Part shown: piece after piece, positions 1 to 64,000 of the stretch
How positions within the stretch are numbered: the first letter of the stretch is position 1
Layout of the letters: the number at the start of each line of letters is the position of its first letter
DNA from: a virus
Length of the DNA: 64,000 bases
IMG/VR virus record: IMGVR_UViG_3300035210_000189
Span: 62,001-126,000 of that record
Direction: 5' to 3' (one strand)
Program-made: the position numbers and the translations under genes
The notes under the pieces: generated by a model
The model's database searches: none
The model's input: only the letters and a program-made list of their open reading frames with translations
What the model was told of the DNA's origin: nothing

Positions 1-2
1 CC

Positions 3-176
3 AAACCAGAAATCAGATTAGACGATAATTTAACCAATAACGATCAGCGGTGTGATTTCTTAAACAGTGTTTCACCTACTATTAAATGGCTTGGTAACCT
101 TAATATTGGACAAACTACAATTATTGTGACTCCTGATGGTAACGAGTTATATTTACAGATAACTAAATCTAAATAG
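3..176 (+). CDS. C-terminal end of an exported-type paralogue (gene starts upstream of window)
   Basis: Only the last 57 residues are present, in frame 3, ending at TAG 174-176. The pattern C-D-F...W-L-G-N-[IL]-x-[IV]-G...N-E-L-Y matches the C-termini of the next two genes, so this is the first visible member of a tandem family of about 175-residue secreted proteins. The conserved Cys just before the W-x-G motif is shared. Function unknown. Confidence 0.75.
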   Translation, partial: KPEIRLDDNLTNNDQRCDFLNSVSPTIKWLGNLNIGQTTIIVTPDGNELYLQITKSK

Positions 177-236
177 AAGTCCATTGTATATTTAAGTTAA
201 GAGAGTATAATACTTGTAAACTTCGGAGACTTCATT

Positions 237-758
237 ATGTTTAAATCATTATTGGCTATTGGTGTATTGTTGGCGTCAGGATTAATACATGCAGCAGAAA
301 TAGACGATGCTGTCTATACTGTTAACTTTACTGACAAACATAACAAAATTATAGGATTTGAAGAGCTTGAGGTAGGTAATATGTCCTATGGTGGTATTGG
401 TTCAATGAAAGATAAGAATAAGATTTCTAATTGTGTTATTGACGTTGATGATCCTTTGGCTCCACCTATACCTATTGAAATTTATTCAGCAACCGACTCA
501 GATACGTTCGTTTCTGTTTTTACGATTTCAAAAATTAGAGATACATTTCATATGATTATATCACTTAAATATGAAGAAGATTTTTCAACCGAAAACTCTA
601 TTAAAATTAATGACAAATGTACAATTGCTAATAATGTAGCCACTTTAATTGATGTTAACTGGGCTGGTGATATTAATGTTGGTGAAAAGAAAACTATAAA
701 ACTTCCTAACAATAATGAACTTTATATGGAAGTTATTGAAGGTTATCCAGAACCATAA
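237..758 (+). CDS. exported protein, tandem paralogue family A
   Basis: A 173-residue protein with a Sec-type signal peptide (about residues 1-19, ending I-H-A). The mature part is acidic and probably beta-rich. Two cysteines (near residues 69 and 128) could form a disulfide in the periplasm. The C-terminal block W-A-G-D-I-N-V-G followed by N-x-E-L matches the flanking genes. The ATG follows a GGAG ribosome site, with a TATAAT-like box upstream. No known domain recognised; a secreted or periplasmic role is inferred from the signal peptide only. Confidence 0.8.
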   Translation: MFKSLLAIGVLLASGLIHAAEIDDAVYTVNFTDKHNKIIGFEELEVGNMSYGGIGSMKDKNKISNCVIDVDDPLAPPIPIEIYSATDSDTFVSVFTISKIRDTFHMIISLKYEEDFSTENSIKINDKCTIANNVATLIDVNWAGDINVGEKKTIKLPNNNELYMEVIEGYPEP

Positions 759-828
759 AATCCATATTTTAATATGATTGCAATTCTCTTTTTAAAAGAT
801 ATAATTTATACTTTATAGGAGAATTACA

Positions 829-1362
829 ATGTTAAAACAAATTTTTATTGCAGGATCTTTATTGATCGCTTCGATATCCGCTTATGCTGTTGATGAAATA
901 CCAAAATTATATAACTTTGATTTTAAAGATGACAAGGGAACCATTTCTTTTTCGTTAACGACACCCATTGGTAAAATGATCCCTATTCAAATCGCACAAG
1001 AAGATAAAGATAAAAGTTCTACATGCTTTCTTACATTAAATGATGAATTTGAAACTTCAACGCTTGAAGCTAAACAAAAAGTTAATCTTGGTATAACTGC
1101 GACTATTTATCCTTCCACTATCAAAGATGATGATATTAAATTGATGTTAGTTCTTAACAAACAAGAATACATTGCTTCAGAATCTCCACATGACCCTGTT
1201 AAACTTGGTGATACTTGCGATTTTTCTAACAGTCTTTCTGTAGTAGAAAATACTAACCTGCAGTGGATTGGCAATATTAAAGTGGGCAAAAAAGTAAAAG
1301 TTAAGTTATCTAACGATAATACTCTCTTTATTACAGCGACAGAAGTTAAACCAGACGCTTAA
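829..1362 (+). CDS. exported protein, tandem paralogue family A
   Basis: A 177-residue protein with signal peptide (residues 1-20, ending A-Y-A) and two mature cysteines in the same places as its left neighbour. The C-terminal W-I-G-N-I-K-V-G motif and N-D-N-T-L strand are shared with both upstream genes, so this is the third copy of a tandem array. Start chosen at the ATG seven bases after AGGAG. Function unknown; exported by inference. Confidence 0.8.
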   Translation: MLKQIFIAGSLLIASISAYAVDEIPKLYNFDFKDDKGTISFSLTTPIGKMIPIQIAQEDKDKSSTCFLTLNDEFETSTLEAKQKVNLGITATIYPSTIKDDDIKLMLVLNKQEYIASESPHDPVKLGDTCDFSNSLSVVENTNLQWIGNIKVGKKVKVKLSNDNTLFITATEVKPDA

Positions 1363-1367
1363 TTATT

Positions 1368-2027
1368 ATGAACGAACATGTTTGTAAAATTAAACAAACA
1401 CTGCGTCAATTAGGCTTTTCACTATCAATTGTGGAGAGTCTAACTGATTCACACTTCCATTATTCAACTGAAAACGAACATTTCAAACACTCAAAATATA
1501 TTATTTCAGATTCTTCTAATATAAAAATTTTTGAATTAGAACTCTATGAATATAATGACTATAATACAATTAGTTTAAAGTTTGAACAGCAGCAAGAGAT
1601 TCTTAAAAGAATTAATCTTACAACTTATGATAAAAAAAATCTTTATCGTTACTGCACTCTTCATTTCGATAAAAAGTATGACTTCTTACACCTCAGCATC
1701 AGTGATGGCTTGGACATTATTACTGATAAATTAAAATATTCGTTTGACATTTTTATATGGTTTGACTTTGACATTAATTTAGATTTACAACGAATTAAAG
1801 TTTCTGGATACACTCATTCTGGAACTGAACTTTTATTTGATATTAGTAAGAATAAAGAAAATATACTTCCTATTGATGATGAACTCTTGTTGATTGAATT
1901 TCTTCAATATCAATATAATGATGATATTATTGGTTACGTTCCTGAGTTCTATATACCAGCCGCCTATGATTTCAATTCAGATGAATTTAACATCCGTATT
2001 TCATTAGCTAAAATGATGATTATTTAA
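1368..2027 (+). CDS. unknown protein with conserved C-terminal tail (family B)
   Basis: A 219-residue cytosolic protein without signal peptide, starting five bases after the previous stop, so probably co-transcribed with it. Residues about 190-219 carry the family B signature: V-P-E-F-Y-I-P, then A-Y-D-F-N-S, F-x-x-R, and a terminal M-M-I-I. Five other genes in the window (43677, 44189, 57131, 57899, 58618) end the same way exactly at the stop codon. The body is lysine- and aromatic-rich and matches nothing I recognise. Confidence 0.8.
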   Translation: MNEHVCKIKQTLRQLGFSLSIVESLTDSHFHYSTENEHFKHSKYIISDSSNIKIFELELYEYNDYNTISLKFEQQQEILKRINLTTYDKKNLYRYCTLHFDKKYDFLHLSISDGLDIITDKLKYSFDIFIWFDFDINLDLQRIKVSGYTHSGTELLFDISKNKENILPIDDELLLIEFLQYQYNDDIIGYVPEFYIPAAYDFNSDEFNIRISLAKMMII

Positions 2028-2138
2028 AGGATATTATTTTCTTGAAATATGATAATTTGGATTTCTTAAAAAATAGGTTGCTTTAAAATCCTCATTTTGG
2101 TATACTAGCTCAATTGAAAAAAACGGAGATACACGAAC

Positions 2139-3293
2139 ATGAACCTTTTTCCAAAAATCGAACACATCAACGATATTTTGCCAGCTTTGGCAGGTAAAAC
2201 CTATATCGGTGTGAACAAGCAATCTAACGGTGCAACCGTTCTTTGCTACAACATCAGCAACGGTGAATCTTTTGCTACGCCTTTTGAAAAAGAATGCCGT
2301 GGTATCACCTTTGACCGTGATGGTAAAATTGTAAACCGTCCTTTGCACAAGTTTTTCAACTTGGCAGAGCGTGAAGAAGTATTGCCACACAACATTAACT
2401 GGGATGATGTGGTTGCTGTCTTCGATAAGATGGATGGTTCTATGATTACTGCTGGTGTGTTTCATGGCGACGTATTTGTAAAATCCAAAAAGTCTTTTGA
2501 ATCAGATGTGGCTGTGTCGGCTTTGGCTTATGTTAAAGCAAACCATAAATACGAAGATTTCATTAAGCATTGTGCATCCTTGGATTTGACACCAATCTTT
2601 GAATACACTTCGCCAAACAACCGTATCGTGTTGCGTTACGATGAAGAAAAAATGACGTTGTTGCATGTGCGTCATACTATCAATGGTAATTATTTCATGC
2701 CAGATGAAGTGGCTGCATTGGCTAAGTCGTTTGATATTCCAGTGAACGCTCCATTGTTTGGTAAAGGTTTTGACTTGAAAGCATTGTTGCATTCATTGGA
2801 CACTGTTGAAGGGATTGAAGGTTACGTTATTCAGTTCTCAAATGGTAACATGGTTAAGGTAAAAACAACTTGGTATGTTAACTTACACCACGCAGTAACA
2901 TTCGTGCGTATTCGTGACATTGCTCGCTTGGTTTTATCCGAGAAAATTGACGACTACATTGCATTTGTTGCATTACATGCAAAAGACGCTGATTTGACTC
3001 AAATCCATTACATCAATGACACGATTAAAGCAGAAATTGAAGGAATCAAGAAAGACGTTGCTGATATTTTGGCTCAACATGAAGGTGTTGATTTCAAAAC
3101 CTTGGCAACCACCTACTTGGGTCATCCATATTTCTCTTTCATCATGACTACCGCTCGCGGTAAAGAAGTTGATTACTTGGATTACTACGAACGTAATCGT
3201 TTGAAAGAAGTCTGGTCTTTGGAGCAAGTTGACTTGGGCAACTTCACAGGGACTGATGATTCTGATGATGAAGTTCCAGTAGATGAAGATTAA
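2139..3293 (+). CDS. T4 Rnl1-like RNA ligase
   Basis: A 384-residue ATP-dependent RNA ligase of the T4 Rnl1 type, which joins 5'-phosphate and 3'-OH RNA ends through an enzyme-AMP intermediate. Nucleotidyltransferase motifs are in order: motif I K-M-D-G-S (lysine near residue 95 is the AMP acceptor), motif III-like F-E-Y-T-S-P-N-N-R-I-V, motif IV E-G-Y-V-I, and motif V V-K-V-K-T. Length is close to T4 Rnl1 (about 374). In T4 it repairs tRNA cut by host anticodon nucleases; a similar role is inferred here. The last 15 residues form an unusual acidic tail. Codon composition is less AT-rich than its neighbours. A strong terminator follows. Confidence 0.92.
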   Translation: MNLFPKIEHINDILPALAGKTYIGVNKQSNGATVLCYNISNGESFATPFEKECRGITFDRDGKIVNRPLHKFFNLAEREEVLPHNINWDDVVAVFDKMDGSMITAGVFHGDVFVKSKKSFESDVAVSALAYVKANHKYEDFIKHCASLDLTPIFEYTSPNNRIVLRYDEEKMTLLHVRHTINGNYFMPDEVAALAKSFDIPVNAPLFGKGFDLKALLHSLDTVEGIEGYVIQFSNGNMVKVKTTWYVNLHHAVTFVRIRDIARLVLSEKIDDYIAFVALHAKDADLTQIHYINDTIKAEIEGIKKDVADILAQHEGVDFKTLATTYLGHPYFSFIMTTARGKEVDYLDYYERNRLKEVWSLEQVDLGNFTGTDDSDDEVPVDED

Positions 3294-3308
3294 TCACTAT
3301 CCTCTGAT

Positions 3309-3335
3309 AAGACGTTCTCACGAACGTCTTTTTTA
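3309..3335 (+). terminator. intrinsic terminator after RNA ligase
   Basis: Nine-base-pair stem AAGACGTTC/GAACGTCTT with a four-base loop, followed by T residues. Confidence 0.85.
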
Positions 3336-3368
3336 ATCAATTTGTTTATATGATTGGAGATACACATT

Positions 3369-3890
3369 ATGGAAAAAGTTAATGATAGTTTTAGTTCTAT
3401 TATGTTATCATGCACAAAAAATGTATTGTTAACCATCGCAGGTATTTGCTTGGTTTATTTTTCGTTCGTTTTGGTGACTAATAATTGGACTTCGATAACT
3501 AACAACATCATGTCTTTTTTGATTATTTTCAACCCTATTAAAACGTTCCTATTTGAACACTTGGGTAAAATATTTATAGGATGGCTCATTCTTTCAGTTT
3601 GGAGTGGTTGTATTTTTTACAAAATCGAGACATCCGATTTTATAATTCAGACTCCGACTGCTTTAAATGCTCTATTATTTATGCTCATACCGACTGGCAG
3701 CTTAATCTTTTTCTTGTTAGCTAATGTTTTTGAGGTATGGCTTGTCAGTGCAATATGTGTCATTATTGCTCTCATAATGCTATTTACATTTCTGTGTATA
3801 ACTTGTTGCATTTTGTTTCCGGGGACAGTAATACACCCAGTAGATAGTAATCAAGAACAGTTAGATTTATTCAATAACACGCCACAATAG
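3369..3890 (+). CDS. four-helix membrane protein, tandem family C
   Basis: A 173-residue integral membrane protein. Hydrophobic helices lie near residues 16-34, 73-89, 100-120 and 124-150. The N-terminus (K-V-N-D-S-F-S-S-I-M...C-T-K-N-V-L-L) and the block H-L-G-K-I-F-I-G-W before the second helix recur in the next two genes. Start placed at the ATG eight bases after GGAGA; an in-frame TTG 15 bases earlier overlaps that ribosome site and is rejected. Tail is polar. Function unknown. Confidence 0.8.
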   Translation: MEKVNDSFSSIMLSCTKNVLLTIAGICLVYFSFVLVTNNWTSITNNIMSFLIIFNPIKTFLFEHLGKIFIGWLILSVWSGCIFYKIETSDFIIQTPTALNALLFMLIPTGSLIFFLLANVFEVWLVSAICVIIALIMLFTFLCITCCILFPGTVIHPVDSNQEQLDLFNNTPQ

Positions 3891-3926
3891 TTCTTAATTC
3901 ATTATTATACATTGGAGATCTACATT

Positions 3927-4448
3927 ATGAAAAAAGTTAATGATAAGGTTAATTCTGCTGTTATGTCATCGACAAAGAATGTATTGCTAGCCGTTGTAGG
4001 TATTTACTTACTTTATTTATTAGGTTCTTTTATTTCAAACAACGGATTTTCATTTGAAACTGTATTTCCACAAATTAAAGAATTTGCCTTTGAAAATTTG
4101 GGTAAGTTTTTTGTAGGATGGCTAATCATCTTCGCTTGGACTATTTGTACTATGGTTAAATTAGATAAAACCAATACTGGTATACCAAAAGTGTTTTCTA
4201 TTCTATTTTTTGCTACAACACTTATTGGAAGTATTATTTTATTCATGGTAACTAGTGCTTCAACACATGAAGGTATCACAATATTTTCTTTTGTTTTGGG
4301 CTGTTTACTTCTTATTGTATGTTTTGGTCTTTGTATTGTTCACTCTATGCCGGATACATTTGGTGAATATGTGCCACCACCTAACCCGTTTTTTGAACAA
4401 AAACGTGAAGTCTCATATAGAGTTAGATTTAGAATCACTATAAAATAA
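3927..4448 (+). CDS. four-helix membrane protein, tandem family C
   Basis: A 173-residue paralogue of the preceding gene, with the same N-terminal K-V-N-D-K, S-T-K-N-V-L-L and N-L-G-K-F-F-V-G-W motifs and helix spacing. The C-terminus differs: it ends in a basic stretch (R-V-R-F-R-I-T-I-K) instead of an acidic tail. The ATG follows GGAGATCTACATT, nearly the same leader as its neighbour, so the duplication includes the ribosome site. Confidence 0.8.
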   Translation: MKKVNDKVNSAVMSSTKNVLLAVVGIYLLYLLGSFISNNGFSFETVFPQIKEFAFENLGKFFVGWLIIFAWTICTMVKLDKTNTGIPKVFSILFFATTLIGSIILFMVTSASTHEGITIFSFVLGCLLLIVCFGLCIVHSMPDTFGEYVPPPNPFFEQKREVSYRVRFRITIK

Positions 4449-4497
4449 ATCTATACGTGTATGTTTACTTGATAATCAGTTACAATAATTTATATAG

Positions 4498-4521
4498 GGC
4501 GTTCTTCGGAACGTCTTTTTT
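4498..4521 (+). terminator. intrinsic terminator
   Basis: CGTTC/GAACG stem closed by a TTCG tetraloop, then a T-run. It separates the second and third family C genes, so the third has its own promoter. Confidence 0.8.
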
Positions 4522-4608
4522 ATTGTTAAAATAAATATTAGTTTTCAACTTGTTGACTTTTTTTTAATAAATAATATTATATATTCAACTTATTGGAGTA
4601 GTAATGTT

Positions 4609-5142
4609 ATGGATAAAGTTAAAAAAAGTTTAGTTTCTATTATGTTCTCATGTACACGCAATATAGTACTTGCTGTCGCAGGTCTTTATTTACTGTTTTT
4701 ATTATTATGCGTTGTTCAGGACAATTGGGCATCTATTAATGCCAGTATAATTTCTTTTATTAACAGTTTTAAACCACTTAAAGATTTCTTGTTTGCACAT
4801 CTTGGAAAAATATTTATTGGTTGGGTAATTATATCTCTTTGGTTAGTTTGTGTTTTCATAAAAATGGAAGAAAATGAAATCAAAGATTCAACTTTACTTA
4901 ATTTTATAAGTTTCTTATTATTTCCTATTGGCTCAATTATGTTCTTCATGGTTCCTTTTCAGCTTGGGATGGAATGGCTTCCTATTAATATTATATCTTG
5001 TTTGGTTTCATTTGCCTTATTCGTATTTTCCATTGGGTTGGTTGCTGTTTTTTTTAGTGAAGATATTGTTAAAAAATTAGAAATTGAAACTCCATTAGAT
5101 ATTGAAGCTCCAGAACAATTAGAATTATTTGAGAAAAAATAA
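4609..5142 (+). CDS. four-helix membrane protein, tandem family C
   Basis: A 177-residue third copy of the family C membrane protein (K-V-K-K-S-L-V-S-I-M...C-T-R-N-I, A-H-L-G-K-I-F-I-G-W). Four hydrophobic segments, then an acidic tail ending Q-L-E-L-F-E-K-K, similar to the Q-L-D-L-F ending of the first copy. It has its own promoter-like region (TTGACT, then ATTATAT about 17 bases on). Role unknown. Confidence 0.8.
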   Translation: MDKVKKSLVSIMFSCTRNIVLAVAGLYLLFLLLCVVQDNWASINASIISFINSFKPLKDFLFAHLGKIFIGWVIISLWLVCVFIKMEENEIKDSTLLNFISFLLFPIGSIMFFMVPFQLGMEWLPINIISCLVSFALFVFSIGLVAVFFSEDIVKKLEIETPLDIEAPEQLELFEKK

Positions 5143-5160
5143 ATCAATAGTCCCATAAAA

Positions 5161-5188
5161 AGACGTTTTCACAGCGTCTTTTTTTTGC
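5161..5188 (+). terminator. intrinsic terminator
   Basis: AGACG/CGTCT stem followed by eight T residues, ending the family C array. Confidence 0.75.
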
Positions 5189-5248
5189 TTTATTGATTTT
5201 AACATGCTATTATAGCGACAATCAAAAAATATTATGAGGTCTTCAATA

Positions 5249-5863
5249 GTGATTAATTTAGTTACCGACAAACAAACCATTAAAACCATTAAATCAGGTT
5301 TAAGTTTAGATGATATTCAACATCCTGCTATTCGAATTGACCACTGGGTGTATAACGCTCAGATATTCAGAGATTTGCAGATGGATAATAATGGGTTCAA
5401 ACCCCCTGCTGACATTCTTAACTATCTTTATTGTGCGTCTTACAATGACTTTTTAAAAGCCTATAACATTACCAAGAGTAGTTTTGTGTTTGACACCTTC
5501 AGACGTTACAAGCATTACGCCTTGAAATACCAAAAAGGAGCAGACACCTATTACTTTACCGTTAGTTATAATTCTGAGCGTGGTATGGATATTATCTTTT
5601 ATCCGCACATGATACCTTCTGGTTTTGATGCTAGGGCTTGGAACGAGTTTGAGGGCGAATTGTATTTGGAATATGCCAACCTTATGTATGAGTTCTTGAC
5701 AGAGTTTTATGCCTCCATTTTGAATCATTTGTTTGATACTTATGATGTTAATTCAATTATTGATAACTTCTCAAAATCATACCGCAATTCAGCCGGTGCT
5801 GTTGCTATTTTAACTGAATATGAACAAACTCGTGACATTACATTGATTATGCCAGCACTGTAA
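5249..5863 (+). CDS. unknown cytosolic protein
   Basis: A 204-residue protein with no signal peptide or membrane helix, rich in Tyr and Phe. I chose GTG 5249 because GAGGT sits eight bases upstream; the in-frame ATG at 5234 overlaps that ribosome site. Promoter TTGATT with TATTAT lies just upstream. No domain recognised. Confidence 0.7.
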   Translation: MINLVTDKQTIKTIKSGLSLDDIQHPAIRIDHWVYNAQIFRDLQMDNNGFKPPADILNYLYCASYNDFLKAYNITKSSFVFDTFRRYKHYALKYQKGADTYYFTVSYNSERGMDIIFYPHMIPSGFDARAWNEFEGELYLEYANLMYEFLTEFYASILNHLFDTYDVNSIIDNFSKSYRNSAGAVAILTEYEQTRDITLIMPAL

Positions 5864-5967
5864 TGTATCTGTAGACAGATTTTTTCAAATATGTTACTAT
5901 TGTAGTTCAGTTGCCTTCTTTTTAGCATTGTGGTATAATCAGCCATCATTTTACAGAGATTATCCAT

Positions 5968-6345
5968 ATGCAACCAAAAGCAGGCTGGACGGAATCGCAA
6001 GTGAATGCGAACATTGCCCTTCGTAGCAGACTATATGTCTCAGGCTTTCTGTTGTCTGGTGTGCTTAAGGATATTCGAGCAGGCATCTTGGAAGCACGGG
6101 TTAACCTTCATTATGAAGATGATATTCCAGTTGGTGTGGTTGTTCTTATCACTGATGGCGTTCCTACTAACTATTTGTCCTCTTATTATGATTTGATGAT
6201 ATTTGTCCGCACCAGTTATCGTAATCGTGGCATAGGTAAAAAACTCATTGATGAGATGAAAGTATCCACTAGCTTGAAAGTGGGTCGTGGATCTCGTTAT
6301 AGCTGTAATTTCTGGCACTCGCAGGGATTTTATCCATATGAATAA
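5968..6345 (+). CDS. GNAT-family N-acetyltransferase
   Basis: A 125-residue GNAT-fold acyltransferase. The acetyl-CoA pyrophosphate-binding motif A is visible as V-R-T-S-Y-R-N-R-G-I-G-K-K-L near residues 75-90, followed by a helix and the typical C-terminal N-F-W-H-S-Q-G-F strand-helix. It is at the short end for the family. Substrate cannot be inferred. It overlaps the next gene by eight bases, so the two are probably translationally coupled. Confidence 0.85.
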   Translation: MQPKAGWTESQVNANIALRSRLYVSGFLLSGVLKDIRAGILEARVNLHYEDDIPVGVVVLITDGVPTNYLSSYYDLMIFVRTSYRNRGIGKKLIDEMKVSTSLKVGRGSRYSCNFWHSQGFYPYE

Positions 6346-6886
6346 CACCAATCAGATTATCAATATTATTATTAGCAGTTTTGTGACTTCTTTTAAGAAT
6401 AATCGACTCAATGGTTTAGAATTTAACTTTGATTTTGAACCCATGAAAGAAGTGTGTGCCTATTTTGACGCCAAACCTGTTGGTGCTTATGGCTGCTTTA
6501 CTTTTGAACTCGATGGAAAGACTATTTTCGTTTACAGCACCTACGGCGATTCTGATGCTGCAGAACACGATGAGGAAGAAAACGAAGATGGCATGGTCTT
6601 TGGCATTATCAGTATGGGTTTTTGTTTTTACCTCGATAAGTTCATTTATTGTTTCGATTTAGACGAATGTGGCACTATTATTCGTTTTTTCAAAACAGTT
6701 CAACCATTCAATGGCACTCCTGATATGTTTAGCGGTAAACGTCCATTCTATCATTATCGGGATAAACAGTCTTTGTCTATGCAGGGGTTTGATAAGGATC
6801 TTAATCTTGATGAGCATGAAGAAGCCCGTAAGTGGACAAGTGGCCCAAGAACTCAATTTAATCTTGAAGAATTTTCCATTTTGTGA
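6338..6886 (+). CDS. unknown protein coupled to GNAT gene
   Basis: A 182-residue acidic protein rich in aromatic residues, starting inside the end of the acetyltransferase gene at an ATG preceded by AGGG. An Asp/Glu-rich run (A-E-H-D-E-E-E-N-E-D) sits near residue 80. No recognised domain; the overlap suggests it works with, or is a target of, the acetyltransferase, which is inference. Confidence 0.7.
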   Translation: MNNTNQIINIIISSFVTSFKNNRLNGLEFNFDFEPMKEVCAYFDAKPVGAYGCFTFELDGKTIFVYSTYGDSDAAEHDEEENEDGMVFGIISMGFCFYLDKFIYCFDLDECGTIIRFFKTVQPFNGTPDMFSGKRPFYHYRDKQSLSMQGFDKDLNLDEHEEARKWTSGPRTQFNLEEFSIL

Positions 6887-6917
6887 TATTATTAGTTAAA
6901 TAATTTGAGGACACCAA

Positions 6918-7223
6918 ATGAAAACTCATTATCTTTCTATTTTTAACCGTGACACCACTACACTTAATCGCACTTGTGTGACTGACCCTACAACCAGCCT
7001 GCTTAAAGTCAGTGGCGAATTGTCTGATGTCGTCTATGCCGCAGCTAAATTCATTGTAACGGATGGTGTGTTGGTGAAAATCAATGAGGGCGGTCGCTAT
7101 CCTAAGTGCAACATCAACGAAGCACTGTCACCAGAACAGCTTGAAATCATGGAATCTAACTACTCAAAGACAACCACTAAGCATTTGGATACGTCAGATA
7201 AAATTGAGGCTATTTTGGCATGA
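6918..7223 (+). CDS. small unknown protein
   Basis: A 101-residue protein after a GAGG ribosome site and its own TATTATTAG-like box. Its stop overlaps the next start in an ATGA arrangement, so it is the first gene of a two-gene operon. No motif recognised. Confidence 0.7.
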   Translation: MKTHYLSIFNRDTTTLNRTCVTDPTTSLLKVSGELSDVVYAAAKFIVTDGVLVKINEGGRYPKCNINEALSPEQLEIMESNYSKTTTKHLDTSDKIEAILA

Positions 7224-7651
7224 ATACCAAGCTCAAAAAAGAAGAAGTGCAACTCTACAAACCGAAGTTTCGGAATAGAACCCATGCACGAATGGAATTT
7301 TCTGATTGGCAGAAAGAACTCAATCGAAAAATTAGACAACAAATGCCGCCTGAACTTTGTTTTCGTGTGGCTATTCGTGATCACTTTCTTGATCGCTTGA
7401 TGGATCGAGAAGCAGATCCTCGGCATATCAAAAAACTCATTGAAGACACCATTCAGAAAAAAATGTGTGAAATTCTTTTTTTTGGTGCTTTGAATAAAGA
7501 TTTTCCACGCATGGTTTTTACAGATACAATTCACCATGTGATGACAACATGGTCAGATCATGACCGAACTATTATTTTACGTTCTTATGTTCTTAATAAT
7601 GAAAGGCATATGGGGCTTAATCCAGAGTTTACTTTGAACCCCCATATTTAA
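7220..7651 (+). CDS. unknown basic protein
   Basis: A 143-residue basic protein, second in an ATGA-overlapping operon. It has a helical R-D-H-F-L-D-R-L-M-D-R-E-A-D-P-R-H-I segment (residues about 53-70) and a later T-I-I-L-R-S-Y-V-L-N strand. The shape loosely recalls small RelE/BrnT-like ribonuclease folds but no catalytic set can be assigned, so function is left open. Confidence 0.7.
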   Translation: MNTKLKKEEVQLYKPKFRNRTHARMEFSDWQKELNRKIRQQMPPELCFRVAIRDHFLDRLMDREADPRHIKKLIEDTIQKKMCEILFFGALNKDFPRMVFTDTIHHVMTTWSDHDRTIILRSYVLNNERHMGLNPEFTLNPHI

Positions 7652-7718
7652 AGATTTTTATTGCATAAACCATTTTTTACTGGTATACTCTTGCAATCAT
7701 ACTATTGGAGATTTAACA

Positions 7719-8111
7719 ATGTTTAAAGAAATGTCTCAACAAACTCAAGATCTTATTGTGGAATCACTTAACAGTGTTGTCACTAAACTCACTTGTTTCA
7801 ATGGTGAAATTGCTGTTCTGATGCAAGACCGTGCTGAACCCTACCAAAATATCAATGATGCTGTGACTGACAAACTTGAAAGCGTTGTTGAATTGTTTAC
7901 CGAAGACGGCCATGTGATTGATGAAGTCGATGCCTATGCCAAAATGGTTGTTCTGAAAGCCCTTAATGACCGTATCAAAGAACTCGAAACCTCGATGACT
8001 TACTTTGCTCAGTTTGGTGAAGTCTTGCCAGTTGAAGAAGTTATTTATGTTTATGAAGGCAAAATCAAAGCTCTTTTTGGTGCTCAGATGGAGTTTTTGA
8101 CTGCGACCTAA
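7719..8111 (+). CDS. small helical acidic protein
   Basis: A 130-residue, mostly helical, acidic protein with its own promoter (TATACT box) and a TTGGAGA ribosome site. No signal peptide or recognised domain. Confidence 0.7.
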   Translation: MFKEMSQQTQDLIVESLNSVVTKLTCFNGEIAVLMQDRAEPYQNINDAVTDKLESVVELFTEDGHVIDEVDAYAKMVVLKALNDRIKELETSMTYFAQFGEVLPVEEVIYVYEGKIKALFGAQMEFLTAT

Positions 8112-8135
8112 TAGAAAGCGATCCTTTTTACCAAA

Positions 8136-8161
8136 AAGACCATCTTCGGATGGTTTTTTTA
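8136..8161 (+). terminator. intrinsic terminator
   Basis: ACCATC/GATGGT stem with TTCG loop and seven T residues. Confidence 0.85.
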
Positions 8162-8223
8162 TTGTTATTTTTCATGAAACGTATTATAATACAAGCCTAA
8201 ATCACAACCATGAGTAAACTGAC

Positions 8224-8655
8224 ATGCCTAATTTCAATTTAAATGACGTTGTTGCTGATCTGACTAATATGCATCAGTGGCGGAATCCTGAGCAGTTTAA
8301 ATCCGAGTTGTTTGTATACGATTTTAACAAGCGTGTTTTCATGACCAATGAAAATAGTTTTATCATCAAGTCTTCTCATCAAAATCAAAATTCTGATCTC
8401 TTTATGTCTGATAGTGCTATTTTTTCGAATGTCAGTGGTTTGAGTGAAGATAATTCCCGTGTCTTGTTTAACCTAACACCGCACCTTCATGGCATTGGAA
8501 TTATTTTGAAAGAACAATTGAAAGAGCAAGAGCTGGTAAATCTTCGGGCCAGTATTGCTGATGGAGCTGAGGATGATATGGTTCAATACATCACAGCATT
8601 GAAAGATGCCTTCTTGACCTATTTTGATCGACTACATGAAGAAATTGCAGCATAG
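8224..8655 (+). CDS. unknown protein, tandem pair D
   Basis: A 143-residue protein nearly collinear with the next gene: both begin N-F-N-[LV]-N-D-V-V-A-D, share V-L-F-N-L-T-P-H in the middle, and end D-A-F-L-T-Y-F-D-R-L-[HY]-E-E-I-A-A. Probably a cytosolic alpha/beta protein. No ribosome site is strong here; a TATAAT box lies 45 bases upstream. Function unknown. Confidence 0.75.
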   Translation: MPNFNLNDVVADLTNMHQWRNPEQFKSELFVYDFNKRVFMTNENSFIIKSSHQNQNSDLFMSDSAIFSNVSGLSEDNSRVLFNLTPHLHGIGIILKEQLKEQELVNLRASIADGAEDDMVQYITALKDAFLTYFDRLHEEIAA

Positions 8656-8707
8656 TTTATCGAAAATTCTACTTATTATTCTTAATTCCGTTGAATGAGG
8701 TAAATCT

Positions 8708-9136
8708 ATGAAAAATTTTAATGTGAATGATGTTGTTGCTGATATTACCAATATCCATGAGTGGCGAGACACTACAAAATTCAAGTCAGAAGTCTTTATT
8801 CATGAATTCTTCAAGCGTGTATTGGTGACGGATGAAAAGCATTTTCTTATTAAATCTGTCCACAATGTCCCTGATTGGAATATGTTCATGCCTGACGATG
8901 TTATTTTCTCTCAGTCTACGGGTTTGGATGAGTCAAAAACTCGAGTGTTGTTTAATCTCACTCCACATATGGCTGGGATTGGTTTGATCCTTAAAGCTAG
9001 TTTGAAGGAAAAAGGCATTACCCCTATTCGCTCTGAACTCGCTGACAACGTTCCATATGTTATTCGATATGACAGGGCATTGAAAGACGCCTTCTTGACC
9101 TACTTTGACCGTTTGTATGAAGAAATTGCTGCATAA
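8708..9136 (+). CDS. unknown protein, tandem pair D
   Basis: A 142-residue paralogue of the preceding gene, with identical termini and central N-L-T-P-H block, preceded by TGAGGTAAATCT. The middle third has diverged most, suggesting retained fold with changed specificity. Confidence 0.75.
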   Translation: MKNFNVNDVVADITNIHEWRDTTKFKSEVFIHEFFKRVLVTDEKHFLIKSVHNVPDWNMFMPDDVIFSQSTGLDESKTRVLFNLTPHMAGIGLILKASLKEKGITPIRSELADNVPYVIRYDRALKDAFLTYFDRLYEEIAA

Positions 9137-9206
9137 TTTTGTTGACTACTATTGTTAAATTTGATAATATTGACACGTAAACAACCAATCAATAAAGGTG
9201 AATAAA

Positions 9207-9344
9207 ATGCAAGGTTCATTTGGTGATGCAACAGAACGTTTTCGGGGTGGTAAGAAAAAAGACACCGAGAAGGCTAAACATAATCGTCAAGATCAAAGCT
9301 TTCGCAACAAACGCCGTAAACGCCACGCTTCGCTTGAGGATTAA
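9207..9344 (+). CDS. 45-residue basic protein
   Basis: A very small, strongly basic and disordered-looking protein (R-G-G-K-K-K-D near residue 13, N-K-R-R-K-R-H near residue 34). AAAGGTG precedes the ATG and the next gene starts four bases after its stop, so they share a transcript whose promoter is TTGACT with TAATAT. A nucleic-acid-binding role is plausible from charge only. Confidence 0.65.
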   Translation: MQGSFGDATERFRGGKKKDTEKAKHNRQDQSFRNKRRKRHASLED

Positions 9345-9347
9345 ACA

Positions 9348-9620
9348 ATGACTAACCGTGTAATTACTATTAAAAAAGTTGGCAATGCCAATAATGTCAT
9401 GTATCGGGATGTCCTTGTTGGGTGTTTTGAAGATGGTGACACAGAATCTCTGGCTGCCATTATTGATCGGGCGATTGATGTTTATATTGAACGAAGCACT
9501 CCAAAGACTGCTGACATTCGTGATGCCTGTATTAAACTGGCTGAACTTAGTTATGATCTTGGTCGTAAAGGTGGTTCTAAAAGTTCATTAACTTCCCTTA
9601 TTAATATTGCTTGTCGATAA
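9348..9620 (+). CDS. small unknown protein, pair E
   Basis: A 90-residue protein related to the next gene: I-T-I-K-K...V-M-Y-R-D-V-L-V-G-C-F-E-D-G-D matches I-K-I-T-H...V-Y-Y-K-D-S-F-I-G-I-A-E-D-G-D. N-terminal half looks like a beta hairpin, C-terminal half helical. Function unknown. Confidence 0.7.
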   Translation: MTNRVITIKKVGNANNVMYRDVLVGCFEDGDTESLAAIIDRAIDVYIERSTPKTADIRDACIKLAELSYDLGRKGGSKSSLTSLINIACR

Positions 9621-9647
9621 CTATTTATTTCTTCATCGAGGCTAACC

Positions 9648-9911
9648 ATGAACCTTATCAAAATCACACATTTGCCTATGCAACACGTCAGCAGTGTTTA
9701 TTACAAAGATTCGTTTATTGGTATTGCCGAAGATGGTGATTCTACTGCCATGCAGCGACTAATGAATCAAGCATTGGAACTTCATGATAAAAAAGAGAAA
9801 GAAAAAGAAACGGATGCTCTTTTAAAAGTAGCTCGTGCTGTTTATCGTCTTGATCAAGATGAAGTATCCGAGGCCAAAATGCTTGAAATCGTCAAGGAAT
9901 CTTTTGCATGA
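9648..9911 (+). CDS. small unknown protein, pair E
   Basis: An 87-residue paralogue of the preceding gene, with a lysine/glutamate-rich helix (residues about 45-55). It overlaps the following acetyltransferase by ATGA, which indicates one operon from 9207 to 10381. Confidence 0.7.
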   Translation: MNLIKITHLPMQHVSSVYYKDSFIGIAEDGDSTAMQRLMNQALELHDKKEKEKETDALLKVARAVYRLDQDEVSEAKMLEIVKESFA

Positions 9912-10381
9912 AGTATATTTCTCTGTCTAACAATGCACCAGCCGTGGCTAGTGCATTGGGCATTCAAAGTTATAAAATCAAAGACACCATTCTTGACGTT
10001 TTCAAAACGATGGAAATAAAATACCCTAATTTTGACGACTGGTTTGGTAAAATCTTCGTTGAAGTTTTAATGGAAGACGTTCGTCGTGACATTATTCTGG
10101 CAATGGATGGAACTAAGATTGCTGGTATCCTGATTTTGAAAGATATGGATGGCGAAAAGAAAATTTGTAACATTGTTGTGCTGCCTGCATATCGTAAACA
10201 AGGGGTGGCTACTGAATTGTTTGAGTTGGCTTTTGAATACCTTGGCACTCGAAAACCGATGATTTCGATGTCCCAAGATCTTGTTCCAAGTTTTGCAGCA
10301 TTGATTCGAAAATACAAGTTTAAATTGACCAACATTGATTATACTTACAATAAAAATAAGATAGAATTTTACTACAATTAA
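9908..10381 (+). CDS. GNAT-family N-acetyltransferase
   Basis: A 157-residue GNAT acyltransferase. Strand beta-4 and motif A read I-C-N-I-V-V-L-P-A-Y-R-K-Q-G-V-A-T-E-L (about residues 93-112), the acetyl-CoA-binding R-x-x-G-x-A pattern. The C-terminal part (S-F-A-A-L-I-R-K-Y-K-F) is the usual last helix and strand. Last gene of a small operon, directly ahead of tRNA-Leu. Substrate unknown. Confidence 0.85.
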   Translation: MKYISLSNNAPAVASALGIQSYKIKDTILDVFKTMEIKYPNFDDWFGKIFVEVLMEDVRRDIILAMDGTKIAGILILKDMDGEKKICNIVVLPAYRKQGVATELFELAFEYLGTRKPMISMSQDLVPSFAALIRKYKFKLTNIDYTYNKNKIEFYYN

Positions 10382-10391
10382 AATAAAATAG

Positions 10392-10420
10392 TTGACTTTG
10401 TGTTGGTATTACACTATAAT
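10392..10420 (+). promoter_or_regulatory. promoter of tRNA-Leu
   Basis: TTGACT, a 17-base spacer and TATAAT; the predicted start falls close to the tRNA 5' end, so there is almost no leader. Confidence 0.85.
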
Positions 10421-10429
10421 TATCAAATC

Positions 10430-10513
10430 GCGGAAATGGTGGAATGGTAGACACGCTGGTCTTAGAAGCCAGTGCCGAGAGGCGTGTGGGTTCGAGTCCC
10501 ACTTTCCGCACCA
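10430..10513 (+). tRNA. tRNA-Leu (anticodon UAG)
   Basis: An 84-nt class II tRNA including encoded CCA. The acceptor is GCGGAAA paired with TTTCCGC. The anticodon stem CTGGT/GCCAG encloses loop CTTAGAA with anticodon TAG; a variable arm TGCCGAGAGGCGT follows; the T-arm is GTGGG TTCGAGT CCCAC. It reads CUA and probably other CUN leucine codons. It has its own promoter and terminator, so it is a single-gene unit. Confidence 0.95.
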
Positions 10514-10521
10514 GTTTATAT

Positions 10522-10549
10522 AAGGCTCACAGTTGTGGGTCTTTTTTTT
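10522..10549 (+). terminator. intrinsic terminator after tRNA-Leu
   Basis: Imperfect stem AGGCTCACA/TGTGGGTCT with wobble pairs, then eight T residues. Confidence 0.8.
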
Positions 10550-10591
10550 AACTATTTGTTGATGTATTCAATACTTTAAGAGGTTGTTATT

Positions 10592-10801
10592 GTGCCTAAA
10601 ACCATTCCACTGCCCAGAAAGAAATCCAATCAATTACTTTTTGTAACTGTTTTTTCTTTTGTTGGCATTTTTATTGGTATGATGATTTTTGGTATTAGTA
10701 TTCATCATTTTAATGGTCAAAAATCAAGGTATAATAACGATTCTGTTAAATCGCAGGACTTAATTAAATCTTTCTTTTCACAAAAAGGCAGTGGTAAATG
10801 A
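10592..10801 (+). CDS. small single-pass membrane protein
   Basis: A 69-residue protein starting at GTG after AGAGGTT. Basic N-terminus (P-R-K-K-S), one membrane helix at about residues 16-38, then a polar tail, so topology is N-in or signal-anchor. It overlaps the next gene by ATGA. Function unknown. Confidence 0.65.
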   Translation: MPKTIPLPRKKSNQLLFVTVFSFVGIFIGMMIFGISIHHFNGQKSRYNNDSVKSQDLIKSFFSQKGSGK

Positions 10802-11301
10802 ATCTTCCTATCTATCATGATTTTGTCGAAAAATACACACCTGAAAAACCATTTGAAAGAGATACCTATGGTGCCAGTGCTTGGATGACTGAAAATAGCT
10901 ATTATGCTATTCATAAAAAATCACGTTTCATTGATATTCATGAAATGTTAAACAGTTTATATGAAGATAAATTAGTCAGTTATGTCAGAACGAATACTCG
11001 CTTAATGTCTGTTGAACAATTTGAGGATCGATTTTCTATTTTTGATTCCATTGCTAATGTCTGTTTCAAGGACAGAGCGACTATGCAATTGTTAATGAAA
11101 ATGGATGTTAACTTAATGAAGCCTGATTGCTGGGTTGAAAATTTAAATGCCCCTCATTATGCATTAACTCCGGTTGCCTGTCCTAATGATATAATCATGG
11201 ATATGTATTTTAATACCAGTAGACGATCTTATGAGGCAGTCCGTAAGAATATTTACCTCGATATTTGTAAAGCCTACATCCATCTCTTCATCCCCGATTG
11301 A
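10798..11301 (+). CDS. unknown cytosolic protein
   Basis: A 167-residue protein translationally coupled to the small membrane protein before it. No membrane segment or known motif; methionine- and tyrosine-rich. A partner of the membrane protein is an inference from overlap only. Confidence 0.7.
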   Translation: MNLPIYHDFVEKYTPEKPFERDTYGASAWMTENSYYAIHKKSRFIDIHEMLNSLYEDKLVSYVRTNTRLMSVEQFEDRFSIFDSIANVCFKDRATMQLLMKMDVNLMKPDCWVENLNAPHYALTPVACPNDIIMDMYFNTSRRSYEAVRKNIYLDICKAYIHLFIPD

Positions 11302-11350
11302 GTCTTTTCTTCGTTTGTGTTATAATCAACGAAATCTTAGAGGAACTACC

Positions 11351-11929
11351 ATGACCAGTCTTGATCTCATTTTGAAAAATATGATCCTTTCTGCACCCTA
11401 TCTTTATCCAACGACTTGGCAGTGTTATGCCTCTATTTTTCTTGATGTGAACTCCGGTTTTACTTTTACTAATTCCGAAATTCAATGCCCCTTTGAAGTC
11501 AAAGAAAATCCTGTTATCAATGAGCGATATCTTGAACTCTACAAAACATTGGCTGTCACTGAAATAGGTGAGCTGGATTATGGCATGAAGTTGTTTATGA
11601 ATGATTTCATCAAAGAAAATATTGATGTGATTGTGAGCACAAAATGTGTTTATGTTGAATACCTTAAACCTTCGATTGATGACTTAGCTTTATGCGTGGA
11701 TGACTCACCTGTCTGGTTGATTGATGATTCTTATCCCAATGATGTCTTTAAAGCGGCTATTGATGTCTTGGAGAAGGTGAAACATTTGCTTTGGTATCAT
11801 TATGGCCTACATCATTGCCTTACACGGCCTATTGAGTGTGCTTCGTGGCAAGAAGTGTGTTATCATACGGCCTATGTTAAAGTCTCTGAACGACTTGAAA
11901 CCCTTAAACCACAAAGGATTCCAGCCTAA
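11351..11929 (+). CDS. unknown protein, paired family F (first member)
   Basis: A 192-residue protein whose N-terminus (I-L-S-A-P-Y-L-Y-P-T-T-W-Q...F-L-D-V-N-S-G-F) is related to the next gene and to the pair at 30776 and 31366. I start it at ATG 11351 after AGAGGAACTACC, because a TTGAGT/TATAAT promoter lies immediately upstream; a longer in-frame reading would run through that promoter. Joined to the next gene by a TAATG overlap. Confidence 0.75.
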   Translation: MTSLDLILKNMILSAPYLYPTTWQCYASIFLDVNSGFTFTNSEIQCPFEVKENPVINERYLELYKTLAVTEIGELDYGMKLFMNDFIKENIDVIVSTKCVYVEYLKPSIDDLALCVDDSPVWLIDDSYPNDVFKAAIDVLEKVKHLLWYHYGLHHCLTRPIECASWQEVCYHTAYVKVSERLETLKPQRIPA

Positions 11930-12513
11930 TGAAAGCTATTACTGTCATTAACTCTATCATTGCTAAATACAACTTGTCCTTTTCCACTCGTTGGAGAGTG
12001 TTGGAACACCTTTTTCTGGTCAATGGCAATGGCTGTTATTGGACAACTTATGGGTGTTTGGATGGTAATCCTGAACATTATCAAGAAAGTGAACTTGGTG
12101 AAAATAGCACTATTCAGTCATTGCTTCAAACGTTGGAACTTCTAAAAGATTATGATATGCCAAAGATGACAGATGCCTATCATTTGCAAATTAAGTTTGA
12201 AGAAGGTCTTGATAAATTCAAGCAAGCCAACATGAAAAAAATTGCGGCTAATCAATTCTTTTTCTTTGACAGTCAGATACCTACATTCCAAGATCTGTCC
12301 CGTGCTTCGTTTAACCATCTGTTTTATGAAGTCCCTGATAACGTTCAACCTGACTGGAAAGCACTGATTGTTGAAACGGCTTGTATTGTCCAGAAAGGTA
12401 TTAAGAGCAGTTACTTTGTATCTGGCCCTTTGACTGCACCAGAATCGTGGAGCAACCCAGAAGCATTTGCCGTTTACATGGCCGCAGAAAACCAGCTAAA
12501 ATCTCTAAAATGA
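11929..12513 (+). CDS. unknown protein, paired family F (second member)
   Basis: A 194-residue protein. The opening I-A-K-Y-N-L-S-F-S-T-R-W-R-V-L-E-H-L-F closely resembles M-I-N-Y-N-S-I-F-A-T-R-W-H-V-L-K-H-V-F in the gene at 31366, and both have a late W-[KR]-x-A-L-[IV]-[VE]... helix. The same two-gene order occurs at both loci, so the pair duplicated as a unit. Function unknown. Confidence 0.75.
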   Translation: MKAITVINSIIAKYNLSFSTRWRVLEHLFLVNGNGCYWTTYGCLDGNPEHYQESELGENSTIQSLLQTLELLKDYDMPKMTDAYHLQIKFEEGLDKFKQANMKKIAANQFFFFDSQIPTFQDLSRASFNHLFYEVPDNVQPDWKALIVETACIVQKGIKSSYFVSGPLTAPESWSNPEAFAVYMAAENQLKSLK

Positions 12514-12582
12514 CTTCTTAGTCTATTGATTTTTCGTCCTACTGTGTTATAATGGCCTTCTTAATTAGGGAGGTCATTTATC

Positions 12583-13074
12583 ATGTCAAACAATCATGAA
12601 ATCGAAAATCTTGAAGATAAAATTTTCACGACCTTACGCCGTCACGGGAACTATTCGATCCCTAAAAATGCGGTAAACATTTATGCACCTATCCTTACTT
12701 TGCTGACTAAAATGAGTGAAGATGGCTTGGTTGTGCAAAGTGAAAACCCTAATAAGATCATTTTCACTACTACCGAAAAAATGGCACAGACTGTCATTAT
12801 TCGTGGGGTGACTGCAGATAAAGTCCGCACAGGATTTCACCTTTGTCGTCAAAAGAATGATGAAGTTGTCGCACAGGTTAATGCTCGTAACCGTGAAGTT
12901 TATATCAAGGATATTGACTTTCTTGGTGTTGTTCAATCTGTGGAAACAAAAGAAGTGCCTGCTAATATTTGGGAAAAGCTGACTTTTAGAAAAAACAGCT
13001 TGAAAACAGTGATTAAATTCAAATACAAAACACTGGTGGTGTCTCCTGAAACTGAATTGATGAAAGTTCGTTAA
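12583..13074 (+). CDS. unknown protein with possible winged-helix N-terminus
   Basis: A 163-residue protein after GGAGG. The first 65 residues (helix, P-K-N-A turn, helix T-L-L-T-K-M-S-E-D-G-L-V-V-Q, then I-I-F-T-T-T strand) have the spacing of a winged helix-turn-helix, but this is a judgement by eye. The basic C-terminal half is probably beta-rich. It could be a DNA-binding regulator. Confidence 0.6.
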   Translation: MSNNHEIENLEDKIFTTLRRHGNYSIPKNAVNIYAPILTLLTKMSEDGLVVQSENPNKIIFTTTEKMAQTVIIRGVTADKVRTGFHLCRQKNDEVVAQVNARNREVYIKDIDFLGVVQSVETKEVPANIWEKLTFRKNSLKTVIKFKYKTLVVSPETELMKVR

Positions 13075-13140
13075 TTCTTATGATATCGTCATAATATCAC
13101 CACAATTAAAATATGAAAATTTGATGGCAATTCATCTAGA

Positions 13141-13168
13141 ACAAGCATTTCGGTGCTTGTTTTTTTTT
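13141..13168 (+). terminator. intrinsic terminator
   Basis: ACAAGCA/TGCTTGT stem with TTTCGG loop and nine T residues. Confidence 0.85.
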
Positions 13169-13207
13169 AAATGAATAGTTATACTATTTTAATTATGGAG
13201 ATTTACA

Positions 13208-13528
13208 TTGTTTAAAATTATTAGTTTATTTGGCGTTATAGCCTTCTTATCTGGGTGTGGTGGTGATACTGTCATCAGTGAAGCCCCTCGTGAGTTTATT
13301 GTTTTGGAATACGATGAGCCTTATGGTTTTAGTGTAACCCTTGAAGACTTGATTACGCATGAAATTTATAAAGATGTTTCAGTTTCCAGAACCTGTGATG
13401 ATTACGCAAAGCTAAAAATTGATTCTATTTGGTCATTCCCTGTGACTACTTATGTCGATAATTCTGGTAAATCCTATTCGGTGGTTGACGCTACTGATTT
13501 ATGTGACAGACTCGAGAAAATGCTGTAA
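13208..13528 (+). CDS. small lipoprotein
   Basis: A 106-residue lipoprotein starting at TTG after TGGAGATTTACA, the same leader used by many ATG genes here. The signal ends in lipobox L-S-G-C at residues 14-17. Mature part is short, acidic, with two further cysteines. Lipidation would depend on Lgt, a homologue of which is encoded at 35036. Function unknown. Confidence 0.75.
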   Translation: MFKIISLFGVIAFLSGCGGDTVISEAPREFIVLEYDEPYGFSVTLEDLITHEIYKDVSVSRTCDDYAKLKIDSIWSFPVTTYVDNSGKSYSVVDATDLCDRLEKML

Positions 13529-13582
13529 AACTTTTTATATTTATGATATAATTATGCATTCTTTATAATATAGGATGCCGTT

Positions 13583-14260
13583 ATGAACGCAGCTACCCAA
13601 CATTTCAGTGGTGTTTTTACTAAAATTAAGACACTCATCAGCCAATATAAACTTTCAGAGTTTATTAATTCTTCTTTGCTGTTTTCTTCGCTCTGTTCGT
13701 TGGCTATGCTGTATGCCTTCTCTTATGGATTGCAGACAGAAAGCCGTGAATTGATTGTCTTTACCCCGCTTAATGCTATTAGTTCATTCCTTTTATTTTG
13801 TTTTGGCTTATGGATGACAAAAAGCTCTAAATTACCAGATCGCTATTATAGCTGGTCCTCGGCCATTAACTATCTCGGGGTGCTGTTACTTATTCCTTAC
13901 CTTGTCTTTATTGACAATCGGTCAATGGTAGCATTGGCAATGTCGTTTTTCTTTATCAATATTTTTAACTTGTGTATCCTGTTACACCTATTAAATTTCC
14001 GTTCTAATTACCACCATGACTGGAATGCCTTGCGTAAACTGACATCATTGAAATCTGGTTTCAATTTCAAACTGTCGATGGGAGTAAAATTACATGTGTT
14101 GATGCCTGTGGGTTTAGTGACAATCTATTTTGATAAAATTTGTGTGAATGGTGTTGATTATGATTTGTATGATCTAACCAAATACTTTGAAACCCATGAT
14201 TTAGATTTAAATACCGCCACTGATGATGATTTTAAACTGTTTGAAATGATCAGATATTAA
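13583..14260 (+). CDS. membrane protein with cytosolic domain, tandem family G
   Basis: A 225-residue protein with about four membrane helices in residues 28-145 and a soluble C-terminal domain of about 80 residues. That domain (L-R-K-L...F-N-F-K, then a V-x-I-Y-F-D-K-I strand, then F-E-M-I-R-Y at the end) is shared with the next two genes. Function unknown. Confidence 0.75.
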   Translation: MNAATQHFSGVFTKIKTLISQYKLSEFINSSLLFSSLCSLAMLYAFSYGLQTESRELIVFTPLNAISSFLLFCFGLWMTKSSKLPDRYYSWSSAINYLGVLLLIPYLVFIDNRSMVALAMSFFFINIFNLCILLHLLNFRSNYHHDWNALRKLTSLKSGFNFKLSMGVKLHVLMPVGLVTIYFDKICVNGVDYDLYDLTKYFETHDLDLNTATDDDFKLFEMIRY

Positions 14261-14283
14261 TTACGTTAGATAAGGATTGATTT

Positions 14284-14946
14284 ATGAATAAAATTATATT
14301 TTTTTGTCAACGTTTGTTTGTCTCCTATTCTGTGTCTTTGATGGCTATTATTTTTTCTGTTTTTTTTGGAATAGCTAACTCAGGTATTGTGGAATCAGAT
14401 ATTATTGGCATTGTAGTAACAGGTTGTTTAGCCTTGGTTATGCTTGTTATGTGTGCGGATGGCCGTGCAGAAATTAAAAATATTACTTACTATTCAAAAG
14501 TGGCAAGTTTAAACTATCTATTCAGCTTTTTATTGATTGTTTATACTATTTTAATGAAAGGATTTGATATACATTTCATGTTGGCACCTGCTCTATTGTT
14601 AAGTCTTTTTAATATATATCTGTGTTTTAAAATGCAATCAAATCTTTCTAATCTGGTCGTGGTTCCTGAACTTCAAAAACTTCGTAAATTGCTACCTGAT
14701 GTCAAACACTTCAAGATTGATTATGATTACACTTTTTTGAAACCTACTGATGCTCCGAGGTATGAGCCAAGATCTTACAAAATTATCACGACACTTGGAA
14801 ATCTATCTTTTGATGGAAGATTCTTTTATCTTAATGGACATACTTATGAGATAGCTAACTTTATTTCGGGTTATAGATCGTGTAATATTAACATTGACAC
14901 ATCAACACCAGAAGATGCTACCGTTATGCAAATGTTTTGTATATAA
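14284..14946 (+). CDS. membrane protein with cytosolic domain, tandem family G
   Basis: A 220-residue paralogue: four hydrophobic segments, then the soluble block E-L-Q-K-L-R-K-L-L-P-D-V-K-H-F-K-I-D-Y-D and a final V-M-Q-M-F-C-I. Spacing to the upstream gene is 23 bases, suggesting one transcript. Confidence 0.75.
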   Translation: MNKIIFFCQRLFVSYSVSLMAIIFSVFFGIANSGIVESDIIGIVVTGCLALVMLVMCADGRAEIKNITYYSKVASLNYLFSFLLIVYTILMKGFDIHFMLAPALLLSLFNIYLCFKMQSNLSNLVVVPELQKLRKLLPDVKHFKIDYDYTFLKPTDAPRYEPRSYKIITTLGNLSFDGRFFYLNGHTYEIANFISGYRSCNINIDTSTPEDATVMQMFCI

Positions 14947-15035
14947 AAGCAATGGTATAAGCCATTCTGATCTATCATGTTTACTCGGAATAGTGTATAA
15001 TCAGCTTCTAATTTAAATAATGCCATGAGGTATTT

Positions 15036-15698
15036 ATGAAATCATTAAACATGTTACGTCAGTTAAATTTAGCATCCTTCATCATGTTGGCGTGTGCTAT
15101 TTATTGTGCTGTTGCTTCATTTCATTACGTGACAGTAAATGGAAATAAGTTTTTCTTTGCTGTCGGTGGTGTTACTTCGGTGATGTTGGGTTTTGCGGTT
15201 GTCTTGAATGTATTGAATATTTTCATGATGCCGCGAGATAAATTCTATTCCAATGGGGCATGGACATTCCATTTACTCAGTGTACTGCTGTTGGTTACAT
15301 CGTTTACAGCCCCCGAAGAATATTTGATCAACTTTATCAGTATCGCTGTGCTTTCCATTTTCAATATTGTTGTTTTTTTAAGCACGATGTCATTTCGTTC
15401 TCGTGAATCGACGTTGATCAATCAACTTCGAAAACTATTTCCTGATGAAAAGTTCTTTAATTTCGATATTGATTTCAAATTTAAGAAAGACTTCATTGAA
15501 GACGCTGTTGATACTTACATTTCTGGCATTCGTCTCTTGACGCCCTTTGGCAAAGTAGTGTTTGTCGGTGATGGTTTTTATTTCGATGATCGTTTTCATG
15601 AAGCTAAACGCTTTGTGACTAGCCTAAAAGATTGTGGTTTTAAGTTTAATAAAGCAACACCTGACGAAATGAAAGTTGTTGAAATGCACGTTTATTAA
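15036..15698 (+). CDS. membrane protein with cytosolic domain, tandem family G
   Basis: A 220-residue third copy, with L-I-N-Q-L-R-K-L-F-P-D-E-K-F-F-N-F-D-I-D matching the same block of the previous gene and a final V-V-E-M-H-V-Y. It has its own TATAAT box and GAGGT ribosome site, unlike the second copy. Confidence 0.75.
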   Translation: MKSLNMLRQLNLASFIMLACAIYCAVASFHYVTVNGNKFFFAVGGVTSVMLGFAVVLNVLNIFMMPRDKFYSNGAWTFHLLSVLLLVTSFTAPEEYLINFISIAVLSIFNIVVFLSTMSFRSRESTLINQLRKLFPDEKFFNFDIDFKFKKDFIEDAVDTYISGIRLLTPFGKVVFVGDGFYFDDRFHEAKRFVTSLKDCGFKFNKATPDEMKVVEMHVY

Positions 15699-15732
15699 AT
15701 TTTTTAATAATTATTTAACATTAGGAGTTCGT

Positions 15733-15921
15733 ATGACCACTATTACACAACGTTCAAAAGATGATTTGCTACACGACATTATTTGTTTCTGTCGGGATGA
15801 CTACGATGAGCTAGCCAGCATTATCAGAAATGGTATGAAAGGCATGAACGACATGGATGAAGCGGAGTTGCTGGCTTTGTTTAAAGAATATGGCGTTGAG
15901 CCTGCTTTTGAGGTGGAATAA
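15733..15921 (+). CDS. small acidic protein
   Basis: A 62-residue acidic helical protein. ATG 15733 is chosen because AGGAG precedes it; a longer in-frame reading starts inside the upstream gene. Its TAA overlaps the next ATG (TAATG). Function unknown. Confidence 0.7.
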   Translation: MTTITQRSKDDLLHDIICFCRDDYDELASIIRNGMKGMNDMDEAELLALFKEYGVEPAFEVE

Positions 15922-16193
15922 TGGCTAAGTTGAGTTCGTTACTCAGTTGGATTAAAAAGCCTCGGGATAACCTGAATGAGCTTCGTAGTGAGGCTCAATC
16001 ACTTATTAGTCAGATTGAATCTCGCTTGTATGCACAAGAAACTCGGGAAGGTTATCTTAACTCCATGAGGACGCTAAGATCGAGTCGAGAACTCTTACAA
16101 ATGCTAGAAGGAACCAGTGAGGCTAATCAAATTATATTCTTGAAAAAAATGATTAAGCGATTAAAGCCTATTAGCAAAATGAAATATTGTTAA
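15921..16193 (+). CDS. small basic helical protein
   Basis: A 90-residue basic, mostly helical protein coupled to the acidic gene before it. The acidic/basic pairing of two overlapping small genes is suggestive of a complex but no toxin or antitoxin motif is visible. Confidence 0.7.
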   Translation: MAKLSSLLSWIKKPRDNLNELRSEAQSLISQIESRLYAQETREGYLNSMRTLRSSRELLQMLEGTSEANQIIFLKKMIKRLKPISKMKYC

Positions 16194-16276
16194 ATAATCA
16201 TAGAATATTGTTGTTATATAGTACCCGTTATGTTATTATTAACATCTTGCTTTCAAATATTAGTCAGGAGCCGTTC

Positions 16277-16807
16277 ATGAAATCTAAAGAACTAACAAAA
16301 TTAAATATTCTCGTTGCTGTCCTTAAAAACAACTACAGTGATTATTATGAAAAGCATATTGGACATGACTTTCTTGATGATCTTGATGTCCACAAAAACT
16401 CAGATAGCATTTCTTATTTGATGGAACATGTTCGTAAGCTGAAACCAACTGACAAAGAATATCCTGACTATTTGAAGCATTGTTATGCTATCTTCCTTGA
16501 ATTGCAACACCTTGTTAAAGTAGAACTTGAAGAAGCTGAACAAAACCACATTCATCTCATTAAACGCAGTTTTACTACAAAGTCCGTTGATCGTTTAATG
16601 TTGCTTGACTTGGCTGTGAACGACCCGTTTTCAATGGATAAATTTTGTGAAGATGTCAAAAAAGATAAAAAAGAGTTTTTATCCAGCGTAATTATCAATT
16701 TGGTAGAAAGCTATAAGTTATTCAAGAAAGAAAAAACTCGAAAATTAGATAGAATCAACTATTTCACTAATTATTTTGCAAAATGTTTTAATGATTTAAC
16801 GAATTGA
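16277..16807 (+). CDS. unknown helical protein
   Basis: A 176-residue lysine-rich, largely helical cytosolic protein starting at ATG 16277 after CAGGAG. No domain recognised. A structured RNA with a terminator follows its stop within a few bases and may be its 3' untranslated region. Confidence 0.7.
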   Translation: MKSKELTKLNILVAVLKNNYSDYYEKHIGHDFLDDLDVHKNSDSISYLMEHVRKLKPTDKEYPDYLKHCYAIFLELQHLVKVELEEAEQNHIHLIKRSFTTKSVDRLMLLDLAVNDPFSMDKFCEDVKKDKKEFLSSVIINLVESYKLFKKEKTRKLDRINYFTNYFAKCFNDLTN

Positions 16808-16810
16808 GCA

Positions 16811-16965
16811 ACTATGGCCCGTATCCCTGTATTGGTTAAGACCTAGTAGCAATAGTCCGGTGGATACCTCGCCAGTAATGGTAATTAGACGACTGAATGT
16901 GTGTCGGCAAATCCGGTGTAATGGTGGAAGTCCGTTAACAAAGAAGACCTTCGGGTCTTTTTTTG
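16811..16965 (+). ncRNA. structured RNA with T-arm-like hairpin and terminator
   Basis: No gene fits here but base pairing is dense. GTATCC (16821-16826) pairs with GGATAC (16862-16867); nested TATTG (16830) pairs with CAATA (16850). CGAC/GTCG close a hairpin at 16890-16906. TAATGG (16919) pairs with CCGTTA (16932) around a seven-base loop, like a tRNA T-arm. It ends in a UUCG terminator (AGACC/GGTCT, 16945-16958). It may be an independent RNA or a processed 3' end; no promoter is clear. Class not recognised. Confidence 0.5.
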
Positions 16966-17137
16966 TTTATATTTTATTATTATTGAAATATCAAAACAAG
17001 AAGGATTGGTTAATGTTAAAAAACGAGATGATTATTGGAAGAGTATTACTGCCATTAAGAAATAATTAGTTTACATATTCTAAATTGATAAATATTTTAA
17101 TACAGGTATAATAATAAAAAATAATAAGAATAAAGAT

Positions 17138-17983
17138 ATGCACAACTATTTAAAAATGGCATTGGCTGTTTCAATGTCAGTTACCCCATTACTATCGCTT
17201 GCTGATTATAAAGTTAATTACTTTCTTGATAAAAATAATATATCCTTTAAAAATAAACCCCTTGCTCAATGGCTGGCGTCAACACCAACTTATAGTGAAT
17301 GGGCATATGTAGGTGATTATTTTAACTGTCAATCAGCTTTACCTACGGCTGATTCACAACCAGATGGTGTTTCTTTCACTCAAACATTATCAGAATGCAC
17401 TAAAATTCGTTCTCGTACAGTTCAAGAAAGAGAACAGAATAATCAGACACACGAATACCGAAATGTGGGTATCCCTGTAGAAGAAACTGAAAATGAAGAA
17501 CATTTAACATACACCAAACAATTAACTGGCACGAAAGTGTCATTCTCGTTTACTTTCTCGGCAGGTAAATCATCAGCAGTGGGTGGAGATACCATTGTTG
17601 GTCTTTATGCTAGAACAAATGCTGGCATTTCTCTTGGGTCAACCGTTTTAAATGAAAATGGTGCTCGTATATTGTTGTATTATTATTCACATGCATATTA
17701 CAATGCAATGACAGTCTGTTCCATAAGATTTGCAATGACCGCCAAAACGGGTTGGACTCCGGGGGGAGTAACACCTCCTACTGCTATGAACGACTTGAAG
17801 AAATATAATTATATTGATTTATATAAATCTAGCACCTTAGTTAAACGTTATTCTGTAGCCGCCGCCCCTGTATTAACTTCTGATGCGGGATACTTTAAAG
17901 AAATCTCAGTTCCTTGTAGTGAGATGTCTGCTTTTTATGCAAATACAACGTTGTTTAATAAAGTCGAATTAAATAAAGACTAA
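17138..17983 (+). CDS. exported protein with A-D-Y-[KR] mature N-terminus
   Basis: A 281-residue protein with a signal peptide (about residues 1-22). The mature start A-D-Y-K-V-N-Y...N-I-S-F-K resembles those of the genes at 36079 (A-D-Y-R-M-V-V...S-I-V-F-K) and 41530 (A-D-Y-R-M-N-V...S-I-S-F-G). The rest is probably beta-rich, with several cysteines. Promoter TTGATA/TATAAT with 16-base spacing. Function unknown; periplasmic or surface location inferred. Confidence 0.75.
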   Translation: MHNYLKMALAVSMSVTPLLSLADYKVNYFLDKNNISFKNKPLAQWLASTPTYSEWAYVGDYFNCQSALPTADSQPDGVSFTQTLSECTKIRSRTVQEREQNNQTHEYRNVGIPVEETENEEHLTYTKQLTGTKVSFSFTFSAGKSSAVGGDTIVGLYARTNAGISLGSTVLNENGARILLYYYSHAYYNAMTVCSIRFAMTAKTGWTPGGVTPPTAMNDLKKYNYIDLYKSSTLVKRYSVAAAPVLTSDAGYFKEISVPCSEMSAFYANTTLFNKVELNKD

Positions 17984-17997
17984 AATTAAATAATAAA

Positions 17998-18026
17998 AAA
18001 AGACCTTCGAAAAGGTCTTTTTTGTT
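17998..18026. terminator. bidirectional intrinsic terminator
   Basis: AAGACCTT/AAGGTCTT stem with A-rich and T-rich flanks on both sides, between two converging genes. Confidence 0.85.
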
Positions 18027-18036
18027 TGTTAGTTAT

Positions 18037-18618
18037 TTACTGTTTTTGGAACTTAGCCCACTCTTCTTTGATGGTTTCTGAATCGACAAAGACAGCAATA
18101 TTTTCATAGACTACATCGTTAATCTTGATATCATGATCTCGACCGACTGACATACCAAGGATGGCTGATTTGTCTGCAGAGTAGACTGGCCCACCTGACA
18201 TGCCACCAATCGTTTTGGAATCACTAATGGCATAGCGACCATCTTTAAACTCAACTTCATCTCTGATGAACTTCCCACGTAGTTCAACCGATAAACCATT
18301 TGGCTTCGGGCCTACATGAATAACTTCTTCATCATCTTTTGGTGTTCTCCATTCAATGTTTGGATTGAATTTATCATTCGGTTTGTTTTTGAAGAACACA
18401 AGATCAACCGTTTCACTCACGTAATCAGGCGATTCTGGGTATTTGTTGTGCTTGGCTGTTACGGCATATTCTTCATTCCACTGAATAAAGCTGGCCGTCA
18501 CTACTTCGGGGTTTTTGTTTCCAATAATGGTATCATAATTACTATTGGGAGCATGACTTGAACAACCAACAACTGCAGCAGCCAGAACCAATGCACACAT
18601 CATTTTAACGATTTTCAA
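18037..18618 (-). CDS. trypsin-like serine protease lipoprotein
   Basis: A 193-residue lipoprotein of the trypsin-like (S1) fold. TTG start after AGGAG gives a signal ending in lipobox V-V-G-C. Candidate triad: His in V-T-A-K-H-N, Asp in T-V-D-L-V-F-F, Ser in G-G-M-S-G-G-P. This is the only one of three paralogues here (others 29971, 32102) keeping all three. The Q-W-N-E-E-Y block before the His and E-E-W-A-K-F near the end are shared. Likely a periplasm-facing lipid-anchored peptidase; substrate unknown. Confidence 0.85.
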   Translation of the reverse strand: MKIVKMMCALVLAAAVVGCSSHAPNSNYDTIIGNKNPEVVTASFIQWNEEYAVTAKHNKYPESPDYVSETVDLVFFKNKPNDKFNPNIEWRTPKDDEEVIHVGPKPNGLSVELRGKFIRDEVEFKDGRYAISDSKTIGGMSGGPVYSADKSAILGMSVGRDHDIKINDVVYENIAVFVDSETIKEEWAKFQKQ

Positions 18619-18765
18619 TGTTAATACTCCTATTAAAGTTGCAACGATTATACGCTTAAATATTAATATTAGCAATTGTTTTTTTGTTCTTTATAACCTT
18701 TTTGGATTACTGTTTGACGAAAAACCAATTTGAGGTATACTTTTTCCATTGGTAGGAGATGTAAA

Positions 18766-19338
18766 ATGATTAAAAAATTAAAATATATGGCGTTATTGGG
18801 TTTATTCTCTGGCGTTTGCTTTGCTCAACAACCCAACAAGATTGAGCAGCAAGACATTAAAGCGATTGGTGATTTTCTACGAGGACAATCAGGATTACGA
18901 ATAGGATCGATTATTAATACCAGCACGTATGAACCGCTTAACAAGCTAGGTTATTTCACACTCAAACCAGCAAAAGAAATATATCCTTTTACTCGCTATG
19001 AAATAGGTGTTACACCAATTAGCCAACAGCTCTACACCTTTTATCTGGAAGGTCAATCGCCTAATTGCCAGAAAGACAACATAACCTTCAGAACCTTTAT
19101 TGATAAACGTTTTGGTCACCCTGTTCAAACGCATTTCAATCCAGCCGATGAATCAAATATGGTTTTTATGTTGCAAGAACCCACAGCCGGTACCAATAAT
19201 TTACTCATGTATTCCTGTGATACAGTGACTAATAAGACGTTCATCTATTATTATCGAGAACACTTAACCAATGTATTTAACAATGAAGTCACTGCTTGGT
19301 ATGCTAAGCAATTGGATGACACAACAGCTTCTAAATAA
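18766..19338 (+). CDS. exported protein of unknown function
   Basis: A 190-residue protein with signal peptide M-I-K-K-L-K...G-V-C-F-A. ATG 18766 follows AGGAG; an upstream in-frame ATG lies in the promoter region (TTGAGG-TATACT). Two mature cysteines near residues 104 and 148 may pair. No recognised fold. Confidence 0.75.
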   Translation: MIKKLKYMALLGLFSGVCFAQQPNKIEQQDIKAIGDFLRGQSGLRIGSIINTSTYEPLNKLGYFTLKPAKEIYPFTRYEIGVTPISQQLYTFYLEGQSPNCQKDNITFRTFIDKRFGHPVQTHFNPADESNMVFMLQEPTAGTNNLLMYSCDTVTNKTFIYYYREHLTNVFNNEVTAWYAKQLDDTTASK

Positions 19339-19341
19339 TTG

Positions 19342-19370
19342 TTGACTTTCAATGGCTCTTTTGTTAATAT
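19342..19370 (+). promoter_or_regulatory. promoter of tRNA-like RNA
   Basis: TTGACT, 17-base spacer, TAATAT. The expected start, 19377, is the first base of the RNA's acceptor-like stem. Confidence 0.75.
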
Positions 19371-19376
19371 GGAACC

Positions 19377-19474
19377 ACTAGGTAGAGATGACGATGCAAT
19401 CGCCTCACAGCAAGGTTAGATCATCTTTAGGTTCAGCGGCGATTGGCGGGGTTCGAAGCCCCGATCTAGTGTGA
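19377..19474 (+). ncRNA. tRNA-like RNA lacking a canonical D-arm
   Basis: ACTAGGT (19377-19383) pairs with ATCTAGT (19464-19470) as an acceptor stem. It is directly joined to a perfect T-arm, CGGGG TTCGAAG CCCCG (19447-19463). The D and anticodon arms are replaced by an eight-pair helix CAATCGCC (19397-19404)/GGCGATTG (19438-19445); AGATGA (19386) could also pair with TCATCT (19421) in a pseudoknot. CCA is not encoded after the stem. Own promoter and terminator. Could be a decayed tRNA or a tRNA mimic. Confidence 0.6.
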
Positions 19475-19503
19475 GGCTTACGATTATGTAAGCCTTTTTT
19501 TTT
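19475..19503 (+). terminator. intrinsic terminator of tRNA-like RNA
   Basis: GGCTTAC/GTAAGCC stem with six-base loop followed by nine T residues. Confidence 0.9.
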
Positions 19504-19513
19504 GGAGAAAATT

Positions 19514-20140
19514 ATGGAACAAGCGAACACTCATTATTTTAAAGCGATGATTATCGTTCTATTGCTTGCTCTTATTTCTTTTTGTATCAATGCGGCTGTT
19601 ATCAATCCTTTTGAAACATTGCCTTTCTTCTTTTTAATCCTTTTGGCTGTTGCTGCTGGATTGTCTGTTCTGGTGTTGTTTAAGTCCCGTCAATATTTAA
19701 TCATTACTGATGGTGTTAGCCTTCTTAAAATGGGTGTTTCATTAGTTCTAGCCATCGTATTCTTCTCTTCTATCATGTCTATCTTTAATCCACAGATTAA
19801 AAGTTTGCTTGTGGCTAAAAAATATGATGACTATTATGTTCAGATTGCTGAACAAGACCGTTATCAGCCTGCTTACTATTACTTTGCCGTTGGACGACAA
19901 AAGAATAATGAAAAATACTTAGTCAATTTTGAAAAAAATAATGTGATGCGGAACTTTACCTACCTTTCGGATGAAGCATTGGCCCAATTAACAACCTATA
20001 TTAAAACATCCAGAGATAAGAACCTTATCAAACTGTATGAAGATCTGAATAAAGATAATCGCCTTAACTTGATGGAAGTTGCTCAAATCATGGATTTTAT
20101 TAATAAATTTGGAGTTCATAATGAAAAACCGCCTTTCTAA
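19514..20140 (+). CDS. three-helix membrane protein
   Basis: A 208-residue protein with membrane helices near residues 10-33, 37-58 and 67-92 and a soluble, probably cytosolic, C-terminal half rich in Tyr and Lys. Starts at ATG 19514 after GGAG. Its end overlaps the next gene by 20 bases. Function unknown. Confidence 0.75.
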   Translation: MEQANTHYFKAMIIVLLLALISFCINAAVINPFETLPFFFLILLAVAAGLSVLVLFKSRQYLIITDGVSLLKMGVSLVLAIVFFSSIMSIFNPQIKSLLVAKKYDDYYVQIAEQDRYQPAYYYFAVGRQKNNEKYLVNFEKNNVMRNFTYLSDEALAQLTTYIKTSRDKNLIKLYEDLNKDNRLNLMEVAQIMDFINKFGVHNEKPPF

Positions 20141-20396
20141 ACGTATCAAGACGCTTTATAAAAAAATTGAACATGTCTTTCCAACTGATGAAGAAAAAGA
20201 GCCTTGTCCACAATGTGGTGGCTGTATGAGACATCGTATCAGTCAAGACAGTGGCATGTCAGCCGAAGCTAAATTTGGTTGCATTAAATGTCATTACACT
20301 GAATTTCGTGGGGGGACTGGCAGTGAAATCTGGTTGGAAAAGATTTATCACGCTCGACAAAAAAGTCCTTTTTTAAGAAGATTGTATTTCAGTTAA
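20121..20396 (+). CDS. small zinc-ribbon protein
   Basis: A 91-residue basic protein with a C4-type zinc ribbon: C-P-Q-C-G-G-C at about residues 29-35 and C-I-K-C-H at about 54-58. GGAG precedes the ATG and the gene lies inside the end of the membrane protein gene, so they are coupled. Probably binds nucleic acid or protein; not known which. Confidence 0.75.
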   Translation: MKNRLSKRIKTLYKKIEHVFPTDEEKEPCPQCGGCMRHRISQDSGMSAEAKFGCIKCHYTEFRGGTGSEIWLEKIYHARQKSPFLRRLYFS

Positions 20397-20448
20397 CAAA
20401 AAAATAGCGTATACTACAACTCACACCTTACATTCATGGAGATTTACT

Positions 20449-20793
20449 ATGGGAAATAAAAATAAACCACAACGTTTTGAAGGCTTCTGGTGGTCCGAGC
20501 GTGAACCACACTTTCCAAAACCAGTCAGTTCCGATGTCGCTTTTGAAGGTAAAGAAGCTGTAATCGTGGCTCTTGAAAAACTTGAAAAAGATATTTACCT
20601 GCATAAAGACCGGGCAGGTACTTGTGTCTACTTTAAAGGATTTTCTATTTGCCGCTGCTGTGGTGCTGAAAACGGAGATATGGAGTTTTCCTACAAGAAC
20701 TGGAAGTGGCCGGTTGGTTTGTCTCACTATGTTAAAGTCCACAACATCAAGCCATCTGATGACTTCTTGAAAGATGTTCTTCACATTGGTTAA
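20449..20793 (+). CDS. small Cys-rich protein
   Basis: A 114-residue protein with C-R-C-C-G-A-E near residue 68, possibly half of a zinc site, and several Trp residues (F-W-W-S, N-W-K-W-P). TGGAGATTTACT precedes the ATG and TATACT lies about 40 bases upstream. Function unknown. Confidence 0.7.
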   Translation: MGNKNKPQRFEGFWWSEREPHFPKPVSSDVAFEGKEAVIVALEKLEKDIYLHKDRAGTCVYFKGFSICRCCGAENGDMEFSYKNWKWPVGLSHYVKVHNIKPSDDFLKDVLHIG

Positions 20794-20882
20794 ACTTTGA
20801 CCAGATTTAGACTTTAACTTAAAAAAACTTGAATTGCTGTCCTCAGAATGGTATAATAACTTATCATTTTGAGGGCAAACAC

Positions 20883-21686
20883 ATGACCACTAAAACTTAT
20901 GAAATTGTTGTACAAACCAACCAAGACCTTAGTGAAATTTATGAGGCTATCGGTGGTTACATTACGGGTCATGCTAAACGAAAAGAGTCTTGTGAAGGCG
21001 ATTATCCGTATGGCACAGATGATGTGATGGCAAACTATGCGGCTAAAACAAAAGATACAAACATCTATTACAATTGGTGGTGTAAAAATGCTTGCTTTAA
21101 AGGTGCATACAACGACACACCTTTTGATCTGATTACGGGTGTTCAGGCATTCCATGACAGTAATTTTCCACGTATCATTTTTTCTGATCATGAATCCGAT
21201 TCAGAAGTTCGAGCTAAAATCAAGGATCAATTTTTCAAAAAATTTAATGTGATTGTTGATACAATCGACAATTCCACTTTGATTGATGAAGTAAAAGTTC
21301 GTATTGATTCTGATGCCTTTACTGAACAATATTCTCGCAAATATTGCTATGAATTGTTGAAAGAATATGAAATGCATGAAAAGATGTTCTCAGGTTATGT
21401 TATCAACAAGGTTAATGTAGATACCAATGTAGGCGTGAAGAGTGCAATTACTTTCTATGTAAATTCAGCCCCCAAGAATACAGAAGAATTCCTTGATAAT
21501 TTAATGAGTCGTATTGAGGATTTGGTTAAAGACTATAACCAAATGATGGTTTTGTCAGAAATGGAGAAATACTGTTTCTATACAGAGACAATTGAAGACG
21601 TTCTTGAATTCCCTAAGAACTTTCAAATTGTGGGTGTTGATTTGATTGAACATGTTACCGAGTCGAGAACCATTCAACTGACTTAA
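20883..21686 (+). CDS. unknown cytosolic protein
   Basis: A 267-residue protein beginning at ATG 20883 behind GAGGGC; TATAAT lies 30 bases upstream. Mixed alpha/beta composition, no signal peptide. No domain recognised. Followed by a strong terminator. Confidence 0.7.
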   Translation: MTTKTYEIVVQTNQDLSEIYEAIGGYITGHAKRKESCEGDYPYGTDDVMANYAAKTKDTNIYYNWWCKNACFKGAYNDTPFDLITGVQAFHDSNFPRIIFSDHESDSEVRAKIKDQFFKKFNVIVDTIDNSTLIDEVKVRIDSDAFTEQYSRKYCYELLKEYEMHEKMFSGYVINKVNVDTNVGVKSAITFYVNSAPKNTEEFLDNLMSRIEDLVKDYNQMMVLSEMEKYCFYTETIEDVLEFPKNFQIVGVDLIEHVTESRTIQLT

Positions 21687-21702
21687 ATTTATTGTAATAA
21701 AA

Positions 21703-21729
21703 GAAACCCAACCAAGTGTTGGGTTTTTT
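21703..21729 (+). terminator. intrinsic terminator
   Basis: AACCCAAC/GTTGGGTT stem then T-run. Confidence 0.9.
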
Positions 21730-21781
21730 ATTGAACATTCATTTGTACGATGGTATACTGGATGACATTTTGGAGAATTAC

Positions 21782-22480
21782 ATGTATTACATTAATGAAT
21801 ATTTTGGACCTACCTTTGTTGTAAAGCAATTGCCAACACGTATGAAAATTACGGTGACTGAAAAAGTTCATGAAACTTGTGGCAATAAATTGTGTACAGC
21901 TTATGGTGATAGAGGCTTCTTTGATTCATTTTGTCCGCATTGTGGTTCTCGTTGCAGCACCTTTAACATTGAGAAAAAGCGTAATGTATTTGTGAGTGAT
22001 GTTAGTAAAGAAATGGATGATATTCTTATTTACCCTTTTAATGATATTCCAGAAGGGGATTTAATTTTTATTCCAAAGTTTTCGAATGAAGGCTGGTTGA
22101 CACCGCTCACTAAACAACATATTATTTTCAAGTATCTTGTTAGAAAATGTCAGAATCAAGATTGTAATAATTTAGATTATGATATTAACTTCGACCATGT
22201 TTACTGTTCTGGGTGTGGTGTTAAGGCTGAATGTCAGGTAGATGAAAAATACGATTCGAATTTTACTAAAGACACTGCCAAACTATTAAACACATACTCA
22301 GATAAGCATGCATTTAAATCATTTGAACGTCCATTTGATGTTAATAAGGAAGTAGATGAAAATTTGACAGCCTTTAAACAGTTAAAAGAAGCCCAAGAGA
22401 TTGTTGAGCTGCTTGACTCTATTTATGGTGACGGTGCAACAAGTATTCAGAATAGACAAGTTAACTTTTTTGACAATTAA
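21782..22480 (+). CDS. protein with two zinc ribbons
   Basis: A 232-residue protein with two C4 ribbons: C-G-N-K-L-C...C-P-H-C-G-S-R-C (about residues 31-58) and C-Q-N-Q-D-C...C-S-G-C-G (about 124-148). ATG 21782 follows TGGAG and a TATACT box. Sits directly before the methyltransferase-like gene, with 17 bases between, so both are probably one operon. May be a DNA- or RNA-binding partner. Confidence 0.75.
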   Translation: MYYINEYFGPTFVVKQLPTRMKITVTEKVHETCGNKLCTAYGDRGFFDSFCPHCGSRCSTFNIEKKRNVFVSDVSKEMDDILIYPFNDIPEGDLIFIPKFSNEGWLTPLTKQHIIFKYLVRKCQNQDCNNLDYDINFDHVYCSGCGVKAECQVDEKYDSNFTKDTAKLLNTYSDKHAFKSFERPFDVNKEVDENLTAFKQLKEAQEIVELLDSIYGDGATSIQNRQVNFFDN

Positions 22481-22497
22481 ACCAATAGGCACACACA

Positions 22498-23508
22498 ATG
22501 ACTTCGGAACGCGATCTTGACCAATTTTATACCAACAATGATATAGCTCTTAAATGCTATGACTTGTTGCAAGGTATTCTTACCCAACACAATATCAAAC
22601 CTACCATCTGGCTAGAACCCTCAGCGGGATCAGGTGCGTTCTTTTCTATTGTGTCTGGTAGTAAATTGGGCATTGATATTGATCCGAAGATTGACAAAGT
22701 GGTGAAAGCTGACTTTTTAGAATACCCATTACAAGATGAAGGCTATATCACTATCGGAAACCCACCATTTGGGAAGAATTCTAGTTTAGCCATTAAGTTC
22801 TTCAACAAATGTGCAGAAGTGTCCAAAGTGGTTGCTTTCATTGTTCCGAAGACATTCAAGAAAGACAGTGTGCAAAAGAAGCTGCATAAAAATATGCACC
22901 TTGTTTTTGAATGGGATGTGCCGAGTAATTCATTTAATATCAAAAAAGAAGTCGTTGACGTTCCTTGTGTGTTTCAAGTATGGATTAAACAAGATGAGTT
23001 ACGTCATGACACTAATAAAAGCTCTCTGGCGGAAGATTTTATCTTTACTAATAGAAAGACTGCAGATATTGCCTTTCAACGAGTCGGAGTAAAAGCAGGA
23101 ACGATTAAAGGGTGTGCGGCCTTTCCAGACATTGCTGATGCATCTCACTTATTTATTACGACAACAAAACCTGATGTTGCAAAGATCTTGAAAGTCATTG
23201 ACTGGTCAGCTATCAAATTTAACACGGCGGGCAATCCCAGCATTTCAAAACGAGAGCTGATTAACGAATACGCTCGTTATAAGTCTAGCCTTATTCATAT
23301 TATTGATGATTATTTGTTGTTTGATTTTGATGGTGTTATTTCAATTGTGTTTGTCGTGAATGGGAATGTGTTCAACATTAAAATTGAAAACAACAATATT
23401 GTGTTCCATGATTCTATTTTTAAAGTTCAAATTGGCAATGTTGACTTCAACTTGTCAAAAGGTGTCTATCTTGATTTGAAAAACACATTGAATGGAAAAA
23501 TTTCTTAA
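22498..23508 (+). CDS. DNA adenine-N6 methyltransferase-like protein
   Basis: A 336-residue class I SAM-dependent methyltransferase. Motif I is L-E-P-S-A-G-S-G-A-F-F (about residues 39-49) and motif IV is G-N-P-P-F-G-K (about 86-92), the N-P-P-[FY] signature of N6-adenine enzymes. Residues beyond 170 form a distinct C-terminal domain that may give specificity. No restriction endonuclease is adjacent. It could be an orphan anti-restriction methylase or act on RNA. Confidence 0.85.
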   Translation: MTSERDLDQFYTNNDIALKCYDLLQGILTQHNIKPTIWLEPSAGSGAFFSIVSGSKLGIDIDPKIDKVVKADFLEYPLQDEGYITIGNPPFGKNSSLAIKFFNKCAEVSKVVAFIVPKTFKKDSVQKKLHKNMHLVFEWDVPSNSFNIKKEVVDVPCVFQVWIKQDELRHDTNKSSLAEDFIFTNRKTADIAFQRVGVKAGTIKGCAAFPDIADASHLFITTTKPDVAKILKVIDWSAIKFNTAGNPSISKRELINEYARYKSSLIHIIDDYLLFDFDGVISIVFVVNGNVFNIKIENNNIVFHDSIFKVQIGNVDFNLSKGVYLDLKNTLNGKIS

Positions 23509-23526
23509 AAATGTTTAAAAAAAAGG

Positions 23527-23555
23527 TTGCCTTATGGAAAAAGGTTTGATAGAAT
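23527..23555 (+). promoter_or_regulatory. promoter of tRNA-Cys
   Basis: TTGCCT, 17-base spacer, TAGAAT. A leader hairpin CATTGA (23561)/TCAATG (23587) precedes the tRNA; a near-identical promoter and leader precedes the RNA at 26587. Confidence 0.75.
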
Positions 23556-23601
23556 ATCTACATTGAAACAGCAAAGCGACACGCTCTCAATGATGTAATA
23601 T

Positions 23602-23675
23602 GGCTTCTTGGCAGAATGGTCATGCACCGGATTGCAAATCCGAGTACGGGGATTCGATTTCCTCAGAAGCCTCCA
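23602..23675 (+). tRNA. tRNA-Cys (anticodon GCA)
   Basis: A 74-nt tRNA with encoded CCA. The acceptor is GGCTTCT/AGAAGCC with discriminator T, as in bacterial tRNA-Cys. Anticodon stem CGGA/TCCG with loop TTGCAAA gives GCA. T-arm is GGGGA TTCGATT TCCTC. The D-stem is short (GCA/TGC). Transcribed with a 40-base hairpin leader that must be removed. Confidence 0.93.
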
Positions 23676-23683
23676 ATTTAAAT

Positions 23684-23709
23684 AAAAGACATCTTATGAT
23701 GTCTTTTTT
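23684..23709 (+). terminator. intrinsic terminator after tRNA-Cys
   Basis: AAGACATC/GATGTCTT stem with T-run; may also act on the opposing gene. Confidence 0.85.
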
Positions 23710-23724
23710 ATTGCCTTTAATTTT

Positions 23725-24252
23725 TCACTTGTTTTCAATTTCTTCTGTTTTTTCTAATACCATTGTTACCTTCTCATCACTACTTTTAAGATTAACCGTC
23801 TGTACTGCATATTCTGGCTTATTCATTTCTTCATAAAGATAGTAAGCAATCCCACCACTCAAACCACCTTTCCTTGCCATATCAGATTCAATGAGGTGTT
23901 TAGCTTTCACAATGGCTGGATGATTAATGTCATCAAACAAGTCAGAAAGCTTTCCTTTGTAAATCATGTTATCAAATGTAATGGCTTTCATATTTTTAAA
24001 ATCATAAATGACCATAATTATTAAAATTAATGGGATGGAGACTGCAGCATATATGCCCATTAAATAAATATACCAATGTGGAATTAAAAATAATGGGAGA
24101 ACCAACGCGGTCAACATGACAATCATTGGAGCGATTAAAAACATCGTCACCTTGAAGTATTTTGAATTTCTTTTTTTATCATATTCTTCTGGATTTCTTT
24201 TAAAATATTCGAAATTTTTTATAAATTCTTTTTTTGCTAATTTGTCTTTCAT
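23725..24252 (-). CDS. two-helix membrane protein
   Basis: A 175-residue protein with a basic N-terminus (residues 1-30), two membrane helices at about 32-53 and 58-83, and a cytosolic helical tail ending in acidic residues. AAGGAAGGTG precedes the start. Function unknown. Confidence 0.75.
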   Translation of the reverse strand: MKDKLAKKEFIKNFEYFKRNPEEYDKKRNSKYFKVTMFLIAPMIVMLTALVLPLFLIPHWYIYLMGIYAAVSIPLILIIMVIYDFKNMKAITFDNMIYKGKLSDLFDDINHPAIVKAKHLIESDMARKGGLSGGIAYYLYEEMNKPEYAVQTVNLKSSDEKVTMVLEKTEEIENK

Positions 24253-24415
24253 AGTATTTCACCTTCCTTTTAATTATCCTATTATTTTATGGTTAAAATG
24301 TCAATCGACTATCCATTTGCATATAGTTTTGAATATGAAAAAACATAAAATTTGTTGTCATTGATTCTTATATGTGTTAGAATAAGGCATCAATTAAGCT
24401 TCATAGGTGAATATA

Positions 24416-24565
24416 ATGCCCAAAATTTCTATCGAGCAGATTAGATCTGCCAACCAAAAACTCATCGCAGGTAAGCCTTATGATGTTAAACCATATTCAG
24501 ATAAGCTTTCCAAACAAGACATCAATGAGATGTTAAAGAAAGCTTTCTATTCAATCTCTCACTAA
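24416..24565 (+). CDS. 49-residue unknown protein
   Basis: Small basic helical protein opening with P-K-I-S-I-E-Q-I-R-S-A-N-Q-K-L. Start follows TAGGTGAATATA; stop is 12 bases before the next start, with that gene's GGAGGT site in between. Probably the first gene of a two-gene transcript. Confidence 0.65.
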   Translation: MPKISIEQIRSANQKLIAGKPYDVKPYSDKLSKQDINEMLKKAFYSISH

Positions 24566-24577
24566 GTGGAGGTCACT

Positions 24578-24904
24578 ATGACCAAGCAAAAAGTTTTCGA
24601 ATCTATTTTTAATGCTGAAGGTAATTTCGTGGTGCTTGGTTATGACCCACATTATTGCCAAGCAGACAATCCATCTCACATGGCATTGCATCATATTCTT
24701 TTTGATGCCGATGGAAATCTCAATGAAGAATTGGATGGTAATCTGACTGATGACATTCAAGATCTTGGTGAATACATTGAAGAACAGTCCAAAAACAACC
24801 CTTCATTTGGCCCGCTGTGTGATGCTGTTCATCTTTACTTTGCTGAAATGGCTTCCAGTGCTACCAACCAACAATATTCTGTAGCGAGTCTCTTTAAGCG
24901 TTAA
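24578..24904 (+). CDS. unknown acidic protein
   Basis: A 108-residue acidic protein with a strong GGAGGT ribosome site; an in-frame GTG 12 bases earlier lies on that site and is rejected. No known motif. Confidence 0.7.
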   Translation: MTKQKVFESIFNAEGNFVVLGYDPHYCQADNPSHMALHHILFDADGNLNEELDGNLTDDIQDLGEYIEEQSKNNPSFGPLCDAVHLYFAEMASSATNQQYSVASLFKR

Positions 24905-24985
24905 GTCTTATAGAAATATTTATTTTCTAGGCGTCTTTTGATGTCTTGATTAGTCATTATAATTAAACATTGTGAGGATACATTG

Positions 24986-25921
24986 ATGAAAGAAGCCTAT
25001 TTCGAACAATTCGGTAAAATATTCTGTAATGATCATGAAAATTTTATTCAACATTTGAAGGATACTAAGTTTTATAAAGAAATTAAAAACAAAAAATATA
25101 ATAATGACGATTTGAAATCTTATATTTCTAATAAAGAATATAATGGTGTCTCCTATATTATTCAATTGAGAAATACACCGTTCTCCAAACCATTGACTAT
25201 TTATTCAGGTAAATCTGATTATTTTACGTCTAAGAGTGAATATGTATCTAGTCTTAGTCGATTATTTTCGATTGACATGCGAGTCATTGAGATTTCCAAA
25301 AATTTTGCGGTTAAAGATGCATTTAAAAAATTAGGGATTGAAGAATCACATGAAGTCCCCAATGTGCTTTCCGTCAGTGATATGGATGGTATGAAACAAT
25401 TTTTTATTGATGCTAACTATGAATTAGGTGTCAATAATTTTGATAAACTCATTGAAGATTACAGTGAATATGATGACGAATTTCTGAGTAAGCTCAGTTT
25501 TATTTGTGATATGCATAGCCATAAAAAGTTTAGTAAAAAAATGATGTTAAATGACAGCTATCATTATATTAAATGTGATGTTGCAGATAAGGAAGTGTTT
25601 TCGTATTCCAATGATGCTTCGGATGACTACTTCTTTATTTTTGAACGAGACATTCATACAAAAAATATTCGTGTCTTCTTTGACTTCATGAGCAATGTCG
25701 ATAAAACAAAATTTAAGTTTTCAACCTGTGTGGTTGGTAATCATCCAAAAATTGTTCATGATTACTTGGAAAATAAAACACCTTGCTTTATTTCCTCAGA
25801 AGGTAATACAAAAGTGATTAAAAACACTCAAACCTACCTGCTTGATGATATGGAATATATTGCTGCTAACTTAGCTGAACGCTTAAAAGTGACATTACCC
25901 TCTGAGTTCTCGATATTTTGA
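24986..25921 (+). CDS. unknown 311-residue protein
   Basis: A cytosolic Lys/Asp/Phe-rich protein. ATG 24986 is chosen over the adjacent TTG because GAGGATACATTG gives good spacing. No domain recognised. The short RNA segment after it contains hairpins and a terminator. Confidence 0.7.
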   Translation: MKEAYFEQFGKIFCNDHENFIQHLKDTKFYKEIKNKKYNNDDLKSYISNKEYNGVSYIIQLRNTPFSKPLTIYSGKSDYFTSKSEYVSSLSRLFSIDMRVIEISKNFAVKDAFKKLGIEESHEVPNVLSVSDMDGMKQFFIDANYELGVNNFDKLIEDYSEYDDEFLSKLSFICDMHSHKKFSKKMMLNDSYHYIKCDVADKEVFSYSNDASDDYFFIFERDIHTKNIRVFFDFMSNVDKTKFKFSTCVVGNHPKIVHDYLENKTPCFISSEGNTKVIKNTQTYLLDDMEYIAANLAERLKVTLPSEFSIF

Positions 25922-25929
25922 CAATGGAT

Positions 25930-26034
25930 TCAAGTGCTATCCGTTAGCCGTATTTGAAGGCTAGTTTAAGTGTTAATTAGGTAGAGCAATCTAGCATTAA
26001 TTTAAAGACATCTTCTGGTGTCTTTTCTTTTTTT
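25930..26034 (+). ncRNA. structured 3' region with terminator
   Basis: After the stop at 25921 there is a TAGCC/GGCTA hairpin, then TTAAT/ATTAA enclosing a smaller TAGA/TCTA stem, and a terminator (AAGACA/TGTCTT, about 26004-26030). Probably the structured 3' end of the preceding transcript. Confidence 0.4.
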
Positions 26035-26092
26035 TATTATTGATTATTCGATTATCTAATATACAATATATTAATAATAATGAGGCTATAAT

Positions 26093-26491
26093 ATGAAAAT
26101 AAATGAAGAATGGATTACTGAAGTTACTCGAATTAATGGTCTATACCAAGAATTTAAAGGCAGTGTATTATTGTTTCAAAATACCCGTGTTGTAAAAGCA
26201 TTTCTTAAACGACCATCTTTCATATTTCATAAGCTGTATCGTAGCTCGCCTGCCATGTTCGAAAAAGAGATTGAACAATTTAAAAAATTAGATACAAGCC
26301 ACTATACATTGACGACCGCCGAGTTGTCTCGTTTTAGTGAGTTGTGTGCAAAAGGTTACTCACCTTTAAATGCAGTTATCTACAAAAATAAAGGCAGCAA
26401 GAGCTATTTAACAACGATTAAAACAAAAAGAAAACGTATGCATTTAGGGTTGGCTATTGTCCTCACCCCTTTTTTTGGATACCTACGTTAA
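26093..26491 (+). CDS. unknown basic protein
   Basis: A 132-residue basic protein; the last 15 residues (L-G-L-A-I-V-L-T-P-F-F-G-Y) are hydrophobic after a K-T-K-R-K-R-K-type cluster, which could be a membrane-touching tail. GAGGC lies eight bases before ATG. Function unknown. Confidence 0.65.
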   Translation: MKINEEWITEVTRINGLYQEFKGSVLLFQNTRVVKAFLKRPSFIFHKLYRSSPAMFEKEIEQFKKLDTSHYTLTTAELSRFSELCAKGYSPLNAVIYKNKGSKSYLTTIKTKRKRMHLGLAIVLTPFFGYLR

Positions 26492-26509
26492 AAAAATTAA
26501 AAAAAGGTC

Positions 26510-26538
26510 TTGAATACGGTTGAAAGGTTTGCTAGAAT
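26510..26538 (+). promoter_or_regulatory. promoter of tRNA-like RNA (26587)
   Basis: TTGAAT, 17-base spacer, TAGAAT, followed by leader hairpin ACATTGAA (26543)/TTCAATGT (26563). The same promoter and leader design is used by tRNA-Cys. Confidence 0.75.
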
Positions 26539-26586
26539 GGCTACATTGAATGAGACGACAGCTTCAATGTCACTCAGAATTGTAAC

Positions 26587-26708
26587 GCGGGTGTGTGAGT
26601 GTAATAGGAGAGTTGGCCTTCCGTCCTTGAATAAAGGTTGCTCTACCGTTAAGGCGTGCGTGCCTTGCAACATCGGTAACGTAGGTTCAAATCCTGCCAT
26701 CTGCACCA
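26587..26708 (+). ncRNA. tRNA-like RNA with enlarged 5' half and encoded CCA
   Basis: The 3' end is a normal tRNA end: GTAGG TTCAAAT CCTGC, CATCTGC, A, CCA (26681-26708). GCGGGTG at 26587-26593 pairs with CATCTGC using two wobbles. Leader length to 26587 equals that of tRNA-Cys, supporting this 5' end. Between them are about 88 bases, far more than a D plus anticodon arm. Helix TACCG (26644)/CGGTA (26674) encloses AAGGC/GCCTT with loop GTGCGT; GTTGC (26637)/GCAAC (26667) would make a pseudoknot. Confidence 0.6.
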
Positions 26709-26716
26709 AATTGTTG

Positions 26717-26745
26717 TTGTGTTGAAACTTGTTTTATGCTACAAT
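26717..26745 (+). promoter_or_regulatory. promoter of odd-loop tRNA
   Basis: TTGTGT, 17-base spacer, TACAAT. The 5' leader then holds a long hairpin (TTAAC...GTTAA, 26761-26790, with GAAATG/CATTTC) and a second, weaker one before the tRNA. Confidence 0.65.
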
Positions 26746-26839
26746 GATTTAAGTTGAGAATTAACCGAAATGCTGGATCATTTCTGTTAAAAGTAGGTGA
26801 TTCAGGTAGACCTAGCTTCTTCTCTTACTCTGAACCAAT

Positions 26840-26913
26840 CGGTGAAACGCTCAAATGGTGAGCAAATGGTGTTGTAACCATACTCGTGGGTTCAAGTCCT
26901 ACTTCACCGGCCA
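26840..26913 (+). tRNA. tRNA with non-standard anticodon loop, identity uncertain
   Basis: A 74-nt tRNA with CCA: acceptor CGGTGAA/TTCACCG, discriminator G, D-arm GCTC AAATGGT GAGC, T-arm GTGGG TTCAAGT CCTAC. The anticodon hairpin cannot form five pairs plus a seven-base loop. It is either ATGGT/ACCAT with six-base loop GTTGTA, or ATGG/CCAT with eight-base loop TGTTGTAA. Possible anticodons are UGU (Thr) or GUU (Asn; discriminator G fits Asn). An eight-base loop could read four bases. Confidence 0.7.
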
Positions 26914-26919
26914 AATTAC

Positions 26920-26948
26920 TTGATTGTTGTGATGACTTGTGGTATAAT
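26920..26948 (+). promoter_or_regulatory. promoter of RNA unit 1
   Basis: TTGATT, 17-base spacer, TATAAT; expected start about 26955. Confidence 0.75.
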
Positions 26949-26954
26949 CATCCC

Positions 26955-27210
26955 ATCAAACGAATTCGGAGCCTTCGCCATAGAGGGTTGGACAGCAGCG
27001 GTGTCGCGGGCAAGCTGTCACGAAAGGTGAGAATCAACTCCCTTTCATAGTAATGAAGTGCATCAGAGATGAGTTTTTCTCTTGATTAAAACGCTTGGGT
27101 GAAGCGGCCTTTGTTACGAACTTGATTGTCAATTAGCGAAGGAATTATAGTCCTAGTGGCTATGATTAAAACGGTTAGGTGGACTGGCCTTCGTTAAGAC
27201 CAAATTAAAA
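26955..27210 (+). ncRNA. repeated structured RNA, unit 1 (two three-way-junction modules)
   Basis: Begins with AAACGAATTCGGAG. Helix GACAGC (26991)/GCTGTC (27014) caps a conserved loop AGCGGTG...CGGGC. A second hairpin AAAGG (27023)/CCTTT (27041) follows. Next come two copies of a module: GTAATGAAG (27050)/CTTTGTTAC (27109), and AGCGAAGG (27135)/CCTTCGTT (27188). Each encloses one hairpin, the string GATTAAAAC, and a five-pair hairpin with loop [GA]GGTG. Unit 2 repeats the design with compensating base changes. RNA class not recognised. Confidence 0.7.
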
Positions 27211-27212
27211 GG

Positions 27213-27241
27213 TTGTTATTTACAGGTGGTTGATGTATAAT
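27213..27241 (+). promoter_or_regulatory. promoter of RNA unit 2
   Basis: TTGTTA, 17-base spacer, TATAAT; expected start about 27248. Confidence 0.75.
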
Positions 27242-27247
27242 AGCGGT

Positions 27248-27460
27248 CAGTTAAACGAATACGGAGAACCACTTAAATGGTTCTGAATGGTAGCGGTGGT
27301 CGGGCGAGCCATTGTAAGAAGGAGAGGTGATTTCTTAGTCCCTCTCTTAGCAACAAGGGCATTGTGGGTGCTGTTTTCCTCGATTAAAACGGTTGGGCGA
27401 ACCGGCTCTTGTTGCAAACCCTATTCCAAAGAGTTGTCGATGACAGCTTTTTTTCTTTTT
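27248..27460 (+). ncRNA. repeated structured RNA, unit 2 (one three-way-junction module)
   Basis: Begins AAACGAATACGGAG like unit 1. It has hairpin GAACC/GGTTC (27266-27283), helix AATGG (27286)/CCATT (27309) with loop TAGCGGTGGTCGGGCGAG, hairpin GAGAGG (27322)/CCTCTC (27341), and module stem GCAACAAG (27350)/CTTGTTGC (27408). The module encloses GATTAAAAC (27382) and hairpin CGGTT GGGCG AACCG. It ends in terminator GTTGTC/GACAGC plus T-run (27433-27460). Base changes relative to unit 1 preserve pairing. Confidence 0.72.
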
Positions 27461-27479
27461 AACAGTGATGGAGATTGTC

Positions 27480-27692
27480 ATGATTGAGAATAACGAATTT
27501 GCAACTGAGTATGCTGGTCAGCTTGTTTCTTACCTGACGGCTGAGCAACGACAAGCTGTCTTTGCTCATATTGAAACGTTGTTTGATAAAGATGCCATTG
27601 CTTGTATGAAGGCTGATGCTCAGCAGATTGTTGAAATGCGTGCGGATATGGATCGTCGTCTTGCTGCAATGGACGCAAAAACAGCAGTATAA
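27480..27692 (+). CDS. small helical protein within RNA island
   Basis: A 70-residue acidic, helical protein (about half Ala, Glu, Asp, Met). ATG 27480 follows TGGAGATTGTC, the common leader here; an in-frame GTG 15 bases upstream is rejected. It lies just after the terminator of RNA unit 2 and just before a tRNA-like RNA, with no strong promoter of its own, so read-through or processing is likely. Function unknown. Confidence 0.65.
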   Translation: MIENNEFATEYAGQLVSYLTAEQRQAVFAHIETLFDKDAIACMKADAQQIVEMRADMDRRLAAMDAKTAV

Positions 27693-27707
27693 GCTACACC
27701 TTTTTAT

Positions 27708-27782
27708 TGCCGAATAATCATAGGGGAAGCAGGTAACTGTGTAATCTATGATGTCGTAGGCTAGTCCCTACTTCGGCGGCCA
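27708..27782 (+). ncRNA. tRNA-sized RNA with CCA and a single long arm
   Basis: Seventy-five bases ending in encoded CCA. TGCCGAA (27708) pairs with TTCGGCG (27772), discriminator G. T-stem GTAGG/CCTAC has a six-base loop CTAGTC that lacks the usual TTCRA. In place of the D and anticodon arms is one seven-pair helix, ATCATAG (27717)/CTATGAT (27746), with a 22-base loop containing CAG-GTAA-CTG. It cannot be a working canonical tRNA; it resembles RNAs at 19377 and 26587. Confidence 0.55.
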
Positions 27783-27787
27783 GATTT

Positions 27788-28010
27788 GCTGTAGGCTCTT
27801 GTAGCCTGTCCGACCGGGTTGTGACCGGGCAGAACCAGACGGTTCCCACCTTTGGGTGGAGTCGATAAGGCATAGGTAATCGGTTCCTATTACAGTGATG
27901 AATTTTAGAAAGAAGAAGTTAAAAAGACGAAGATAAAAAGATGAAGATGTAATTGCAAGCGGCTTGAACCGTGCGAAGAAAGAGGAAAGGCTTACGTTCC
28001 TACTTGCAAC
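27788..28010 (+). ncRNA. structured RNA: four-way and three-way junctions
   Basis: After hairpin AGGCT/AGCCT (27793-27807), CGAC (27811)/GTCG (27861) encloses three hairpins: CGG/CCG (27815-27827), GAACC/GGTTC (27832-27845) and CCACC/GGTGG (27846-27859). ATAGG/CCTAT follows at 27872-27890. A purine-rich linker (about 27905-27950) leads to TTGCAAG (27953)/CTTGCAA (28003), which encloses CGG/CCG and AGGAA/TTCCT hairpins. No open reading frame explains this. RNA class not recognised. Confidence 0.55.
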
Positions 28011-28060
28011 TTTTAATTAAACTTAAAGAGAGATATAGATTATGCCTACATACGAGAGAA

Positions 28061-28111
28061 TCTGGACACGATTATAAAATGTTAACCCTAGGAGGGTCAA
28101 TTATGTCCAGA
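28061..28111 (+). promoter_or_regulatory. ribosome-site sequestering structure
   Basis: TCTGGACA (28061-28068) is the exact complement of TGTCCAGA (28104-28111), which contains part of the start codon at 28103. Inside, ACCCT (28085)/AGGGT (28093) with loop AGG traps the AGGAGGG ribosome site (28090-28096). Both elements would block translation of the 56-residue gene until opened by ligand, protein, cleavage or temperature. Confidence 0.65.
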
Positions 28112-28273
28112 AGTGTAAAAGGTAGTAAAGGTTGTGGTTATGAGTATTGGTCGAAACGTCCAATGTGCTATTCTTCTCCCGGTCGTTGGGCCAAGCAGAA
28201 ATGCCATCGGATTGAAAGACAGCAAGACAAAGATTTGATTAGAGCTGAACTTAAAGATTGTCACGATCTTTAA
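28103..28273 (+). CDS. small basic Cys-containing protein
   Basis: A 56-residue basic protein: S-R-S-V-K-G-S-K-G-C-G-Y-E-Y-W then K-R-P-M-C, a G-R-W-A-K-Q segment, and a charged helix. The K-G-S-K-x-x-G-x-[ED]-Y opening followed by a late R-R-E/I-E-R helix reminds me of small proteins common in large phages, from memory only. The strong AGGAGGG site is buried in RNA structure (see 28061). Probably RNA-binding by charge and location. Confidence 0.75.
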   Translation: MSRSVKGSKGCGYEYWSKRPMCYSSPGRWAKQKCHRIERQQDKDLIRAELKDCHDL

Positions 28274-28279
28274 TCGTTC

Positions 28280-28432
28280 ACACAGAGCAAGACCTGCATT
28301 AAGCTAAGACTGGCAGCTTGATACGGGAATTATACCGGCCCAGCGGTTTAGCAGAGCGATAGGAGCAATCCTTGACCGTAGAAGCAGTGATAATCGGTGA
28401 CTTGGTGGTGGAAATAGCAACCACATAGTACA
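28280..28432 (+). ncRNA. structured 3' region
   Basis: No coding signal. Hairpins AAGCT/AGCTT, CGGT/ACCG (enclosing AGGA/TCCT) and GTGGT/ACCAC can form between the small gene and the terminator. It could be a 3' untranslated region or the last part of the RNA island. Confidence 0.4.
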
Positions 28433-28463
28433 AAAAAAAGACTTCTTCGGAAGTCTTTTTTGT
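28433..28463. terminator. bidirectional intrinsic terminator
   Basis: GACTTC/GAAGTC stem with TTCG loop flanked by A-run and T-run, between converging transcripts. Confidence 0.9.
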
Positions 28464-28467
28464 TTGT

Positions 28468-29100
28468 TTACATTTTAAATTTTCTTTTGTTTTCACTTTT
28501 TGGCTTTGGTGTTTCTCTGTTGGCTAACAAATTAATCCACTGCGTGTCTTCACGGCCTTGTTTGTCAGCACCATGATACAATTTCACATCACCAAACAAT
28601 TTCGAATCTTCAAGTATTTTTGATAATTCTGGTATGGTGTAGTAGCTGAAAAACCTTCCTTTTGGATCGCTAGATTCACCTTCACCACTTTTGAAGCTTG
28701 CATAGATCTTTCCGCCTTCTTTCATGCTGTCAGCAATTTTCAATAAAGTGGTTTTCAATTCTTCTTTGTTCAAGTGCAACAATGACGCCATACACCACAC
28801 ACCATCAAACTCACATTTCCAGTTTATTTCTGAGAAGTCTTTGTGTTCAACTTGTACACCAGAATTGCTTTTTGCTATTTCAACTAGTTCTTTGGAAGCA
28901 TCCATGCCTTGCACATTGAAGCCAAGATTTTTGAAAGCGATTAAATCACGTCCTGAACCACAGCCAGCGTCTAAGATCTTTGCCCCAGCAGGCATGTTCT
29001 TGGTAAATTCCTTGTGGAGATCGGATATGTCCAAGTTGATAGTGCTTTGAGCATATTCATCAGCATTCTTATTGTAGTAATCTATTGTCTCTTTATTCAT
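28468..29100 (-). CDS. class I SAM-dependent methyltransferase
   Basis: A 210-residue Rossmann-fold methyltransferase. Motif I is I-L-D-A-G-C-G-S-G-R-D (about residues 41-51), followed by an acidic strand end G-M-D-A-S and motif IV-like F-D-G-V-W-C-M-A-S-L-L-H-L. This layout matches small-molecule methylases of the UbiE/TehB type. The C-terminal 15 residues are Lys-rich and extra. Substrate unknown. Confidence 0.88.
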   Translation of the reverse strand: MNKETIDYYNKNADEYAQSTINLDISDLHKEFTKNMPAGAKILDAGCGSGRDLIAFKNLGFNVQGMDASKELVEIAKSNSGVQVEHKDFSEINWKCEFDGVWCMASLLHLNKEELKTTLLKIADSMKEGGKIYASFKSGEGESSDPKGRFFSYYTIPELSKILEDSKLFGDVKLYHGADKQGREDTQWINLLANRETPKPKSENKRKFKM

Positions 29101-29206
29101 AATTATCTTTATTGTTGATTATTTACATTGTACCACATTTTTTTGTTGTTTAAAGGTTTGGAAAGTGCTATAATCTACGCATACAAACACACAAAGGTGC
29201 TTTACC

Positions 29207-29473
29207 ATGATCAGTGAACGAGTTTCGGTTGATAACTATGTAGTTCGTTTCTACACCAAAGTAGAAGATGCCCGTGATGCTGCAAAATACGAACACATGC
29301 AAGTATGCCAGTATGGTCATGATAACCGTTTTGTTATCACTCCTGACAAAGATGCTGAACATCCAGAATTGATTGATACCACGGGCGTCATTTTCAGCCA
29401 GCGTTCGCAAGAAAATGATGGTCAGGTAAAGCTTTGGATGACTGAGTTTGTTGCTGAACTCACCGTTGTCTAA
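29207..29473 (+). CDS. small unknown protein
   Basis: An 88-residue mixed alpha/beta acidic protein after AAAGGTG, with a TATAAT box about 35 bases upstream. No motif recognised. Confidence 0.7.
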   Translation: MISERVSVDNYVVRFYTKVEDARDAAKYEHMQVCQYGHDNRFVITPDKDAEHPELIDTTGVIFSQRSQENDGQVKLWMTEFVAELTVV

Positions 29474-29516
29474 GTAGGAACTGCTGGGGAGCAGGTAAGA
29501 CCATTAGGAGCCGTTG

Positions 29517-29553
29517 TAAAAACCTCGCACATGTGAATGTCCGGGGTTTTTTG
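29517..29553 (+). terminator. intrinsic terminator
   Basis: AACCTCG/CGGGGTT stem (one wobble) with a long loop and six T residues. Confidence 0.75.
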
Positions 29554-29631
29554 TTGTCTATAAATAAGTAATGACATTTAAAAACACCTTTGGTATACTG
29601 CACCCATACTAATTAATTCGGAGTAACGACA

Positions 29632-29853
29632 ATGACCAGTAAACTTAACAAAAAAATTGATGAAGAAATGGCAACCTTTATGGCTAAGATGGAAGCTGGA
29701 TTTACACCTGACGCTGCTTTTAAAGCTGTTCTTCGACGTATCCTTAAAGAACAAGACCGCGATACTCGCCATGCGTGTGCAGAGGCTGTTATGCAGACTT
29801 ATAGCACGGGTGAAGCTCATGATGCTTGTATAAATTGCAATACGTTTGATTGA
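29632..29853 (+). CDS. small helical protein
   Basis: A 73-residue helical protein (K-I-D-E-E-M-A-T-F-M-A-K-M-E) with three cysteines in the C-terminal half, the last two in C-I-N-C, which could bind a metal. TTCGGAG precedes the start. Function unknown. Confidence 0.7.
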   Translation: MTSKLNKKIDEEMATFMAKMEAGFTPDAAFKAVLRRILKEQDRDTRHACAEAVMQTYSTGEAHDACINCNTFD

Positions 29854-29882
29854 TATAAGCACACAAGATAATGTCTATATTA

Positions 29883-29909
29883 AAAGAGCCGACGAAAGGC
29901 TCTTTTTTT
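29883..29909 (+). terminator. intrinsic terminator
   Basis: AAAGAGCC/GGCTCTTT stem followed by T-run. Confidence 0.9.
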
Positions 29910-29970
29910 CGTTTAGCCCTTTTATTTGTTAGTATTTGATATATAATAGTTGCAAACTAAGGAGTGTATT

Positions 29971-30654
29971 ATGTTTAAATTAATGGCGGTTCTTTTCTCG
30001 GGATTATTCCTTACTGGTTGTGCCGTTCATGACATCGGTAAAACATTGGACAGAAAGAAAGATAATTATTCCATTCTTGAAACTGTTCATGAGCCACAAA
30101 ACAATTTGAACTATGTCCGGTTTGAAAGTCGTAAAACAGATGGAGCAGACACTTACTTTACTGTTTCCAGTGGTGTTCAATGGAACGATGACTATGTGGT
30201 CGCTTTAAAAACCACTGAAAGTGAGAATGATAAGTTTGCCTGTCTTGATGCATGTGGGGTTGTCTTTATCAAGAAACATAAAACAGCACCCGTGCCTGAA
30301 TGGCGTCACCGTGTCAGTAACGAGCCTGTTATTTTGTTAGGGGCTTCTGATGAAGTTGACGAAACGTTTGTTTTTAAATCAATGGACATTGATGTTTCTG
30401 CTATCAGTGCTGACATTACACCTTATCCAGTTTATGCAGTTCCTACAACGATTGTTGAGAATAATGCAGAAGGTGGCCCTGTTTATGGGAATGACGGTAA
30501 AGTGATTGGTATCATTTCTGGCTTCGTCAACACAGTGGATGATACAGGTGAACGATTAACCTATCTGGATGGTTTTGATTCTGGTTATTTTGCTTTGTAT
30601 ATTCCATACAGTGAATTGATTAGAGCATGGGATTTAGTCAAACCTGTTAAATGA
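29971..30654 (+). CDS. inactive trypsin-like lipoprotein (pseudo-protease)
   Basis: A 227-residue lipoprotein, lipobox L-T-G-C at residues 14-17, related along its length to 18037 and 32102 (G-V-Q-W-N-D-D-Y-V-V, A-P-V-P-E-W-R, E-G-G-P-V-Y). The catalytic His position reads A-L-K-T-T, the Asp position A-C-G-V-V, and the Ser motif N-A-E-G-G-P has Glu for Ser, so no triad residue is left. A binding or decoy role is more likely than proteolysis. Confidence 0.8.
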   Translation: MFKLMAVLFSGLFLTGCAVHDIGKTLDRKKDNYSILETVHEPQNNLNYVRFESRKTDGADTYFTVSSGVQWNDDYVVALKTTESENDKFACLDACGVVFIKKHKTAPVPEWRHRVSNEPVILLGASDEVDETFVFKSMDIDVSAISADITPYPVYAVPTTIVENNAEGGPVYGNDGKVIGIISGFVNTVDDTGERLTYLDGFDSGYFALYIPYSELIRAWDLVKPVK

Positions 30655-30667
30655 TTAGTGGATATTT

Positions 30668-30693
30668 AGAAAAGGACTGCAGAGTCCTTTTTT
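30668..30693 (+). terminator. intrinsic terminator
   Basis: AAAGGAC/GTCCTTT stem with T-run. Confidence 0.85.
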
Positions 30694-30775
30694 ATTGCTT
30701 AAATTTTGGTTTTTATTTACTTATAGCGTGCTTTATGTTATGATAAGCCATCTAAATCAATAGGTAATCGAGCAA

Positions 30776-31360
30776 ATGAACCCAATTCCATCCGATATCT
30801 ACAAATCCATGATTCTTAGCAATCCTTCCATTCATAAGTGGCGTATGGATTGTTTGTTTACTATTTTCTTTGATGCGAAATCACACTTTTCGTTTTCGAC
30901 AGATGGTCATATCGTGCCCGCTTTTGATTTAAAACCGAATCAATCAATGAACCACGATCCTAAGCCTTATGCGAAAACCTTGAAAGGATCTAAGCTTTCT
31001 AAAAAAGAGATTGCATTTCGTAAAGAATATGAACAAAAACTTTATCTTTTTATTGAAGCCAACATTGATGAGATTTCCAAATCTCCGGCTCATTTCAATG
31101 AACGTCATCGAAGCTATGATAACAACTATCCAGCAAGCGTTATTACAAAAGAATCACTGTTTTTCAATTTGCCTAAAAAGGTTGCTCCGGTTTGGATTGA
31201 AGAACTAAAATTCATTGCCCAAAATGGATCTTCGGCTTTGTGGAGAGAGTTTTGTGGTGAATATGGTTCGACTGATGATAACACGATTTGGAAAAGTCAA
31301 GAAGCTCATGAGCTGCACCGGAAAATTTGGTCAATTGTTAAACAACTTGAGAAGGCATAA
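30776..31360 (+). CDS. unknown protein, paired family F (first member)
   Basis: A 194-residue protein related to the gene at 11351 (M-I-L-S-N-P-S-I-H-K-W...F-F-D-A-K-S-H-F). As at that locus it is followed at once by a second family member. TAGGTAATCGAGCAA precedes the start; promoter TATGATAAG upstream is weak. Function unknown. Confidence 0.75.
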   Translation: MNPIPSDIYKSMILSNPSIHKWRMDCLFTIFFDAKSHFSFSTDGHIVPAFDLKPNQSMNHDPKPYAKTLKGSKLSKKEIAFRKEYEQKLYLFIEANIDEISKSPAHFNERHRSYDNNYPASVITKESLFFNLPKKVAPVWIEELKFIAQNGSSALWREFCGEYGSTDDNTIWKSQEAHELHRKIWSIVKQLEKA

Positions 31361-31365
31361 TTAAT

Positions 31366-32004
31366 ATGACAACTGTACATGATTGTGTTAAAGATGCTAT
31401 GATTAACTATAATTCAATTTTTGCCACTCGTTGGCATGTGCTTAAGCATGTATTCTTTTGCAAGGGGACAGGCTATCAATGGTCTGGCGACAGTATTTAT
31501 TGCACAGCTCAAAGCTCTGATCGACGTTGGAAGGTAAGTCGCAAAGCACCACTTTCTGTTCGTGATTTCATGGTTTTTTTTGATGAACAAGAAAGTAAAC
31601 GGAAAAATAATACAAATTATCCATTTCAAAAAGATGATGCTGTGGTTGCTTTGAATCGTAAATTTCTGGCGTTCCATGCTAGTTTCTTGGTTGAACATAT
31701 AGATGAATTGGTTGATAGCCAGATTGCTATTACTGATGATGATTTGCCTAAAAAAATTCACATTGATGGTGGCAATAGTTTGTTTTGGCATCCACCAGAA
31801 CAAATGGCAAAAGATTGGCGAGACGCTTTGGTCGAGGTCGGTACCATTATGTTGGAACTTATCAAAAATCATTATGCTAATGGTGATGACAGTGATACGG
31901 CTATTTGGTCTTGCAACGTGACCAAGAAAACTTACTTTCAAATGAAAGAACACGTTGAGTTGGTCAAAACAAAACAATATAAAGCCAAAAAGAAAAAAGC
32001 TTAA
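31366..32004 (+). CDS. unknown protein, paired family F (second member)
   Basis: A 212-residue relative of the gene at 11929; the opening N-S-I-F-A-T-R-W-H-V-L-K-H is the best match. It has a late acidic stretch D-D-S-D-T and a basic tail ending K-A-K-K-K-K-A that its relative lacks. Confidence 0.75.
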   Translation: MTTVHDCVKDAMINYNSIFATRWHVLKHVFFCKGTGYQWSGDSIYCTAQSSDRRWKVSRKAPLSVRDFMVFFDEQESKRKNNTNYPFQKDDAVVALNRKFLAFHASFLVEHIDELVDSQIAITDDDLPKKIHIDGGNSLFWHPPEQMAKDWRDALVEVGTIMLELIKNHYANGDDSDTAIWSCNVTKKTYFQMKEHVELVKTKQYKAKKKKA

Positions 32005-32016
32005 TCATTAACTATT

Positions 32017-32040
32017 AAAGGACTGAATAGTCCTTTTTTG
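32017..32040 (+). terminator. intrinsic terminator
   Basis: AAAGGACT/AGTCCTTT stem followed by T residues. Confidence 0.85.
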
Positions 32041-32101
32041 TTGCTTATCTTTTAGTTTTTTGATATAATAACGACCTCATAAACCAACATAGAGAGTAAT
32101 C

Positions 32102-32827
32102 ATGTTCAGACATATCGTTATTGCTACGATTACCAGCTTGATTGTTGGTTGTTCGTTTAATCCCTTCAATTCAGAAGCTGAACGAGCAAAACAGCCCATT
32201 GATGGACTTAAAAACTATAATGTTGTGCAAGACGCCAGTGTTAATATGGGCGGTAGAGAACTGAGCTTTATCACTTTTGAGAAAACTGTTGAAGTTGTGG
32301 TTAATCAAAATGGAAAGATGATTAAAGACTCTCAATCACAATATGCCAGTGGTGTTCAATGGAATGAAGATTATGTGGTGACGACCAAAAATGTCGATTT
32401 TGCAGACGGGTCTGTTCAGCCATGTATCAAAGATTGTGAGATTCAATTTATCAAACGAAAAGCAACCGCTCCGGTTCCTGATTGGCGTTCTCATGTTGTT
32501 AATGAGCGAATCACCTTTGTAGGGATTGAAAGTGAAGCTCGTTTTCGTGCTGAATTTGGCATGGATTTGAACGTTAAAACCTATACTGAAACCAATACCG
32601 GCACGTTGCTCAATGTAGCCGATAATCAAATTGTTAACGGCATGTCAGGTGGTCCAGCTTATGGTCTGGATGGTAAAGTCGTTGGTATTTTGACGGGTTC
32701 GACTGAAACGATAAATCTTCGTAATTCAACCAATCGTAATTTGAGTGGACGTGGTGAACACTTGTCAGTCTATCTTTCTTATGAAGATGTTCAGAAAGAA
32801 TGGGAAAAATTTCAACAATCACATTAA
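32102..32827 (+). CDS. trypsin-like lipoprotein lacking catalytic His
   Basis: A 241-residue lipoprotein (lipobox I-V-G-C) of the same family as 18037. The nucleophile motif N-G-M-S-G-G-P is intact, but the His position is V-T-T-K-N-V and the Asp position D-C-E-I-Q, so normal triad catalysis is unlikely. Shared landmarks are G-V-Q-W-N-E-D-Y and a final E-W-E-K-F. It may bind peptides or be regulated by exchange with the active copy. Confidence 0.82.
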   Translation: MFRHIVIATITSLIVGCSFNPFNSEAERAKQPIDGLKNYNVVQDASVNMGGRELSFITFEKTVEVVVNQNGKMIKDSQSQYASGVQWNEDYVVTTKNVDFADGSVQPCIKDCEIQFIKRKATAPVPDWRSHVVNERITFVGIESEARFRAEFGMDLNVKTYTETNTGTLLNVADNQIVNGMSGGPAYGLDGKVVGILTGSTETINLRNSTNRNLSGRGEHLSVYLSYEDVQKEWEKFQQSH

Positions 32828-32851
32828 TTATTTTAATATTAGGAGAATACA

Positions 32852-33061
32852 ATGGAAGCTAAACTTAAAGAATATCAAGCGATGACTGAACGTTTTCGTG
32901 TGTTGGAAACCGAAATCCTGACATCCATTCAAGCCGTGGGAAAAGCCAAAGGCTTTAATTGGTCGATTCACTCTATTTCTAATTTGTTTGTTGGTGCTGA
33001 CTACGTTTCTTTTAAAGTCAATGGTCTGCCCAAACGTCTTGAAATGCATGAGGTTGTTTAA
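32852..33061 (+). CDS. small unknown protein
   Basis: A 69-residue protein with a helical N-terminal half and a beta-like C-terminal half. AGGAG precedes the ATG, 24 bases after the lipoprotein stop, so it probably shares that transcript. Confidence 0.7.
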   Translation: MEAKLKEYQAMTERFRVLETEILTSIQAVGKAKGFNWSIHSISNLFVGADYVSFKVNGLPKRLEMHEVV

Positions 33062-33091
33062 TATCCATCATTTTAATTAAAGGTTTTCTCC

Positions 33092-33874
33092 ATGAAAAAT
33101 ATTATCAAAAACCATTTAAAAAAATTATTTGAAGAGACTTTTAAACTTCCAGTTCATAAGATCCTTTTCTCTAAAAATAAGTATAATTCTCAAATTTTTG
33201 CCGGTAATGTTTATTATGGCGACAATAAAAAATTAAAATATAAATTTACGACAACTCCTATCAATGAAGACTCATTTACAACTAAGTTAGTTATTCCAAC
33301 TGATGATGATTTGTATCAATCTGATTATTTTTCTGGTTTGATTGAAAATCATGTCATTTATCAAAAAGTCAGAAGTTGTTATAATTTAAACCATAAGTAC
33401 AAACAGTTTCGCCTTGATGAATATGAATCTCCTATTGTCATCAAGCAGACTGTCAAAAACAACAAAGTCGAAGTTACTCATGATTTTCAATTACATATTT
33501 TCTCTGTGAATGGTTTGAATTCAAAGTCTGTTTTAGAAGGTCAGTTGGACACTAATATTTTTCTTGAATGGACAGATAATAACCTCATTAATGTTCGTGA
33601 TCCTTATTTGAAACAAAATATTCATTATCCTAACAAGCGACGTATCATTGCTTTTCAGGGGCATGGTGATCAAAATATGGAGCAAAATGAAGATACTTAC
33701 AATTTTATTTTAGATATTATCCATCAAAACTTTATTCACTTTATCGCTTATCATCAACGTGGCACTGTACCTATTGATGAAATGACAATTGAAGAAGTTT
33801 ACAAGACAAATCATACGGAATTAAATTATAGATTCATTTCTGAAAATCTTGTTCGGGATATGGTTTTGATTTAA
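33092..33874 (+). CDS. unknown 260-residue protein
   Basis: A basic cytosolic protein with many Asn, Tyr and Phe residues, 30 bases after the previous gene. No domain recognised; ends in a helix M-T-I-E-E-V-Y-K-T. Confidence 0.7.
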   Translation: MKNIIKNHLKKLFEETFKLPVHKILFSKNKYNSQIFAGNVYYGDNKKLKYKFTTTPINEDSFTTKLVIPTDDDLYQSDYFSGLIENHVIYQKVRSCYNLNHKYKQFRLDEYESPIVIKQTVKNNKVEVTHDFQLHIFSVNGLNSKSVLEGQLDTNIFLEWTDNNLINVRDPYLKQNIHYPNKRRIIAFQGHGDQNMEQNEDTYNFILDIIHQNFIHFIAYHQRGTVPIDEMTIEEVYKTNHTELNYRFISENLVRDMVLI

Positions 33875-33947
33875 TACTGTATTTCGTTGCTTAAATCCAA
33901 AAAATACGGTATAATCAGGCTATTAAATTAACTAAGGTCATCATATC

Positions 33948-34484
33948 ATGAAAACTAGTCTTCGCCTTCTTCTCTCTGTTTTGGCTATTACATCGACAAT
34001 GGCTTTTGCAGATACTCCTGTTGAAAAAGGGTTAAGCCTTGAAAAGTTTAGCTATCAGGGCATTGGTTTTAAAGACAGCAAGACTGACCTCGTTGCTAAA
34101 CGTTTTGAATGCAATGCAATGTCGTGCAAACGTAAAGAAAAAGATACCAACATTGATGTTGTGTTTACGGATGATAGAATTCAAATTATTGATGCAAGAA
34201 CTCGCTATAACAATCACATTGATTGCTCAGTTAATCAGCGTGAAATTAAAAAGTTTTTGACGGACACCTATAATTTTGAATATCTGAATCAAGACAGCAC
34301 ATTCTTGGGAATGCACATGAGCAGTAATGATGTAGGTGGTAACATCCCTACCACTAATGGATCAATTTTTGTTAACGTTTCTTGCATGAACGACCCTAAA
34401 ATCAACATGGGTTATGTGAATACTCGGTTTAATCTCAAAGACATTTCAGCTCAGAGCTTCAAGGATTCTTTCAAATATGAATAA
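33948..34484 (+). CDS. exported protein of unknown function
   Basis: A 178-residue protein with a clear signal peptide (about residues 1-22, cleavage after A-F-A). Four or more cysteines in the mature part. It overlaps the phosphoribosyltransferase-like gene by eight bases, an odd coupling of a periplasmic and a cytosolic product. Confidence 0.75.
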   Translation: MKTSLRLLLSVLAITSTMAFADTPVEKGLSLEKFSYQGIGFKDSKTDLVAKRFECNAMSCKRKEKDTNIDVVFTDDRIQIIDARTRYNNHIDCSVNQREIKKFLTDTYNFEYLNQDSTFLGMHMSSNDVGGNIPTTNGSIFVNVSCMNDPKINMGYVNTRFNLKDISAQSFKDSFKYE

Positions 34485-35016
34485 AATAAGCAGCAATGGT
34501 TCTGTGCATCATCTTATTGATTTGAAATCAAGGGAGGCTATGCACCTTTATTACGGTTTAAAGAACAGGTTTGAATATACTGTTGAGAACCGTGAAGAAG
34601 TCGTCAAAACCATTGCTGATGACATTCGTGATTTTGTATTGCAATATGATTTTGTGGTATACCCAGAAAGCAGTGCTTCGTTTATCAGTGATGTGTTGAG
34701 TCAGATTGATATTTCAACGTATCAAGTGGTGAAAAACTCTATTGAGAACGTCAGAGTGTTTTCAAACACACTTAACCTGCAGAAGAAAGAACGCGAAAGC
34801 CATGAAGAACGATTTGCCTTGATGGGGCCAAAGTTCAAAATCAACCAGATGAAGTCAACTCAACGTGTTAAATATGAAGAGGTTATTTTTGACAAGCTTG
34901 ACTTACCAGAAGGTCGAGGGCTTATTGTAGATGATAGCCACTTCTCAGGCACTACATACCGAGCGTTGGTAACTGTGACTGGCATTGAAGATTTCTTGGC
35001 AATCTTTTCAAAGTGA
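34477..35016 (+). CDS. phosphoribosyltransferase-like protein
   Basis: A 179-residue protein with a PRPP-binding loop: R-G-L-I-V-D-D-S-H-F-S-G-T-T-Y-R (about residues 145-160), the pattern hydrophobic strand, D-D, then S/T-G-x-T of type I phosphoribosyltransferases. Substrate-side residues cannot be assigned. It could salvage bases or NAD precursors, or act like the PRTase-fold regulators. Confidence 0.75.
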   Translation: MNKISSNGSVHHLIDLKSREAMHLYYGLKNRFEYTVENREEVVKTIADDIRDFVLQYDFVVYPESSASFISDVLSQIDISTYQVVKNSIENVRVFSNTLNLQKKERESHEERFALMGPKFKINQMKSTQRVKYEEVIFDKLDLPEGRGLIVDDSHFSGTTYRALVTVTGIEDFLAIFSK

Positions 35017-35024
35017 CGACAAAA

Positions 35025-35052
35025 CAAAAAGGAGCCTAAGCTCCTTTTATTA
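35025..35052. terminator. bidirectional intrinsic terminator
   Basis: AAAGGAGC/GCTCCTTT stem flanked by A-run and T-run between converging genes. Confidence 0.9.
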
Positions 35053-35914
35053 TTTGATGACGACACAATTGTTTCGAAATTGAATCATAATTCATAACCA
35101 TTATTCCAATCACCAACATTGGAACACATAATAGTTGACCTGTTGTTAACCAACCAAAAGCAATATAGCCTAGATTGGCATCGGGTTCTCTAACAAATTC
35201 GACTGAAAATCTGAATATCGCATACATGATCATGAACAATCCACAAATAGATCCTTTTGTTCTTTCTTTCATCGAATACGCTTTCAATATGAAAAATAAA
35301 ACAACACCTTCTAATATGGCTTCATAAATTTGTGATGGATGTCTTGGTAATGATCCTGCATTTTGAAATACTATTCCAAATGGCCCATCTGTTACCTTCC
35401 CCCATAGTTCTCCATTGATAAAGTTGCCTAATCGACCTTCTGCTAAACCTATGGGAGCTGTTAATGCTATAATGTCCATACATTTCAAAAACTGTATTTT
35501 ATATTTTCTAGCATAGATCCAGACGCCAATGACTAATCCTATTAATCCACCATGAAAAGAGACGCCTCCTTTCCATAAGGCAATAATGTCGATAGGATGA
35601 CTGAAATAATGTTCCAGTGGATAGCCTTGGTATATGATGAGATACAAAAGCCTTGCACCAATGATCATACCAAATACGGCATATAGAATAAGCATGTAAG
35701 CATCGTCTTCTTTTAATTTATTGTCTATTTTTGATATATCTTTGACCATTTTTATTCTAGCAATCACGATGGTTGTTAGGAACAAAAGCCCATACCACTT
35801 GATACTAACGATTTTAAGATCAATAGCCACTGGATTAATTGGATAGTTTTTTATAATCAATGTTAAAAATATTCCGAATAGAAATAATATTGCTATATTT
35901 GTTTTTGTTATCAT
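35036..35914 (-). CDS. lgt: prolipoprotein diacylglyceryl transferase
   Basis: A 292-residue polytopic membrane enzyme that transfers diacylglyceryl from phosphatidylglycerol to the lipobox Cys of prolipoproteins. Signature residues are visible: I-K-W-Y-G-L, G-A-R-L-L-Y, F-H-G-G-L-I-G, the key G-R-L-G-N-F-I-N-G-E-L-W-G block (about residues 160-172), L-P-R-H-P-S-Q-I-Y-E, and V-E-F-V-R-E-P-D. About seven membrane helices; length is normal for the family, so it looks functional. The window encodes at least five lipoproteins. An Lgt in an accessory or phage context is unusual. Confidence 0.95.
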   Translation of the reverse strand: MITKTNIAILFLFGIFLTLIIKNYPINPVAIDLKIVSIKWYGLLFLTTIVIARIKMVKDISKIDNKLKEDDAYMLILYAVFGMIIGARLLYLIIYQGYPLEHYFSHPIDIIALWKGGVSFHGGLIGLVIGVWIYARKYKIQFLKCMDIIALTAPIGLAEGRLGNFINGELWGKVTDGPFGIVFQNAGSLPRHPSQIYEAILEGVVLFFILKAYSMKERTKGSICGLFMIMYAIFRFSVEFVREPDANLGYIAFGWLTTGQLLCVPMLVIGIMVMNYDSISKQLCRHQIIKGA

Positions 35915-36078
35915 TAAAGAATCCTTTTAAGGCTTATAGATTAACATCTTCTAGAACAATATCAAATTAAACAATATTGACATTAACAAAACAATAAACA
36001 TTTTACTAGATAACCTCTATTTGACAGCATTTTTAAGTGGTGGTAGCATGATATTAATATAACATTAGAAGTATAACT

Positions 36079-36672
36079 ATGAACAAGTTATTATGTATAC
36101 CAGCTTTGATTGTTTTAATGACAGCGGCACCTGTAAACGCAGATTACAGAATGGTGGTTGGTTTAGAGCAAAACTCTGGTGGTGGACTGGCTAATGATTC
36201 TATTGTGTTCAAAACAGCTTCTACACCACCTGTTGAAGCACCAACAGATGATTATTCTATCTTTGGCATTTATGAGTCAGTTGCAAGAGCGATTGTTAAC
36301 AATAAAAATCCTGTCACAGTAATGACATATGAAAATGTCAAAGATGTCTTTACTGCTGGGTATAACCTCAATGAATATAAACGTCTTCAAGATTTTGGAT
36401 ATGGATACGGCCTTATGGGGGCTTATGCTTTCAATACTGACCTTAGTTTGAGCAATCTGATTAATTTACATGAGGAAGGTTATAATTTGATTAGATTAGG
36501 TGAAGCAGCTTATTATATTCAAAATGTGTATGACATGCCTTTTAAACAAGGACTTACTAAAATTATAACTTCTTATAAGGCAAGTTGTTGGAATACATTA
36601 GATGAAGCATTTACACAAATGGATATTTCTGCGTGGGATAATTATGCAGCTCAGCGAAATTGTTTAAAATAA
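36079..36672 (+). CDS. exported protein with A-D-Y-R mature N-terminus
   Basis: A 197-residue protein with signal peptide (about residues 1-21, N-A then D-Y-R-M). The mature N-terminus D-Y-R-M-V-V...S-I-V-F-K is shared with genes at 17138 and 41530, but the rest is different and helical (Y-E-S-V-A-R-A-I, L-S-L-S-N-L-I-N-L). Promoter lies in AT-rich DNA with a TATTAATAT box. Function unknown. Confidence 0.75.
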   Translation: MNKLLCIPALIVLMTAAPVNADYRMVVGLEQNSGGGLANDSIVFKTASTPPVEAPTDDYSIFGIYESVARAIVNNKNPVTVMTYENVKDVFTAGYNLNEYKRLQDFGYGYGLMGAYAFNTDLSLSNLINLHEEGYNLIRLGEAAYYIQNVYDMPFKQGLTKIITSYKASCWNTLDEAFTQMDISAWDNYAAQRNCLK

Positions 36673-36738
36673 TTTGAAACCATTCGTACTTTTGTGATAT
36701 AATAAGGCCACACATAAAGGACAAAGAGGATAAATATC

Positions 36739-36885
36739 ATGTTGAAATGTCTGTTTGGTTTGAACTGTAACTTTGTTTATTTTAAAGATACCATTGTAGG
36801 TGGTGGTCTTGATGGAAGTGTTGTCATGTCAGTTTATAAATGCACAGTGTGTAATCGTGAGAAGAACCAAGAATATTCTCGTTAA
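36739..36885 (+). CDS. 48-residue Cys-containing protein
   Basis: A small protein with four cysteines: C-L-F-G-L-N-C near the N-terminus and C-T-V-C near the C-terminus, a likely small zinc ribbon. GAGGATAAATATC precedes the ATG and a TATAAT box is 35 bases upstream. Confidence 0.7.
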   Translation: MLKCLFGLNCNFVYFKDTIVGGGLDGSVVMSVYKCTVCNREKNQEYSR

Positions 36886-36886
36886 C

Positions 36887-36915
36887 ATTAAAAAAGGTAG
36901 CCTAGGCTACCTTCT
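36887..36915. terminator. bidirectional intrinsic terminator
   Basis: AAGGTAGCC/GGCTACCTT stem between converging genes. Confidence 0.9.
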
Positions 36916-36924
36916 TTGTTTGAC

Positions 36925-37227
36925 TTATTCTTTCTTCAAGTCTTCGACATTATCTCTGAGATATGTCTCTTTTCTGCTGGCTTTTAATTCATCCCATTTT
37001 TTATTCTGGTCTGCATTTAACACGCCTTGTATGTCTTTGTCTTCTGCGAGACGATGTTTTTCATGTATGTCTCTAAGCTGAGTTTTTTGACTTTCTGTCA
37101 ATTTTAAATCTTGATAATACTTACCAAAGAATCCTTCAAACCAGTTGTCACTTGTGCTTGGCCCAGCGAAAGCGACTGATGATGTAAGTAGTGCTGCTCC
37201 CATAATAGCGATGAGTGATTTATTCAT
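36925..37227 (-). CDS. small exported Spy/CpxP-like protein
   Basis: A 100-residue periplasmic protein: signal peptide about residues 1-20 (S-V-A-F-A), then a helical domain with L-K-L-T-E-S-Q-K-T-Q-L and a second L-N-A-D-Q-N-K-K-W. These two L-T-x-x-Q-type motifs are typical of Spy/CpxP periplasmic chaperones, though it is shorter than those (about 160). AGGAGG lies seven bases before the ATG. Confidence 0.7.
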   Translation of the reverse strand: MNKSLIAIMGAALLTSSVAFAGPSTSDNWFEGFFGKYYQDLKLTESQKTQLRDIHEKHRLAEDKDIQGVLNADQNKKWDELKASRKETYLRDNVEDLKKE

Positions 37228-37396
37228 AAACGTCCTCCTAATTATTGGTCTTACTAATATTAGCATAGAAAAAACAAAAGTCAATAGCAATCATTCGCAT
37301 TTATGTTGCTCTATTTCCTATGTTAGAGGCAAAAACATTGAACTTTTCCTTATTTTTTGGTATAATACAAACACTCAACAAATTGGAGATAATACT

Positions 37397-37720
37397 ATGG
37401 TCAGCTTCTTGAAATACGCCTTCACCATCAAACCTGAATTCGTTTCCGAACTGACCGATTCATTTAAAGAATTTGACTGGCTACAAGAATTTATTTCGGT
37501 AGAACCTTGTGGTAAAGTCACTCTTTTTGATATTCAAGATGGTCAAACTGAAGATGCGATTACTCAGGTGATGGGTTCGTTGTCGCCAGAAGGTGTTGCC
37601 AGCATCCATTGTGACATCATTGCATGTGAAATGAATGAAGTGGTTCGTTGCCGTGTTAAAGATGGTCAAGTTGTGAAACAGTATGCTTGCGATTTCGTTT
37701 GGAGTGCAACGCCAGCTTAA
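37397..37720 (+). CDS. small acidic unknown protein
   Basis: A 107-residue acidic protein after TTGGAGATAATACT, with promoter TATAAT upstream. Starting here rather than at a longer in-frame reading avoids running through that promoter. No motif recognised. Confidence 0.7.
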   Translation: MVSFLKYAFTIKPEFVSELTDSFKEFDWLQEFISVEPCGKVTLFDIQDGQTEDAITQVMGSLSPEGVASIHCDIIACEMNEVVRCRVKDGQVVKQYACDFVWSATPA

Positions 37721-37742
37721 TCAATGTAATTATTGAAGACAA

Positions 37743-37772
37743 AAAGAAACCGCCATGAGGCGGTTTTTCTTT
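37743..37772. terminator. bidirectional intrinsic terminator
   Basis: AACCGCC/GGCGGTT stem with ATGA loop between converging genes. Confidence 0.9.
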
Positions 37773-38326
37773 TCGTATCTCTTAAACTCCATGTTCCATG
37801 AAGTAATCAATCAATTGTTTAGCTGAAGTTATACTCGCTTCATCATATGAGTACACATTTTCGTATTCATACATCATCACTGAATATGTATCATCTTCGT
37901 TTCTTAGGATAAACCCGTCACGATATTCTATGCTGCCATTGGGTTCTAAGATTTCTTCTTCTTCGTTATTGAATTCTGCAGTAGACTGAGTTTCTTTGTG
38001 GGTAATTACTCTCTTTTTTTTCGTAAAGATGGTTTTAACACCTTCAATCTCAATGATAAATTCAGGTTCCATTAAACTTTTGTAAGCCTGTGCATAATCA
38101 GGATGATTTCTATACGGTTCATTGTTTGTCTCAATGTAATCAAAGGCTTCTTTCCGACTGGAAAACTCATCAGATATATAGGTCATTCTATCTGTGACAC
38201 CTTCAACAATTGTTCCGTAAAAAATTACGGTGTATGTTCCTTCGGCTTCTTCTACCGTTAAGTCATTAAACATGCCAGCTTTGATCGCTTTAATTAAATT
38301 TTTCAAATTATCAGATGTTGTTGAAA

Positions 38327-39531
38327 GAATCCCCCTTCCTTCAGGTAGGGGATGAATTTCAACCATGCTCTTGACTTTTGTTATTTTCTCAATATAATCA
38401 ACCACATGATTAAAACATTCCAATATAAAATTAAAACTGGGAAGATTAATTCTTCCGATTGTCGCTGGCTTTCTCAAAAAGCCAGTTCCATTAACTATAT
38501 CTGGAATTATTGCAACGATGCCCAAAAGCATAAACTTAAATGGGACAGTCAAAAAAAGTGGTTAAGTGGTTTTGATCTTAGTTCCATGTGCGGTGGTGTA
38601 TCAAAAGAAATTGGCTTACATTCACAAACAGTCCAAGCTGTTTGTGAAGAGTATGCCAATAAACGCAAAGCAAAGAAAAAAGCCTATTTACGTTATCGTA
38701 GTTATAAAAAATCACTGGGTTGGATTCCTTTTAAAACAACGGGAATTAAGTTTGATCCTGATAATCAATCTTTTACCTATCAAAAACGTGAGTTTAAAGT
38801 GTGGTATAGGCGTGAGATTCCGGCTGATACCAAGATTAAAAGTGGTAGTTTCTGCCAAGATAATTTAGGCCATTGGTACATCAACATCGTTGTTGATATA
38901 CCCGAGGTTAAACGCACTCAAAAACCGACTGCAGAAGTGGGTATTGACCTTGGCTTAAAAGATTTAGCTGTTCTTTCGGATGGGAAAGTCATTCCTATCT
39001 TCAAATACTATCGAAAAAACGAGAAAAGACTTGGATTGGCTCAACGAGCCAATAAGAAAGGTCAAGTTAAAAAAATACACAAGAAAATTGCTAATTCACG
39101 AAAAGATTCAGCGTTTAAAATCGCTAATGATCTTGTGAAAAATTACGCTTTAATTGTGGTAGGAAACGTGAGTCCATCAAAACTTGGTAAAACCAAAATG
39201 GCTAAGTCAGTTTATGATGCAGGTTGGACACTTCTAAAAAAGCAGGTTGAGTATTTAGCGATTACGCACCAATCCGTATTTTTAGAAGTGAATGAAAGTT
39301 TTACAACCCAAGCTTGTTCGTCTTGTGGAAATAGGACGGGGCCGAAAGGCTTAAAAGATCTTGGAATAAGAGAATGGAAATGCCCAGTATGCAATACTGT
39401 TCATGACAGAGATGTAAACTCTGCGAAAAACATTCTCCGTATCGGACATGATACGCTAGAAGTAGGAATCCCCTTCCTTACCGCCTAACGGCGGCAAACA
39501 TTTTTAATGTTTGAGGTGGGGAGGATGTCAA
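38327..39531 (+). mobile_element. IS200/IS605-type element carrying only tnpB
   Basis: Left end starts with GAATCCCCC and hairpin ATCCCC/GGGGAT (38329-38353). The right end after the tnpB stop has CCGCC/GGCGG (39481-39494) and AAACAT/ATGTTT hairpins. GAATCCCC followed by TTCCTT occurs at both ends. There is no tnpA, so it would need one in trans. Ends are placed by restoring the interrupted frame; an exact A-run makes them uncertain by a few bases. The right end should encode the guide RNA scaffold. Confidence 0.8.
38406..39488 (+). CDS. tnpB: TnpB RNA-guided nuclease (IS605 OrfB family)
   Basis: A 360-residue TnpB, start placed at M-I-K-T-F-Q-Y-K. It has an N-terminal basic region, RuvC motif I G-I-D-L-G-L-K-D-L, zinc finger C-S-S-C-G...C-P-V-C (about residues 306-328), and final RuvC Asp in D-R-D-V-N-S-A-K-N. 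The second RuvC motif reads V-V-G-N-V-S, where most TnpBs have E-D/N-L; this variant is widespread, and a Glu in E-V-N-E-S-F may substitute. Known family role is RNA-guided DNA cleavage favouring element retention. Confidence 0.92.
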   Translation: MIKTFQYKIKTGKINSSDCRWLSQKASSINYIWNYCNDAQKHKLKWDSQKKWLSGFDLSSMCGGVSKEIGLHSQTVQAVCEEYANKRKAKKKAYLRYRSYKKSLGWIPFKTTGIKFDPDNQSFTYQKREFKVWYRREIPADTKIKSGSFCQDNLGHWYINIVVDIPEVKRTQKPTAEVGIDLGLKDLAVLSDGKVIPIFKYYRKNEKRLGLAQRANKKGQVKKIHKKIANSRKDSAFKIANDLVKNYALIVVGNVSPSKLGKTKMAKSVYDAGWTLLKKQVEYLAITHQSVFLEVNESFTTQACSSCGNRTGPKGLKDLGIREWKCPVCNTVHDRDVNSAKNILRIGHDTLEVGIPFLTA

Positions 39532-39626
39532 AAGCTGTATTCATGTATTCTTCATTTTCAAAGATCTCATATTCAACAATTCGACCTTTATCATTCTTTA
39601 CAGGTTTAATTTTAAGAGTTCTCATT

Positions 39627-40166
39627 TCACTGCTCCCATTTTTTATTATCAGAAATTTTTTCTTGAATTTCTTGAACTTCTTTGATTGTAAGATCTTTTG
39701 AGTTAATCTCAACCTTCAACATGGAGTGTAGTTTTAACAAAGACTCATTAACAGCTAAAAACAAAATGCTGTTACTGATAAGATCTTTGTCTACTTGTCC
39801 ACAAATGAAGGGATCATTCGTTTTAAATTGTTTAAACCATTTATTTTCAAAATAACTAAATGATATTGACAATTCTTTTGTGTCTTTATAGAGATGTTGG
39901 AGTTCGTCTTCAAAAAGACTGTAATCTAATTTAAAAACAGTATCATTCATTGAGCAAATAGGTAATTCAAGATTAGATACAAGCATTCTAGCCACTTCTT
40001 TTGCAAGCATTAAGCTGTTAGTACTTTTTGAATTAATGAAGTTCATCAAATGAGAAGATGCTTCGTTTTTTATTTCAATGGCATTTATTATTTCATGTAT
40101 TCCGCGAATATCAAAAAAGACAGCTCCAATTTGTTGAATCAAAAAGTTGTATGTTTTTTGTGTCAT
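39627..40166 (-). CDS. unknown helical protein
   Basis: A 179-residue helical cytosolic protein. I start it at M-T-Q-K-T-Y-N after GGAAATAACC, by analogy to other leaders here; an ATG 12 bases upstream is possible. Its stop is one base from the start of the TnpB-interrupted gene, so both formed an operon. No motif recognised. Confidence 0.7.
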   Translation of the reverse strand: MTQKTYNFLIQQIGAVFFDIRGIHEIINAIEIKNEASSHLMNFINSKSTNSLMLAKEVARMLVSNLELPICSMNDTVFKLDYSLFEDELQHLYKDTKELSISFSYFENKWFKQFKTNDPFICGQVDKDLISNSILFLAVNESLLKLHSMLKVEINSKDLTIKEVQEIQEKISDNKKWEQ

Positions 40167-40358
40167 GGTTATTTCCATTGCGATGAAATGTATGGCTATT
40201 ATACAGTGTGTACACTCCTTTTGCACGAAAAATTCGTCAACATATTAATGAAAATTGTATAAAAGCTATTCGCCTATACTTTATACTTGTTTTTTCTTTC
40301 TGGTGGTTGAAAAACTTAATTTTTATGATAATTTATTCATTTCAAATGAGGATTTTTT

Positions 40359-40721
40359 ATGGCTTTGATTTTATACAGTAACGGTGAAGCTTCATTCATC
40401 AAAAAAAGTATTAACCCAGAATATTTTGAAGACGATGGCAGATTAAATCTTGTATTCCTTCAAGCGACTCTTGAAGCAGAAGACATTAACACAATCTTTA
40501 TAGATGACCCAGAAACTGTGTTGACTATTGGTGAAGGTGATATGGAGGGCCATTACACGATGTTTCTTTTTGATAATGAAGCTGACTTCAAATTCCTACC
40601 TGTTAATCAGTTCATGACCGATGTAGCCTTGCAAGTGGGTATGATTCCACCTGACACTGACATTAAAGGTACTGTTATCTGTTTAGAGATTGATGAACTG
40701 GGAATTCCACTACCTTTATAA
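40359..40721 (+). CDS. unknown acidic protein, pair I
   Basis: A 120-residue acidic protein sharing M-A-L-[IV]-[LI], D-D-P-E-T-V / E-D-P-E-A-V, D-N-E-A-D and V-N-[QK]-F with the next gene. GAGGATTTTTT precedes the start. Probably a compact beta-rich fold; function unknown. Confidence 0.75.
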   Translation: MALILYSNGEASFIKKSINPEYFEDDGRLNLVFLQATLEAEDINTIFIDDPETVLTIGEGDMEGHYTMFLFDNEADFKFLPVNQFMTDVALQVGMIPPDTDIKGTVICLEIDELGIPLPL

Positions 40722-40789
40722 TTTGACTAACATTTGTTGAATTTCCATTATGTTATGTTATTATTTAAGTAACAACATGGAGTTGAACA

Positions 40790-41134
40790 ATGGCTTTAGT
40801 CATTTTTGAAGACGGCACAGCGAATAGTGCCAATGCAGTAGAACAACCAGAATTTTATGATGAACTTGGTAGACCTAATCAAATGTTCATGCAAAGTATT
40901 TTAGAAACATCGAATATTGGTGCCTTATTTTTTGAAGACCCAGAAGCTGTTATTAATTATCAAGGTGAATCTTATTCATTACTTTTGATAGATAATGAAG
41001 CTGATGTTAAAGGCTTACGTGTCAATAAGTTTGCCACTGATATAGCTATTAGAGTTGGATTAATAGAAAAAGATGAGGTTATATTAGGTTCAGTTATGTT
41101 TGTAGCCGTTACAGAATTAGGTCCAATGGAGTAA
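40790..41134 (+). CDS. unknown acidic protein, pair I
   Basis: A 114-residue paralogue of the preceding gene with its own TGGAG leader and a TGTTATTAT-like promoter box. The conserved D-N-E-A-D-V-K and V-N-K-F-A-T-D-I-A-I-R-V-G blocks are in the C-terminal half. Confidence 0.75.
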   Translation: MALVIFEDGTANSANAVEQPEFYDELGRPNQMFMQSILETSNIGALFFEDPEAVINYQGESYSLLLIDNEADVKGLRVNKFATDIAIRVGLIEKDEVILGSVMFVAVTELGPME

Positions 41135-41155
41135 TTTTTTTTATAGGAGATGTAT

Positions 41156-41410
41156 ATGAGTGTGTTTAAAATTGAAGCAGATGGTAAGATGCATGTGTTT
41201 AATTTAGTAAAGTTTAATATGTATGACAATCGTGGTAATGGATATGTTTTACATACTGATAATTCAGATCAGTTGGCTGTCTTATCTGTTGGACAAAATA
41301 TTGATAAATTAGATATTCAAGAAGGAGCTGGACAAGTTGCCAGAAACCTTATGGTAAAAGAAATAAATGATAAGACATTGACACTTGTACACCACTACTT
41401 TGTAAAATAA
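41156..41410 (+). CDS. small unknown protein
   Basis: An 84-residue beta-rich protein. ATG 41156 lies six bases after AGGAG; an ATG six bases earlier overlaps that site. Co-transcribed with the pair I gene before it. Confidence 0.7.
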   Translation: MSVFKIEADGKMHVFNLVKFNMYDNRGNGYVLHTDNSDQLAVLSVGQNIDKLDIQEGAGQVARNLMVKEINDKTLTLVHHYFVK

Positions 41411-41529
41411 TAACAATAAAGATATATAAATAAAAAGGCCATCTGGTCTTTTTTCTTTTGTCATTAGCACTAATTGACATGCAATAGAAGTGTATTATAA
41501 TGTTATTACAACAACTACCGTAACCTATT

Positions 41530-42069
41530 ATGGACACTAAACAACTCTTTTTATTTGCTCTTATTGGCGTCTTACCTATATCATCTTTTGCTGATTATAG
41601 AATGAATGTTAAATTTTCCGATCCTAGCTCTATTTCGTTTGGAGCAGTGTCCAATCCCGGTGAAGGAACTCCTGAAGAGCCACCAACAGATCCAGAAGAC
41701 AGTTGCCCCACTAATTTTCCACAGCCAACAATGGCTAGTGGTTTTCCATCTATTGTAAAAAGTGGAGCAAACGTTTCATATAGTGTTCAAGTTACATCAG
41801 CCGGTGGATATTCAACGTATGCAGAAATAACAGGTGGAGAACGATTTGTTAAAATGTTAACAACATCTGTTAGTGGTGTTGATTATGGTAATGGTGCTCT
41901 TTATGCTGGCACAACGCAAGGTTGGTTAGTTAAGACAGGTCAAACTATTAATGTGGTTGTGACCCCAATAGCTTATGATATGCAAGAAGGGACGCCTTGT
42001 CCAATTACTGGAACACCTTTTACATTGATTAATAAGACACATGCCCAACTTTATTCAGAAGCACAATAA
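41530..42069 (+). CDS. exported protein with A-D-Y-R mature N-terminus
   Basis: A 179-residue protein with signal peptide ending S-S-F-A, mature start D-Y-R-M-N-V-K-F...S-I-S-F-G. A proline-rich linker (E-E-P-P-T-D-P) leads to a beta-rich domain of immunoglobulin-like look with two or three cysteines. Shares its N-terminus with 17138 and 36079. Surface or periplasmic role inferred. Confidence 0.75.
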   Translation: MDTKQLFLFALIGVLPISSFADYRMNVKFSDPSSISFGAVSNPGEGTPEEPPTDPEDSCPTNFPQPTMASGFPSIVKSGANVSYSVQVTSAGGYSTYAEITGGERFVKMLTTSVSGVDYGNGALYAGTTQGWLVKTGQTINVVVTPIAYDMQEGTPCPITGTPFTLINKTHAQLYSEAQ

Positions 42070-42086
42070 TTCAAATGACTACAATT

Positions 42087-42112
42087 AAGAACCTTTCAAG
42101 GTTCTTTTTTGT
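42087..42112 (+). terminator. intrinsic terminator
   Basis: AAGAACCTT/AAGGTTCTT stem with T-run. Confidence 0.9.
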
Positions 42113-42181
42113 TAAGTTGATAGCCTTTTATTTGTGTGTGTGTTATAATGCCATCACATAAACAGACAATGAGCACTTAAA

Positions 42182-42517
42182 ATGATGAACCTTACGCTTA
42201 GTTTCGACCAACAACGTAAACGCTTTGAACGTCACCACAAAAAAATCTCGCCTATTGCTTGCGATTATACTTGGGAAGATGATGGTTTTGCGGATGCCAA
42301 TATTAATACTGTTTTTCTTGGTTGGGCAATGGCAGTTACTGCTCATAATCAAGACGAAGTTGATTTGAGCTATGATCCTACTGATGGTTGGCGGATTGTT
42401 TCATCCATGAGTGGTTTTACTGTTCGCTCTCCACAATTCAAACCTTATACAACATTGGATCAGGCTGTGGAATGGGTGAAAGAACAAGGTCTGTTGATTG
42501 TCAATATTGATGACTAA
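42182..42517 (+). CDS. small unknown protein
   Basis: A 111-residue protein with several Trp residues and a C-terminal helix V-E-W-V-K-E-Q-G-L. ATG ATG at the start leaves a one-codon ambiguity. No clear ribosome site apart from GAGCACTTAAA. TATAAT box about 40 bases upstream. Confidence 0.7.
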   Translation: MMNLTLSFDQQRKRFERHHKKISPIACDYTWEDDGFADANINTVFLGWAMAVTAHNQDEVDLSYDPTDGWRIVSSMSGFTVRSPQFKPYTTLDQAVEWVKEQGLLIVNIDD

Positions 42518-42542
42518 TTCAATCTTCTAATTGTAGACAATA

Positions 42543-42570
42543 AAAAACCCGGCTAATGCTGGGTTTTATT
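42543..42570. terminator. bidirectional intrinsic terminator
   Basis: AACCCGGC/GCTGGGTT stem with TAAT loop between converging genes. Confidence 0.85.
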
Positions 42571-42572
42571 TT

Positions 42573-43082
42573 CTATTTAATATTCCATTTTTCTCTGCAA
42601 ACATGCCTTATTCTTTCAATCTCATCTAGGAACCATTGATAATCAGTAGCTAGGTAGATCTTGTATTTACCATTCTTCCCATACCAGTTAAAGTGAATAA
42701 ATGGTAATGTTGAGTGAACCAATAAGTTGAGAAGATCTTTGTTTTGTCTAAGTTTGCATCTTAAACCTTCCAAGATATCTTCAACTTCTTCAGCAGTCAA
42801 TCCTGTTGTTCTTGGATTCAACTTATCCAGTTCATCACCGCGTGTCTTAGCTTCATATCCATACAGCGAACGCAATTCATCATATTGCTGACCAGACCAA
42901 ACCCATGCCCAGTAGCCTTCCATTGATTCGAAATGACCATGTTTGGGATGATTGAATGGATGGTGTGAAAAATTGCTTAATGACTTCCCCAGTTTTGTCT
43001 TTCCTTTGGAAGCTGCATTGATGAATAGAATGCCATCATTATCTGGCGAAATATCTTCTTCGTTTAAAATAGTCAATGTCAT
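42573..43082 (-). CDS. unknown cytosolic protein
   Basis: A 169-residue protein with many Trp, His and Tyr residues and a helix-rich middle (L-T-A-E-E-V-E-D-I-L-E-G-L). Start follows AGGAGTTATTAACA. No domain recognised. Confidence 0.7.
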   Translation of the reverse strand: MTLTILNEEDISPDNDGILFINAASKGKTKLGKSLSNFSHHPFNHPKHGHFESMEGYWAWVWSGQQYDELRSLYGYEAKTRGDELDKLNPRTTGLTAEEVEDILEGLRCKLRQNKDLLNLLVHSTLPFIHFNWYGKNGKYKIYLATDYQWFLDEIERIRHVCREKWNIK

Positions 43083-43158
43083 TGTTAATAACTCCTAATC
43101 GCTTTACTAACAATAACACAGATTTTATTCTTTTCAATTTTGAAAGGTGAGGTCAGAC

Positions 43159-43605
43159 TTATTTTTGTGTGGTGTCTTTTTGAGTTTTCGCTTCAAATTT
43201 TTTGAATTTATTGATGGCTACATTCATTTCATCTTCAAGCTTCTTACGTTTTTGTTCATCAATGATGTGTTGATCAAGTTTTAATTTTGGTCTTTCATTG
43301 AGATCTTGAATACAATCGGTAATCCAAGGGATGAATACACCATGTCTGACAGCCTTAATAGACTTCCAAATGAACACTAAGGTCATTACACCTGCACCAA
43401 CGCAACCCAATGTAAACAGCACCATAGATGCAAGGAAGTAGAGTGGAAAAAAGAAAGCAGACTCAGCCACAAAGCTGATACGGATAATGAATTGGAGCAT
43501 GAAGCCAATCACCATCATTGCCATTGACAGACAGAAGACAGTGCTTTTGACTGAATTGTCTACTAACATCCATTCCGGTATTTTTGATTTCAGGTCTATG
43601 CTCAT
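43159..43605 (-). CDS. two-helix membrane protein
   Basis: A 148-residue protein with membrane helices near residues 22-46 and 52-80, and a charged helical C-terminal tail (about 100-148) that looks coiled-coil-like. ATG 43605 follows GAGGATCGAAAA; the longer in-frame reading is rejected. Topology resembles the family J proteins at 52219-53896, without clear sequence match. Confidence 0.72.
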   Translation of the reverse strand: MSIDLKSKIPEWMLVDNSVKSTVFCLSMAMMVIGFMLQFIIRISFVAESAFFFPLYFLASMVLFTLGCVGAGVMTLVFIWKSIKAVRHGVFIPWITDCIQDLNERPKLKLDQHIIDEQKRKKLEDEMNVAINKFKKFEAKTQKDTTQK

Positions 43606-43676
43606 TTTTCGATCCTCGTTAAATACTGCAATTGTATCAAATATAAACACTTATTGCAATAGATTATAACAATGTA

Positions 43677-44189
43677 TTATATCACTAACATGTTGGCTAG
43701 AGTTAACCTTTGATTGAAATCAACACTGTTGAAATCATACACACCAATAACATCTAGTTCTGGTAGCAGATCTCGAATGTCTTGTCCTTCTGGTTGTTTT
43801 GAACGCATATAAATATTTAACAAATTCTTATCAACACTTGGATAAAAATGACTGGTATATCCATTTCCGTCTCTTACATAATGATAAATGACCTTAGACA
43901 GTTCCAAATGATTTTCGTGCTTTACATCAGCATAAAAAATCCATAACACGTCACCATTTAACTTGTTGTAAAAAGAAAATCGTAAGCTTTTAAATTTTCC
44001 ATTATCAAAAAGAGCATCACAGTCCCTAGACATACCATCAAAAGACAGTTTTAATTTAATGGTATTAAAATTCATTGTTTCTTTTAAAGGCATACCATTA
44101 GCATCCTGTTCGCACAGGACTTCAAAATAACCGGGAAGTCCCCATTTATTTTTATCTTCAAAATCAGTGAGTGTAAATTTTTCGTACAT
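43677..44189 (-). CDS. unknown protein with conserved C-terminal tail (family B)
   Basis: A 170-residue protein joined to its upstream neighbour by a TAATG overlap. The last 30 residues give the family B signature: L-L-P-E-L-D-V-I-G-V-Y-D-F-N-S, F-N-Q-R-L, N-M-L-V-I at the stop. The middle has L-R-F-S-F-Y-N-K, similar to L-H-F-S-F-H-N-K in the neighbour. Confidence 0.78.
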   Translation of the reverse strand: MYEKFTLTDFEDKNKWGLPGYFEVLCEQDANGMPLKETMNFNTIKLKLSFDGMSRDCDALFDNGKFKSLRFSFYNKLNGDVLWIFYADVKHENHLELSKVIYHYVRDGNGYTSHFYPSVDKNLLNIYMRSKQPEGQDIRDLLPELDVIGVYDFNSVDFNQRLTLANMLVI

Positions 44190-44701
44190 TAGATTAATAC
44201 CATATTAGCGAGGGACACTCGTTGTTTAAAAGATTCACTGGTAAAGTCATAGACTCCTGTGATGTGTATTTCTGGTAAAAGTTCTTCCATGACTTCTTTA
44301 TGGCCTGTATGTCTTGCCATTAGCACCTTAATGAGATCTTCTTCCAAAATAGCTCCTAGTCTATGTCTATCACCTTCATGATGACGCCTTCCTGTTTTAC
44401 TGTAAACAAAAGACGTTCTCACGAAGTTTAGATCTTGATCAAAGAGAATGCTGAGATTTTTTGTGAAGTTTTTATTATGAAAAGAAAAGTGAAGTCTTTT
44501 AAGTTCAAACTCATCAGAAAATGAAGCACTGCAGACTTCATTCAAACCATTAAAAGATAAACCTGTTTTAATATCAAGATTTTTTATTTCTTTATGTTTG
44601 GTATAAATATCAAATTTTTCTTTCGCCAATGACACAAGACGAATAACCAGTCCCGTTTTATTGACGGTCAGGAAATTTGAAATAACGGGAGCATTTACCA
44701 T
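44189..44701 (-). CDS. unknown protein with conserved C-terminal tail (family B)
   Basis: A 170-residue paralogue of the next downstream gene, start at ATG 44701 after AAAAGG. The tail reads L-L-P-E-I-H-I-T-G-V-Y-D-F-T-S, F-K-Q-R-V, N-M-V-L-I. First gene of a two-gene operon. Confidence 0.78.
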   Translation of the reverse strand: MVNAPVISNFLTVNKTGLVIRLVSLAKEKFDIYTKHKEIKNLDIKTGLSFNGLNEVCSASFSDEFELKRLHFSFHNKNFTKNLSILFDQDLNFVRTSFVYSKTGRRHHEGDRHRLGAILEEDLIKVLMARHTGHKEVMEELLPEIHITGVYDFTSESFKQRVSLANMVLI

Positions 44702-44758
44702 AGATAACACCTTTTAATAGTAATCGTCAGTTTATCACAATTAAGCAAAGATAATCAA

Positions 44759-44894
44759 GCATTATCAATAGACCGTCAGTTGATTTCACCTATGATAAGA
44801 ATATCCGTGCAGTCTTCATTGAGCATTATCAATAGACCGTCGGTTGATTTCACCTATAATAAGAATATCCGTACAGTCTTCATTGAGCATTATC
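44759..44894. repeat. two 64-bp direct repeats
   Basis: A 64-base unit beginning GCATTATCAATAGACCGTC occurs at 44759-44822 and 44823-44886 with three differences, followed by an eight-base partial copy. Each unit contains TTGATTTCACCTATRATAA. The repeats lie between the divergent starts at 44701 and 44961, so an operator, duplicated promoter or iteron role is possible. Confidence 0.8.
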
Positions 44895-44960
44895 TTTAAA
44901 TAAGTCTTGTGGTGGATTGATAAAAGCATTATAATGAGCCATCTTAAATTATGAAGGATA

Positions 44961-45515
44961 ATGAAAATGCCCCCTGTTATGAAGCTTAAAAAAGATGACC
45001 TATTCGTTGTGACCACTGACATTGCTGGTTCGGCTATCAAGGCTGGTCATATTGTATTTGTCCATAAAGGTGGTGCTAATCCGATTATGGCACGCTTCGA
45101 TGAGGTTACTAGTAAAACGGTTTCTTACAAGAAAGAAGCCACTGCACACTTCATGAAATACCTTCGTCCAGCGACAGCCGCTGACATCAAGGGCGATTTT
45201 GCTGATTGTGTCATTTTGAAGAATGATGAACATGAAACCCATCGTGGTGTTGCTTTCAATACCGTAGTAGGAATTAATAAAAAACCTGTCTTTGCTATTG
45301 CTAACACAGGTGTGGGCGGTATGACGACTGTTGAGCTTCATGATACAGACAAAGCCACAGAAATCATGGAAAAGTTTCGTCAACTGTTGAATGCACATTC
45401 GACGACTGGCAAAGATGACTTGGATGAATTCGTTTACGAAGGCTTTGTAAACTTCCTTATGCATGACAGCAAAATCATGAATGTCGAAACTTACGTCAAG
45501 TATCGTTACACCTGA
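44961..45515 (+). CDS. unknown protein
   Basis: A 184-residue protein, start at ATG 44961 or two codons later. The first 75 residues (D-D-L-F-V-V-T-T-D, A-G-H-I-V-F-V-H-K-G-G) look like a small beta-barrel, then an alpha/beta part. No family recognised. Lies downstream of the 64-bp repeats. Confidence 0.7.
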   Translation: MKMPPVMKLKKDDLFVVTTDIAGSAIKAGHIVFVHKGGANPIMARFDEVTSKTVSYKKEATAHFMKYLRPATAADIKGDFADCVILKNDEHETHRGVAFNTVVGINKKPVFAIANTGVGGMTTVELHDTDKATEIMEKFRQLLNAHSTTGKDDLDEFVYEGFVNFLMHDSKIMNVETYVKYRYT

Positions 45516-45684
45516 TAATCGGCTATTATTCTGCCAAAAAATAGGATGTCTACGGATGTCCTTTTTTTCATCAACCACATAAATCCGTTTTAGCCACATA
45601 CCATGATGTTATATTATCTTAACTTTTCGTTGATCTATATCAATAAATAGTGTATAATTCTAATATCATTAAGGTGCCTAAATT

Positions 45685-46683
45685 ATGCATAGCTTCCATT
45701 CTCATCACTCTCACGACGAACATGCCCACGACACGGTGAACGTGGCAAACCATGATCATTGTCCTAGTCTCCACATTCATGAAATCAATAAGCAAAAATC
45801 CAGTGGCCGCAAAAAGCTTGCCATTATTATGGGTATTACCTTTGCTTTTGCGATTGTTGAAATGATTGGTGGTTGGTTTTCTGGTTCATTGGCTTTGATT
45901 TCTGACGCATTCCATATGTTAACCGACTCATCTTCACTGATGTTGGCTTTAATTATGGCAATTCTTGCCCAAAAGCCCGCCGATGATAGATATTCCTATG
46001 GACATGGACGTTGGGAGATTATCGGGGCATTACTGAATGGTTTATTCATGATTGCAGTGATTGTCTTCTTGGTCTATGAAGGCATTGAACGTATTATTAA
46101 TCCAAGGCCCGTTGAATCGACTACCATTATTTGGATTGCTTCCATTGGATTGGCTATCAATATCTTTGCAGCATGGTTATTGCACTCACACAGCCACTCA
46201 TTAAACACCCGAGGTGCCTTTCTCCATGTGCTTGGTGATTTACTGGGTAGCGTTGCCGCTATTGCTGCAGGTGTAATTATTTATTTCACTGGCATGACCG
46301 TCTTTGACCCGATTATTTCTATTGTGGTTGCTCTTATTTTGGTTGTTCCTACTTACAACTTGTTGAAACAAACAGCCAGAATTATCTTAGAAGGCGTGCC
46401 AGAACATATTGATTATGTCGAAGTTGGTAAAAATTTGAATGAAATTCCTAATGTTATCTCTGTCCATGACCTCCATATTTGGTCTATGACTTCTGAACAT
46501 ATCTCATTGTCTGCACACGTTGAAATTTCTAGCATGAATGAATGGGAAACAGTATTAGCTGATATTCAATTGATGTTATCTGAGAAGTTTCAGATTAATC
46601 ACATAACCTTACAACCCGAAGTACATAAAGAAGATTTAGAAAACAATCATGATGAAGTTGACGAACATCATCACGCTCATTAA
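45685..46683 (+). CDS. cation diffusion facilitator (zinc-type, CzcD/ZitB-like)
   Basis: A 332-residue inner-membrane metal/proton antiporter exporting Zn2+ (or related ions) from the cytosol. Six membrane helices. The transport site is visible as S-D-A-F-H-M-L-T-D in helix 2 and H-V-L-G-D in helix 5, the His-Asp pair pattern of zinc CDFs. The N-terminus is His-rich (H-S-H-H-S-H-D-E-H-A-H) and the C-terminus ends H-H-H-A-H. It stands alone with its own promoter, with no visible metal regulator beside it. Confidence 0.93.
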   Translation: MHSFHSHHSHDEHAHDTVNVANHDHCPSLHIHEINKQKSSGRKKLAIIMGITFAFAIVEMIGGWFSGSLALISDAFHMLTDSSSLMLALIMAILAQKPADDRYSYGHGRWEIIGALLNGLFMIAVIVFLVYEGIERIINPRPVESTTIIWIASIGLAINIFAAWLLHSHSHSLNTRGAFLHVLGDLLGSVAAIAAGVIIYFTGMTVFDPIISIVVALILVVPTYNLLKQTARIILEGVPEHIDYVEVGKNLNEIPNVISVHDLHIWSMTSEHISLSAHVEISSMNEWETVLADIQLMLSEKFQINHITLQPEVHKEDLENNHDEVDEHHHAH

Positions 46684-46748
46684 ATAACGCTTTTAACTGT
46701 CCGTTTTTTGTGATATAATCGCTGTATTATCAATAACGGACTTTTAAC

Positions 46749-47027
46749 ATGAACCTTTTGAAATACTTGTTTGACTGGAACAACCACCCAATCCGCATTC
46801 TTTATGTTCTCATTCCCATTGTTATCCTTAAATTTGGCTATTTACTGGCCTATTCCATTGCACAGATTAATGTAAATAACGATTGGCTTCCACTGTCAGT
46901 GACCATACTTGGTTTTATTATTCTGACGGTTTGTGTATGGCCTCTATTTAAGATTATTCGTGATAAGGAAGCCGAAAACAAATTAAAAGAACAGCATAAA
47001 AAAGATGAAAATGATCAAAAAAATTGA
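46749..47027 (+). CDS. small two-helix membrane protein
   Basis: A 92-residue protein with membrane helices near residues 16-38 and 45-68 and a charged cytosolic tail. Own TATAAT box just upstream, 65 bases after the CDF gene. Could be a transporter partner, but only by position. Confidence 0.7.
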   Translation: MNLLKYLFDWNNHPIRILYVLIPIVILKFGYLLAYSIAQINVNNDWLPLSVTILGFIILTVCVWPLFKIIRDKEAENKLKEQHKKDENDQKN

Positions 47028-47120
47028 CCTTTTTATTTTTAATTGATATACTAACTACCTAAATTAAACAGATAGATCTGTTTAACAATTAACAGCCTGC
47101 AACATCTTGGAGTTTATTAA

Positions 47121-47453
47121 ATGACTAACGCTACTATTAAAATTGATAACAAAGAAATATCTACACTGGCGGCAGAATGGCTTGATGCTATTGAAACCAT
47201 TCCAAACGAAAGTATTTATTCAAAAATGAAAGTTCGTGAAGAGTCCATGAATTTGTGGAATATGTTCCGCAACAACTGTGATGTGCTGGTTAATGGCGAT
47301 GTTTCCATTGTTGTGACCGAAGTTGACATCATGCAAAAATCGAAGGCGTATGCGGTGTTTGTTCACTCTCTGCCAGAAAACATTCGAGAGTTGTTTAATA
47401 GCAAGTTTGAAAACTTTTGGGACGCTGTTTGCACCCATATGGTTCTAAAATAA
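47121..47453 (+). CDS. small unknown protein
   Basis: A 110-residue helical protein, start after CTTGGAGTTTATTAA. No motif recognised. A terminator follows directly. Confidence 0.7.
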   Translation: MTNATIKIDNKEISTLAAEWLDAIETIPNESIYSKMKVREESMNLWNMFRNNCDVLVNGDVSIVVTEVDIMQKSKAYAVFVHSLPENIRELFNSKFENFWDAVCTHMVLK

Positions 47454-47463
47454 AATAGAACTC

Positions 47464-47494
47464 GAAAAAAAAGCCTCTTCGGAGGCTTTATTTT
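47464..47494. terminator. bidirectional intrinsic terminator
   Basis: AAGCCTC/GAGGCTT stem with TTCG loop between converging genes. Confidence 0.9.
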
Positions 47495-48390
47495 TTGAAG
47501 ATTAAATCTAATTGACCTTCATAATCATTGATGTTAGGCAACCCATCACAATTGTAATCAGCATTGAAACTACTGCCAATGTTTGAGAAGTATCTTTTTT
47601 CCATTACACACTCATAATCTTTTGGTGATTTTGTTGTTCTTACAACGACTACATTAGGGACATTGAGTAAGGTAGTGGAATGCACACCGTCCATTCTAAA
47701 TTTCAAAGTTTGCGTTAAGCTTTCAATGATATAGTTTTCTGGATATACATCGTTTTCTTGATTTCTTGTTGAACCATTACCTTTATAGATGTCTCTTTGG
47801 GATTTATACACGTCATCACTGTAATCAAAATCAATAGAAATGTTCAAGTTACCTACTGAGCTTGCTAATTCTGTTGTGTTTGTTACCATTGTGATGTCTT
47901 TATTCTTATTCACACCTGTATATTCAACTGAATATCTTTTATGGTTTCCACTTTCTATCAGTGGTGGATTAGTTTTCAGTTCAAATGATATCACTGGTGC
48001 CGAGTATGCTGGTTTGTTTTCAACCATTTCATAGTTTTCATTAGGTAGTAACGACTTTAATGCTAAACTTGTTTTTGTTTTTTCCATGTCTGATATAATA
48101 ACTCTTCTCAGTGGTGGCGTAAAACTGTCATCAATAGTATAACGTCTACCTTGTAAAAGCTTCTGTTCCTTCTGTCTATACAACTCAGGATCAATTTTGT
48201 CGATAGCGGTACTTAGCACTTCATCTTCAATACCCACAAAAGAGTCTTTCTTTACTGTTTCAACGGTTTCAACTGGTTTTGCATGATTGATACCTTCAAT
48301 TTCAACTTCTTTCTCTTTGCTGATGCTGTAATATAAAACACCCGCTACAATTATTACTGGTACCCATATTAACACGTCCTTCTTTGCCAT
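47488..48390 (-). CDS. membrane-anchored periplasmic protein
   Basis: A 300-residue protein with one N-terminal signal-anchor helix (residues 7-22) and a large beta-rich outer domain. The C-terminal Y-N-C-D-G-L-P-N-I-N-D-Y-E resembles a calcium-binding D-x-[DN]-x-D-G-type loop, though its first acidic positions are not all kept. Two cysteines frame it. Function unknown. Confidence 0.75.
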   Translation of the reverse strand: MAKKDVLIWVPVIIVAGVLYYSISKEKEVEIEGINHAKPVETVETVKKDSFVGIEDEVLSTAIDKIDPELYRQKEQKLLQGRRYTIDDSFTPPLRRVIISDMEKTKTSLALKSLLPNENYEMVENKPAYSAPVISFELKTNPPLIESGNHKRYSVEYTGVNKNKDITMVTNTTELASSVGNLNISIDFDYSDDVYKSQRDIYKGNGSTRNQENDVYPENYIIESLTQTLKFRMDGVHSTTLLNVPNVVVVRTTKSPKDYECVMEKRYFSNIGSSFNADYNCDGLPNINDYEGQLDLIFKK

Positions 48391-48664
48391 CTTAAATTCC
48401 TATATGTGCTCTTTAAATAAGACCATATATTCATTATAATGTCAATATATTCTTATTTATATAAAGTCATTTTTGAGCATTATATTAGTCATTAAATGGT
48501 ATGATTTGCAATAAAACTGTCATCTTATAAATTTAACTTTTCTTATTTAATTGAGGATTAACGATATAATTGCTTTTGATGGTTATTAAACGATTACTTA
48601 TTGAAAATATTTTTAAATTTATTTTTGTTTAATTGGCGATATATACCATTTATTAAATTTAAAG
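48391..48664. other. gene-poor AT-rich stretch
   Basis: About 275 bases with no convincing gene. It holds the upstream region of the minus-strand gene at 47488 and a plus-strand TATAAT-like box near 48565 with only an 17-codon reading frame behind it. Confidence 0.5.
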
Positions 48665-48693
48665 CAAAAAAAAGAGCCATCAGGCTCTTTGTT
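48665..48693. terminator. intrinsic terminator
   Basis: AAAGAGCC/GGCTCTTT stem; A-run on one side serves the minus-strand gene. Confidence 0.85.
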
Positions 48694-48951
48694 TTACTGT
48701 TTTGGTATATAGACTGGAACGGGTAATGTTTTACCATCGAAGCAACGATGTGGGCCAGCCAAATGCCAAACCTTTTCGTCATCTTGTGTTCCAATGTATT
48801 CACAATTTTCTATCTGGAATTTCTTATAGCTGAAACCATAACCTGTCGTCTGCAACTTATTATCACCGAAGCTGCTGTCATTGACGGCGTTAGCACAACC
48901 TGTTAACAAAATACTGCCTGCGATCAAAACTCCATACATTAACTTATTCAT
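48694..48951 (-). CDS. small lipoprotein
   Basis: An 85-residue lipoprotein: signal with lipobox L-T-G-C at residues 16-19, mature part of about 67 residues with two cysteines (N-C-E-Y, R-C-F-D) likely disulfide-bonded. AAGGAG precedes the ATG. Function unknown. Confidence 0.8.
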   Translation of the reverse strand: MNKLMYGVLIAGSILLTGCANAVNDSSFGDNKLQTTGYGFSYKKFQIENCEYIGTQDDEKVWHLAGPHRCFDGKTLPVPVYIPKQ

Positions 48952-49061
48952 TGAAACTCCTTTTAGTCGTTAACAACTTTATATTACAATTAAAGAATTA
49001 AGTCAACTACTAATCAAAGTTTTAATGAACATTTTCAATGATATATTGTTAATAACAGTCT

Positions 49062-49508
49062 TTAACTAACGACTTTTTGAGACTTGCGAAGTTCTTTCAG
49101 TTTATGCTCAATCTTGCCTTTTTCGAAATTACAATCCATGCACATCGTTTGTGTATTGGCGATATTGTCAGCCCCACCCAGAGAACGAGCTAAAATGTGA
49201 TCATGCGTCATTAATACTTGTTGTCCATTATCACGAACAGCCCACAAGTTAATATGATACTTTGCATCCATATGATGTCGTTCCATTGCAAAGAATGCAC
49301 CCTTAACACCACAATCAACACATTCGATACCATGTGTTGCAAATGTGCGAAGACGAAGTGAAGACAGTTTAATTGGTTCGCCATCAAAAGAAATACGTTT
49401 ATCACGCTCTTTGTATTCAATCCCAGTAGAACCGTCATTGTGTTCTCGGATAGCTTTGAGTGTTTTTTCAATGTCGCACTTTTTCAGTCGAACATAGTTA
49501 GTAGCCAT
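49062..49508 (-). CDS. HNH endonuclease
   Basis: A 148-residue nuclease of the HNH/beta-beta-alpha-metal fold. C-V-D-C (about residues 73-76) and C-M-D-C (about 127-130) form a structural zinc site; the active core is M-T-H-D-H-I-L-A-R-S-L-G-G...N-T-Q-T-M-C-x-x-C-N-F-E-K-G. The N-terminal 65 residues are a separate basic region. Such genes are frequent as free-standing homing or packaging nucleases in phages. Confidence 0.9.
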   Translation of the reverse strand: MATNYVRLKKCDIEKTLKAIREHNDGSTGIEYKERDKRISFDGEPIKLSSLRLRTFATHGIECVDCGVKGAFFAMERHHMDAKYHINLWAVRDNGQQVLMTHDHILARSLGGADNIANTQTMCMDCNFEKGKIEHKLKELRKSQKVVS

Positions 49509-49551
49509 GAATTGTGTTCCTTTAATTTGTTCAATTAAACAATTATAACAA

Positions 49552-49606
49552 AAAACTGGCCGTTAAGCCAGTGATTAATGAACAAAAAATCGCCATCAGG
49601 CGACTT
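49552..49606 (-). terminator. two tandem intrinsic terminators
   Basis: On the minus strand, stem TCGCC/GGCGA with T-run, then CACTGGC/GCCAGT with T-run, both after the gene at 49607. Two in a row is unusual here and insulates the HNH gene. Confidence 0.75.
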
Positions 49607-49954
49607 TTAAGGTTTTGCTGGTTTCCATCTTGGATTTACATCTTCAAGCTTACTTTCAGTGATAGTTTTAGGCTTGTAAGATTCAGTTATGAATGCACCC
49701 ATTTCCTTGCCGTCAAGTTTGTAATTAGTTTTGTTCGCTACTTTTTCAGCGTCAACTTTGTATTCTTGTCCTCTGAATTCAACTCTTGCAGCAACTACTG
49801 GACTTTTTTCATCGTATTTCAAGCCATCAATTTTGACTTTTCCTACTTCAATAGCACCTGTTTGAAGATCAACCAAGCATTCTTTCTGGATGTTTTTACC
49901 ATCGGCTCTTGTTTCAACAAATGAAGCCTTCTTTTTAACGTCAGTCTCTTTCAT
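49607..49954 (-). CDS. small basic unknown protein
   Basis: A 115-residue lysine-rich, probably beta-rich protein (E-C-L-V-D-L-Q-T-G-A-I-E-V-G-K-V-K-I-D). AAGAGATTG precedes the start and TATAAT lies upstream on the minus strand. No family recognised. Confidence 0.7.
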   Translation of the reverse strand: MKETDVKKKASFVETRADGKNIQKECLVDLQTGAIEVGKVKIDGLKYDEKSPVVAARVEFRGQEYKVDAEKVANKTNYKLDGKEMGAFITESYKPKTITESKLEDVNPRWKPAKP

Positions 49955-50070
49955 TTTTCAATCTCTTGTTTTTTATCATTATAGCATATTTAAAATATTC
50001 CTCAAATCACCTTGCCGATTTTTTACGTTTCTGTTATAATCCATTCATTAAATCACATGAGGCTTTACCC

Positions 50071-50559
50071 ATGAATACTGTACGTCTTGAAGTCGTTATT
50101 AATGCCTTTCAAAATATTCCTGATCTTGCTCCCAGTGACATTGAAAGCTTAGGAATTGTCTTGGATATGGTGGCCCGTAAGAATTTTGCGGGTGCATCCT
50201 ACAGCCTTAAAAATGTTGCGTCCGCTCGACACTTCTATCCAGAAGAATATCGTGTGCATATTGCTTTTTGTAAAGCGATTAAGCTTGAATTGATGGCTCT
50301 TGGCAAAGAACATTATCATCAAGAAATTGCTAAACGCATTGATTTTCTTTTTAATAGCACTTATTTCACGCCTGACATGCCGGTTTTGCTTCCAGCACTC
50401 AGCTATGACAGTAAAAAAGTGTTGAATGTTGAAAAACTTGAAGAAGCTGTTGCTTTTTATGATAACCGTAAAGAAGAATTTGATCCTGTTATTTCTCGTA
50501 TTCTTCAAGAAATTGATGTTAATCATAACTTGATGAAAAATTATTTGAAGGATGTCTAA
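50071..50559 (+). CDS. unknown helical protein
   Basis: A 162-residue helical protein, first of a three-gene operon (50071-51551). ATG follows GAGGCTTTACCC and a TATAAT box. No motif recognised. Confidence 0.7.
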   Translation: MNTVRLEVVINAFQNIPDLAPSDIESLGIVLDMVARKNFAGASYSLKNVASARHFYPEEYRVHIAFCKAIKLELMALGKEHYHQEIAKRIDFLFNSTYFTPDMPVLLPALSYDSKKVLNVEKLEEAVAFYDNRKEEFDPVISRILQEIDVNHNLMKNYLKDV

Positions 50560-50560
50560 T

Positions 50561-51010
50561 ATGGATATCACCACACAAAAACTTAAGGCACAGCATCTTA
50601 AAAGTTTAAATGAAGCTCTTGTGATTGCTGAAACCATCGCAAAAGAACGAACGTCAAACATTTGTTTTTATGCAGGATCGAATCGGGTTGAAATGAATCG
50701 GATGATTGCTGCCAACAATGCAGAGTGTTCAAAGTTTAATGCCGTCTATGGCAAATTCTTTGACCATTTTGAAGCTCAATTTCTGGATGATGTTGATATT
50801 GAGCCGTTTACACAAGAAGACATTAAAAATATGGAGCAGTTGTTTCAAATTAAAATTGATTCCATGAATAAAGCCAAAGATGACTTAATGCGTTACAGCA
50901 CTGACAATATGGTGTCTTTCAGTGTTTCCACAGAAGTCAGTCGAATTACATTTGTGTTTAAAGATATTGTTGATATTATTAAAGAACATTACATGGCTAA
51001 ACATGAATAA
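50561..51010 (+). CDS. unknown helical protein
   Basis: A 149-residue helical protein, start at ATG 50561 after AAGGATGTC. It overlaps the next gene by eight bases. Second gene of the operon. Confidence 0.7.
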   Translation: MDITTQKLKAQHLKSLNEALVIAETIAKERTSNICFYAGSNRVEMNRMIAANNAECSKFNAVYGKFFDHFEAQFLDDVDIEPFTQEDIKNMEQLFQIKIDSMNKAKDDLMRYSTDNMVSFSVSTEVSRITFVFKDIVDIIKEHYMAKHE

Positions 51011-51551
51011 AAATATTGAAAAAATAAAAAGACAGATGAATAAACCCCTAGCAAGCAATGGTGTGTCCCTTGTTCGCTGGGGTGGGTTAACGATGGTTCG
51101 CCAGAAAGGGAACTATGGTCGATATACATTCCATGCGGCACCAGAACGCTATGGTTTTTATGCTTTCTTATTTCCATTTATTGATTTATTCCTTATCAGT
51201 TCCACTAAAAAAACTGAGTTTAATGCTGGTGTTCGTAAAGAATTTCATGCGATTGGTGGTGTTATCTGGACGCATATCAAGCCGGATGACGCTTCGATGA
51301 TTCTTGATGTTCATGGGGATTGGTTTAAAGTTGATGTCTCTAATTTGAACAAGATGGTTCAGAAGGCATTTGCGGTTGAAAGCTCTGTTGTTCAATCGGA
51401 TTACTTCTTTGAAAATCACGAAACAAGAACCCCTTGGAAATGCTATGAAGGCAAAGAATTAAAGGTTCAAAGGGTCAATGCTTATGGTGGTTATGGCCGT
51501 ATGACTGACAATTTGGAGGTTTTTGTTTGCCGTGATACCAAGATTTCTTAA
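51003..51551 (+). CDS. unknown protein
   Basis: A 182-residue basic protein with an N-terminal K-N-I-E-K-I-K-R helix and a Gly-rich middle (R-W-G-G-L...Y-G-R-Y). Contains a hydrophobic segment (F-Y-A-F-L-F-P-F-I-D-L-F-L-I) that may be buried or membrane-touching. Third gene of the operon. Confidence 0.7.
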   Translation: MNKNIEKIKRQMNKPLASNGVSLVRWGGLTMVRQKGNYGRYTFHAAPERYGFYAFLFPFIDLFLISSTKKTEFNAGVRKEFHAIGGVIWTHIKPDDASMILDVHGDWFKVDVSNLNKMVQKAFAVESSVVQSDYFFENHETRTPWKCYEGKELKVQRVNAYGGYGRMTDNLEVFVCRDTKIS

Positions 51552-51638
51552 TTTTTTCTATAAAAGTGATGAACGCTATTGTCTGTTTATAGATTTTTTG
51601 CTATAATACACTCAATCAAACAGAAAAGAGAGTTTACT

Positions 51639-51953
51639 ATGAACGGCTTCCATGTTTTTGATCTAACATCGGCACTCTTTGACACACCTACTCCACAACC
51701 AGACGTGTATCTTGAAGTGCGTCTTCAATTTAATAGCAACCAAGAAATCGAAACTGTTAACTTTCAAAGCTTGAATGTTTTCAACTTTGTTGCTGATTCT
51801 GTAACTGTTCTTCGTTGGAAACACATTTCCGAACTGGATGGTGAAAAAGACCTTTTGAGTGATGGCACCAGTTTGGACAGCATGAATAACTACTTTTCTG
51901 AACTTGAAGCTAATGCTCGGAAAGCTGAGAAAGCTGCAAAAAACAAACGCTAA
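51639..51953 (+). CDS. small unknown protein
   Basis: A 104-residue protein, beta-rich then helical with a basic Ala/Lys tail. AGAGAG precedes ATG 51639; TATAAT about 35 bases upstream. Thirteen bases before the next gene. Confidence 0.7.
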   Translation: MNGFHVFDLTSALFDTPTPQPDVYLEVRLQFNSNQEIETVNFQSLNVFNFVADSVTVLRWKHISELDGEKDLLSDGTSLDSMNNYFSELEANARKAEKAAKNKR

Positions 51954-51966
51954 GAAGGAATATATT

Positions 51967-52161
51967 ATGACGCCTGAACAACGTATCCTGCATGGTCAAC
52001 GTGAAAGCGACGATGATGGCTTTACTTATGTCGCTGGTAAGCACAAAGCTGGTCGTGTTAAACGCACTCGTAACCGCAACTCGACTGCTCGCAATATGCG
52101 GAATGACAAGCGTTCTGTTAAAGCCGCTGAAATGAAACGCATGTTGAAAGAATCTTTCTAA
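51967..52161 (+). CDS. 64-residue basic protein
   Basis: A small, very basic protein (G-R-V-K-R-T-R-N-R-N, N-D-K-R-S-V-K) with an acidic patch (E-S-D-D-D). Charge suggests nucleic-acid binding. AAGGAATATATT precedes the ATG. Confidence 0.7.
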   Translation: MTPEQRILHGQRESDDDGFTYVAGKHKAGRVKRTRNRNSTARNMRNDKRSVKAAEMKRMLKESF

Positions 52162-52165
52162 ATAC

Positions 52166-52192
52166 AAGGCTTTCGGGCCTTGTTCTTTTCCC
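52166..52192 (+). terminator. intrinsic terminator
   Basis: ACAAGGC/GCCTTGT stem followed by a T-rich run. Confidence 0.8.
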
Positions 52193-52218
52193 ATTATTAT
52201 TTTATTGAGGTTTTCTTT

Positions 52219-52743
52219 ATGGAACTTACAGCTTCTCAGGTTGAACAAAAAATCCCAAAACGTCAAAAACAGGTTTCTACCTTTGTAGATACAGTTATTA
52301 ATCCTTTAACTGCAGACGAACGTCAGCAATATGAATCTGTTGACATGCAAGCTTCTACAATGCCTTTGTTTTCAGTGACAGAAGGTGAACACAATTACAT
52401 TTATTCTTTCAATCGCCTTGTTTCACAGATTAATGCTGAGATTAAGTCACGAAAAGACTTTTTTGAAAAACAACTGACGATTTTTGTCTGCCCGATTTTG
52501 ATTGCTGTCTTTGTTAAGGTGCTAAATTATTTCAATCAAACTATTGAACCTACCAACACCTTCAATTTTATGCTTGGACTTCTTTTTGCTGTTGGTGTAT
52601 ACTGCACTGCACAAACGATTTATCGCCATCCATTCAAAGCCATTAAGAAACTGAAAGCTATCAAAAAAATGGTCTTTGATAGCAGCCCAGACTATCTTGC
52701 TGAACTTGAAGCAGCGGCGAAGAAACCAGTTATCAATATTTAA
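52219..52743 (+). CDS. two-helix membrane protein, tandem family J
   Basis: A 174-residue protein. A soluble N-terminal half carries the family motif P-L-F-S-V-T-E-G-E-H-N-Y-I-Y-S-F (about residues 50-65). Two membrane helices lie at about 90-108 and 120-140, then a short tail ending K-K-P-V-I-N-I. The next two genes share all of this. ATG 52219 follows GAGG. Confidence 0.78.
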   Translation: MELTASQVEQKIPKRQKQVSTFVDTVINPLTADERQQYESVDMQASTMPLFSVTEGEHNYIYSFNRLVSQINAEIKSRKDFFEKQLTIFVCPILIAVFVKVLNYFNQTIEPTNTFNFMLGLLFAVGVYCTAQTIYRHPFKAIKKLKAIKKMVFDSSPDYLAELEAAAKKPVINI

Positions 52744-52747
52744 TTTT

Positions 52748-52775
52748 AGACAAGGCTTTCGAGCCTTGTTTTAAC
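52748..52775 (+). terminator. intrinsic terminator
   Basis: ACAAGGC/GCCTTGT stem with T-run, the same stem as the one before the gene, so the terminator was duplicated with it. Confidence 0.8.
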
Positions 52776-52800
52776 TCATATTCTTCCGTAGAGGTTTATT

Positions 52801-53310
52801 ATGTCAAAAAACATCGCTGTTACTGAAATTCCGGTTGAATCAAAAGAAGTTAGATCCTTCATGCTGTCTGATATTAAAGTACTTTCAGACACTGACCGTG
52901 CTGGTATTGACCAATTGGCTGCTGTTAAAGTCAAAGAGCCTCTGTTTTCGGTTGTGGAAGGTGATAGAAATTATATTTACTCGTTTTCTAAGGTTTTTGC
53001 GGGAATTAAAAAAGAACATGCAAAATTGAAAGATCGAAAGTTTAATATGATTATGTGTTGTGTTATTAGTCTGATTGTTGCTAGTGGCTGTCTTTTGTTT
53101 TTAAAATTTAATGGCCCTTCTCCAAATTCTGATATCTTGGGCGTTGGTGCCTCTTTTATTTTCATTGTTTGCTTGTGGGATTTGATTACAACCCGTTATA
53201 CAAAAATGATTAACAATCTTAATGACAAGAAAACCTATGTGTTAACTGAAAGTCAGGACTATCTGCAACAACTCAAAAAAGAAGTTCAAAAACCAGTACT
53301 CATTATCTAA
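52801..53310 (+). CDS. two-helix membrane protein, tandem family J
   Basis: A 169-residue paralogue with P-L-F-S-V-V-E-G-D-R-N-Y-I-Y-S-F and tail K-K-E-V-Q-K-P-V-L-I-I. GAGGTTTATT leader as in the other copies. Confidence 0.78.
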   Translation: MSKNIAVTEIPVESKEVRSFMLSDIKVLSDTDRAGIDQLAAVKVKEPLFSVVEGDRNYIYSFSKVFAGIKKEHAKLKDRKFNMIMCCVISLIVASGCLLFLKFNGPSPNSDILGVGASFIFIVCLWDLITTRYTKMINNLNDKKTYVLTESQDYLQQLKKEVQKPVLII

Positions 53311-53371
53311 CCAATGTTTTAAAATAGCTTAAATATTTAGCACTCCACGAATCTTATTGAGGTTTATATCC

Positions 53372-53896
53372 ATGAAAGAAGTTACCGAACAGTCAATTGA
53401 ACAAGTTATTCCAGAACCAACGCCCGAAATCCACTCGTTTGTTGGGTATAACATTCAGTTGCTCAGTGAGCTAGATCGTGAACTTTATGCTGACTTAGAG
53501 AATTTGGATGATAAAGAACCTTTGCTTTCTGTTTCTAATGGTGAACGCAATTATATTTATTCTTTCACAAAGGCGGTGAAAGCAATTGAAAAAGAAATCC
53601 TGTCAATAGAAAACAGTTTTTGGGGAGCCGTGGGGGCTATTTTTTGTGCTTTACTGCTCTCTATTTTTGTTTTTTTATTGCTCTTTGGTGGAAAAGGTAG
53701 TGTTCATGAGTTAGCACCAGTTTTGGGAGTCTGTCTTGTTGCCGTAGTTATTTGTTCAATTGTTCATTTGGTTAAGTTTAAATACCTTAAAAAAATTAAA
53801 GAACTTAAACAGAAAAAAACCTTAGTTTTCACTTATGGTCAAGATTACATTAAAACTAAAAAAGAAGAATATAAAAAGCCAGTGGTTGTTGTTTGA
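53372..53896 (+). CDS. two-helix membrane protein, tandem family J
   Basis: A 174-residue third copy with P-L-L-S-V-S-N-G-E-R-N-Y-I-Y-S-F, two membrane helices and tail Y-K-K-P-V-V-V-V. The conserved tail K-P-V-[IV]-x-[IV] exactly at the stop is notable. Confidence 0.78.
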   Translation: MKEVTEQSIEQVIPEPTPEIHSFVGYNIQLLSELDRELYADLENLDDKEPLLSVSNGERNYIYSFTKAVKAIEKEILSIENSFWGAVGAIFCALLLSIFVFLLLFGGKGSVHELAPVLGVCLVAVVICSIVHLVKFKYLKKIKELKQKKTLVFTYGQDYIKTKKEEYKKPVVVV

Positions 53897-53908
53897 TTTT
53901 ATTGCTTA

Positions 53909-53936
53909 CTTTTCAAAGCCACTTCGGTGGCTTTTT
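53909..53936 (+). terminator. intrinsic terminator
   Basis: AAAGCCAC/GTGGCTTT stem with TTCG loop and T-run. Confidence 0.9.
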
Positions 53937-54032
53937 TATTAACTAAATTTATTGAAAATTGATCCCTTATGCCTTTGTGGTTGATTTTTTTTATATTTTG
54001 TGTTAAACTCAAATACTATTTGGAGTTCCTTT

Positions 54033-55541
54033 ATGTCAAAAATCACCACAGAAGATTGCAAATCATTCCTTTTGGATCTATATAAAGACATAAAAGTCGT
54101 CAATTGGAAACGAATTCGTAAATTTAAAGACGAAAATGGTGATGTTTGTCGAGAATTTAAGCACTCTGATGGTATATCCGTTACTTTAATCGAAAAAAAT
54201 GGTCAATTATCCGTTTTAATCCCGCAGGATTATCAAGTATTACTGTCCAGCAAACCAATCAGCAAAACGACTGTAAACACCGAAAAACCTAAGAATGTTT
54301 CGATACTATCATTTGCGGATGAAAGTGATAAAGAACACTTAAAAAAAACAGTATTTACGCTATTTGATGATGCTCAACAAAAAGTAGCTAAACGATTAGT
54401 GAATGCTTTCGTAAAACCAAAAGAAGATCCAGTTGAGCCTGATTCGAGTGCAAAAGGCTTTCAAGCGATTCCCAATCTTATCTATTTCTCTTTCCTTGAA
54501 GATGCCAATCCAGATGAATCTGAATACTTGGAAGAAATTGCTGCAGGTATGAATTTTAAGGCTCCGATGAGAGATATTGCTGTCTTTTTTATGCCTAGCA
54601 CCGTTAAATCATTTTGTGACCATATTTCACCCTTGATAGAGGCGTTCCTAACACTTCCACTGTATGAAGTCGAAGAGATGTCTTTTAAAATTAATGATTG
54701 TGATACACCCCTTAGTGTGACTGATGTATTTGAAGAACTTTGCAAAGCAGGATTTGTGTATAACCCAGATGGTTGTGCTTTGAAAAACTTGTTTACTCAA
54801 TATCACATGGTGCCTACTGAACCTGTTATTGATTTAAATGATAAGACTGCAGAATACAAAAAAGGTTTTTTGTCTGCACTGAAAAAAGATGACGTTACTA
54901 AAATGAAAGCATTAATTGATTCAGGTATGCCACTTAATTTCAAAGTGGGTGGTCAATCGCTATTAGGTAAAACCATGCATGAGAACAAACTGGAATGTTT
55001 TAAGTATCTTTTAACACTCTATTCTAATACGGCTAATACTGGCAATGGTGCTGTTGAACAGGTGTGGGAGCATGTCTGGTGGCCGAGTGATTGTTCTCGA
55101 TACTTTATGGCTAATGCTTTCTATGACTTTACAGATTCCAATAAGAATGCACATCGTCATTTAGTGACGACATTGGTTCACCATACTGCCTATTTTGAAA
55201 AAATGAAAGAGATCGTTAATCCAGAGCTTTTCTCTGTTGCTTGTTTGGAAACTACATTAACCTATGATAGAGCTTATCCGGTTTTCAAGGATTCTGTTAA
55301 AAAAGCAATAGTTGAATATCCAGCAACTGTTTCATCCAGTAAAGAAATGGTTGAGCAACTTGAACATGGGTTTATTATTCCACCTATTTTAGAGCTTTTA
55401 GCGAGTAGTTCTTGCACCTTTGATAATAAGACTGTCTTTGAAGTTGTTCAGGCTAAAATAGACAAAATAGGACACGACCCAAAGGGCTATCGTGATAAAA
55501 TTGAAATCTATAAAGCATTCTTGAAGAAGTATTGTCGTTAA
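54033..55541 (+). CDS. large unknown protein with ankyrin-like segment
   Basis: The largest protein here, 502 residues. Residues about 275-330 (F-L-S-A-L-K-K-D-D-V-T-K-M-K-A-L, then G-K-T-M-H-E-N-K-L-E-C-F-K-Y-L-L) look like one or two ankyrin-type helix-turn-helix repeats. The remainder is unassigned. ATG 54033 follows TTTGGAG and a TTGATT...TGTTAAACT promoter. A protein-protein interaction role is likely if the repeats are real. Confidence 0.72.
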   Translation: MSKITTEDCKSFLLDLYKDIKVVNWKRIRKFKDENGDVCREFKHSDGISVTLIEKNGQLSVLIPQDYQVLLSSKPISKTTVNTEKPKNVSILSFADESDKEHLKKTVFTLFDDAQQKVAKRLVNAFVKPKEDPVEPDSSAKGFQAIPNLIYFSFLEDANPDESEYLEEIAAGMNFKAPMRDIAVFFMPSTVKSFCDHISPLIEAFLTLPLYEVEEMSFKINDCDTPLSVTDVFEELCKAGFVYNPDGCALKNLFTQYHMVPTEPVIDLNDKTAEYKKGFLSALKKDDVTKMKALIDSGMPLNFKVGGQSLLGKTMHENKLECFKYLLTLYSNTANTGNGAVEQVWEHVWWPSDCSRYFMANAFYDFTDSNKNAHRHLVTTLVHHTAYFEKMKEIVNPELFSVACLETTLTYDRAYPVFKDSVKKAIVEYPATVSSSKEMVEQLEHGFIIPPILELLASSSCTFDNKTVFEVVQAKIDKIGHDPKGYRDKIEIYKAFLKKYCR

Positions 55542-55550
55542 TAGATTATT

Positions 55551-56120
55551 TCATCCAAAATAATCCTTGTATCTCTCATACCTATCAATTAAAGCTTTGG
55601 CTACACGATTATCAGTTTGTTGTGCAGCCAAGATCTTAGCTTGATCTAATTTGAAACTAAGCCATACACTGTGAGCTTGATCGGCTGTATCATAGATTCC
55701 TAAATACTTTTGACCATTTCCAAGCGTTCCACACCTTGATTGATATTGATTACCATGTTTAGAAACACCAACAGGAAGGTTTTGCCCAGCTTTTTCAGTA
55801 ATAAAAACATTAACAACACTACTCACAAATACGCAAGTTTCAGGTCCATATTCTTTGTTGTTAGGAAAGAGTAAATCTTTATCCAATTGCTTTCCATCCC
55901 AATCTTGTGTTTCCATCCACATCTTAAATTGTGTAAAATATTTCCAATCTTCAATTACATAACAGTTTGCGTAGGCTGGATGTCTAGCTATTTCATAATC
56001 ATTATAACACCGACATAGCATATCTTTCCATTTACGAAAGTATGGACAAGTCCATGCTGATGTTCTTGTTGTATAGTCAGCATCATTGACACCAACACCG
56101 TAAATCAATTTTTTGCCCAT
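55551..56120 (-). CDS. AP2/HNH-type phage endonuclease-like protein
   Basis: A 189-residue protein with the layout of phage-encoded homing-type nucleases: Y-F-R-K-W-K-D-M-L-C-R-C-Y-N, then Y-A-N-C-Y-V-I-E-D-W, then L-D-K-D-L-L-F-P-N-N-K-E-Y-G-P-E-T-C, followed by an AP2-like part (L-P-V-G-V-S-K-H-G-N-Q-Y-Q-S-R). From family memory this matches AP2/HNH endonucleases common in large phages. Confidence 0.8.
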   Translation of the reverse strand: MGKKLIYGVGVNDADYTTRTSAWTCPYFRKWKDMLCRCYNDYEIARHPAYANCYVIEDWKYFTQFKMWMETQDWDGKQLDKDLLFPNNKEYGPETCVFVSSVVNVFITEKAGQNLPVGVSKHGNQYQSRCGTLGNGQKYLGIYDTADQAHSVWLSFKLDQAKILAAQQTDNRVAKALIDRYERYKDYFG

Positions 56121-56217
56121 GATATCACCTTAATTTTTAACAATTCATAAGTTTCATTACATGTTAACTCACAAATATTGTATAGCAATTCTTTTTTTTT
56201 GTTTTTTTTATGATTAA

Positions 56218-56250
56218 AAAAAAGCCCCACTACTGTGAGGCTTTCTGTTT
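56218..56250 (-). terminator. intrinsic terminator
   Basis: Minus-strand stem AAGCCTCAC/GTGGGGCTT followed by a T-run, after the gene at 56263. Confidence 0.8.
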
Positions 56251-56262
56251 TAGGTGATTTGA

Positions 56263-56979
56263 TTACAGGAAGTGAGCAGCACTTTTTGGAGTCAGCTCAT
56301 AACCATAGGATTTCAAAAACTCCTTATCAAATGCAATGATTTGATCGCGGTTTTCAGTGAAATGTTCAGGCTCTTCAATTTTGTTGGCTGGGATGGCCGT
56401 TGCACTGAATATGTTGCCATACAGTTCAACCAGTGCCATTTGATTAGCATCAATGGTGCCAATCATGTGAATAGGCGTTGGATCGAGTTTTTGTTCCCAA
56501 CCAATAATATCAGTTTGACCATTAACCAGACCAGACATCGAATCAATGGCGGCGACCATCAAAGCAAAAGCATTTTCTGGCATAGAGCTTGTTTCGTCTG
56601 TCATATAGCCGAACAGAGATACCTTTTCACCTTCGTTGGGAACCAAAGTCACTTTCTTACGCGATTTTGCGACACTGCCATAACGATATTTGCGATAACC
56701 ATCAATCATGTTTTTGTAGGCATCTGCTGGCTTACCATCCATGTGACCTTGAAAAAGTTCCAGATAAGCCGGTAGGTTCTTCATCATCTTGTTGGTAACA
56801 CCCAAGCAGACATGATCAGAAGAGTGGTGATAGTTGGACACGATAATCTTATCAGTCAGGCTGTAGCTCTTAGGCACTCGCTCAGCAGCATGCAGACCAA
56901 GACGACGTTGTTCTTGAAACAAAGGGATATTATCACGATCAATGTCATGACGAATGGCGATTAGAACTTGATTACCCAT
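56263..56979 (-). CDS. unknown 238-residue protein
   Basis: A cytosolic alpha/beta protein less AT-rich in codons than its neighbours. N-terminus V-L-I-A-I-R-H-D-I-D is a hydrophobic strand followed by charged residues. GGAGATACAAAA precedes the start. No family recognised. Confidence 0.72.
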   Translation of the reverse strand: MGNQVLIAIRHDIDRDNIPLFQEQRRLGLHAAERVPKSYSLTDKIIVSNYHHSSDHVCLGVTNKMMKNLPAYLELFQGHMDGKPADAYKNMIDGYRKYRYGSVAKSRKKVTLVPNEGEKVSLFGYMTDETSSMPENAFALMVAAIDSMSGLVNGQTDIIGWEQKLDPTPIHMIGTIDANQMALVELYGNIFSATAIPANKIEEPEHFTENRDQIIAFDKEFLKSYGYELTPKSAAHFL

Positions 56980-57130
56980 TTTTGTATCTCCGTTGGTTTT
57001 GATGTGTCTATTTTACTTAAAATGAATAAGGATGTACAGTTTTTTATTCTTTTTGTATGGGCATTATTTATCTTTTATTTTTAGCCTTGATGTGATATAC
57101 TTGTAATCATTTTATCTTAGAGGCATAGCC

Positions 57131-57883
57131 ATGACCAACACATTCAGAGAAACTATTTCTTCTGTTCTTACACTTAGTGATAGTAGTCTTGTCTTGATGG
57201 ATGAGCTTTTTTCTTTACGTGAGGAATTAAAAAGAAAAATATGTAAAGGTATTTCTGATATTGAACAGGCATTGTCGGTGGATTTTAGCTATTCTGTGAT
57301 GGATTCTGTTGATTCAGTGACCATTACCGATCATTATAAAGAAAAACCAAGTAATTTCCAACATCAACCAAAATGGATGATACCTAATGATGATAAAGTC
57401 TATAATTACAAGATGACACGTTATCAACAACATGGACAAAAGGTATTTAAATTTGAAGGCGATAAAACGATAAAACTAAGAGCAAAATCATTTGCTTTTG
57501 ATTTGCCACAATCAAATTCTTCCATTTTTTATCTTACATTTGACGATTATTTTAATGTGGTGTCTGTTGTTTTTGTATCGTCTACAAAAGACATGGGTAA
57601 GTTTTCTATCAAAAAAATCAGTTTACAATTTAATCAGCAGTTGAAGTTGACGCATTATGAATATAAGCATGAAAGTCTTAGAGAGCGATTTGAGCGAACT
57701 ATTAAAAAAACTTCTGATAGATTAATGAGTCTTGATGATGAAATTATTTTATGGCAACTATTTTCAAATCGGTCAGATGACATTAAAGAGCTTATTCCTG
57801 AGTATTATATTCCATCTGCTTATAATTTTAAGACACAAGAATTTTCGGATCGTTTAAACGTACTTTCTATGTTAATTCTTTAA
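57131..57883 (+). CDS. unknown protein with conserved C-terminal tail (family B)
   Basis: A 250-residue protein, first of three consecutive family B genes. Tail: L-I-P-E-Y-Y-I-P-S-A-Y-N-F-K-T, F-S-D-R-L, S-M-L-I-L. An internal strand pair I-F-Y-L-T-F-D-D-Y-F-N-V resembles I-F-F-I-R-F-N-D-D-F-D-I in the third gene. AGAGGCATAGCC precedes the ATG. Confidence 0.8.
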   Translation: MTNTFRETISSVLTLSDSSLVLMDELFSLREELKRKICKGISDIEQALSVDFSYSVMDSVDSVTITDHYKEKPSNFQHQPKWMIPNDDKVYNYKMTRYQQHGQKVFKFEGDKTIKLRAKSFAFDLPQSNSSIFYLTFDDYFNVVSVVFVSSTKDMGKFSIKKISLQFNQQLKLTHYEYKHESLRERFERTIKKTSDRLMSLDDEIILWQLFSNRSDDIKELIPEYYIPSAYNFKTQEFSDRLNVLSMLIL

Positions 57884-57898
57884 AACAGGTGCATTAAT

Positions 57899-58603
57899 AT
57901 GTTAACTGTTACAAAAACTGACATCAAAGATCAAGAGCTTGTCAAAAAGTTCTTGATGCCACCCGACTATATATCTTATGATGACTTCATTGATCACTGC
58001 ATCAATCAGATTACTGTAAAAGTTCAATCTATCATGGATGACCTTAGTATTAAAATGAACGCTCGATTAAAATTTGGCTCACATTCATTTTTGGATGGAC
58101 TTGATGATTCGCTTATCATCGCTTTAATGAAAATCTGTTTTAAAAAAGAAGTTGTTGATGGACAGATTTTTTGTGTTGCCAATTTCAATGGGATTTTGTC
58201 ATTTGAATGTGGAACCTTTGATTTCAAATTTAATCAATCTTATTCTTATTTCCATGTCATAGTTAATGAAGAACTCGAATTAACTGCTTTCGAATATTCA
58301 TCTGTCGTTTATGATAGCCAAAATGTTAACAAACGAGTTAACTTAAAATTCGATCAGAATGCGAACCTTACTGAATATTTGTATAAAGTAGACTCTAGTT
58401 TTTTTGGATGGTCTGTTGAGCGTTTAAAAAGTAAAAAGATGTTGTGCCCTTATGCTGATGAATTGTTTCTACATAATTCAATTGCTCACCGAACACCCTT
58501 GATGAATGATCTGTTTCCTGAGCTTTCTATAATTGGTGTCTATGATTTTTCGTCACCTGAATTTAAACGTAAACTAACTTTATTTGAAATGTCATTAATT
58601 TGA
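57899..58603 (+). CDS. unknown protein with conserved C-terminal tail (family B)
   Basis: A 234-residue family B member with tail L-F-P-E-L-S-I-I-G-V-Y-D-F-S-S, F-K-R-K-L, E-M-S-L-I. This G-V-Y subtype matches the genes at 43677 and 44189, while its two neighbours are of the S-A-Y subtype, so both subtypes coexist in one operon. Confidence 0.8.
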   Translation: MLTVTKTDIKDQELVKKFLMPPDYISYDDFIDHCINQITVKVQSIMDDLSIKMNARLKFGSHSFLDGLDDSLIIALMKICFKKEVVDGQIFCVANFNGILSFECGTFDFKFNQSYSYFHVIVNEELELTAFEYSSVVYDSQNVNKRVNLKFDQNANLTEYLYKVDSSFFGWSVERLKSKKMLCPYADELFLHNSIAHRTPLMNDLFPELSIIGVYDFSSPEFKRKLTLFEMSLI

Positions 58604-58617
58604 TTACGGAGACTATT

Positions 58618-59238
58618 ATGACTGAACTTGAACATTATATCCAATCCAAAAAGAATGATATTAAAGAAAAAATTTATAATTGTATTTTAAAGATAGATCA
58701 GCACTTCAATATTAAACTAGATTATGATTTAACAGACGTTGGTAATGATATTATTATTAAAGGTGTTGATGAGTATTCTTTTACTGTTTCAAAATGGTTT
58801 CAATCAAAGATCAATCCTTGTAATTTATTGAAATTTAATTGTGCTGGATTTCCTTTTGTCCTTCCTAATAGTCATAAGATGATTTTTTTCATTAGGTTTA
58901 ATGATGATTTTGATATTGAACAAGCTCAATTTAGAACTTCCTTTTTAACTAAGAAAGGTAATATCACTGGACTAAAGATTTTTTTTGACAAATCCCTTGA
59001 GTTGGGTCTTATCGAGAATAGTTATATTCCAAGTGGTGGTGGCAAAAGCAGTTATAGTTTAAAAACATCAGAATTGATGTGTCCATTTTTAGATGAGGTT
59101 ATTTTGTTTCGACTGTCTTACAACACAAATGAAGAGGTTAAAGAACTGTTGCCAGAATATTACATCCCGTCAGCTTATGATTTTAATTCTGTAGAATTTG
59201 CAGATCGTCTGAAAGTGTACAGCATGTTGACACTTTAA
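58618..59238 (+). CDS. unknown protein with conserved C-terminal tail (family B)
   Basis: A 206-residue family B member, ATG 58618 after ACGGAGACTATT. Tail: L-L-P-E-Y-Y-I-P-S-A-Y-D-F-N-S, F-A-D-R-L, S-M-L-T-L, nearly identical to that of 57131. Confidence 0.8.
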   Translation: MTELEHYIQSKKNDIKEKIYNCILKIDQHFNIKLDYDLTDVGNDIIIKGVDEYSFTVSKWFQSKINPCNLLKFNCAGFPFVLPNSHKMIFFIRFNDDFDIEQAQFRTSFLTKKGNITGLKIFFDKSLELGLIENSYIPSGGGKSSYSLKTSELMCPFLDEVILFRLSYNTNEEVKELLPEYYIPSAYDFNSVEFADRLKVYSMLTL

Positions 59239-59298
59239 TATTGACTGTTTTTCTTAGGTGGTATACAATAACGAGCTACTTCAACTACGAGGTGATCT

Positions 59299-59856
59299 AT
59301 GTCGGAAGAATCCATTAAAATTTATTTCAGTGCTGATACATATAACTCAATCGAAGAATTTAAAAAAGATGTACTTGCTAATTTTACAACCATTTTGACA
59401 GAATTGTCAGCTATTTTTTATGTCGATAGACATATTGATGTAGACAATTTCAAACCTTTATTTAAAACTGAAACAGTTTATAAAGTCGCTCATCATATTT
59501 CAAGTAAAACCATTAATTATGTGCTTATTTTAAATCAACCACATTTCAAGTTGAAAGATAACATCTTTGTAGGTGATCTTCAGCTCAAAGATATTACATT
59601 GAATCAACACTTTGAACTCGATCATATTAATCTGCAATATTTCTTGTCTGATGTTTGTGTGAAACCCCATGTTTTTGAGTTAATCAAAATTAAGCATTCC
59701 GTAAAAGAACAAGATAATGATATTCGAGTGCAATATGGTATAGACAGTTCAAACAATGAACAACTTGTTATTAATGGCCCTTTGAAAGAAGCTGTCGATC
59801 AGGCTGTTATTTTATTTCAAAAAGTTAAAACTAATCTAATGGAGAAATCAGTGTGA
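59299..59856 (+). CDS. unknown protein, pair K
   Basis: A 185-residue protein opening S-I-K-I-Y-F-S-A-D-T and ending in a helix A-V-D-Q-A-V-I-L-F-Q-K-V. The next gene shares the overall plan (F-K-A-H-M helix, late S-I-K-I-Y-F-S-A-D, terminal A-V-N-R-A-K-E-F-F). They overlap by four bases. Function unknown. Confidence 0.72.
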   Translation: MSEESIKIYFSADTYNSIEEFKKDVLANFTTILTELSAIFYVDRHIDVDNFKPLFKTETVYKVAHHISSKTINYVLILNQPHFKLKDNIFVGDLQLKDITLNQHFELDHINLQYFLSDVCVKPHVFELIKIKHSVKEQDNDIRVQYGIDSSNNEQLVINGPLKEAVDQAVILFQKVKTNLMEKSV

Positions 59857-60389
59857 ATAGAGACTTAATTATATCAGTAGATGCCAATTTATTTCCAACT
59901 GCAGAAGACTTTAAAGCCCATATGTATGGTGTATTTGAAAAAGCCAAGCCTTCTATTTTTGATATTGTTGGTCAATCATTCGAGATGAATTTTGATGACC
60001 TAAAACCAGTTGTTAAACCGGTTGCTGTTAAAAAAGATTCCAATGTCCCAAAGATGACATGGACATACCAGATGACTTTTGATAATCCTGTACCATTTAA
60101 AGCTCAGTTAGATCTTGGAATGAAATCAAACTTTGAAGTAAGCATTGATGAATCATTTAAACCTTCCGGTGGTCTTACTTTATTCTCAACTCATGATGGT
60201 GTGAGCGTAGACTTTCAATCAATTAAAATTTACTTTTCTGCTGATAGTCCATTCAGGATAATCAAAATTAAGTATAAGAAATCAATCACTGATGATGTGG
60301 TTAGTCATGAGGAAGCTTTTGATGGCACAGTGCTTGAAGCAGTTAATCGAGCGAAAGAGTTCTTTGCCAGTGTTGATTACTCTTTTTGA
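59853..60389 (+). CDS. unknown protein, pair K
   Basis: A 178-residue relative of the preceding gene starting at GTG, with TGGAGAAATCA as ribosome site. The string S-I-K-I-Y-F-S-A-D occurs near residue 126 here but at residue 4 in its partner, so the shared strand may have moved or been copied. Confidence 0.7.
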   Translation: MNRDLIISVDANLFPTAEDFKAHMYGVFEKAKPSIFDIVGQSFEMNFDDLKPVVKPVAVKKDSNVPKMTWTYQMTFDNPVPFKAQLDLGMKSNFEVSIDESFKPSGGLTLFSTHDGVSVDFQSIKIYFSADSPFRIIKIKYKKSITDDVVSHEEAFDGTVLEAVNRAKEFFASVDYSF

Positions 60390-60439
60390 AATAGCATTTT
60401 AATATGTTAAAATAGATTAAAATAACAAAGAGAACTATT

Positions 60440-61117
60440 ATGAACCACAAGCTAGTTACCATGAATAAATTTGTAGAAACTGCAACCGCATTAAAAAGTG
60501 ATTTATTGAATTTAAACAGAGATGTCAGCTTAGATGAATTTAAACAAACTTTTCATAAATTTGGGTTGGTTGTTGATGACGGTCAGTATGAGCTTTTCAA
60601 TATGTATCATAAAGCACACATGTTTCCTATGATGGCAGAAGGTATGGTTGTTAACACAGTAACTATAAGTGATGGTCATTATAATGATCTTAACACACCG
60701 CCAGAACTACTCAGCTTTCAACCTATCACTGATGGATCATCTTCTGCTGTATTGAAAGAAGACATCTTAAAAAGATTAGAAGTTTATCAAGCGGACTTTA
60801 AAGACATCAAAAAAATACCAAAAGAAAGTGTTATGGGTAAAATGAAAGACAATATGTTTGTAGAAGCTTACGAGGCTGTTCAAAAGGATCTTTCTAAGTT
60901 ATTCAATAAACATGGTGTAACCACTAACTATGAAGCTAACAAAGGAATAATTAAAGCTGCTAAACAGATTGACAAGTTTCCAATAGCTACTTCTGTTAGC
61001 GTTAATAACCTTGTGTCTCGCAGAATTCAAGAAGGTCTTTTACTTGAAGCACAAGTGTCTAAAAACAACATTAAACCAAGTGAACCTAGTAACAAAAAAG
61101 GAATATTCATTGCTTAA
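60440..61117 (+). CDS. unknown helical protein
   Basis: A 225-residue, mainly helical, basic protein (K-E-D-I-L-K-R-L-E-V-Y, I-I-K-A-A-K-Q-I-D-K). Start after AGAGAACTATT. No domain recognised. Followed directly by a terminator. Confidence 0.7.
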   Translation: MNHKLVTMNKFVETATALKSDLLNLNRDVSLDEFKQTFHKFGLVVDDGQYELFNMYHKAHMFPMMAEGMVVNTVTISDGHYNDLNTPPELLSFQPITDGSSSAVLKEDILKRLEVYQADFKDIKKIPKESVMGKMKDNMFVEAYEAVQKDLSKLFNKHGVTTNYEANKGIIKAAKQIDKFPIATSVSVNNLVSRRIQEGLLLEAQVSKNNIKPSEPSNKKGIFIA

Positions 61118-61122
61118 CAACA

Positions 61123-61147
61123 ACGCCCATTTCGATGGGCTTTTTTG
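61123..61147 (+). terminator. intrinsic terminator
   Basis: GCCCAT/ATGGGC stem with TTCG loop and T-run. Confidence 0.9.
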
Positions 61148-61212
61148 TATCCTTGAAATGTGAGTAAACTTATATTATAATGAGAACTACTTAACCAACC
61201 TCGGAAACAAAA

Positions 61213-61455
61213 ATGCACACTCGCAATACACTTCATTTGAATGACCAGCAACTTGACCTTATCGAAAACATTCTTTCTACTACACAGCTCGATATTACGG
61301 ATGATTTCGTTGTTGAACAACTTGTCAATGAAGGTATTATGCGTTATCCCGCCGAACAAGTTATACAATATCGATCATTCTATCTGAGCAATCAATGCTG
61401 TGATTCTCAAACACCTCTCCGTCATGGAAGAATAACATCGAATAAAGCCGCTTGA
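61213..61455 (+). CDS. small unknown protein
   Basis: An 80-residue helical protein; start after CTCGGAAACAAAA. A TATAAT box is about 35 bases upstream. No motif recognised. Confidence 0.65.
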   Translation: MHTRNTLHLNDQQLDLIENILSTTQLDITDDFVVEQLVNEGIMRYPAEQVIQYRSFYLSNQCCDSQTPLRHGRITSNKAA

Positions 61456-61606
61456 TATTTTGTATTTCATTATCCTCATGTTTGTGAGGATTTTCTTTTT
61501 TCTAATGAATATTCTTTATAAATCCTTATTATTTCGAGGATTTCTTATTGAAAATATTATTTTTAGTGTTATCGTGAAAAGAAGCAAACGTAACTATTAT
61601 AATATT

Positions 61607-62188
61607 ATGGATCAATTAGCAGAGTTATTTACAAAGCAAACCTATCAAGAAGATGGCATTACACAAGGACAAGTAATTAGTCTTGCCAAGCATCACAAAA
61701 AAACACATTCACAAATCATACTAAGCCTTTCTAAAATTGAAGGCTTAAATTTGATTGAGTCTGTCGATTCTTTTGCAAAAAGAAAAATAAACACAAGAAA
61801 CCAAGAAGGATACCTTTTCAAAGACGGGTCTGTTCTGGTAAAATCCAATGGCACCTTCGTTGCTTTCACGATTGATGAAAGTTCTTTATGGTTAAGAGGA
61901 CTTGGCACACAGCCTTTCGATCTTGCTGCAGTTTATGCTGGTGCCGCATTTACCCTTCGATCTGGTGTGTCGTTTTCAGTCGTTGAAATTGATATTGCAA
62001 AAAATTTACCATTGACAATAAAGCTAGATAATGATCAGTCTATCATTGTATACAAAAATGATGGTAAATCAGACAATTATCAGTTCTCAGCTTATGATTT
62101 ACTGCTTGTCACTCAAACAGATAGTATCTTTCCTGCTGCTGGTGGGAACAAAAGAAACACGAATATTTTATCAATGCTGTTGAAATAA
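61607..62188 (+). CDS. unknown protein, start uncertain
   Basis: A 193-residue protein whose first 55 residues (helices around L-F-T-K-Q-T-Y and Q-V-I-S-L-A-K-H-H-K-K-T-H-S-Q-I) could be a small helix-turn-helix. ATG 61607 has no ribosome site and lies within six bases of a TATTATAAT box, so it may be leaderless; GTG 61574 is an alternative. An N-terminal hydrophobic extension to 61460 is possible but poor. Confidence 0.6.
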   Translation: MDQLAELFTKQTYQEDGITQGQVISLAKHHKKTHSQIILSLSKIEGLNLIESVDSFAKRKINTRNQEGYLFKDGSVLVKSNGTFVAFTIDESSLWLRGLGTQPFDLAAVYAGAAFTLRSGVSFSVVEIDIAKNLPLTIKLDNDQSIIVYKNDGKSDNYQFSAYDLLLVTQTDSIFPAAGGNKRNTNILSMLLK

Positions 62189-62230
62189 GTAACACTTCAT
62201 GCTATAATTGAGAAAAATTCGGAGATGATC

Positions 62231-62587
62231 ATGTTAAAGACGCTAAGTAGACTGTTCAGCACAGAAAAACGTGTGCTCGCTGTTGTTTTCAATGATGGTA
62301 AAGTATTAATTTTCAATGAGAAGAACTTGGAACGCAATTCTCATCTATCCACTTATGTTACCGATGACCTCAAAATCGTTGGGAAAGAAGCGGAAGGTGT
62401 TCAGTCAGCAAAGATTGATTACTATGATGGTATGATTGCTATGCCAGAACAAACATTGTATTCAATTCCTTACGACCAAGAGAAACGTCCAGACACTTCG
62501 CCACTACTGCCAAAATCGGTGCGTAACGCGGTATGGAACTTTCTGGAAGGTGCAGAAGATAAAGTTCAAATAAAAATGGCGTCGTAA
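62231..62587 (+). CDS. small unknown protein
   Basis: A 118-residue protein, ATG 62231 six bases after CGGAG; ATG 62225 overlaps that site. Beta-rich N-terminal half (V-L-A-V-V-F-N-D-G-K-V-L-I-F). Function unknown. Confidence 0.7.
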   Translation: MLKTLSRLFSTEKRVLAVVFNDGKVLIFNEKNLERNSHLSTYVTDDLKIVGKEAEGVQSAKIDYYDGMIAMPEQTLYSIPYDQEKRPDTSPLLPKSVRNAVWNFLEGAEDKVQIKMAS

Positions 62588-62659
62588 GGCGTCTTTTTTA
62601 TTGCCTAAATTTGGTAATTTTGTTATAATTCATCCACACAAACCACAGAGTTAATCAGC

Positions 62660-63079
62660 ATGATTATCTACCATTGGACAACGGTTAAACAAGCACTCAA
62701 AGCACTTCAAACAAATACACTCGTAAAACGCCGTTGGGGTCATTTCATTCCCGAGGTTGGTGCTATTGTGAAAGGTACTAGTTGGTCACAAGAACATTCT
62801 AAGTGGCAATGCGACCATCCAGTATGCTTCATGCTTGACGCTTCCAAAATCAGCAATGAAAAATATCATATCAATGGTAATCAAACCTATCTCAGAACCC
62901 AAGGCATGATCAATAAAGACTTTGATCCTAATGCTTGGCAGTATGAAAGCAACATTCCAGACGAATGCTTTGTGGTTGGCGATATTGTATCGCTCAAAAA
63001 GAGCCTAATCGGGATGTGTTTTGCGGATGGTGTTCCAATGTCTATCAAGAACGAAGTTCAGGCCGCATTTGGCATTTAA
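62660..63079 (+). CDS. ADP-ribosyltransferase-like protein
   Basis: A 139-residue protein whose layout recalls small phage proteins of the RNA 2'-phosphotransferase/ART fold: I-I-Y-H-W-T at the N-terminus (candidate NAD-binding His), K-G-T-S-W-S (candidate second strand), C-F-M-L-D-A-S-K-I, and D-E-C-F-V-V-G-D-I (candidate catalytic Glu strand). This is from memory of fold patterns; no search was possible. It could modify a host protein or nucleic acid. Confidence 0.5.
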   Translation: MIIYHWTTVKQALKALQTNTLVKRRWGHFIPEVGAIVKGTSWSQEHSKWQCDHPVCFMLDASKISNEKYHINGNQTYLRTQGMINKDFDPNAWQYESNIPDECFVVGDIVSLKKSLIGMCFADGVPMSIKNEVQAAFGI

Positions 63080-63144
63080 ACCTTGTTTACGTGGTCATTC
63101 TTTGGTATAATAACTTACTTTCAAAGAGCTTAGGAGCTTTTACA

Positions 63145-63672
63145 ATGCCAACTAAATACATTCGTCATCAAGATCGCTTTGTTGTGTTTCACGAAAAGAT
63201 TGTTCATAGTGACATGGCCCATCGTCTTTTCGGTCATGACAAGTTGATTCATGGTGCAGGATTTATTAAGCTTGTTCTTGAGGAAGACAAAATTCAAGCG
63301 AAGTGCGAGGGTAAGAGCGAATCATTGCGTGTAGGCACTCGACGTGATGACCACACTCATGTCTTGAATGCCATCGGTGTTGAGAACAATGATGAAGTTG
63401 AACATGCTAAATACGTCATCTGGCGTGGTAAGGCTGTTATCTTCTCTAACGAGTTGGAACACAAAGCTGTTGCAGAAGCCGCTTTCTTGGGCAGTTCGGA
63501 TTGTGAGAGTGCTGGTTTCATCAAGTTCATCTTTACAGCGGCTGGTAAAATCAAAGTCCACTGCTACGGTGAAAGCATGAGTCTTGGTGTTTCGGCTCAG
63601 AAAGGTGATGATAAAACGATTGCCGATCTGATGGGTATTCCACAAGCTAGCCTGCATGTAAGCCCACGGTGA
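63145..63672 (+). CDS. unknown protein with internal duplication
   Basis: A 175-residue protein made of two related halves. The first has R-F-V-V-F-H-E-K...G-A-G-F-I-K-L-V-L and K-C-E-G-K-S-E-S-L-R-V-G; the second has K-A-V-I-F-S-N-E...S-A-G-F-I-K-F-I-F and H-C-Y-G-E-S-M-S-L-G-V-S. Each half ends in an I-G-V / M-G-I helix. This implies an intramolecular pseudo-dimer. ATG 63145 follows TAGGAG; the longer in-frame reading lies in the upstream gene. Confidence 0.75.
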   Translation: MPTKYIRHQDRFVVFHEKIVHSDMAHRLFGHDKLIHGAGFIKLVLEEDKIQAKCEGKSESLRVGTRRDDHTHVLNAIGVENNDEVEHAKYVIWRGKAVIFSNELEHKAVAEAAFLGSSDCESAGFIKFIFTAAGKIKVHCYGESMSLGVSAQKGDDKTIADLMGIPQASLHVSPR

Positions 63673-63702
63673 TTTGTTAGTATTTAATACGGAGTTTTGA
63701 CG

Positions 63703-63921
63703 ATGACGAAGCCACTGAATAAAAATGTGCAGTTTGTGAAGGTTAAATCTGGATGTGCTGTTGCAGCCGATATTCCTTATCGTGTAAAGACGTTTGGTGA
63801 TAAAGAATGTGTGGTTATCATTGATAAAAAAGCAAACACCATGAGTAATGATGTTTTGTATCAAGACATGGATTGCTACAAAGCTGATCAGCAAGTAAAG
63901 TTGATGCAAGCTCGACGGTAA
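63703..63921 (+). CDS. small basic unknown protein
   Basis: A 72-residue protein after ACGGAG. ATG 63703 is preferred to TTG 63697, which crowds the ribosome site. No motif recognised. Confidence 0.68.
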   Translation: MTKPLNKNVQFVKVKSGCAVAADIPYRVKTFGDKECVVIIDKKANTMSNDVLYQDMDCYKADQQVKLMQARR

Positions 63922-63942
63922 TTGCTGTTTATTGATAACAAG

Positions 63943-63968
63943 AAAGGTAGCCTGAGCTACCTTTTTTA
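63943..63968 (+). terminator. intrinsic terminator
   Basis: AAAGGTAGC/GCTACCTTT stem with CTGA loop and six T residues. Confidence 0.9.
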
Positions 63969-64000
63969 TTTTTTAATTCATTAAACCTTTAATTATATAC

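What the first reader, a model, noticed from the sequence alone, without database searches (positions are those of the whole stretch)
19377..27782. Family of tRNA-like RNAs with acceptor and T-arm but one long arm instead of D and anticodon arms
RNAs at 19377-19474, 26587-26708 and 27708-27782 each have a seven-pair acceptor stem and a T-arm; the first two have a perfect TTCRA-type T-loop and the last two encode CCA. In all three a helix abuts the T-stem within one to three bases (CAATCGCC/GGCGATTG, TACCG/CGGTA, ATCATAG/CTATGAT), and no regular D-arm plus seven-base anticodon loop can be drawn. The tRNA-like domain of tmRNA is similar. They may be tRNA mimics that load synthetases or EF-Tu, bait host anticodon nucleases, or be decayed tRNAs.
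Basis: partly seen in the sequence, partly recalled or inferred. Interest (0 to 1): 0.82.

Follow-up and report, generated by a model that had tools for sequence, protein, structure and literature searches.

The report
tRNA-shaped pseudoknot RNA of large phages
One of the three odd "tRNAs" founds an undescribed RNA family that unrelated large phages carry once each, shaped like a tRNA at its ends but with a conserved pseudoknot where the decoding part should be; the other two are remodelled or decayed ordinary phage tRNAs.

Summary
The three loci are real but not one family. Element A (19376-19471) is the important one. It is a ~96-nt RNA with an 8-bp acceptor stem and a TTCRA T-arm. In place of the D and anticodon arms it has a pseudoknot with an invariant core: AATCGCC-TCACAGNAAGG...AGC-GGCGATT. 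I found it in the window's five near relatives and in seven further, mutually unrelated large-phage lineages, usually inside tRNA clusters. A covariance model finds one copy per record: members score at least 46 bits, the next matches (ordinary tRNAs) at most 26. Acceptor, T-stem and pseudoknot helix 1 change sequence but stay paired; the core does not change. It matches no Rfam family and no INPHARED phage by blastn, and encodes no CCA even where neighbouring tRNAs do. Nine lineages that carry it share no protein family present in all of them. I take it to be a trans-acting tRNA mimic matured by tRNA-processing enzymes; its target is unknown.

TL3 (27708-27782) is a decayed tRNA-Asn at the site where a relative has an intact tRNA-Asn(GTT). 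TL1 (26587-26708) is a remodelled tRNA, nearest to tRNA-Leu, kept only in near relatives. The "decayed tRNA" reading holds for TL3, partly for TL1, and fails for A.

The parts
19342..19370 (+). promoter of element A (TTGACT-17-TAATAT); the same layout precedes A in relatives G002 and G003
19376..19383 (+). A: acceptor 5' strand CACTAGGT, pairs with 19464-19471
   Evidence: covarying 8-bp helix
19386..19391 (+). A: pseudoknot helix S1 5' strand AGATGA, pairs with 19421-19426
   Evidence: eight different S1 sequences, all fully paired
19398..19404 (+). A: helix P2 5' strand AATCGCC (invariant), complementary to 19438-19444
19405..19415 (+). A: conserved loop L2 TCACAGCAAGG
19421..19426 (+). A: S1' strand TCATCT
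19438..19444 (+). A: P2 3' strand GGCGATT (invariant), preceded by AGC
19447..19463 (+). A: T-arm CGGGG TTCGAAG CCCCG
   Evidence: covarying stem
19464..19471 (+). A: acceptor 3' strand ATCTAGTG; no CCA follows
19473..19496 (+). intrinsic terminator directly after A
26587..26708 (+). TL1: tRNA-derived RNA with acceptor, T-arm, CCA, no D-arm, 26-nt anticodon-arm loop and variable-arm-like hairpin
26840..26913 (+). tRNA-Asn-like RNA with irregular anticodon loop; weak Rfam tRNA match
27708..27782 (+). TL3: decayed tRNA-Asn, acceptor and G-CCA kept, T-loop and anticodon loop broken; shrunk to 53 nt in G002 and G005

Best explanation
Element A is a single-copy, trans-acting tRNA-shaped RNA. Its ends (acceptor of about 8 bp, T-arm with a normal T-loop) let tRNA-processing enzymes such as RNase P cut it out of phage tRNA transcripts, or it is made alone from its own promoter as in this window, and would make it stable and tRNA-like in outline. 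In place of the D and anticodon arms, the strand after the acceptor (S1) pairs with the loop of helix P2, which abuts the T-stem, forming a pseudoknot. The invariant P2/L2/AGC core is the working part: it probably binds one conserved host or phage factor that handles tRNA-shaped RNA, as a decoy or adaptor. Shown here: the anatomy, covariation of acceptor, T-stem and S1, invariance of the core, one copy per record, tRNA-cluster location, absence of CCA. Inferred: expression, maturation, P2 pairing, target and effect. TL3 is a decayed tRNA-Asn and TL1 a remodelled tRNA-Leu-like RNA; neither belongs to this family.
For: Found in all five near relatives including a 437-kb phage and in further lineages L084, L085, L086, L090, L092, L100, L102. 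Model R1, built from 7 sequences, recovers held-out L085, L086 and L090 at 57, 71 and 46 bits; the best non-member is a tRNA at 26 bits; one copy per record. Covariation beats 0/500 shuffles and all slid controls. RNAalifold, given no structure, finds the same three helices. S1 is 100% paired against 48% with swapped strands, acceptor 93% against 50%. A last scan with outer P2 relaxed found no P2 variant. No CCA in any A although 44 of 47 tRNAs in the loci of the window, its relatives, L084 and L085 encode it. In L086 A lies 5 nt before a tRNA-Val on the same strand. Between these phages DNA similarity is confined to tRNAs and A, apart from the window and G003. No protein family is shared by all nine lineages; the widest is in six. 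Between the window and G002, A is 90-92% identical while the adjacent protein is 58% identical.
Against: There are no expression or protein-binding data. P2 never varies, so its pairing has no covariation support; S1 and P2 could be alternative rather than simultaneous. L084 and L085 have imperfect T-stems, and L085 an imperfect acceptor. L090 and L102 lack most of the L2 motif. All members are uncultivated contigs, so hosts are unknown. Complementarity of L2 to E. coli rRNA is no better than shuffles. The acceptor may serve only 3'-end processing rather than mimicry.
Confidence: 0.6

Rival explanations
1. A mimics the tRNA-like domain of tmRNA and occupies SmpB or EF-Tu, blocking or redirecting trans-translation during infection.
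For: Same layout as the tmRNA tRNA-like domain: acceptor, T-arm, no anticodon arm, a helix abutting the T-stem. ARAGORN calls the L100 copy a tmRNA, and RF00023 gives a weak match there (12 bits). Phage-encoded tmRNAs exist (PMC9004378; Enterococcus phage iF6).
Against: RF00023 is far below its 47-bit cut-off and absent from the window copy. The reading frame from the resume-like GCC is not conserved. No constant G3-U70 and no CCA. R1 matches only the T-arm of the Enterococcus phage tmRNA.
Confidence: 0.15
2. A is itself a decayed or remodelled tRNA with no function of its own.
For: It lies in tRNA clusters in other phages and has tRNA ends; TL3 nearby is a clear case of decay.
Against: Its core is invariant across unrelated phages while the acceptor covaries. 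It matches no tRNA better than shuffled sequence does (57 against a shuffled maximum of 64).
Confidence: 0.04
3. The tRNA-like ends serve only RNA maturation and stability, and the core acts by base pairing or as a ligand-binding module unrelated to tRNA biology.
For: Only the core is invariant; acceptor and T-stem conserve shape, not sequence.
Against: All ten lineages keep a TTCRA T-loop and a loop-3 GG that could stand in for G18-G19, more than a processing handle needs.
Confidence: 0.2

Closest known systems
tRNA-like domain of tmRNA (RF00023)
   Same: Acceptor plus T-arm, no anticodon arm, helix abutting the T-stem
   Different: A is ~96 nt with no mRNA-like part, no conserved tag frame, no CCA or G3-U70, and a pseudoknot between D region and P2 loop; Rfam score far below cut-off
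Phage tRNAs (RF00005)
   Same: Acceptor, T-arm, cluster location
   Different: No D-arm or anticodon loop, no CCA, no Rfam match for the window copy, invariant pseudoknot core
mascRNA-menRNA (RF01684) and plant-virus tRNA-like structures
   Same: tRNA-shaped non-decoding RNAs; weak mascRNA scores of 14-17 bits in two members, below the 42.5 cut-off
   Different: Different core, host domain and topology; the comparison with plant-virus structures is from general knowledge
tRNA-Asn(GTT) of the 437-kb relative, for TL3
   Same: Syntenic position before the MSRSV-type ORF; best alignment of 145 tRNAs
   Different: TL3 lost the T-loop and anticodon loop
tRNA-Leu(AAG) of L085, for TL1
   Same: Near-identical T-arm, acceptor and CCA, variable-arm-like hairpin
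   Different: No D-stem; anticodon-arm loop expanded to 26 nt with an inner hairpin

Membership tests
tRNA (RF00005) | D-arm and 7-nt anticodon loop with U33 | tested here: not met
   ARAGORN calls none of the three; no such arms in any A member
tRNA (RF00005) | Covariance score above gathering | tested here: not met
   Window A no match at E 5; L086 copy 17.5 bits against 29; TL1 and TL3 none
tRNA (RF00005) | CCA end | tested here: not met
   A: none of 12 copies; TL1 and TL3 do encode CCA
tmRNA (RF00023) | Tag reading frame after resume codon | tested here: not met
   Frame lengths vary from 2 codons to no stop
tmRNA (RF00023) | Covariance score above gathering | tested here: not met
   12 bits against 47 in L100, absent in the window copy
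tmRNA (RF00023) | G3-U70 alanine identity pair | tested here: not met
   Third pair varies among T-A, G-C, T-G, A-T, G-T
tmRNA (RF00023) | Charging and SmpB binding | not testable with these tools
   needs biochemistry
A family defined here (model R1) | TL1 and TL3 as members | tested here: not met
   R1 finds only 19376-19471 and, weakly, tRNA-Leu in the window
A family defined here (model R1) | Acceptor, T-stem and S1 covariation with invariant core | tested here: met

The most novel reading that the evidence does not exclude
A is a widespread accessory of otherwise unrelated large phages: a tRNA mimic whose pseudoknot core jams or re-purposes a conserved component of the host translation or tRNA-quality machinery, shared between phages by horizontal transfer with tRNA clusters.
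Probability: 0.3. Interest if true: 0.9.

Novelty: new variant of a known kind. Interest (0 to 1): 0.72.

Why it matters
An RNA with a fixed core, one copy per genome, kept by phages that share almost no proteins, points to a common target in very different infections. It would add a compact tRNA-shaped class beside tmRNA and viral tRNA-like structures, and give a handle on why large phages carry tRNA clusters. tRNA annotation tools miss it, so it is probably unreported in many phage genomes.

Tried and rejected
One family for all three loci: rejected. tRNA with intron or anticodon bait for A: no anticodon loop. tmRNA membership: rejected. Pairing of L2 with E. coli rRNA: not above shuffles. 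Stop-codon reassignment in the A-carrying phages: no sign in G000 and G003, and elsewhere no rise in coding density specific to one stop codon. A partner protein: the widest shared family is an RNA ligase (PF09414), present in 8 of 9 A-carrying records but also in 6 of 9 tRNA-rich cultured phages lacking A, so not specific; RtcB in 1 of 9. Cultured phages: no core match in INPHARED by blastn, and no A in nine whole records searched with R1, best 26 bits. The genome-contig scan gave only chance coding matches. L083, L087-L089 and most of L091-L109 are also chance pattern matches. Literature searches found no description of the motif; open-access papers only.

Full report
Observation. ARAGORN and Rfam do not see them. 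The window is part of a 152-kb uncultivated phage record with no DNA match among 50,697 phage records for the regions tested.

Element A, 19376-19471. A DNA search found it in all five relatives, including a 437-kb phage where only 77 nt align. There the acceptor is TATTGGAT/GTCCGATA instead of CACTAGGT/ATCTAGTG, still 8 bp, while AGATGACG, AATCGCCTCACAG, AGATCATCTT and AGCGGCGATT are unchanged. Pattern scans then found members in seven further lineages: L084 (292-kb record), L085, L086 (249 kb), L090, L092 with identical copies L105 and L108, L100, and L102.

Each has an acceptor and T-arm of its own sequence, and a strand S1 after the acceptor that is complementary to the loop of P2: AGATGA/TCATCT, CCATGG/TCATGG, TCATGCA/TGCATGA, ACCTCAG/CTGGGGT, GCACCT/AGGTGC, GTCTTGC/GCAAGAT, CCCAGC/GCTGGG, ACCCTGC/GCAGGGT. 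All are fully paired, against 48% when strands are swapped between members. Pair counts on alignment A2 give 97% standard pairs, 9 pairs with both-sided changes and 0/500 shuffles as good; slid controls collapse. RNAalifold recovers the same acceptor, P2 and T helices unaided. P2 and loop L2 are invariant in sequence in most lineages, which argues for recognition but means P2 pairing lacks covariation support. Part of that invariance comes from the search patterns; a scan with the outer P2 pairs free found no variant.

Model R1 finds one copy per record and separates members (at least 46 bits, three of them held out) from tRNAs (at most 26 bits). The A-carrying phages are unrelated: apart from the window and G003, DNA similarity is limited to tRNAs and A, and no protein family spans all nine records (several records are fragments). 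No copy is followed by CCA, although 44 of 47 tRNAs in seven of the loci encode it. In L086 A sits 5 nt before tRNA-Val on the same strand. In the window lineage it has its own promoter and terminator. A is not tRNA-derived in any detectable way.

Mechanism. The acceptor/T-arm unit with a normal T-loop is what RNase P and other tRNA-handling factors recognise (general knowledge), and the packing inside tRNA transcripts in other phages implies excision. Loop 3 has a GG in every lineage that could replace G18-G19 at the elbow (inference). The invariant core is the likely active part. A target is not known; the SmpB/EF-Tu reading is the most concrete rival and is untested.

TL3, 27708-27782. Among 145 phage tRNAs the best alignment is tRNA-Asn(GTT) of G003, score 72 against 58 for the next and a shuffled maximum of 62. 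That tRNA lies directly before an MSRSVRGSKG ORF, as TL3 lies before MSRSVKGSKG at 28103. Relics of the Asn anticodon arm remain; in G002 and G005 the RNA has shrunk to 53 nt. The acceptor remains paired through changes on both sides (GCCGAA/TTCGGC, GGTGAA/TTCACC, GGTAAA/TTTACC), so some processing role may persist.

TL1, 26587-26708. Conserved in four near relatives. Acceptor, T-stem, a 5-bp anticodon-like stem and a variable-arm-like stem stay paired through a few changes. The anticodon-arm loop holds an inner hairpin whose loop differs in length between relatives, and a second hairpin is missing in two of them. The best tRNA match is tRNA-Leu(AAG) of L085, 86 against a shuffled maximum of 70. 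I read it as a remodelled tRNA; a function is possible but unshown.

Limits. All members are metagenomic contigs without known host. Nothing here shows expression. Segment boundaries for S1 were set by hand.

Noticed in passing
window 26958-27215 and 27255-27419; L004 430-590, 610-770, 11747-11916; L007 393-425: A separate conserved structured RNA family with the hairpin motif GATTAAAACGnTTgGGyGAAnCGGC, three motif copies in the window and several in the 437-kb relative, no Rfam match
   Followed up: partly
window 27785-27905: A further conserved structured region (GTAGCCTGTCCGACCGGG...) directly after TL3, 90-94% identical in relatives
   Followed up: partly
window 27954-28008; L004 6916-6970: Short conserved RNA GCAAGCGGCTTGAACCGT..GAAGAAAGAGGAAAGGCT shared with the 437-kb phage but absent from nearer relatives
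   Followed up: no
L045 3335-3403, L038 16249-16317, L052 8531, L062 4714, L075 5541: A tRNA missed by ARAGORN with CTA anticodon and very small D-loop, resembling tRNA-Pyl or an amber suppressor, in five of the six records of this group, including the window's own; coding density gives no sign of TAG reassignment
   Followed up: partly
L006 12640-12825: Another tRNA-like RNA with acceptor, T-arm and CCA but about 150 nt of hairpins in the middle, present only in that relative
   Followed up: no
L092 165-301: A tRNA about 145 nt long by Rfam, with an internal insertion, starting shortly after A
   Followed up: no
L004 7866-7941, L085 11786-11859, window 26840-26913: tRNAs with irregular anticodon loops (four-letter anticodons agaa and atga by ARAGORN; irregular loop in the window) in the same clusters
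   Followed up: no
window 38352-39488: A transposase gene (PHROG 506) inside the phage window
   Followed up: no

Follow-up and report, generated by a model that had tools for sequence, protein, structure and literature searches.

Huge phages have yielded few known families of structured RNA. The closest described systems are the stable RNAs of phage tRNA islands, among them GOLLD, ROOL and T4 RNAs C and D, for which no function is known. GOLLD is an ornate RNA of phages and prophages frequently located near tRNA islands; many of its members exceed 800 nt, and it forms a 14-mer cage (PMC12286853). ROOL is likewise phage-encoded and frequently found near tRNA islands (PMC12286853). Other structured RNAs present in phages include the manA and wcaG motifs (PMC2864571).

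The locus described here lies in a stretch of 64,000 nt (the window) from a 152,440-bp virus fragment, in which the original prediction had recognized one three-way-junction RNA module repeated three times. The locus almost certainly belongs to a structured RNA family. The module itself is real, but it represents only half of a larger two-domain RNA, and either domain can stand alone.

Two Paralogous RNAs and Their Relatives

The window encodes two paralogous RNAs, RNA-A (about 26955-27200) and RNA-B (about 27248-27455), each with its own sigma70-like promoter. Common to both is a 5′ domain, D1, composed of helices P2, P3 and P4, and helix P1 closes the whole. RNA-A consists of P1, D1 and copy 1 of the three-way junction domain D2, followed by a free D2 copy 2, and RNA-B of P1, D1 and D2 copy 3; copies 1 and 3 form the 3′ halves of RNA-A and RNA-B, respectively. 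The 5′ domain, the closing stem P1 and the surrounding promoters and terminator had been missing from the original description of the module. Predicted unit length, from promoter to terminator or tRNA, is about 140-250 nt.

The module was located by a pattern scan of IMG/VR. Both domains are present in four close relatives (L020, L024, L029 and L037), and a divergent 437-kb phage (L026, L040) carries three D1-D2 units plus one lone D2 (L040). On a bacterial MAG contig (C124, L138), D1 and D2 are separated by 23 kb and each precedes tRNA genes; the two domains are therefore separable. This contig has PHROG matches and, within 46.5 kb, at least twelve tRNA genes, and so probably derives from a phage and was sorted into the MAG during binning. 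The family is found in three independent phage lineages. Its features in the window are as follows.

26920 to 26948, + strand: RNA-A promoter, sigma70-type (TTGATT-17-TATAAT, extended TG); spacer and -10 conserved in L020, L024, L029 and L037
26962 to 26969, + strand: RNA-A P1, 5′ strand (GAATTCGG); pairs with 27121-27128, 6 of 8 pairs, in a hand-chosen register
26970 to 26989, + strand: RNA-A P2 of D1 (7 bp, 6-nt loop); 100% paired, two-sided changes in 5 of 7 pairs
26991 to 27019, + strand: RNA-A P3 of D1 (6 bp) with the conserved loop AGCGGUGUCGCGGGCRA; RNAalifold, covariation
27022 to 27046, + strand: RNA-A P4 of D1, with a bulged U; two units of L026 lack P4
27050 to 27117, + strand: D2 copy 1, three-way junction; single folding, R1, covariation
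27121 to 27128, + strand: RNA-A P1, 3′ strand; pairing with 26962-26969
27133 to 27197, + strand: D2 copy 2, free-standing three-way junction after RNA-A P1; single folding, R1, covariation
27213 to 27241, + strand: RNA-B promoter, sigma70-type (TTGTTA-17-TATAAT); conserved in relatives
27257 to 27264, + strand: RNA-B P1, 5′ strand (GAATACGG); pairs with 27419-27426, 7 of 8 pairs
27265 to 27284, + strand: RNA-B P2; folding, covariation
27286 to 27313, + strand: RNA-B P3; RNAalifold, covariation
27322 to 27346, + strand: RNA-B P4, with a bulged U; pairing
27350 to 27415, + strand: D2 copy 3, three-way junction; single folding, R1, covariation
27419 to 27426, + strand: RNA-B P1, 3′ strand; pairing with 27257-27264
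27428 to 27452 or 27459, + strand: RNA-B intrinsic terminator; in the MFE structure alongside P1 and D1-D2

Upstream of D2 copies 1 and 3, the repeated pattern comprises GAATnCGG, P2 with its 7 bp and 6-nt loop, the 6-bp hairpin P3 and P4. P1 joins the 8-nt start to a CCnnATT-like sequence 3′ of the junction, with 6-7 of 8 pairs in most copies; its evidence is weaker, since the register was chosen by hand and contains one to three mismatches. Folding z-scores are -3.4 for RNA-A and -4.3 for RNA-B, and the MFE structure of RNA-B holds the terminator, P1 and the complete D1-D2 together.

This coexistence, with no overlapping alternative pairing, does not look switch-like and makes it unlikely that the RNAs are riboswitches or attenuators, in which ligand sensing would set terminator read-through into the next gene (the 75-aa ORF at 27465-27692, or the ORF after L040). 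Such a role would suit the layout of RNA-B and L040, each of which has a terminator and then an ORF, with no strong promoter separating the RNA-B terminator from the 75-aa ORF, and aptamers often fold as three-way junctions with conserved linkers. However, most copies do not lie upstream of an ORF: the terminator-ORF layout is missing from RNA-A, from L026 unit 3 and from the copies linked to tRNAs, and in L037 a tRNA-like gene separates the terminator from the ORF.

The Three-Way Junction Domain

Each of the three segments folds on its own into the three-way junction that had been proposed, with the quoted stems, loops and GATTAAAAC box all present where they had been placed. Copies 1, 2 and 3, folded singly, have MFEs of -20.3, -23.0 and -26.0 kcal/mol and z-scores of -3.0, -4.0 and -3.4 against dinucleotide shuffles. 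The domain runs from outer stem P5 (8-9 bp) through the variable hairpin P6, unpaired UAAAA, hairpin P7 and a short GC/GCU linker back to the outer stem. At the base of P6, AU[U/C] is paired with [G]GAU; P7 has 5 bp and an RGGYG loop, which reads GGGUG, AGGUG or GGGCG.

Some boundaries differ from those first drawn. The outer stem of copy 2 exists but is longer, its 9 bp spanning 27133-27197 instead of 27135-27195. The box formerly regarded as a linker is present, but its true linker is only UAAAA: within GAUUAAAAC, GAU forms the base of the variable hairpin together with AU[U/C] on the 5′ side, and the final C is the first base of P7, the 5-bp hairpin. GG[C/T] does follow that hairpin, but its first G closes the hairpin.

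The resemblance of GAUUAAAAC to the ends of CRISPR repeats, no more than a lead, is the sole point in favor of a CRISPR-repeat mimic (an RNA anti-CRISPR), whose variable hairpin and GAUUAAAAC would imitate a crRNA repeat with a AUUGAAAC-like handle. We give this reading next to no likelihood: the sequence of P6 is free to vary while the next hairpin and the closing stem are conserved, D1 has no counterpart in a repeat, and no array was seen.

A ribosome decoy is also very improbable. Here, the RGGYG loops and the AGGUGA of P4 would pair with the 16S anti-Shine-Dalgarno sequence UCACCU, as the loops GGGUG, AGGUG and GGGCG and the AGGUGAU within RNA-B P4 might suggest. What disfavors such pairing is a C at the fourth loop position of copy 3, L020 B and L026 unit 1, where the match to 16S is broken; moreover, most of the P4 segment is base-paired, and two units have no P4.

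Covariation, Strand and Noncoding Status

In an alignment of 15 distinct D2 sequences, which was fitted to the model and is thus biased toward structure, and whose related members are not independent, 94.5% of cells are paired, compared with 78.1 ± 1.2% in shuffles. The covariation score is 0.594 versus 0.248 ± 0.023, with none of 500 shuffles as high, and sliding the registers lowers the paired share to 20-51%. Two-sided changes occur in 16 of the 22 pairs, all nine outer-stem pairs included, in keeping with the earlier observation that the outer stems differ in sequence while remaining paired. D2 stems differ also between paralogues of the same genome and between distant phages. For P2 and P3 (9 sequences), pairing is complete (100%), 10 of 15 pairs show two-sided changes, and again 0 of 500 shuffles does as well. 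RNAalifold, run on a plain MAFFT alignment with no structure supplied, returns the same P2, P3 and D2 helices. These results bear out the proposed selection on RNA structure. A column-pair scan for pseudoknots (11 sequences, three lineages) found no clear extra helix, and the apparent signals mirror the split between A and B paralogues.

G-U pairs occupy 44 cells in D2 and 19 in P2/P3, and neither alignment has an A-C pair, which identifies the + strand as the RNA, in agreement with the direction of the promoters and terminator. RNA-A and RNA-B are 89-91% identical to the copies in L024 and L037, and several flanking stretches are 74-83% identical. Coding is ruled out as the cause of this conservation because indels of 1-2 nt separate the copies, no frame stays open across the phages and those flanking stretches reach only 74-83%.

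Searches for Further Copies

Two covariance models were built, R1 for D2 (12 training copies) and R2 for P2-P3 (9 training copies), from whose training the MAG copies and the lone D2 of L040 were left out. In the 64-kb window, R1 matches exactly three places, all of them in the training set (E 4e-21 to 4e-17). Each close relative yields three R1 matches and the 437-kb phage four; for R2 the numbers are two per close relative tested and three for the 437-kb phage. Untrained copies are recovered as well: R1 finds the L040 D2 with 46 bits and the L138 D2 with 42.6 bits (E 5e-8 in a 3.6-Mb genome), and R2 finds D1 on the same MAG contig as the latter (C124; 38.7 bits, E 1.9e-7).

Prokaryote genomes were scanned with the module pattern, and at least one convincing copy, L138, is among the matches listed; of the at least 116 prokaryote-contig matches listed, most fail the hairpin or closing-stem test. 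Several candidates were rejected. L201, which matches the D1 pattern plus GATTAAAA, is coding sequence and is recognized by neither R1 nor R2. L163-L169 and L205-L229 are short matches to the P3 loop without the remainder of D1 or D2, and L184 (E 0.016) matches only in part, in an AT-rich region that resembles coding sequence. The GATTAAAAC box is missing from L230, whose 26.7 bits are no more than expected by chance for 301 genomes, and a match in Acinetobacter MD-2021a falls inside an acyl-CoA dehydrogenase gene.

The locus, an L026 unit, a 35-nt consensus, the L138 D2 and the C124 D1 were compared by blastn with 50,697 annotated phage records and gave only chance matches, a result to be read with the weakness of BLAST for diverged RNAs in mind. 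Plasmids gave no blastn match, E. coli genomes searched for host mimicry gave chance matches only, and R1 and R2 found nothing credible in ten named phage records and T4. A 56-aa ORF at 28103-28273 of the window has a DNA match to the jumbo Pseudomonas phage D6 (70% identity, E 5e-8), the sole phage match of the 24-30 kb stretch.

Genomic Setting and Proposed Role

The locus lies within an RNA island that has an Rfam tRNA at 26840-26910, and tRNAs are found beside the L026, L138 and C124 copies. Intrinsic terminators follow RNA-B and L040. In the 437-kb phage, the tRNA-Cys of L026 unit 2 (at 769) begins 3 nt after P1, and on the MAG contig the C124 D1 stands directly before a tRNA-Arg that begins immediately after P1. 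The L138 D2 is at the predicted start of a transcript into tRNA-Asn and a tRNA with a CUA anticodon.

Other elements were observed around the locus and its homologs. At 26560-26712 of the window is a tRNA-like RNA with acceptor GCGGGTG/CATCTGC-ACCA, a T-arm (GTAGG TTCAAAT CCTGC), a large unusual body and its own promoter-like site (26510-26538); ARAGORN does not call it, and it is about 82% conserved in L024 and L037. The Rfam tRNA (34.2 bits), missed by ARAGORN, follows a possible structured leader of about 90 nt, and this whole segment (26751-26913) is missing from L024 and L037 by BLAST. A minimal tRNA-like element at 27719-27790 has acceptor GCCGAA/TTCGGC followed by GCCA, with one hairpin in place of the D and anticodon arms; another, of about 52 nt (GGTGAA/TTCACC-AGCCA), lies on the minus strand of L024 near 2450-2497. 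A run of GC-rich hairpins at 27790-27900, conserved in relatives, is possibly another structured RNA. A second candidate RNA at 28280-28435 (L242 440-595) ends in a strong terminator; part of it (28354-28427) is matched at 75% (E 9e-8) in the 437-kb phage, just downstream of the third D1-D2 unit. In L037, a tRNA-like gene at 12640-12820 (acceptor GCCCTA/TAGGG plus CCA), split by an insert of about 130 nt, separates the RNA-B terminator from the 75-aa ORF.

Among the proteins, the window encodes a TnpB-like protein (38352-39488; Cas12f1-like TNB and OrfB_IS605 domains), and the phage-like MAG contig with D1 and D2 has a transposase of the same PHROG (L203 14765-16045). Adjoining the operon of D2, tRNA-Asn and tRNA(CUA) is a protein (L138 3239-4414) that is 33% identical to the cysteinyl-tRNA synthetase of Sinorhizobium phage Phosso.

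Judged from sequence, the best explanation is a new family of stable noncoding RNAs whose 3′ end would come from a terminator or an adjacent tRNA and which have roughly an even chance of acting in trans through a partner. Transcription would start at the sigma70-like promoters. The 3′ end would be set by the intrinsic terminator in RNA-B and L040, or by an RNase P cut at the 5′ end of the tRNA abutting P1 in L026 unit 2 and the C124 D1. The resulting stable RNA may act in trans through its invariant single-stranded parts, namely UAAAA in the junction, the P7 loop RGGYG and the loop of P3, as a surface that could bind a phage or host protein or RNP, the partner probably belonging to the RNA-processing or translation machinery.

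The main rival to trans action is a role in cis within tRNA transcripts, which is possible although distinctly less probable. D1, D2 or both would then be leaders of phage stable-RNA operons, placed at the start of untranslated tRNA transcripts, that aid antitermination, protect the tRNA precursor or assist its processing, and discrete RNAs would be by-products. The position of the L138 D2 at its predicted transcript start and the direct continuation of the C124 D1 into tRNA-Arg and of L026 unit 2 into tRNA-Cys fit this explanation. RNA-B and L040, however, each stop at an intrinsic terminator that no tRNA precedes, a further D2 and then a fresh promoter come after RNA-A, and most tRNAs of these phages have no upstream R1 or R2 match.

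For action in trans, the presence of D1 and D2 on separate transcripts (C124) and of lone D2 domains (L040, copy 2) fits recognition elements and not one rigid machine. A less probable extension is a new functional class of phage RNA, in which the two domains, as one molecule or as two transcripts, would be matured by the tRNA-processing machinery and would dock mutually or on a shared host or phage target to reprogram host RNA processing or translation.

Compactness, two separable domains, clear covariation and the natural occurrence of single-domain variants make the family more amenable to probing than GOLLD or ROOL. Each domain could be made singly and serve as tagged bait, with the natural variants showing which part matters. 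R1 and R2 also provide a means to annotate such RNAs, whose sites current pipelines report as empty intergenic DNA.

Comparison With Known RNAs

Searches with Rfam 15 (cmscan of the window, of 26450-28480 and of the homologous loci) gave tRNA only above threshold and nothing else credible, which agrees with the first impression that the class was unfamiliar. The GOLLD and ROOL models match neither the window nor the homologous loci. The original prediction had named a lack of covariation, or a match to either of these families, as outcomes that would count against it, and neither occurred. In the T4 genome, the best hits of R1 and R2 (E 0.81 and 0.44) both lie outside rnaC/rnaD (70908-71171). 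Although the setting in phage tRNA islands is the same, it is thus extremely unlikely that the RNAs are diverged members of a known family such as GOLLD, ROOL, T4 RNA C/D or another Rfam entry: Rfam yields tRNA alone, R1 and R2 miss the T4 genes, and the units are far shorter than GOLLD or ROOL.

Specific differences separate each of these systems from the RNAs described here. The manA and wcaG motifs typically lie in 5′ UTRs of metabolic or exopolysaccharide genes, and the RNA-A/B family has no Rfam match. T4 RNAs C and D (rnaC and rnaD; species 1 and 2) are noncoding RNAs of 139 and 119 nt located by tRNA-Arg in the phage tRNA cluster, but RNA C has a T-arm-like 3′ end, which the RNA-A/B family lacks. 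ROOL, an RNA with multiple pseudoknots that assembles into an octameric cage, shares the phage and tRNA setting but is of far greater size. GOLLD also shares the phage setting near tRNA genes, whereas its universally conserved 3′ region and length of often over 800 nt have no equivalent in the RNA-A/B family, with its units of about 140-250 nt and its other fold. On the evidence of its sequence, RNA-A/B is a previously undescribed phage noncoding RNA family with its own two-domain fold, and it is of the same general kind as the other structured RNAs of phage tRNA islands.
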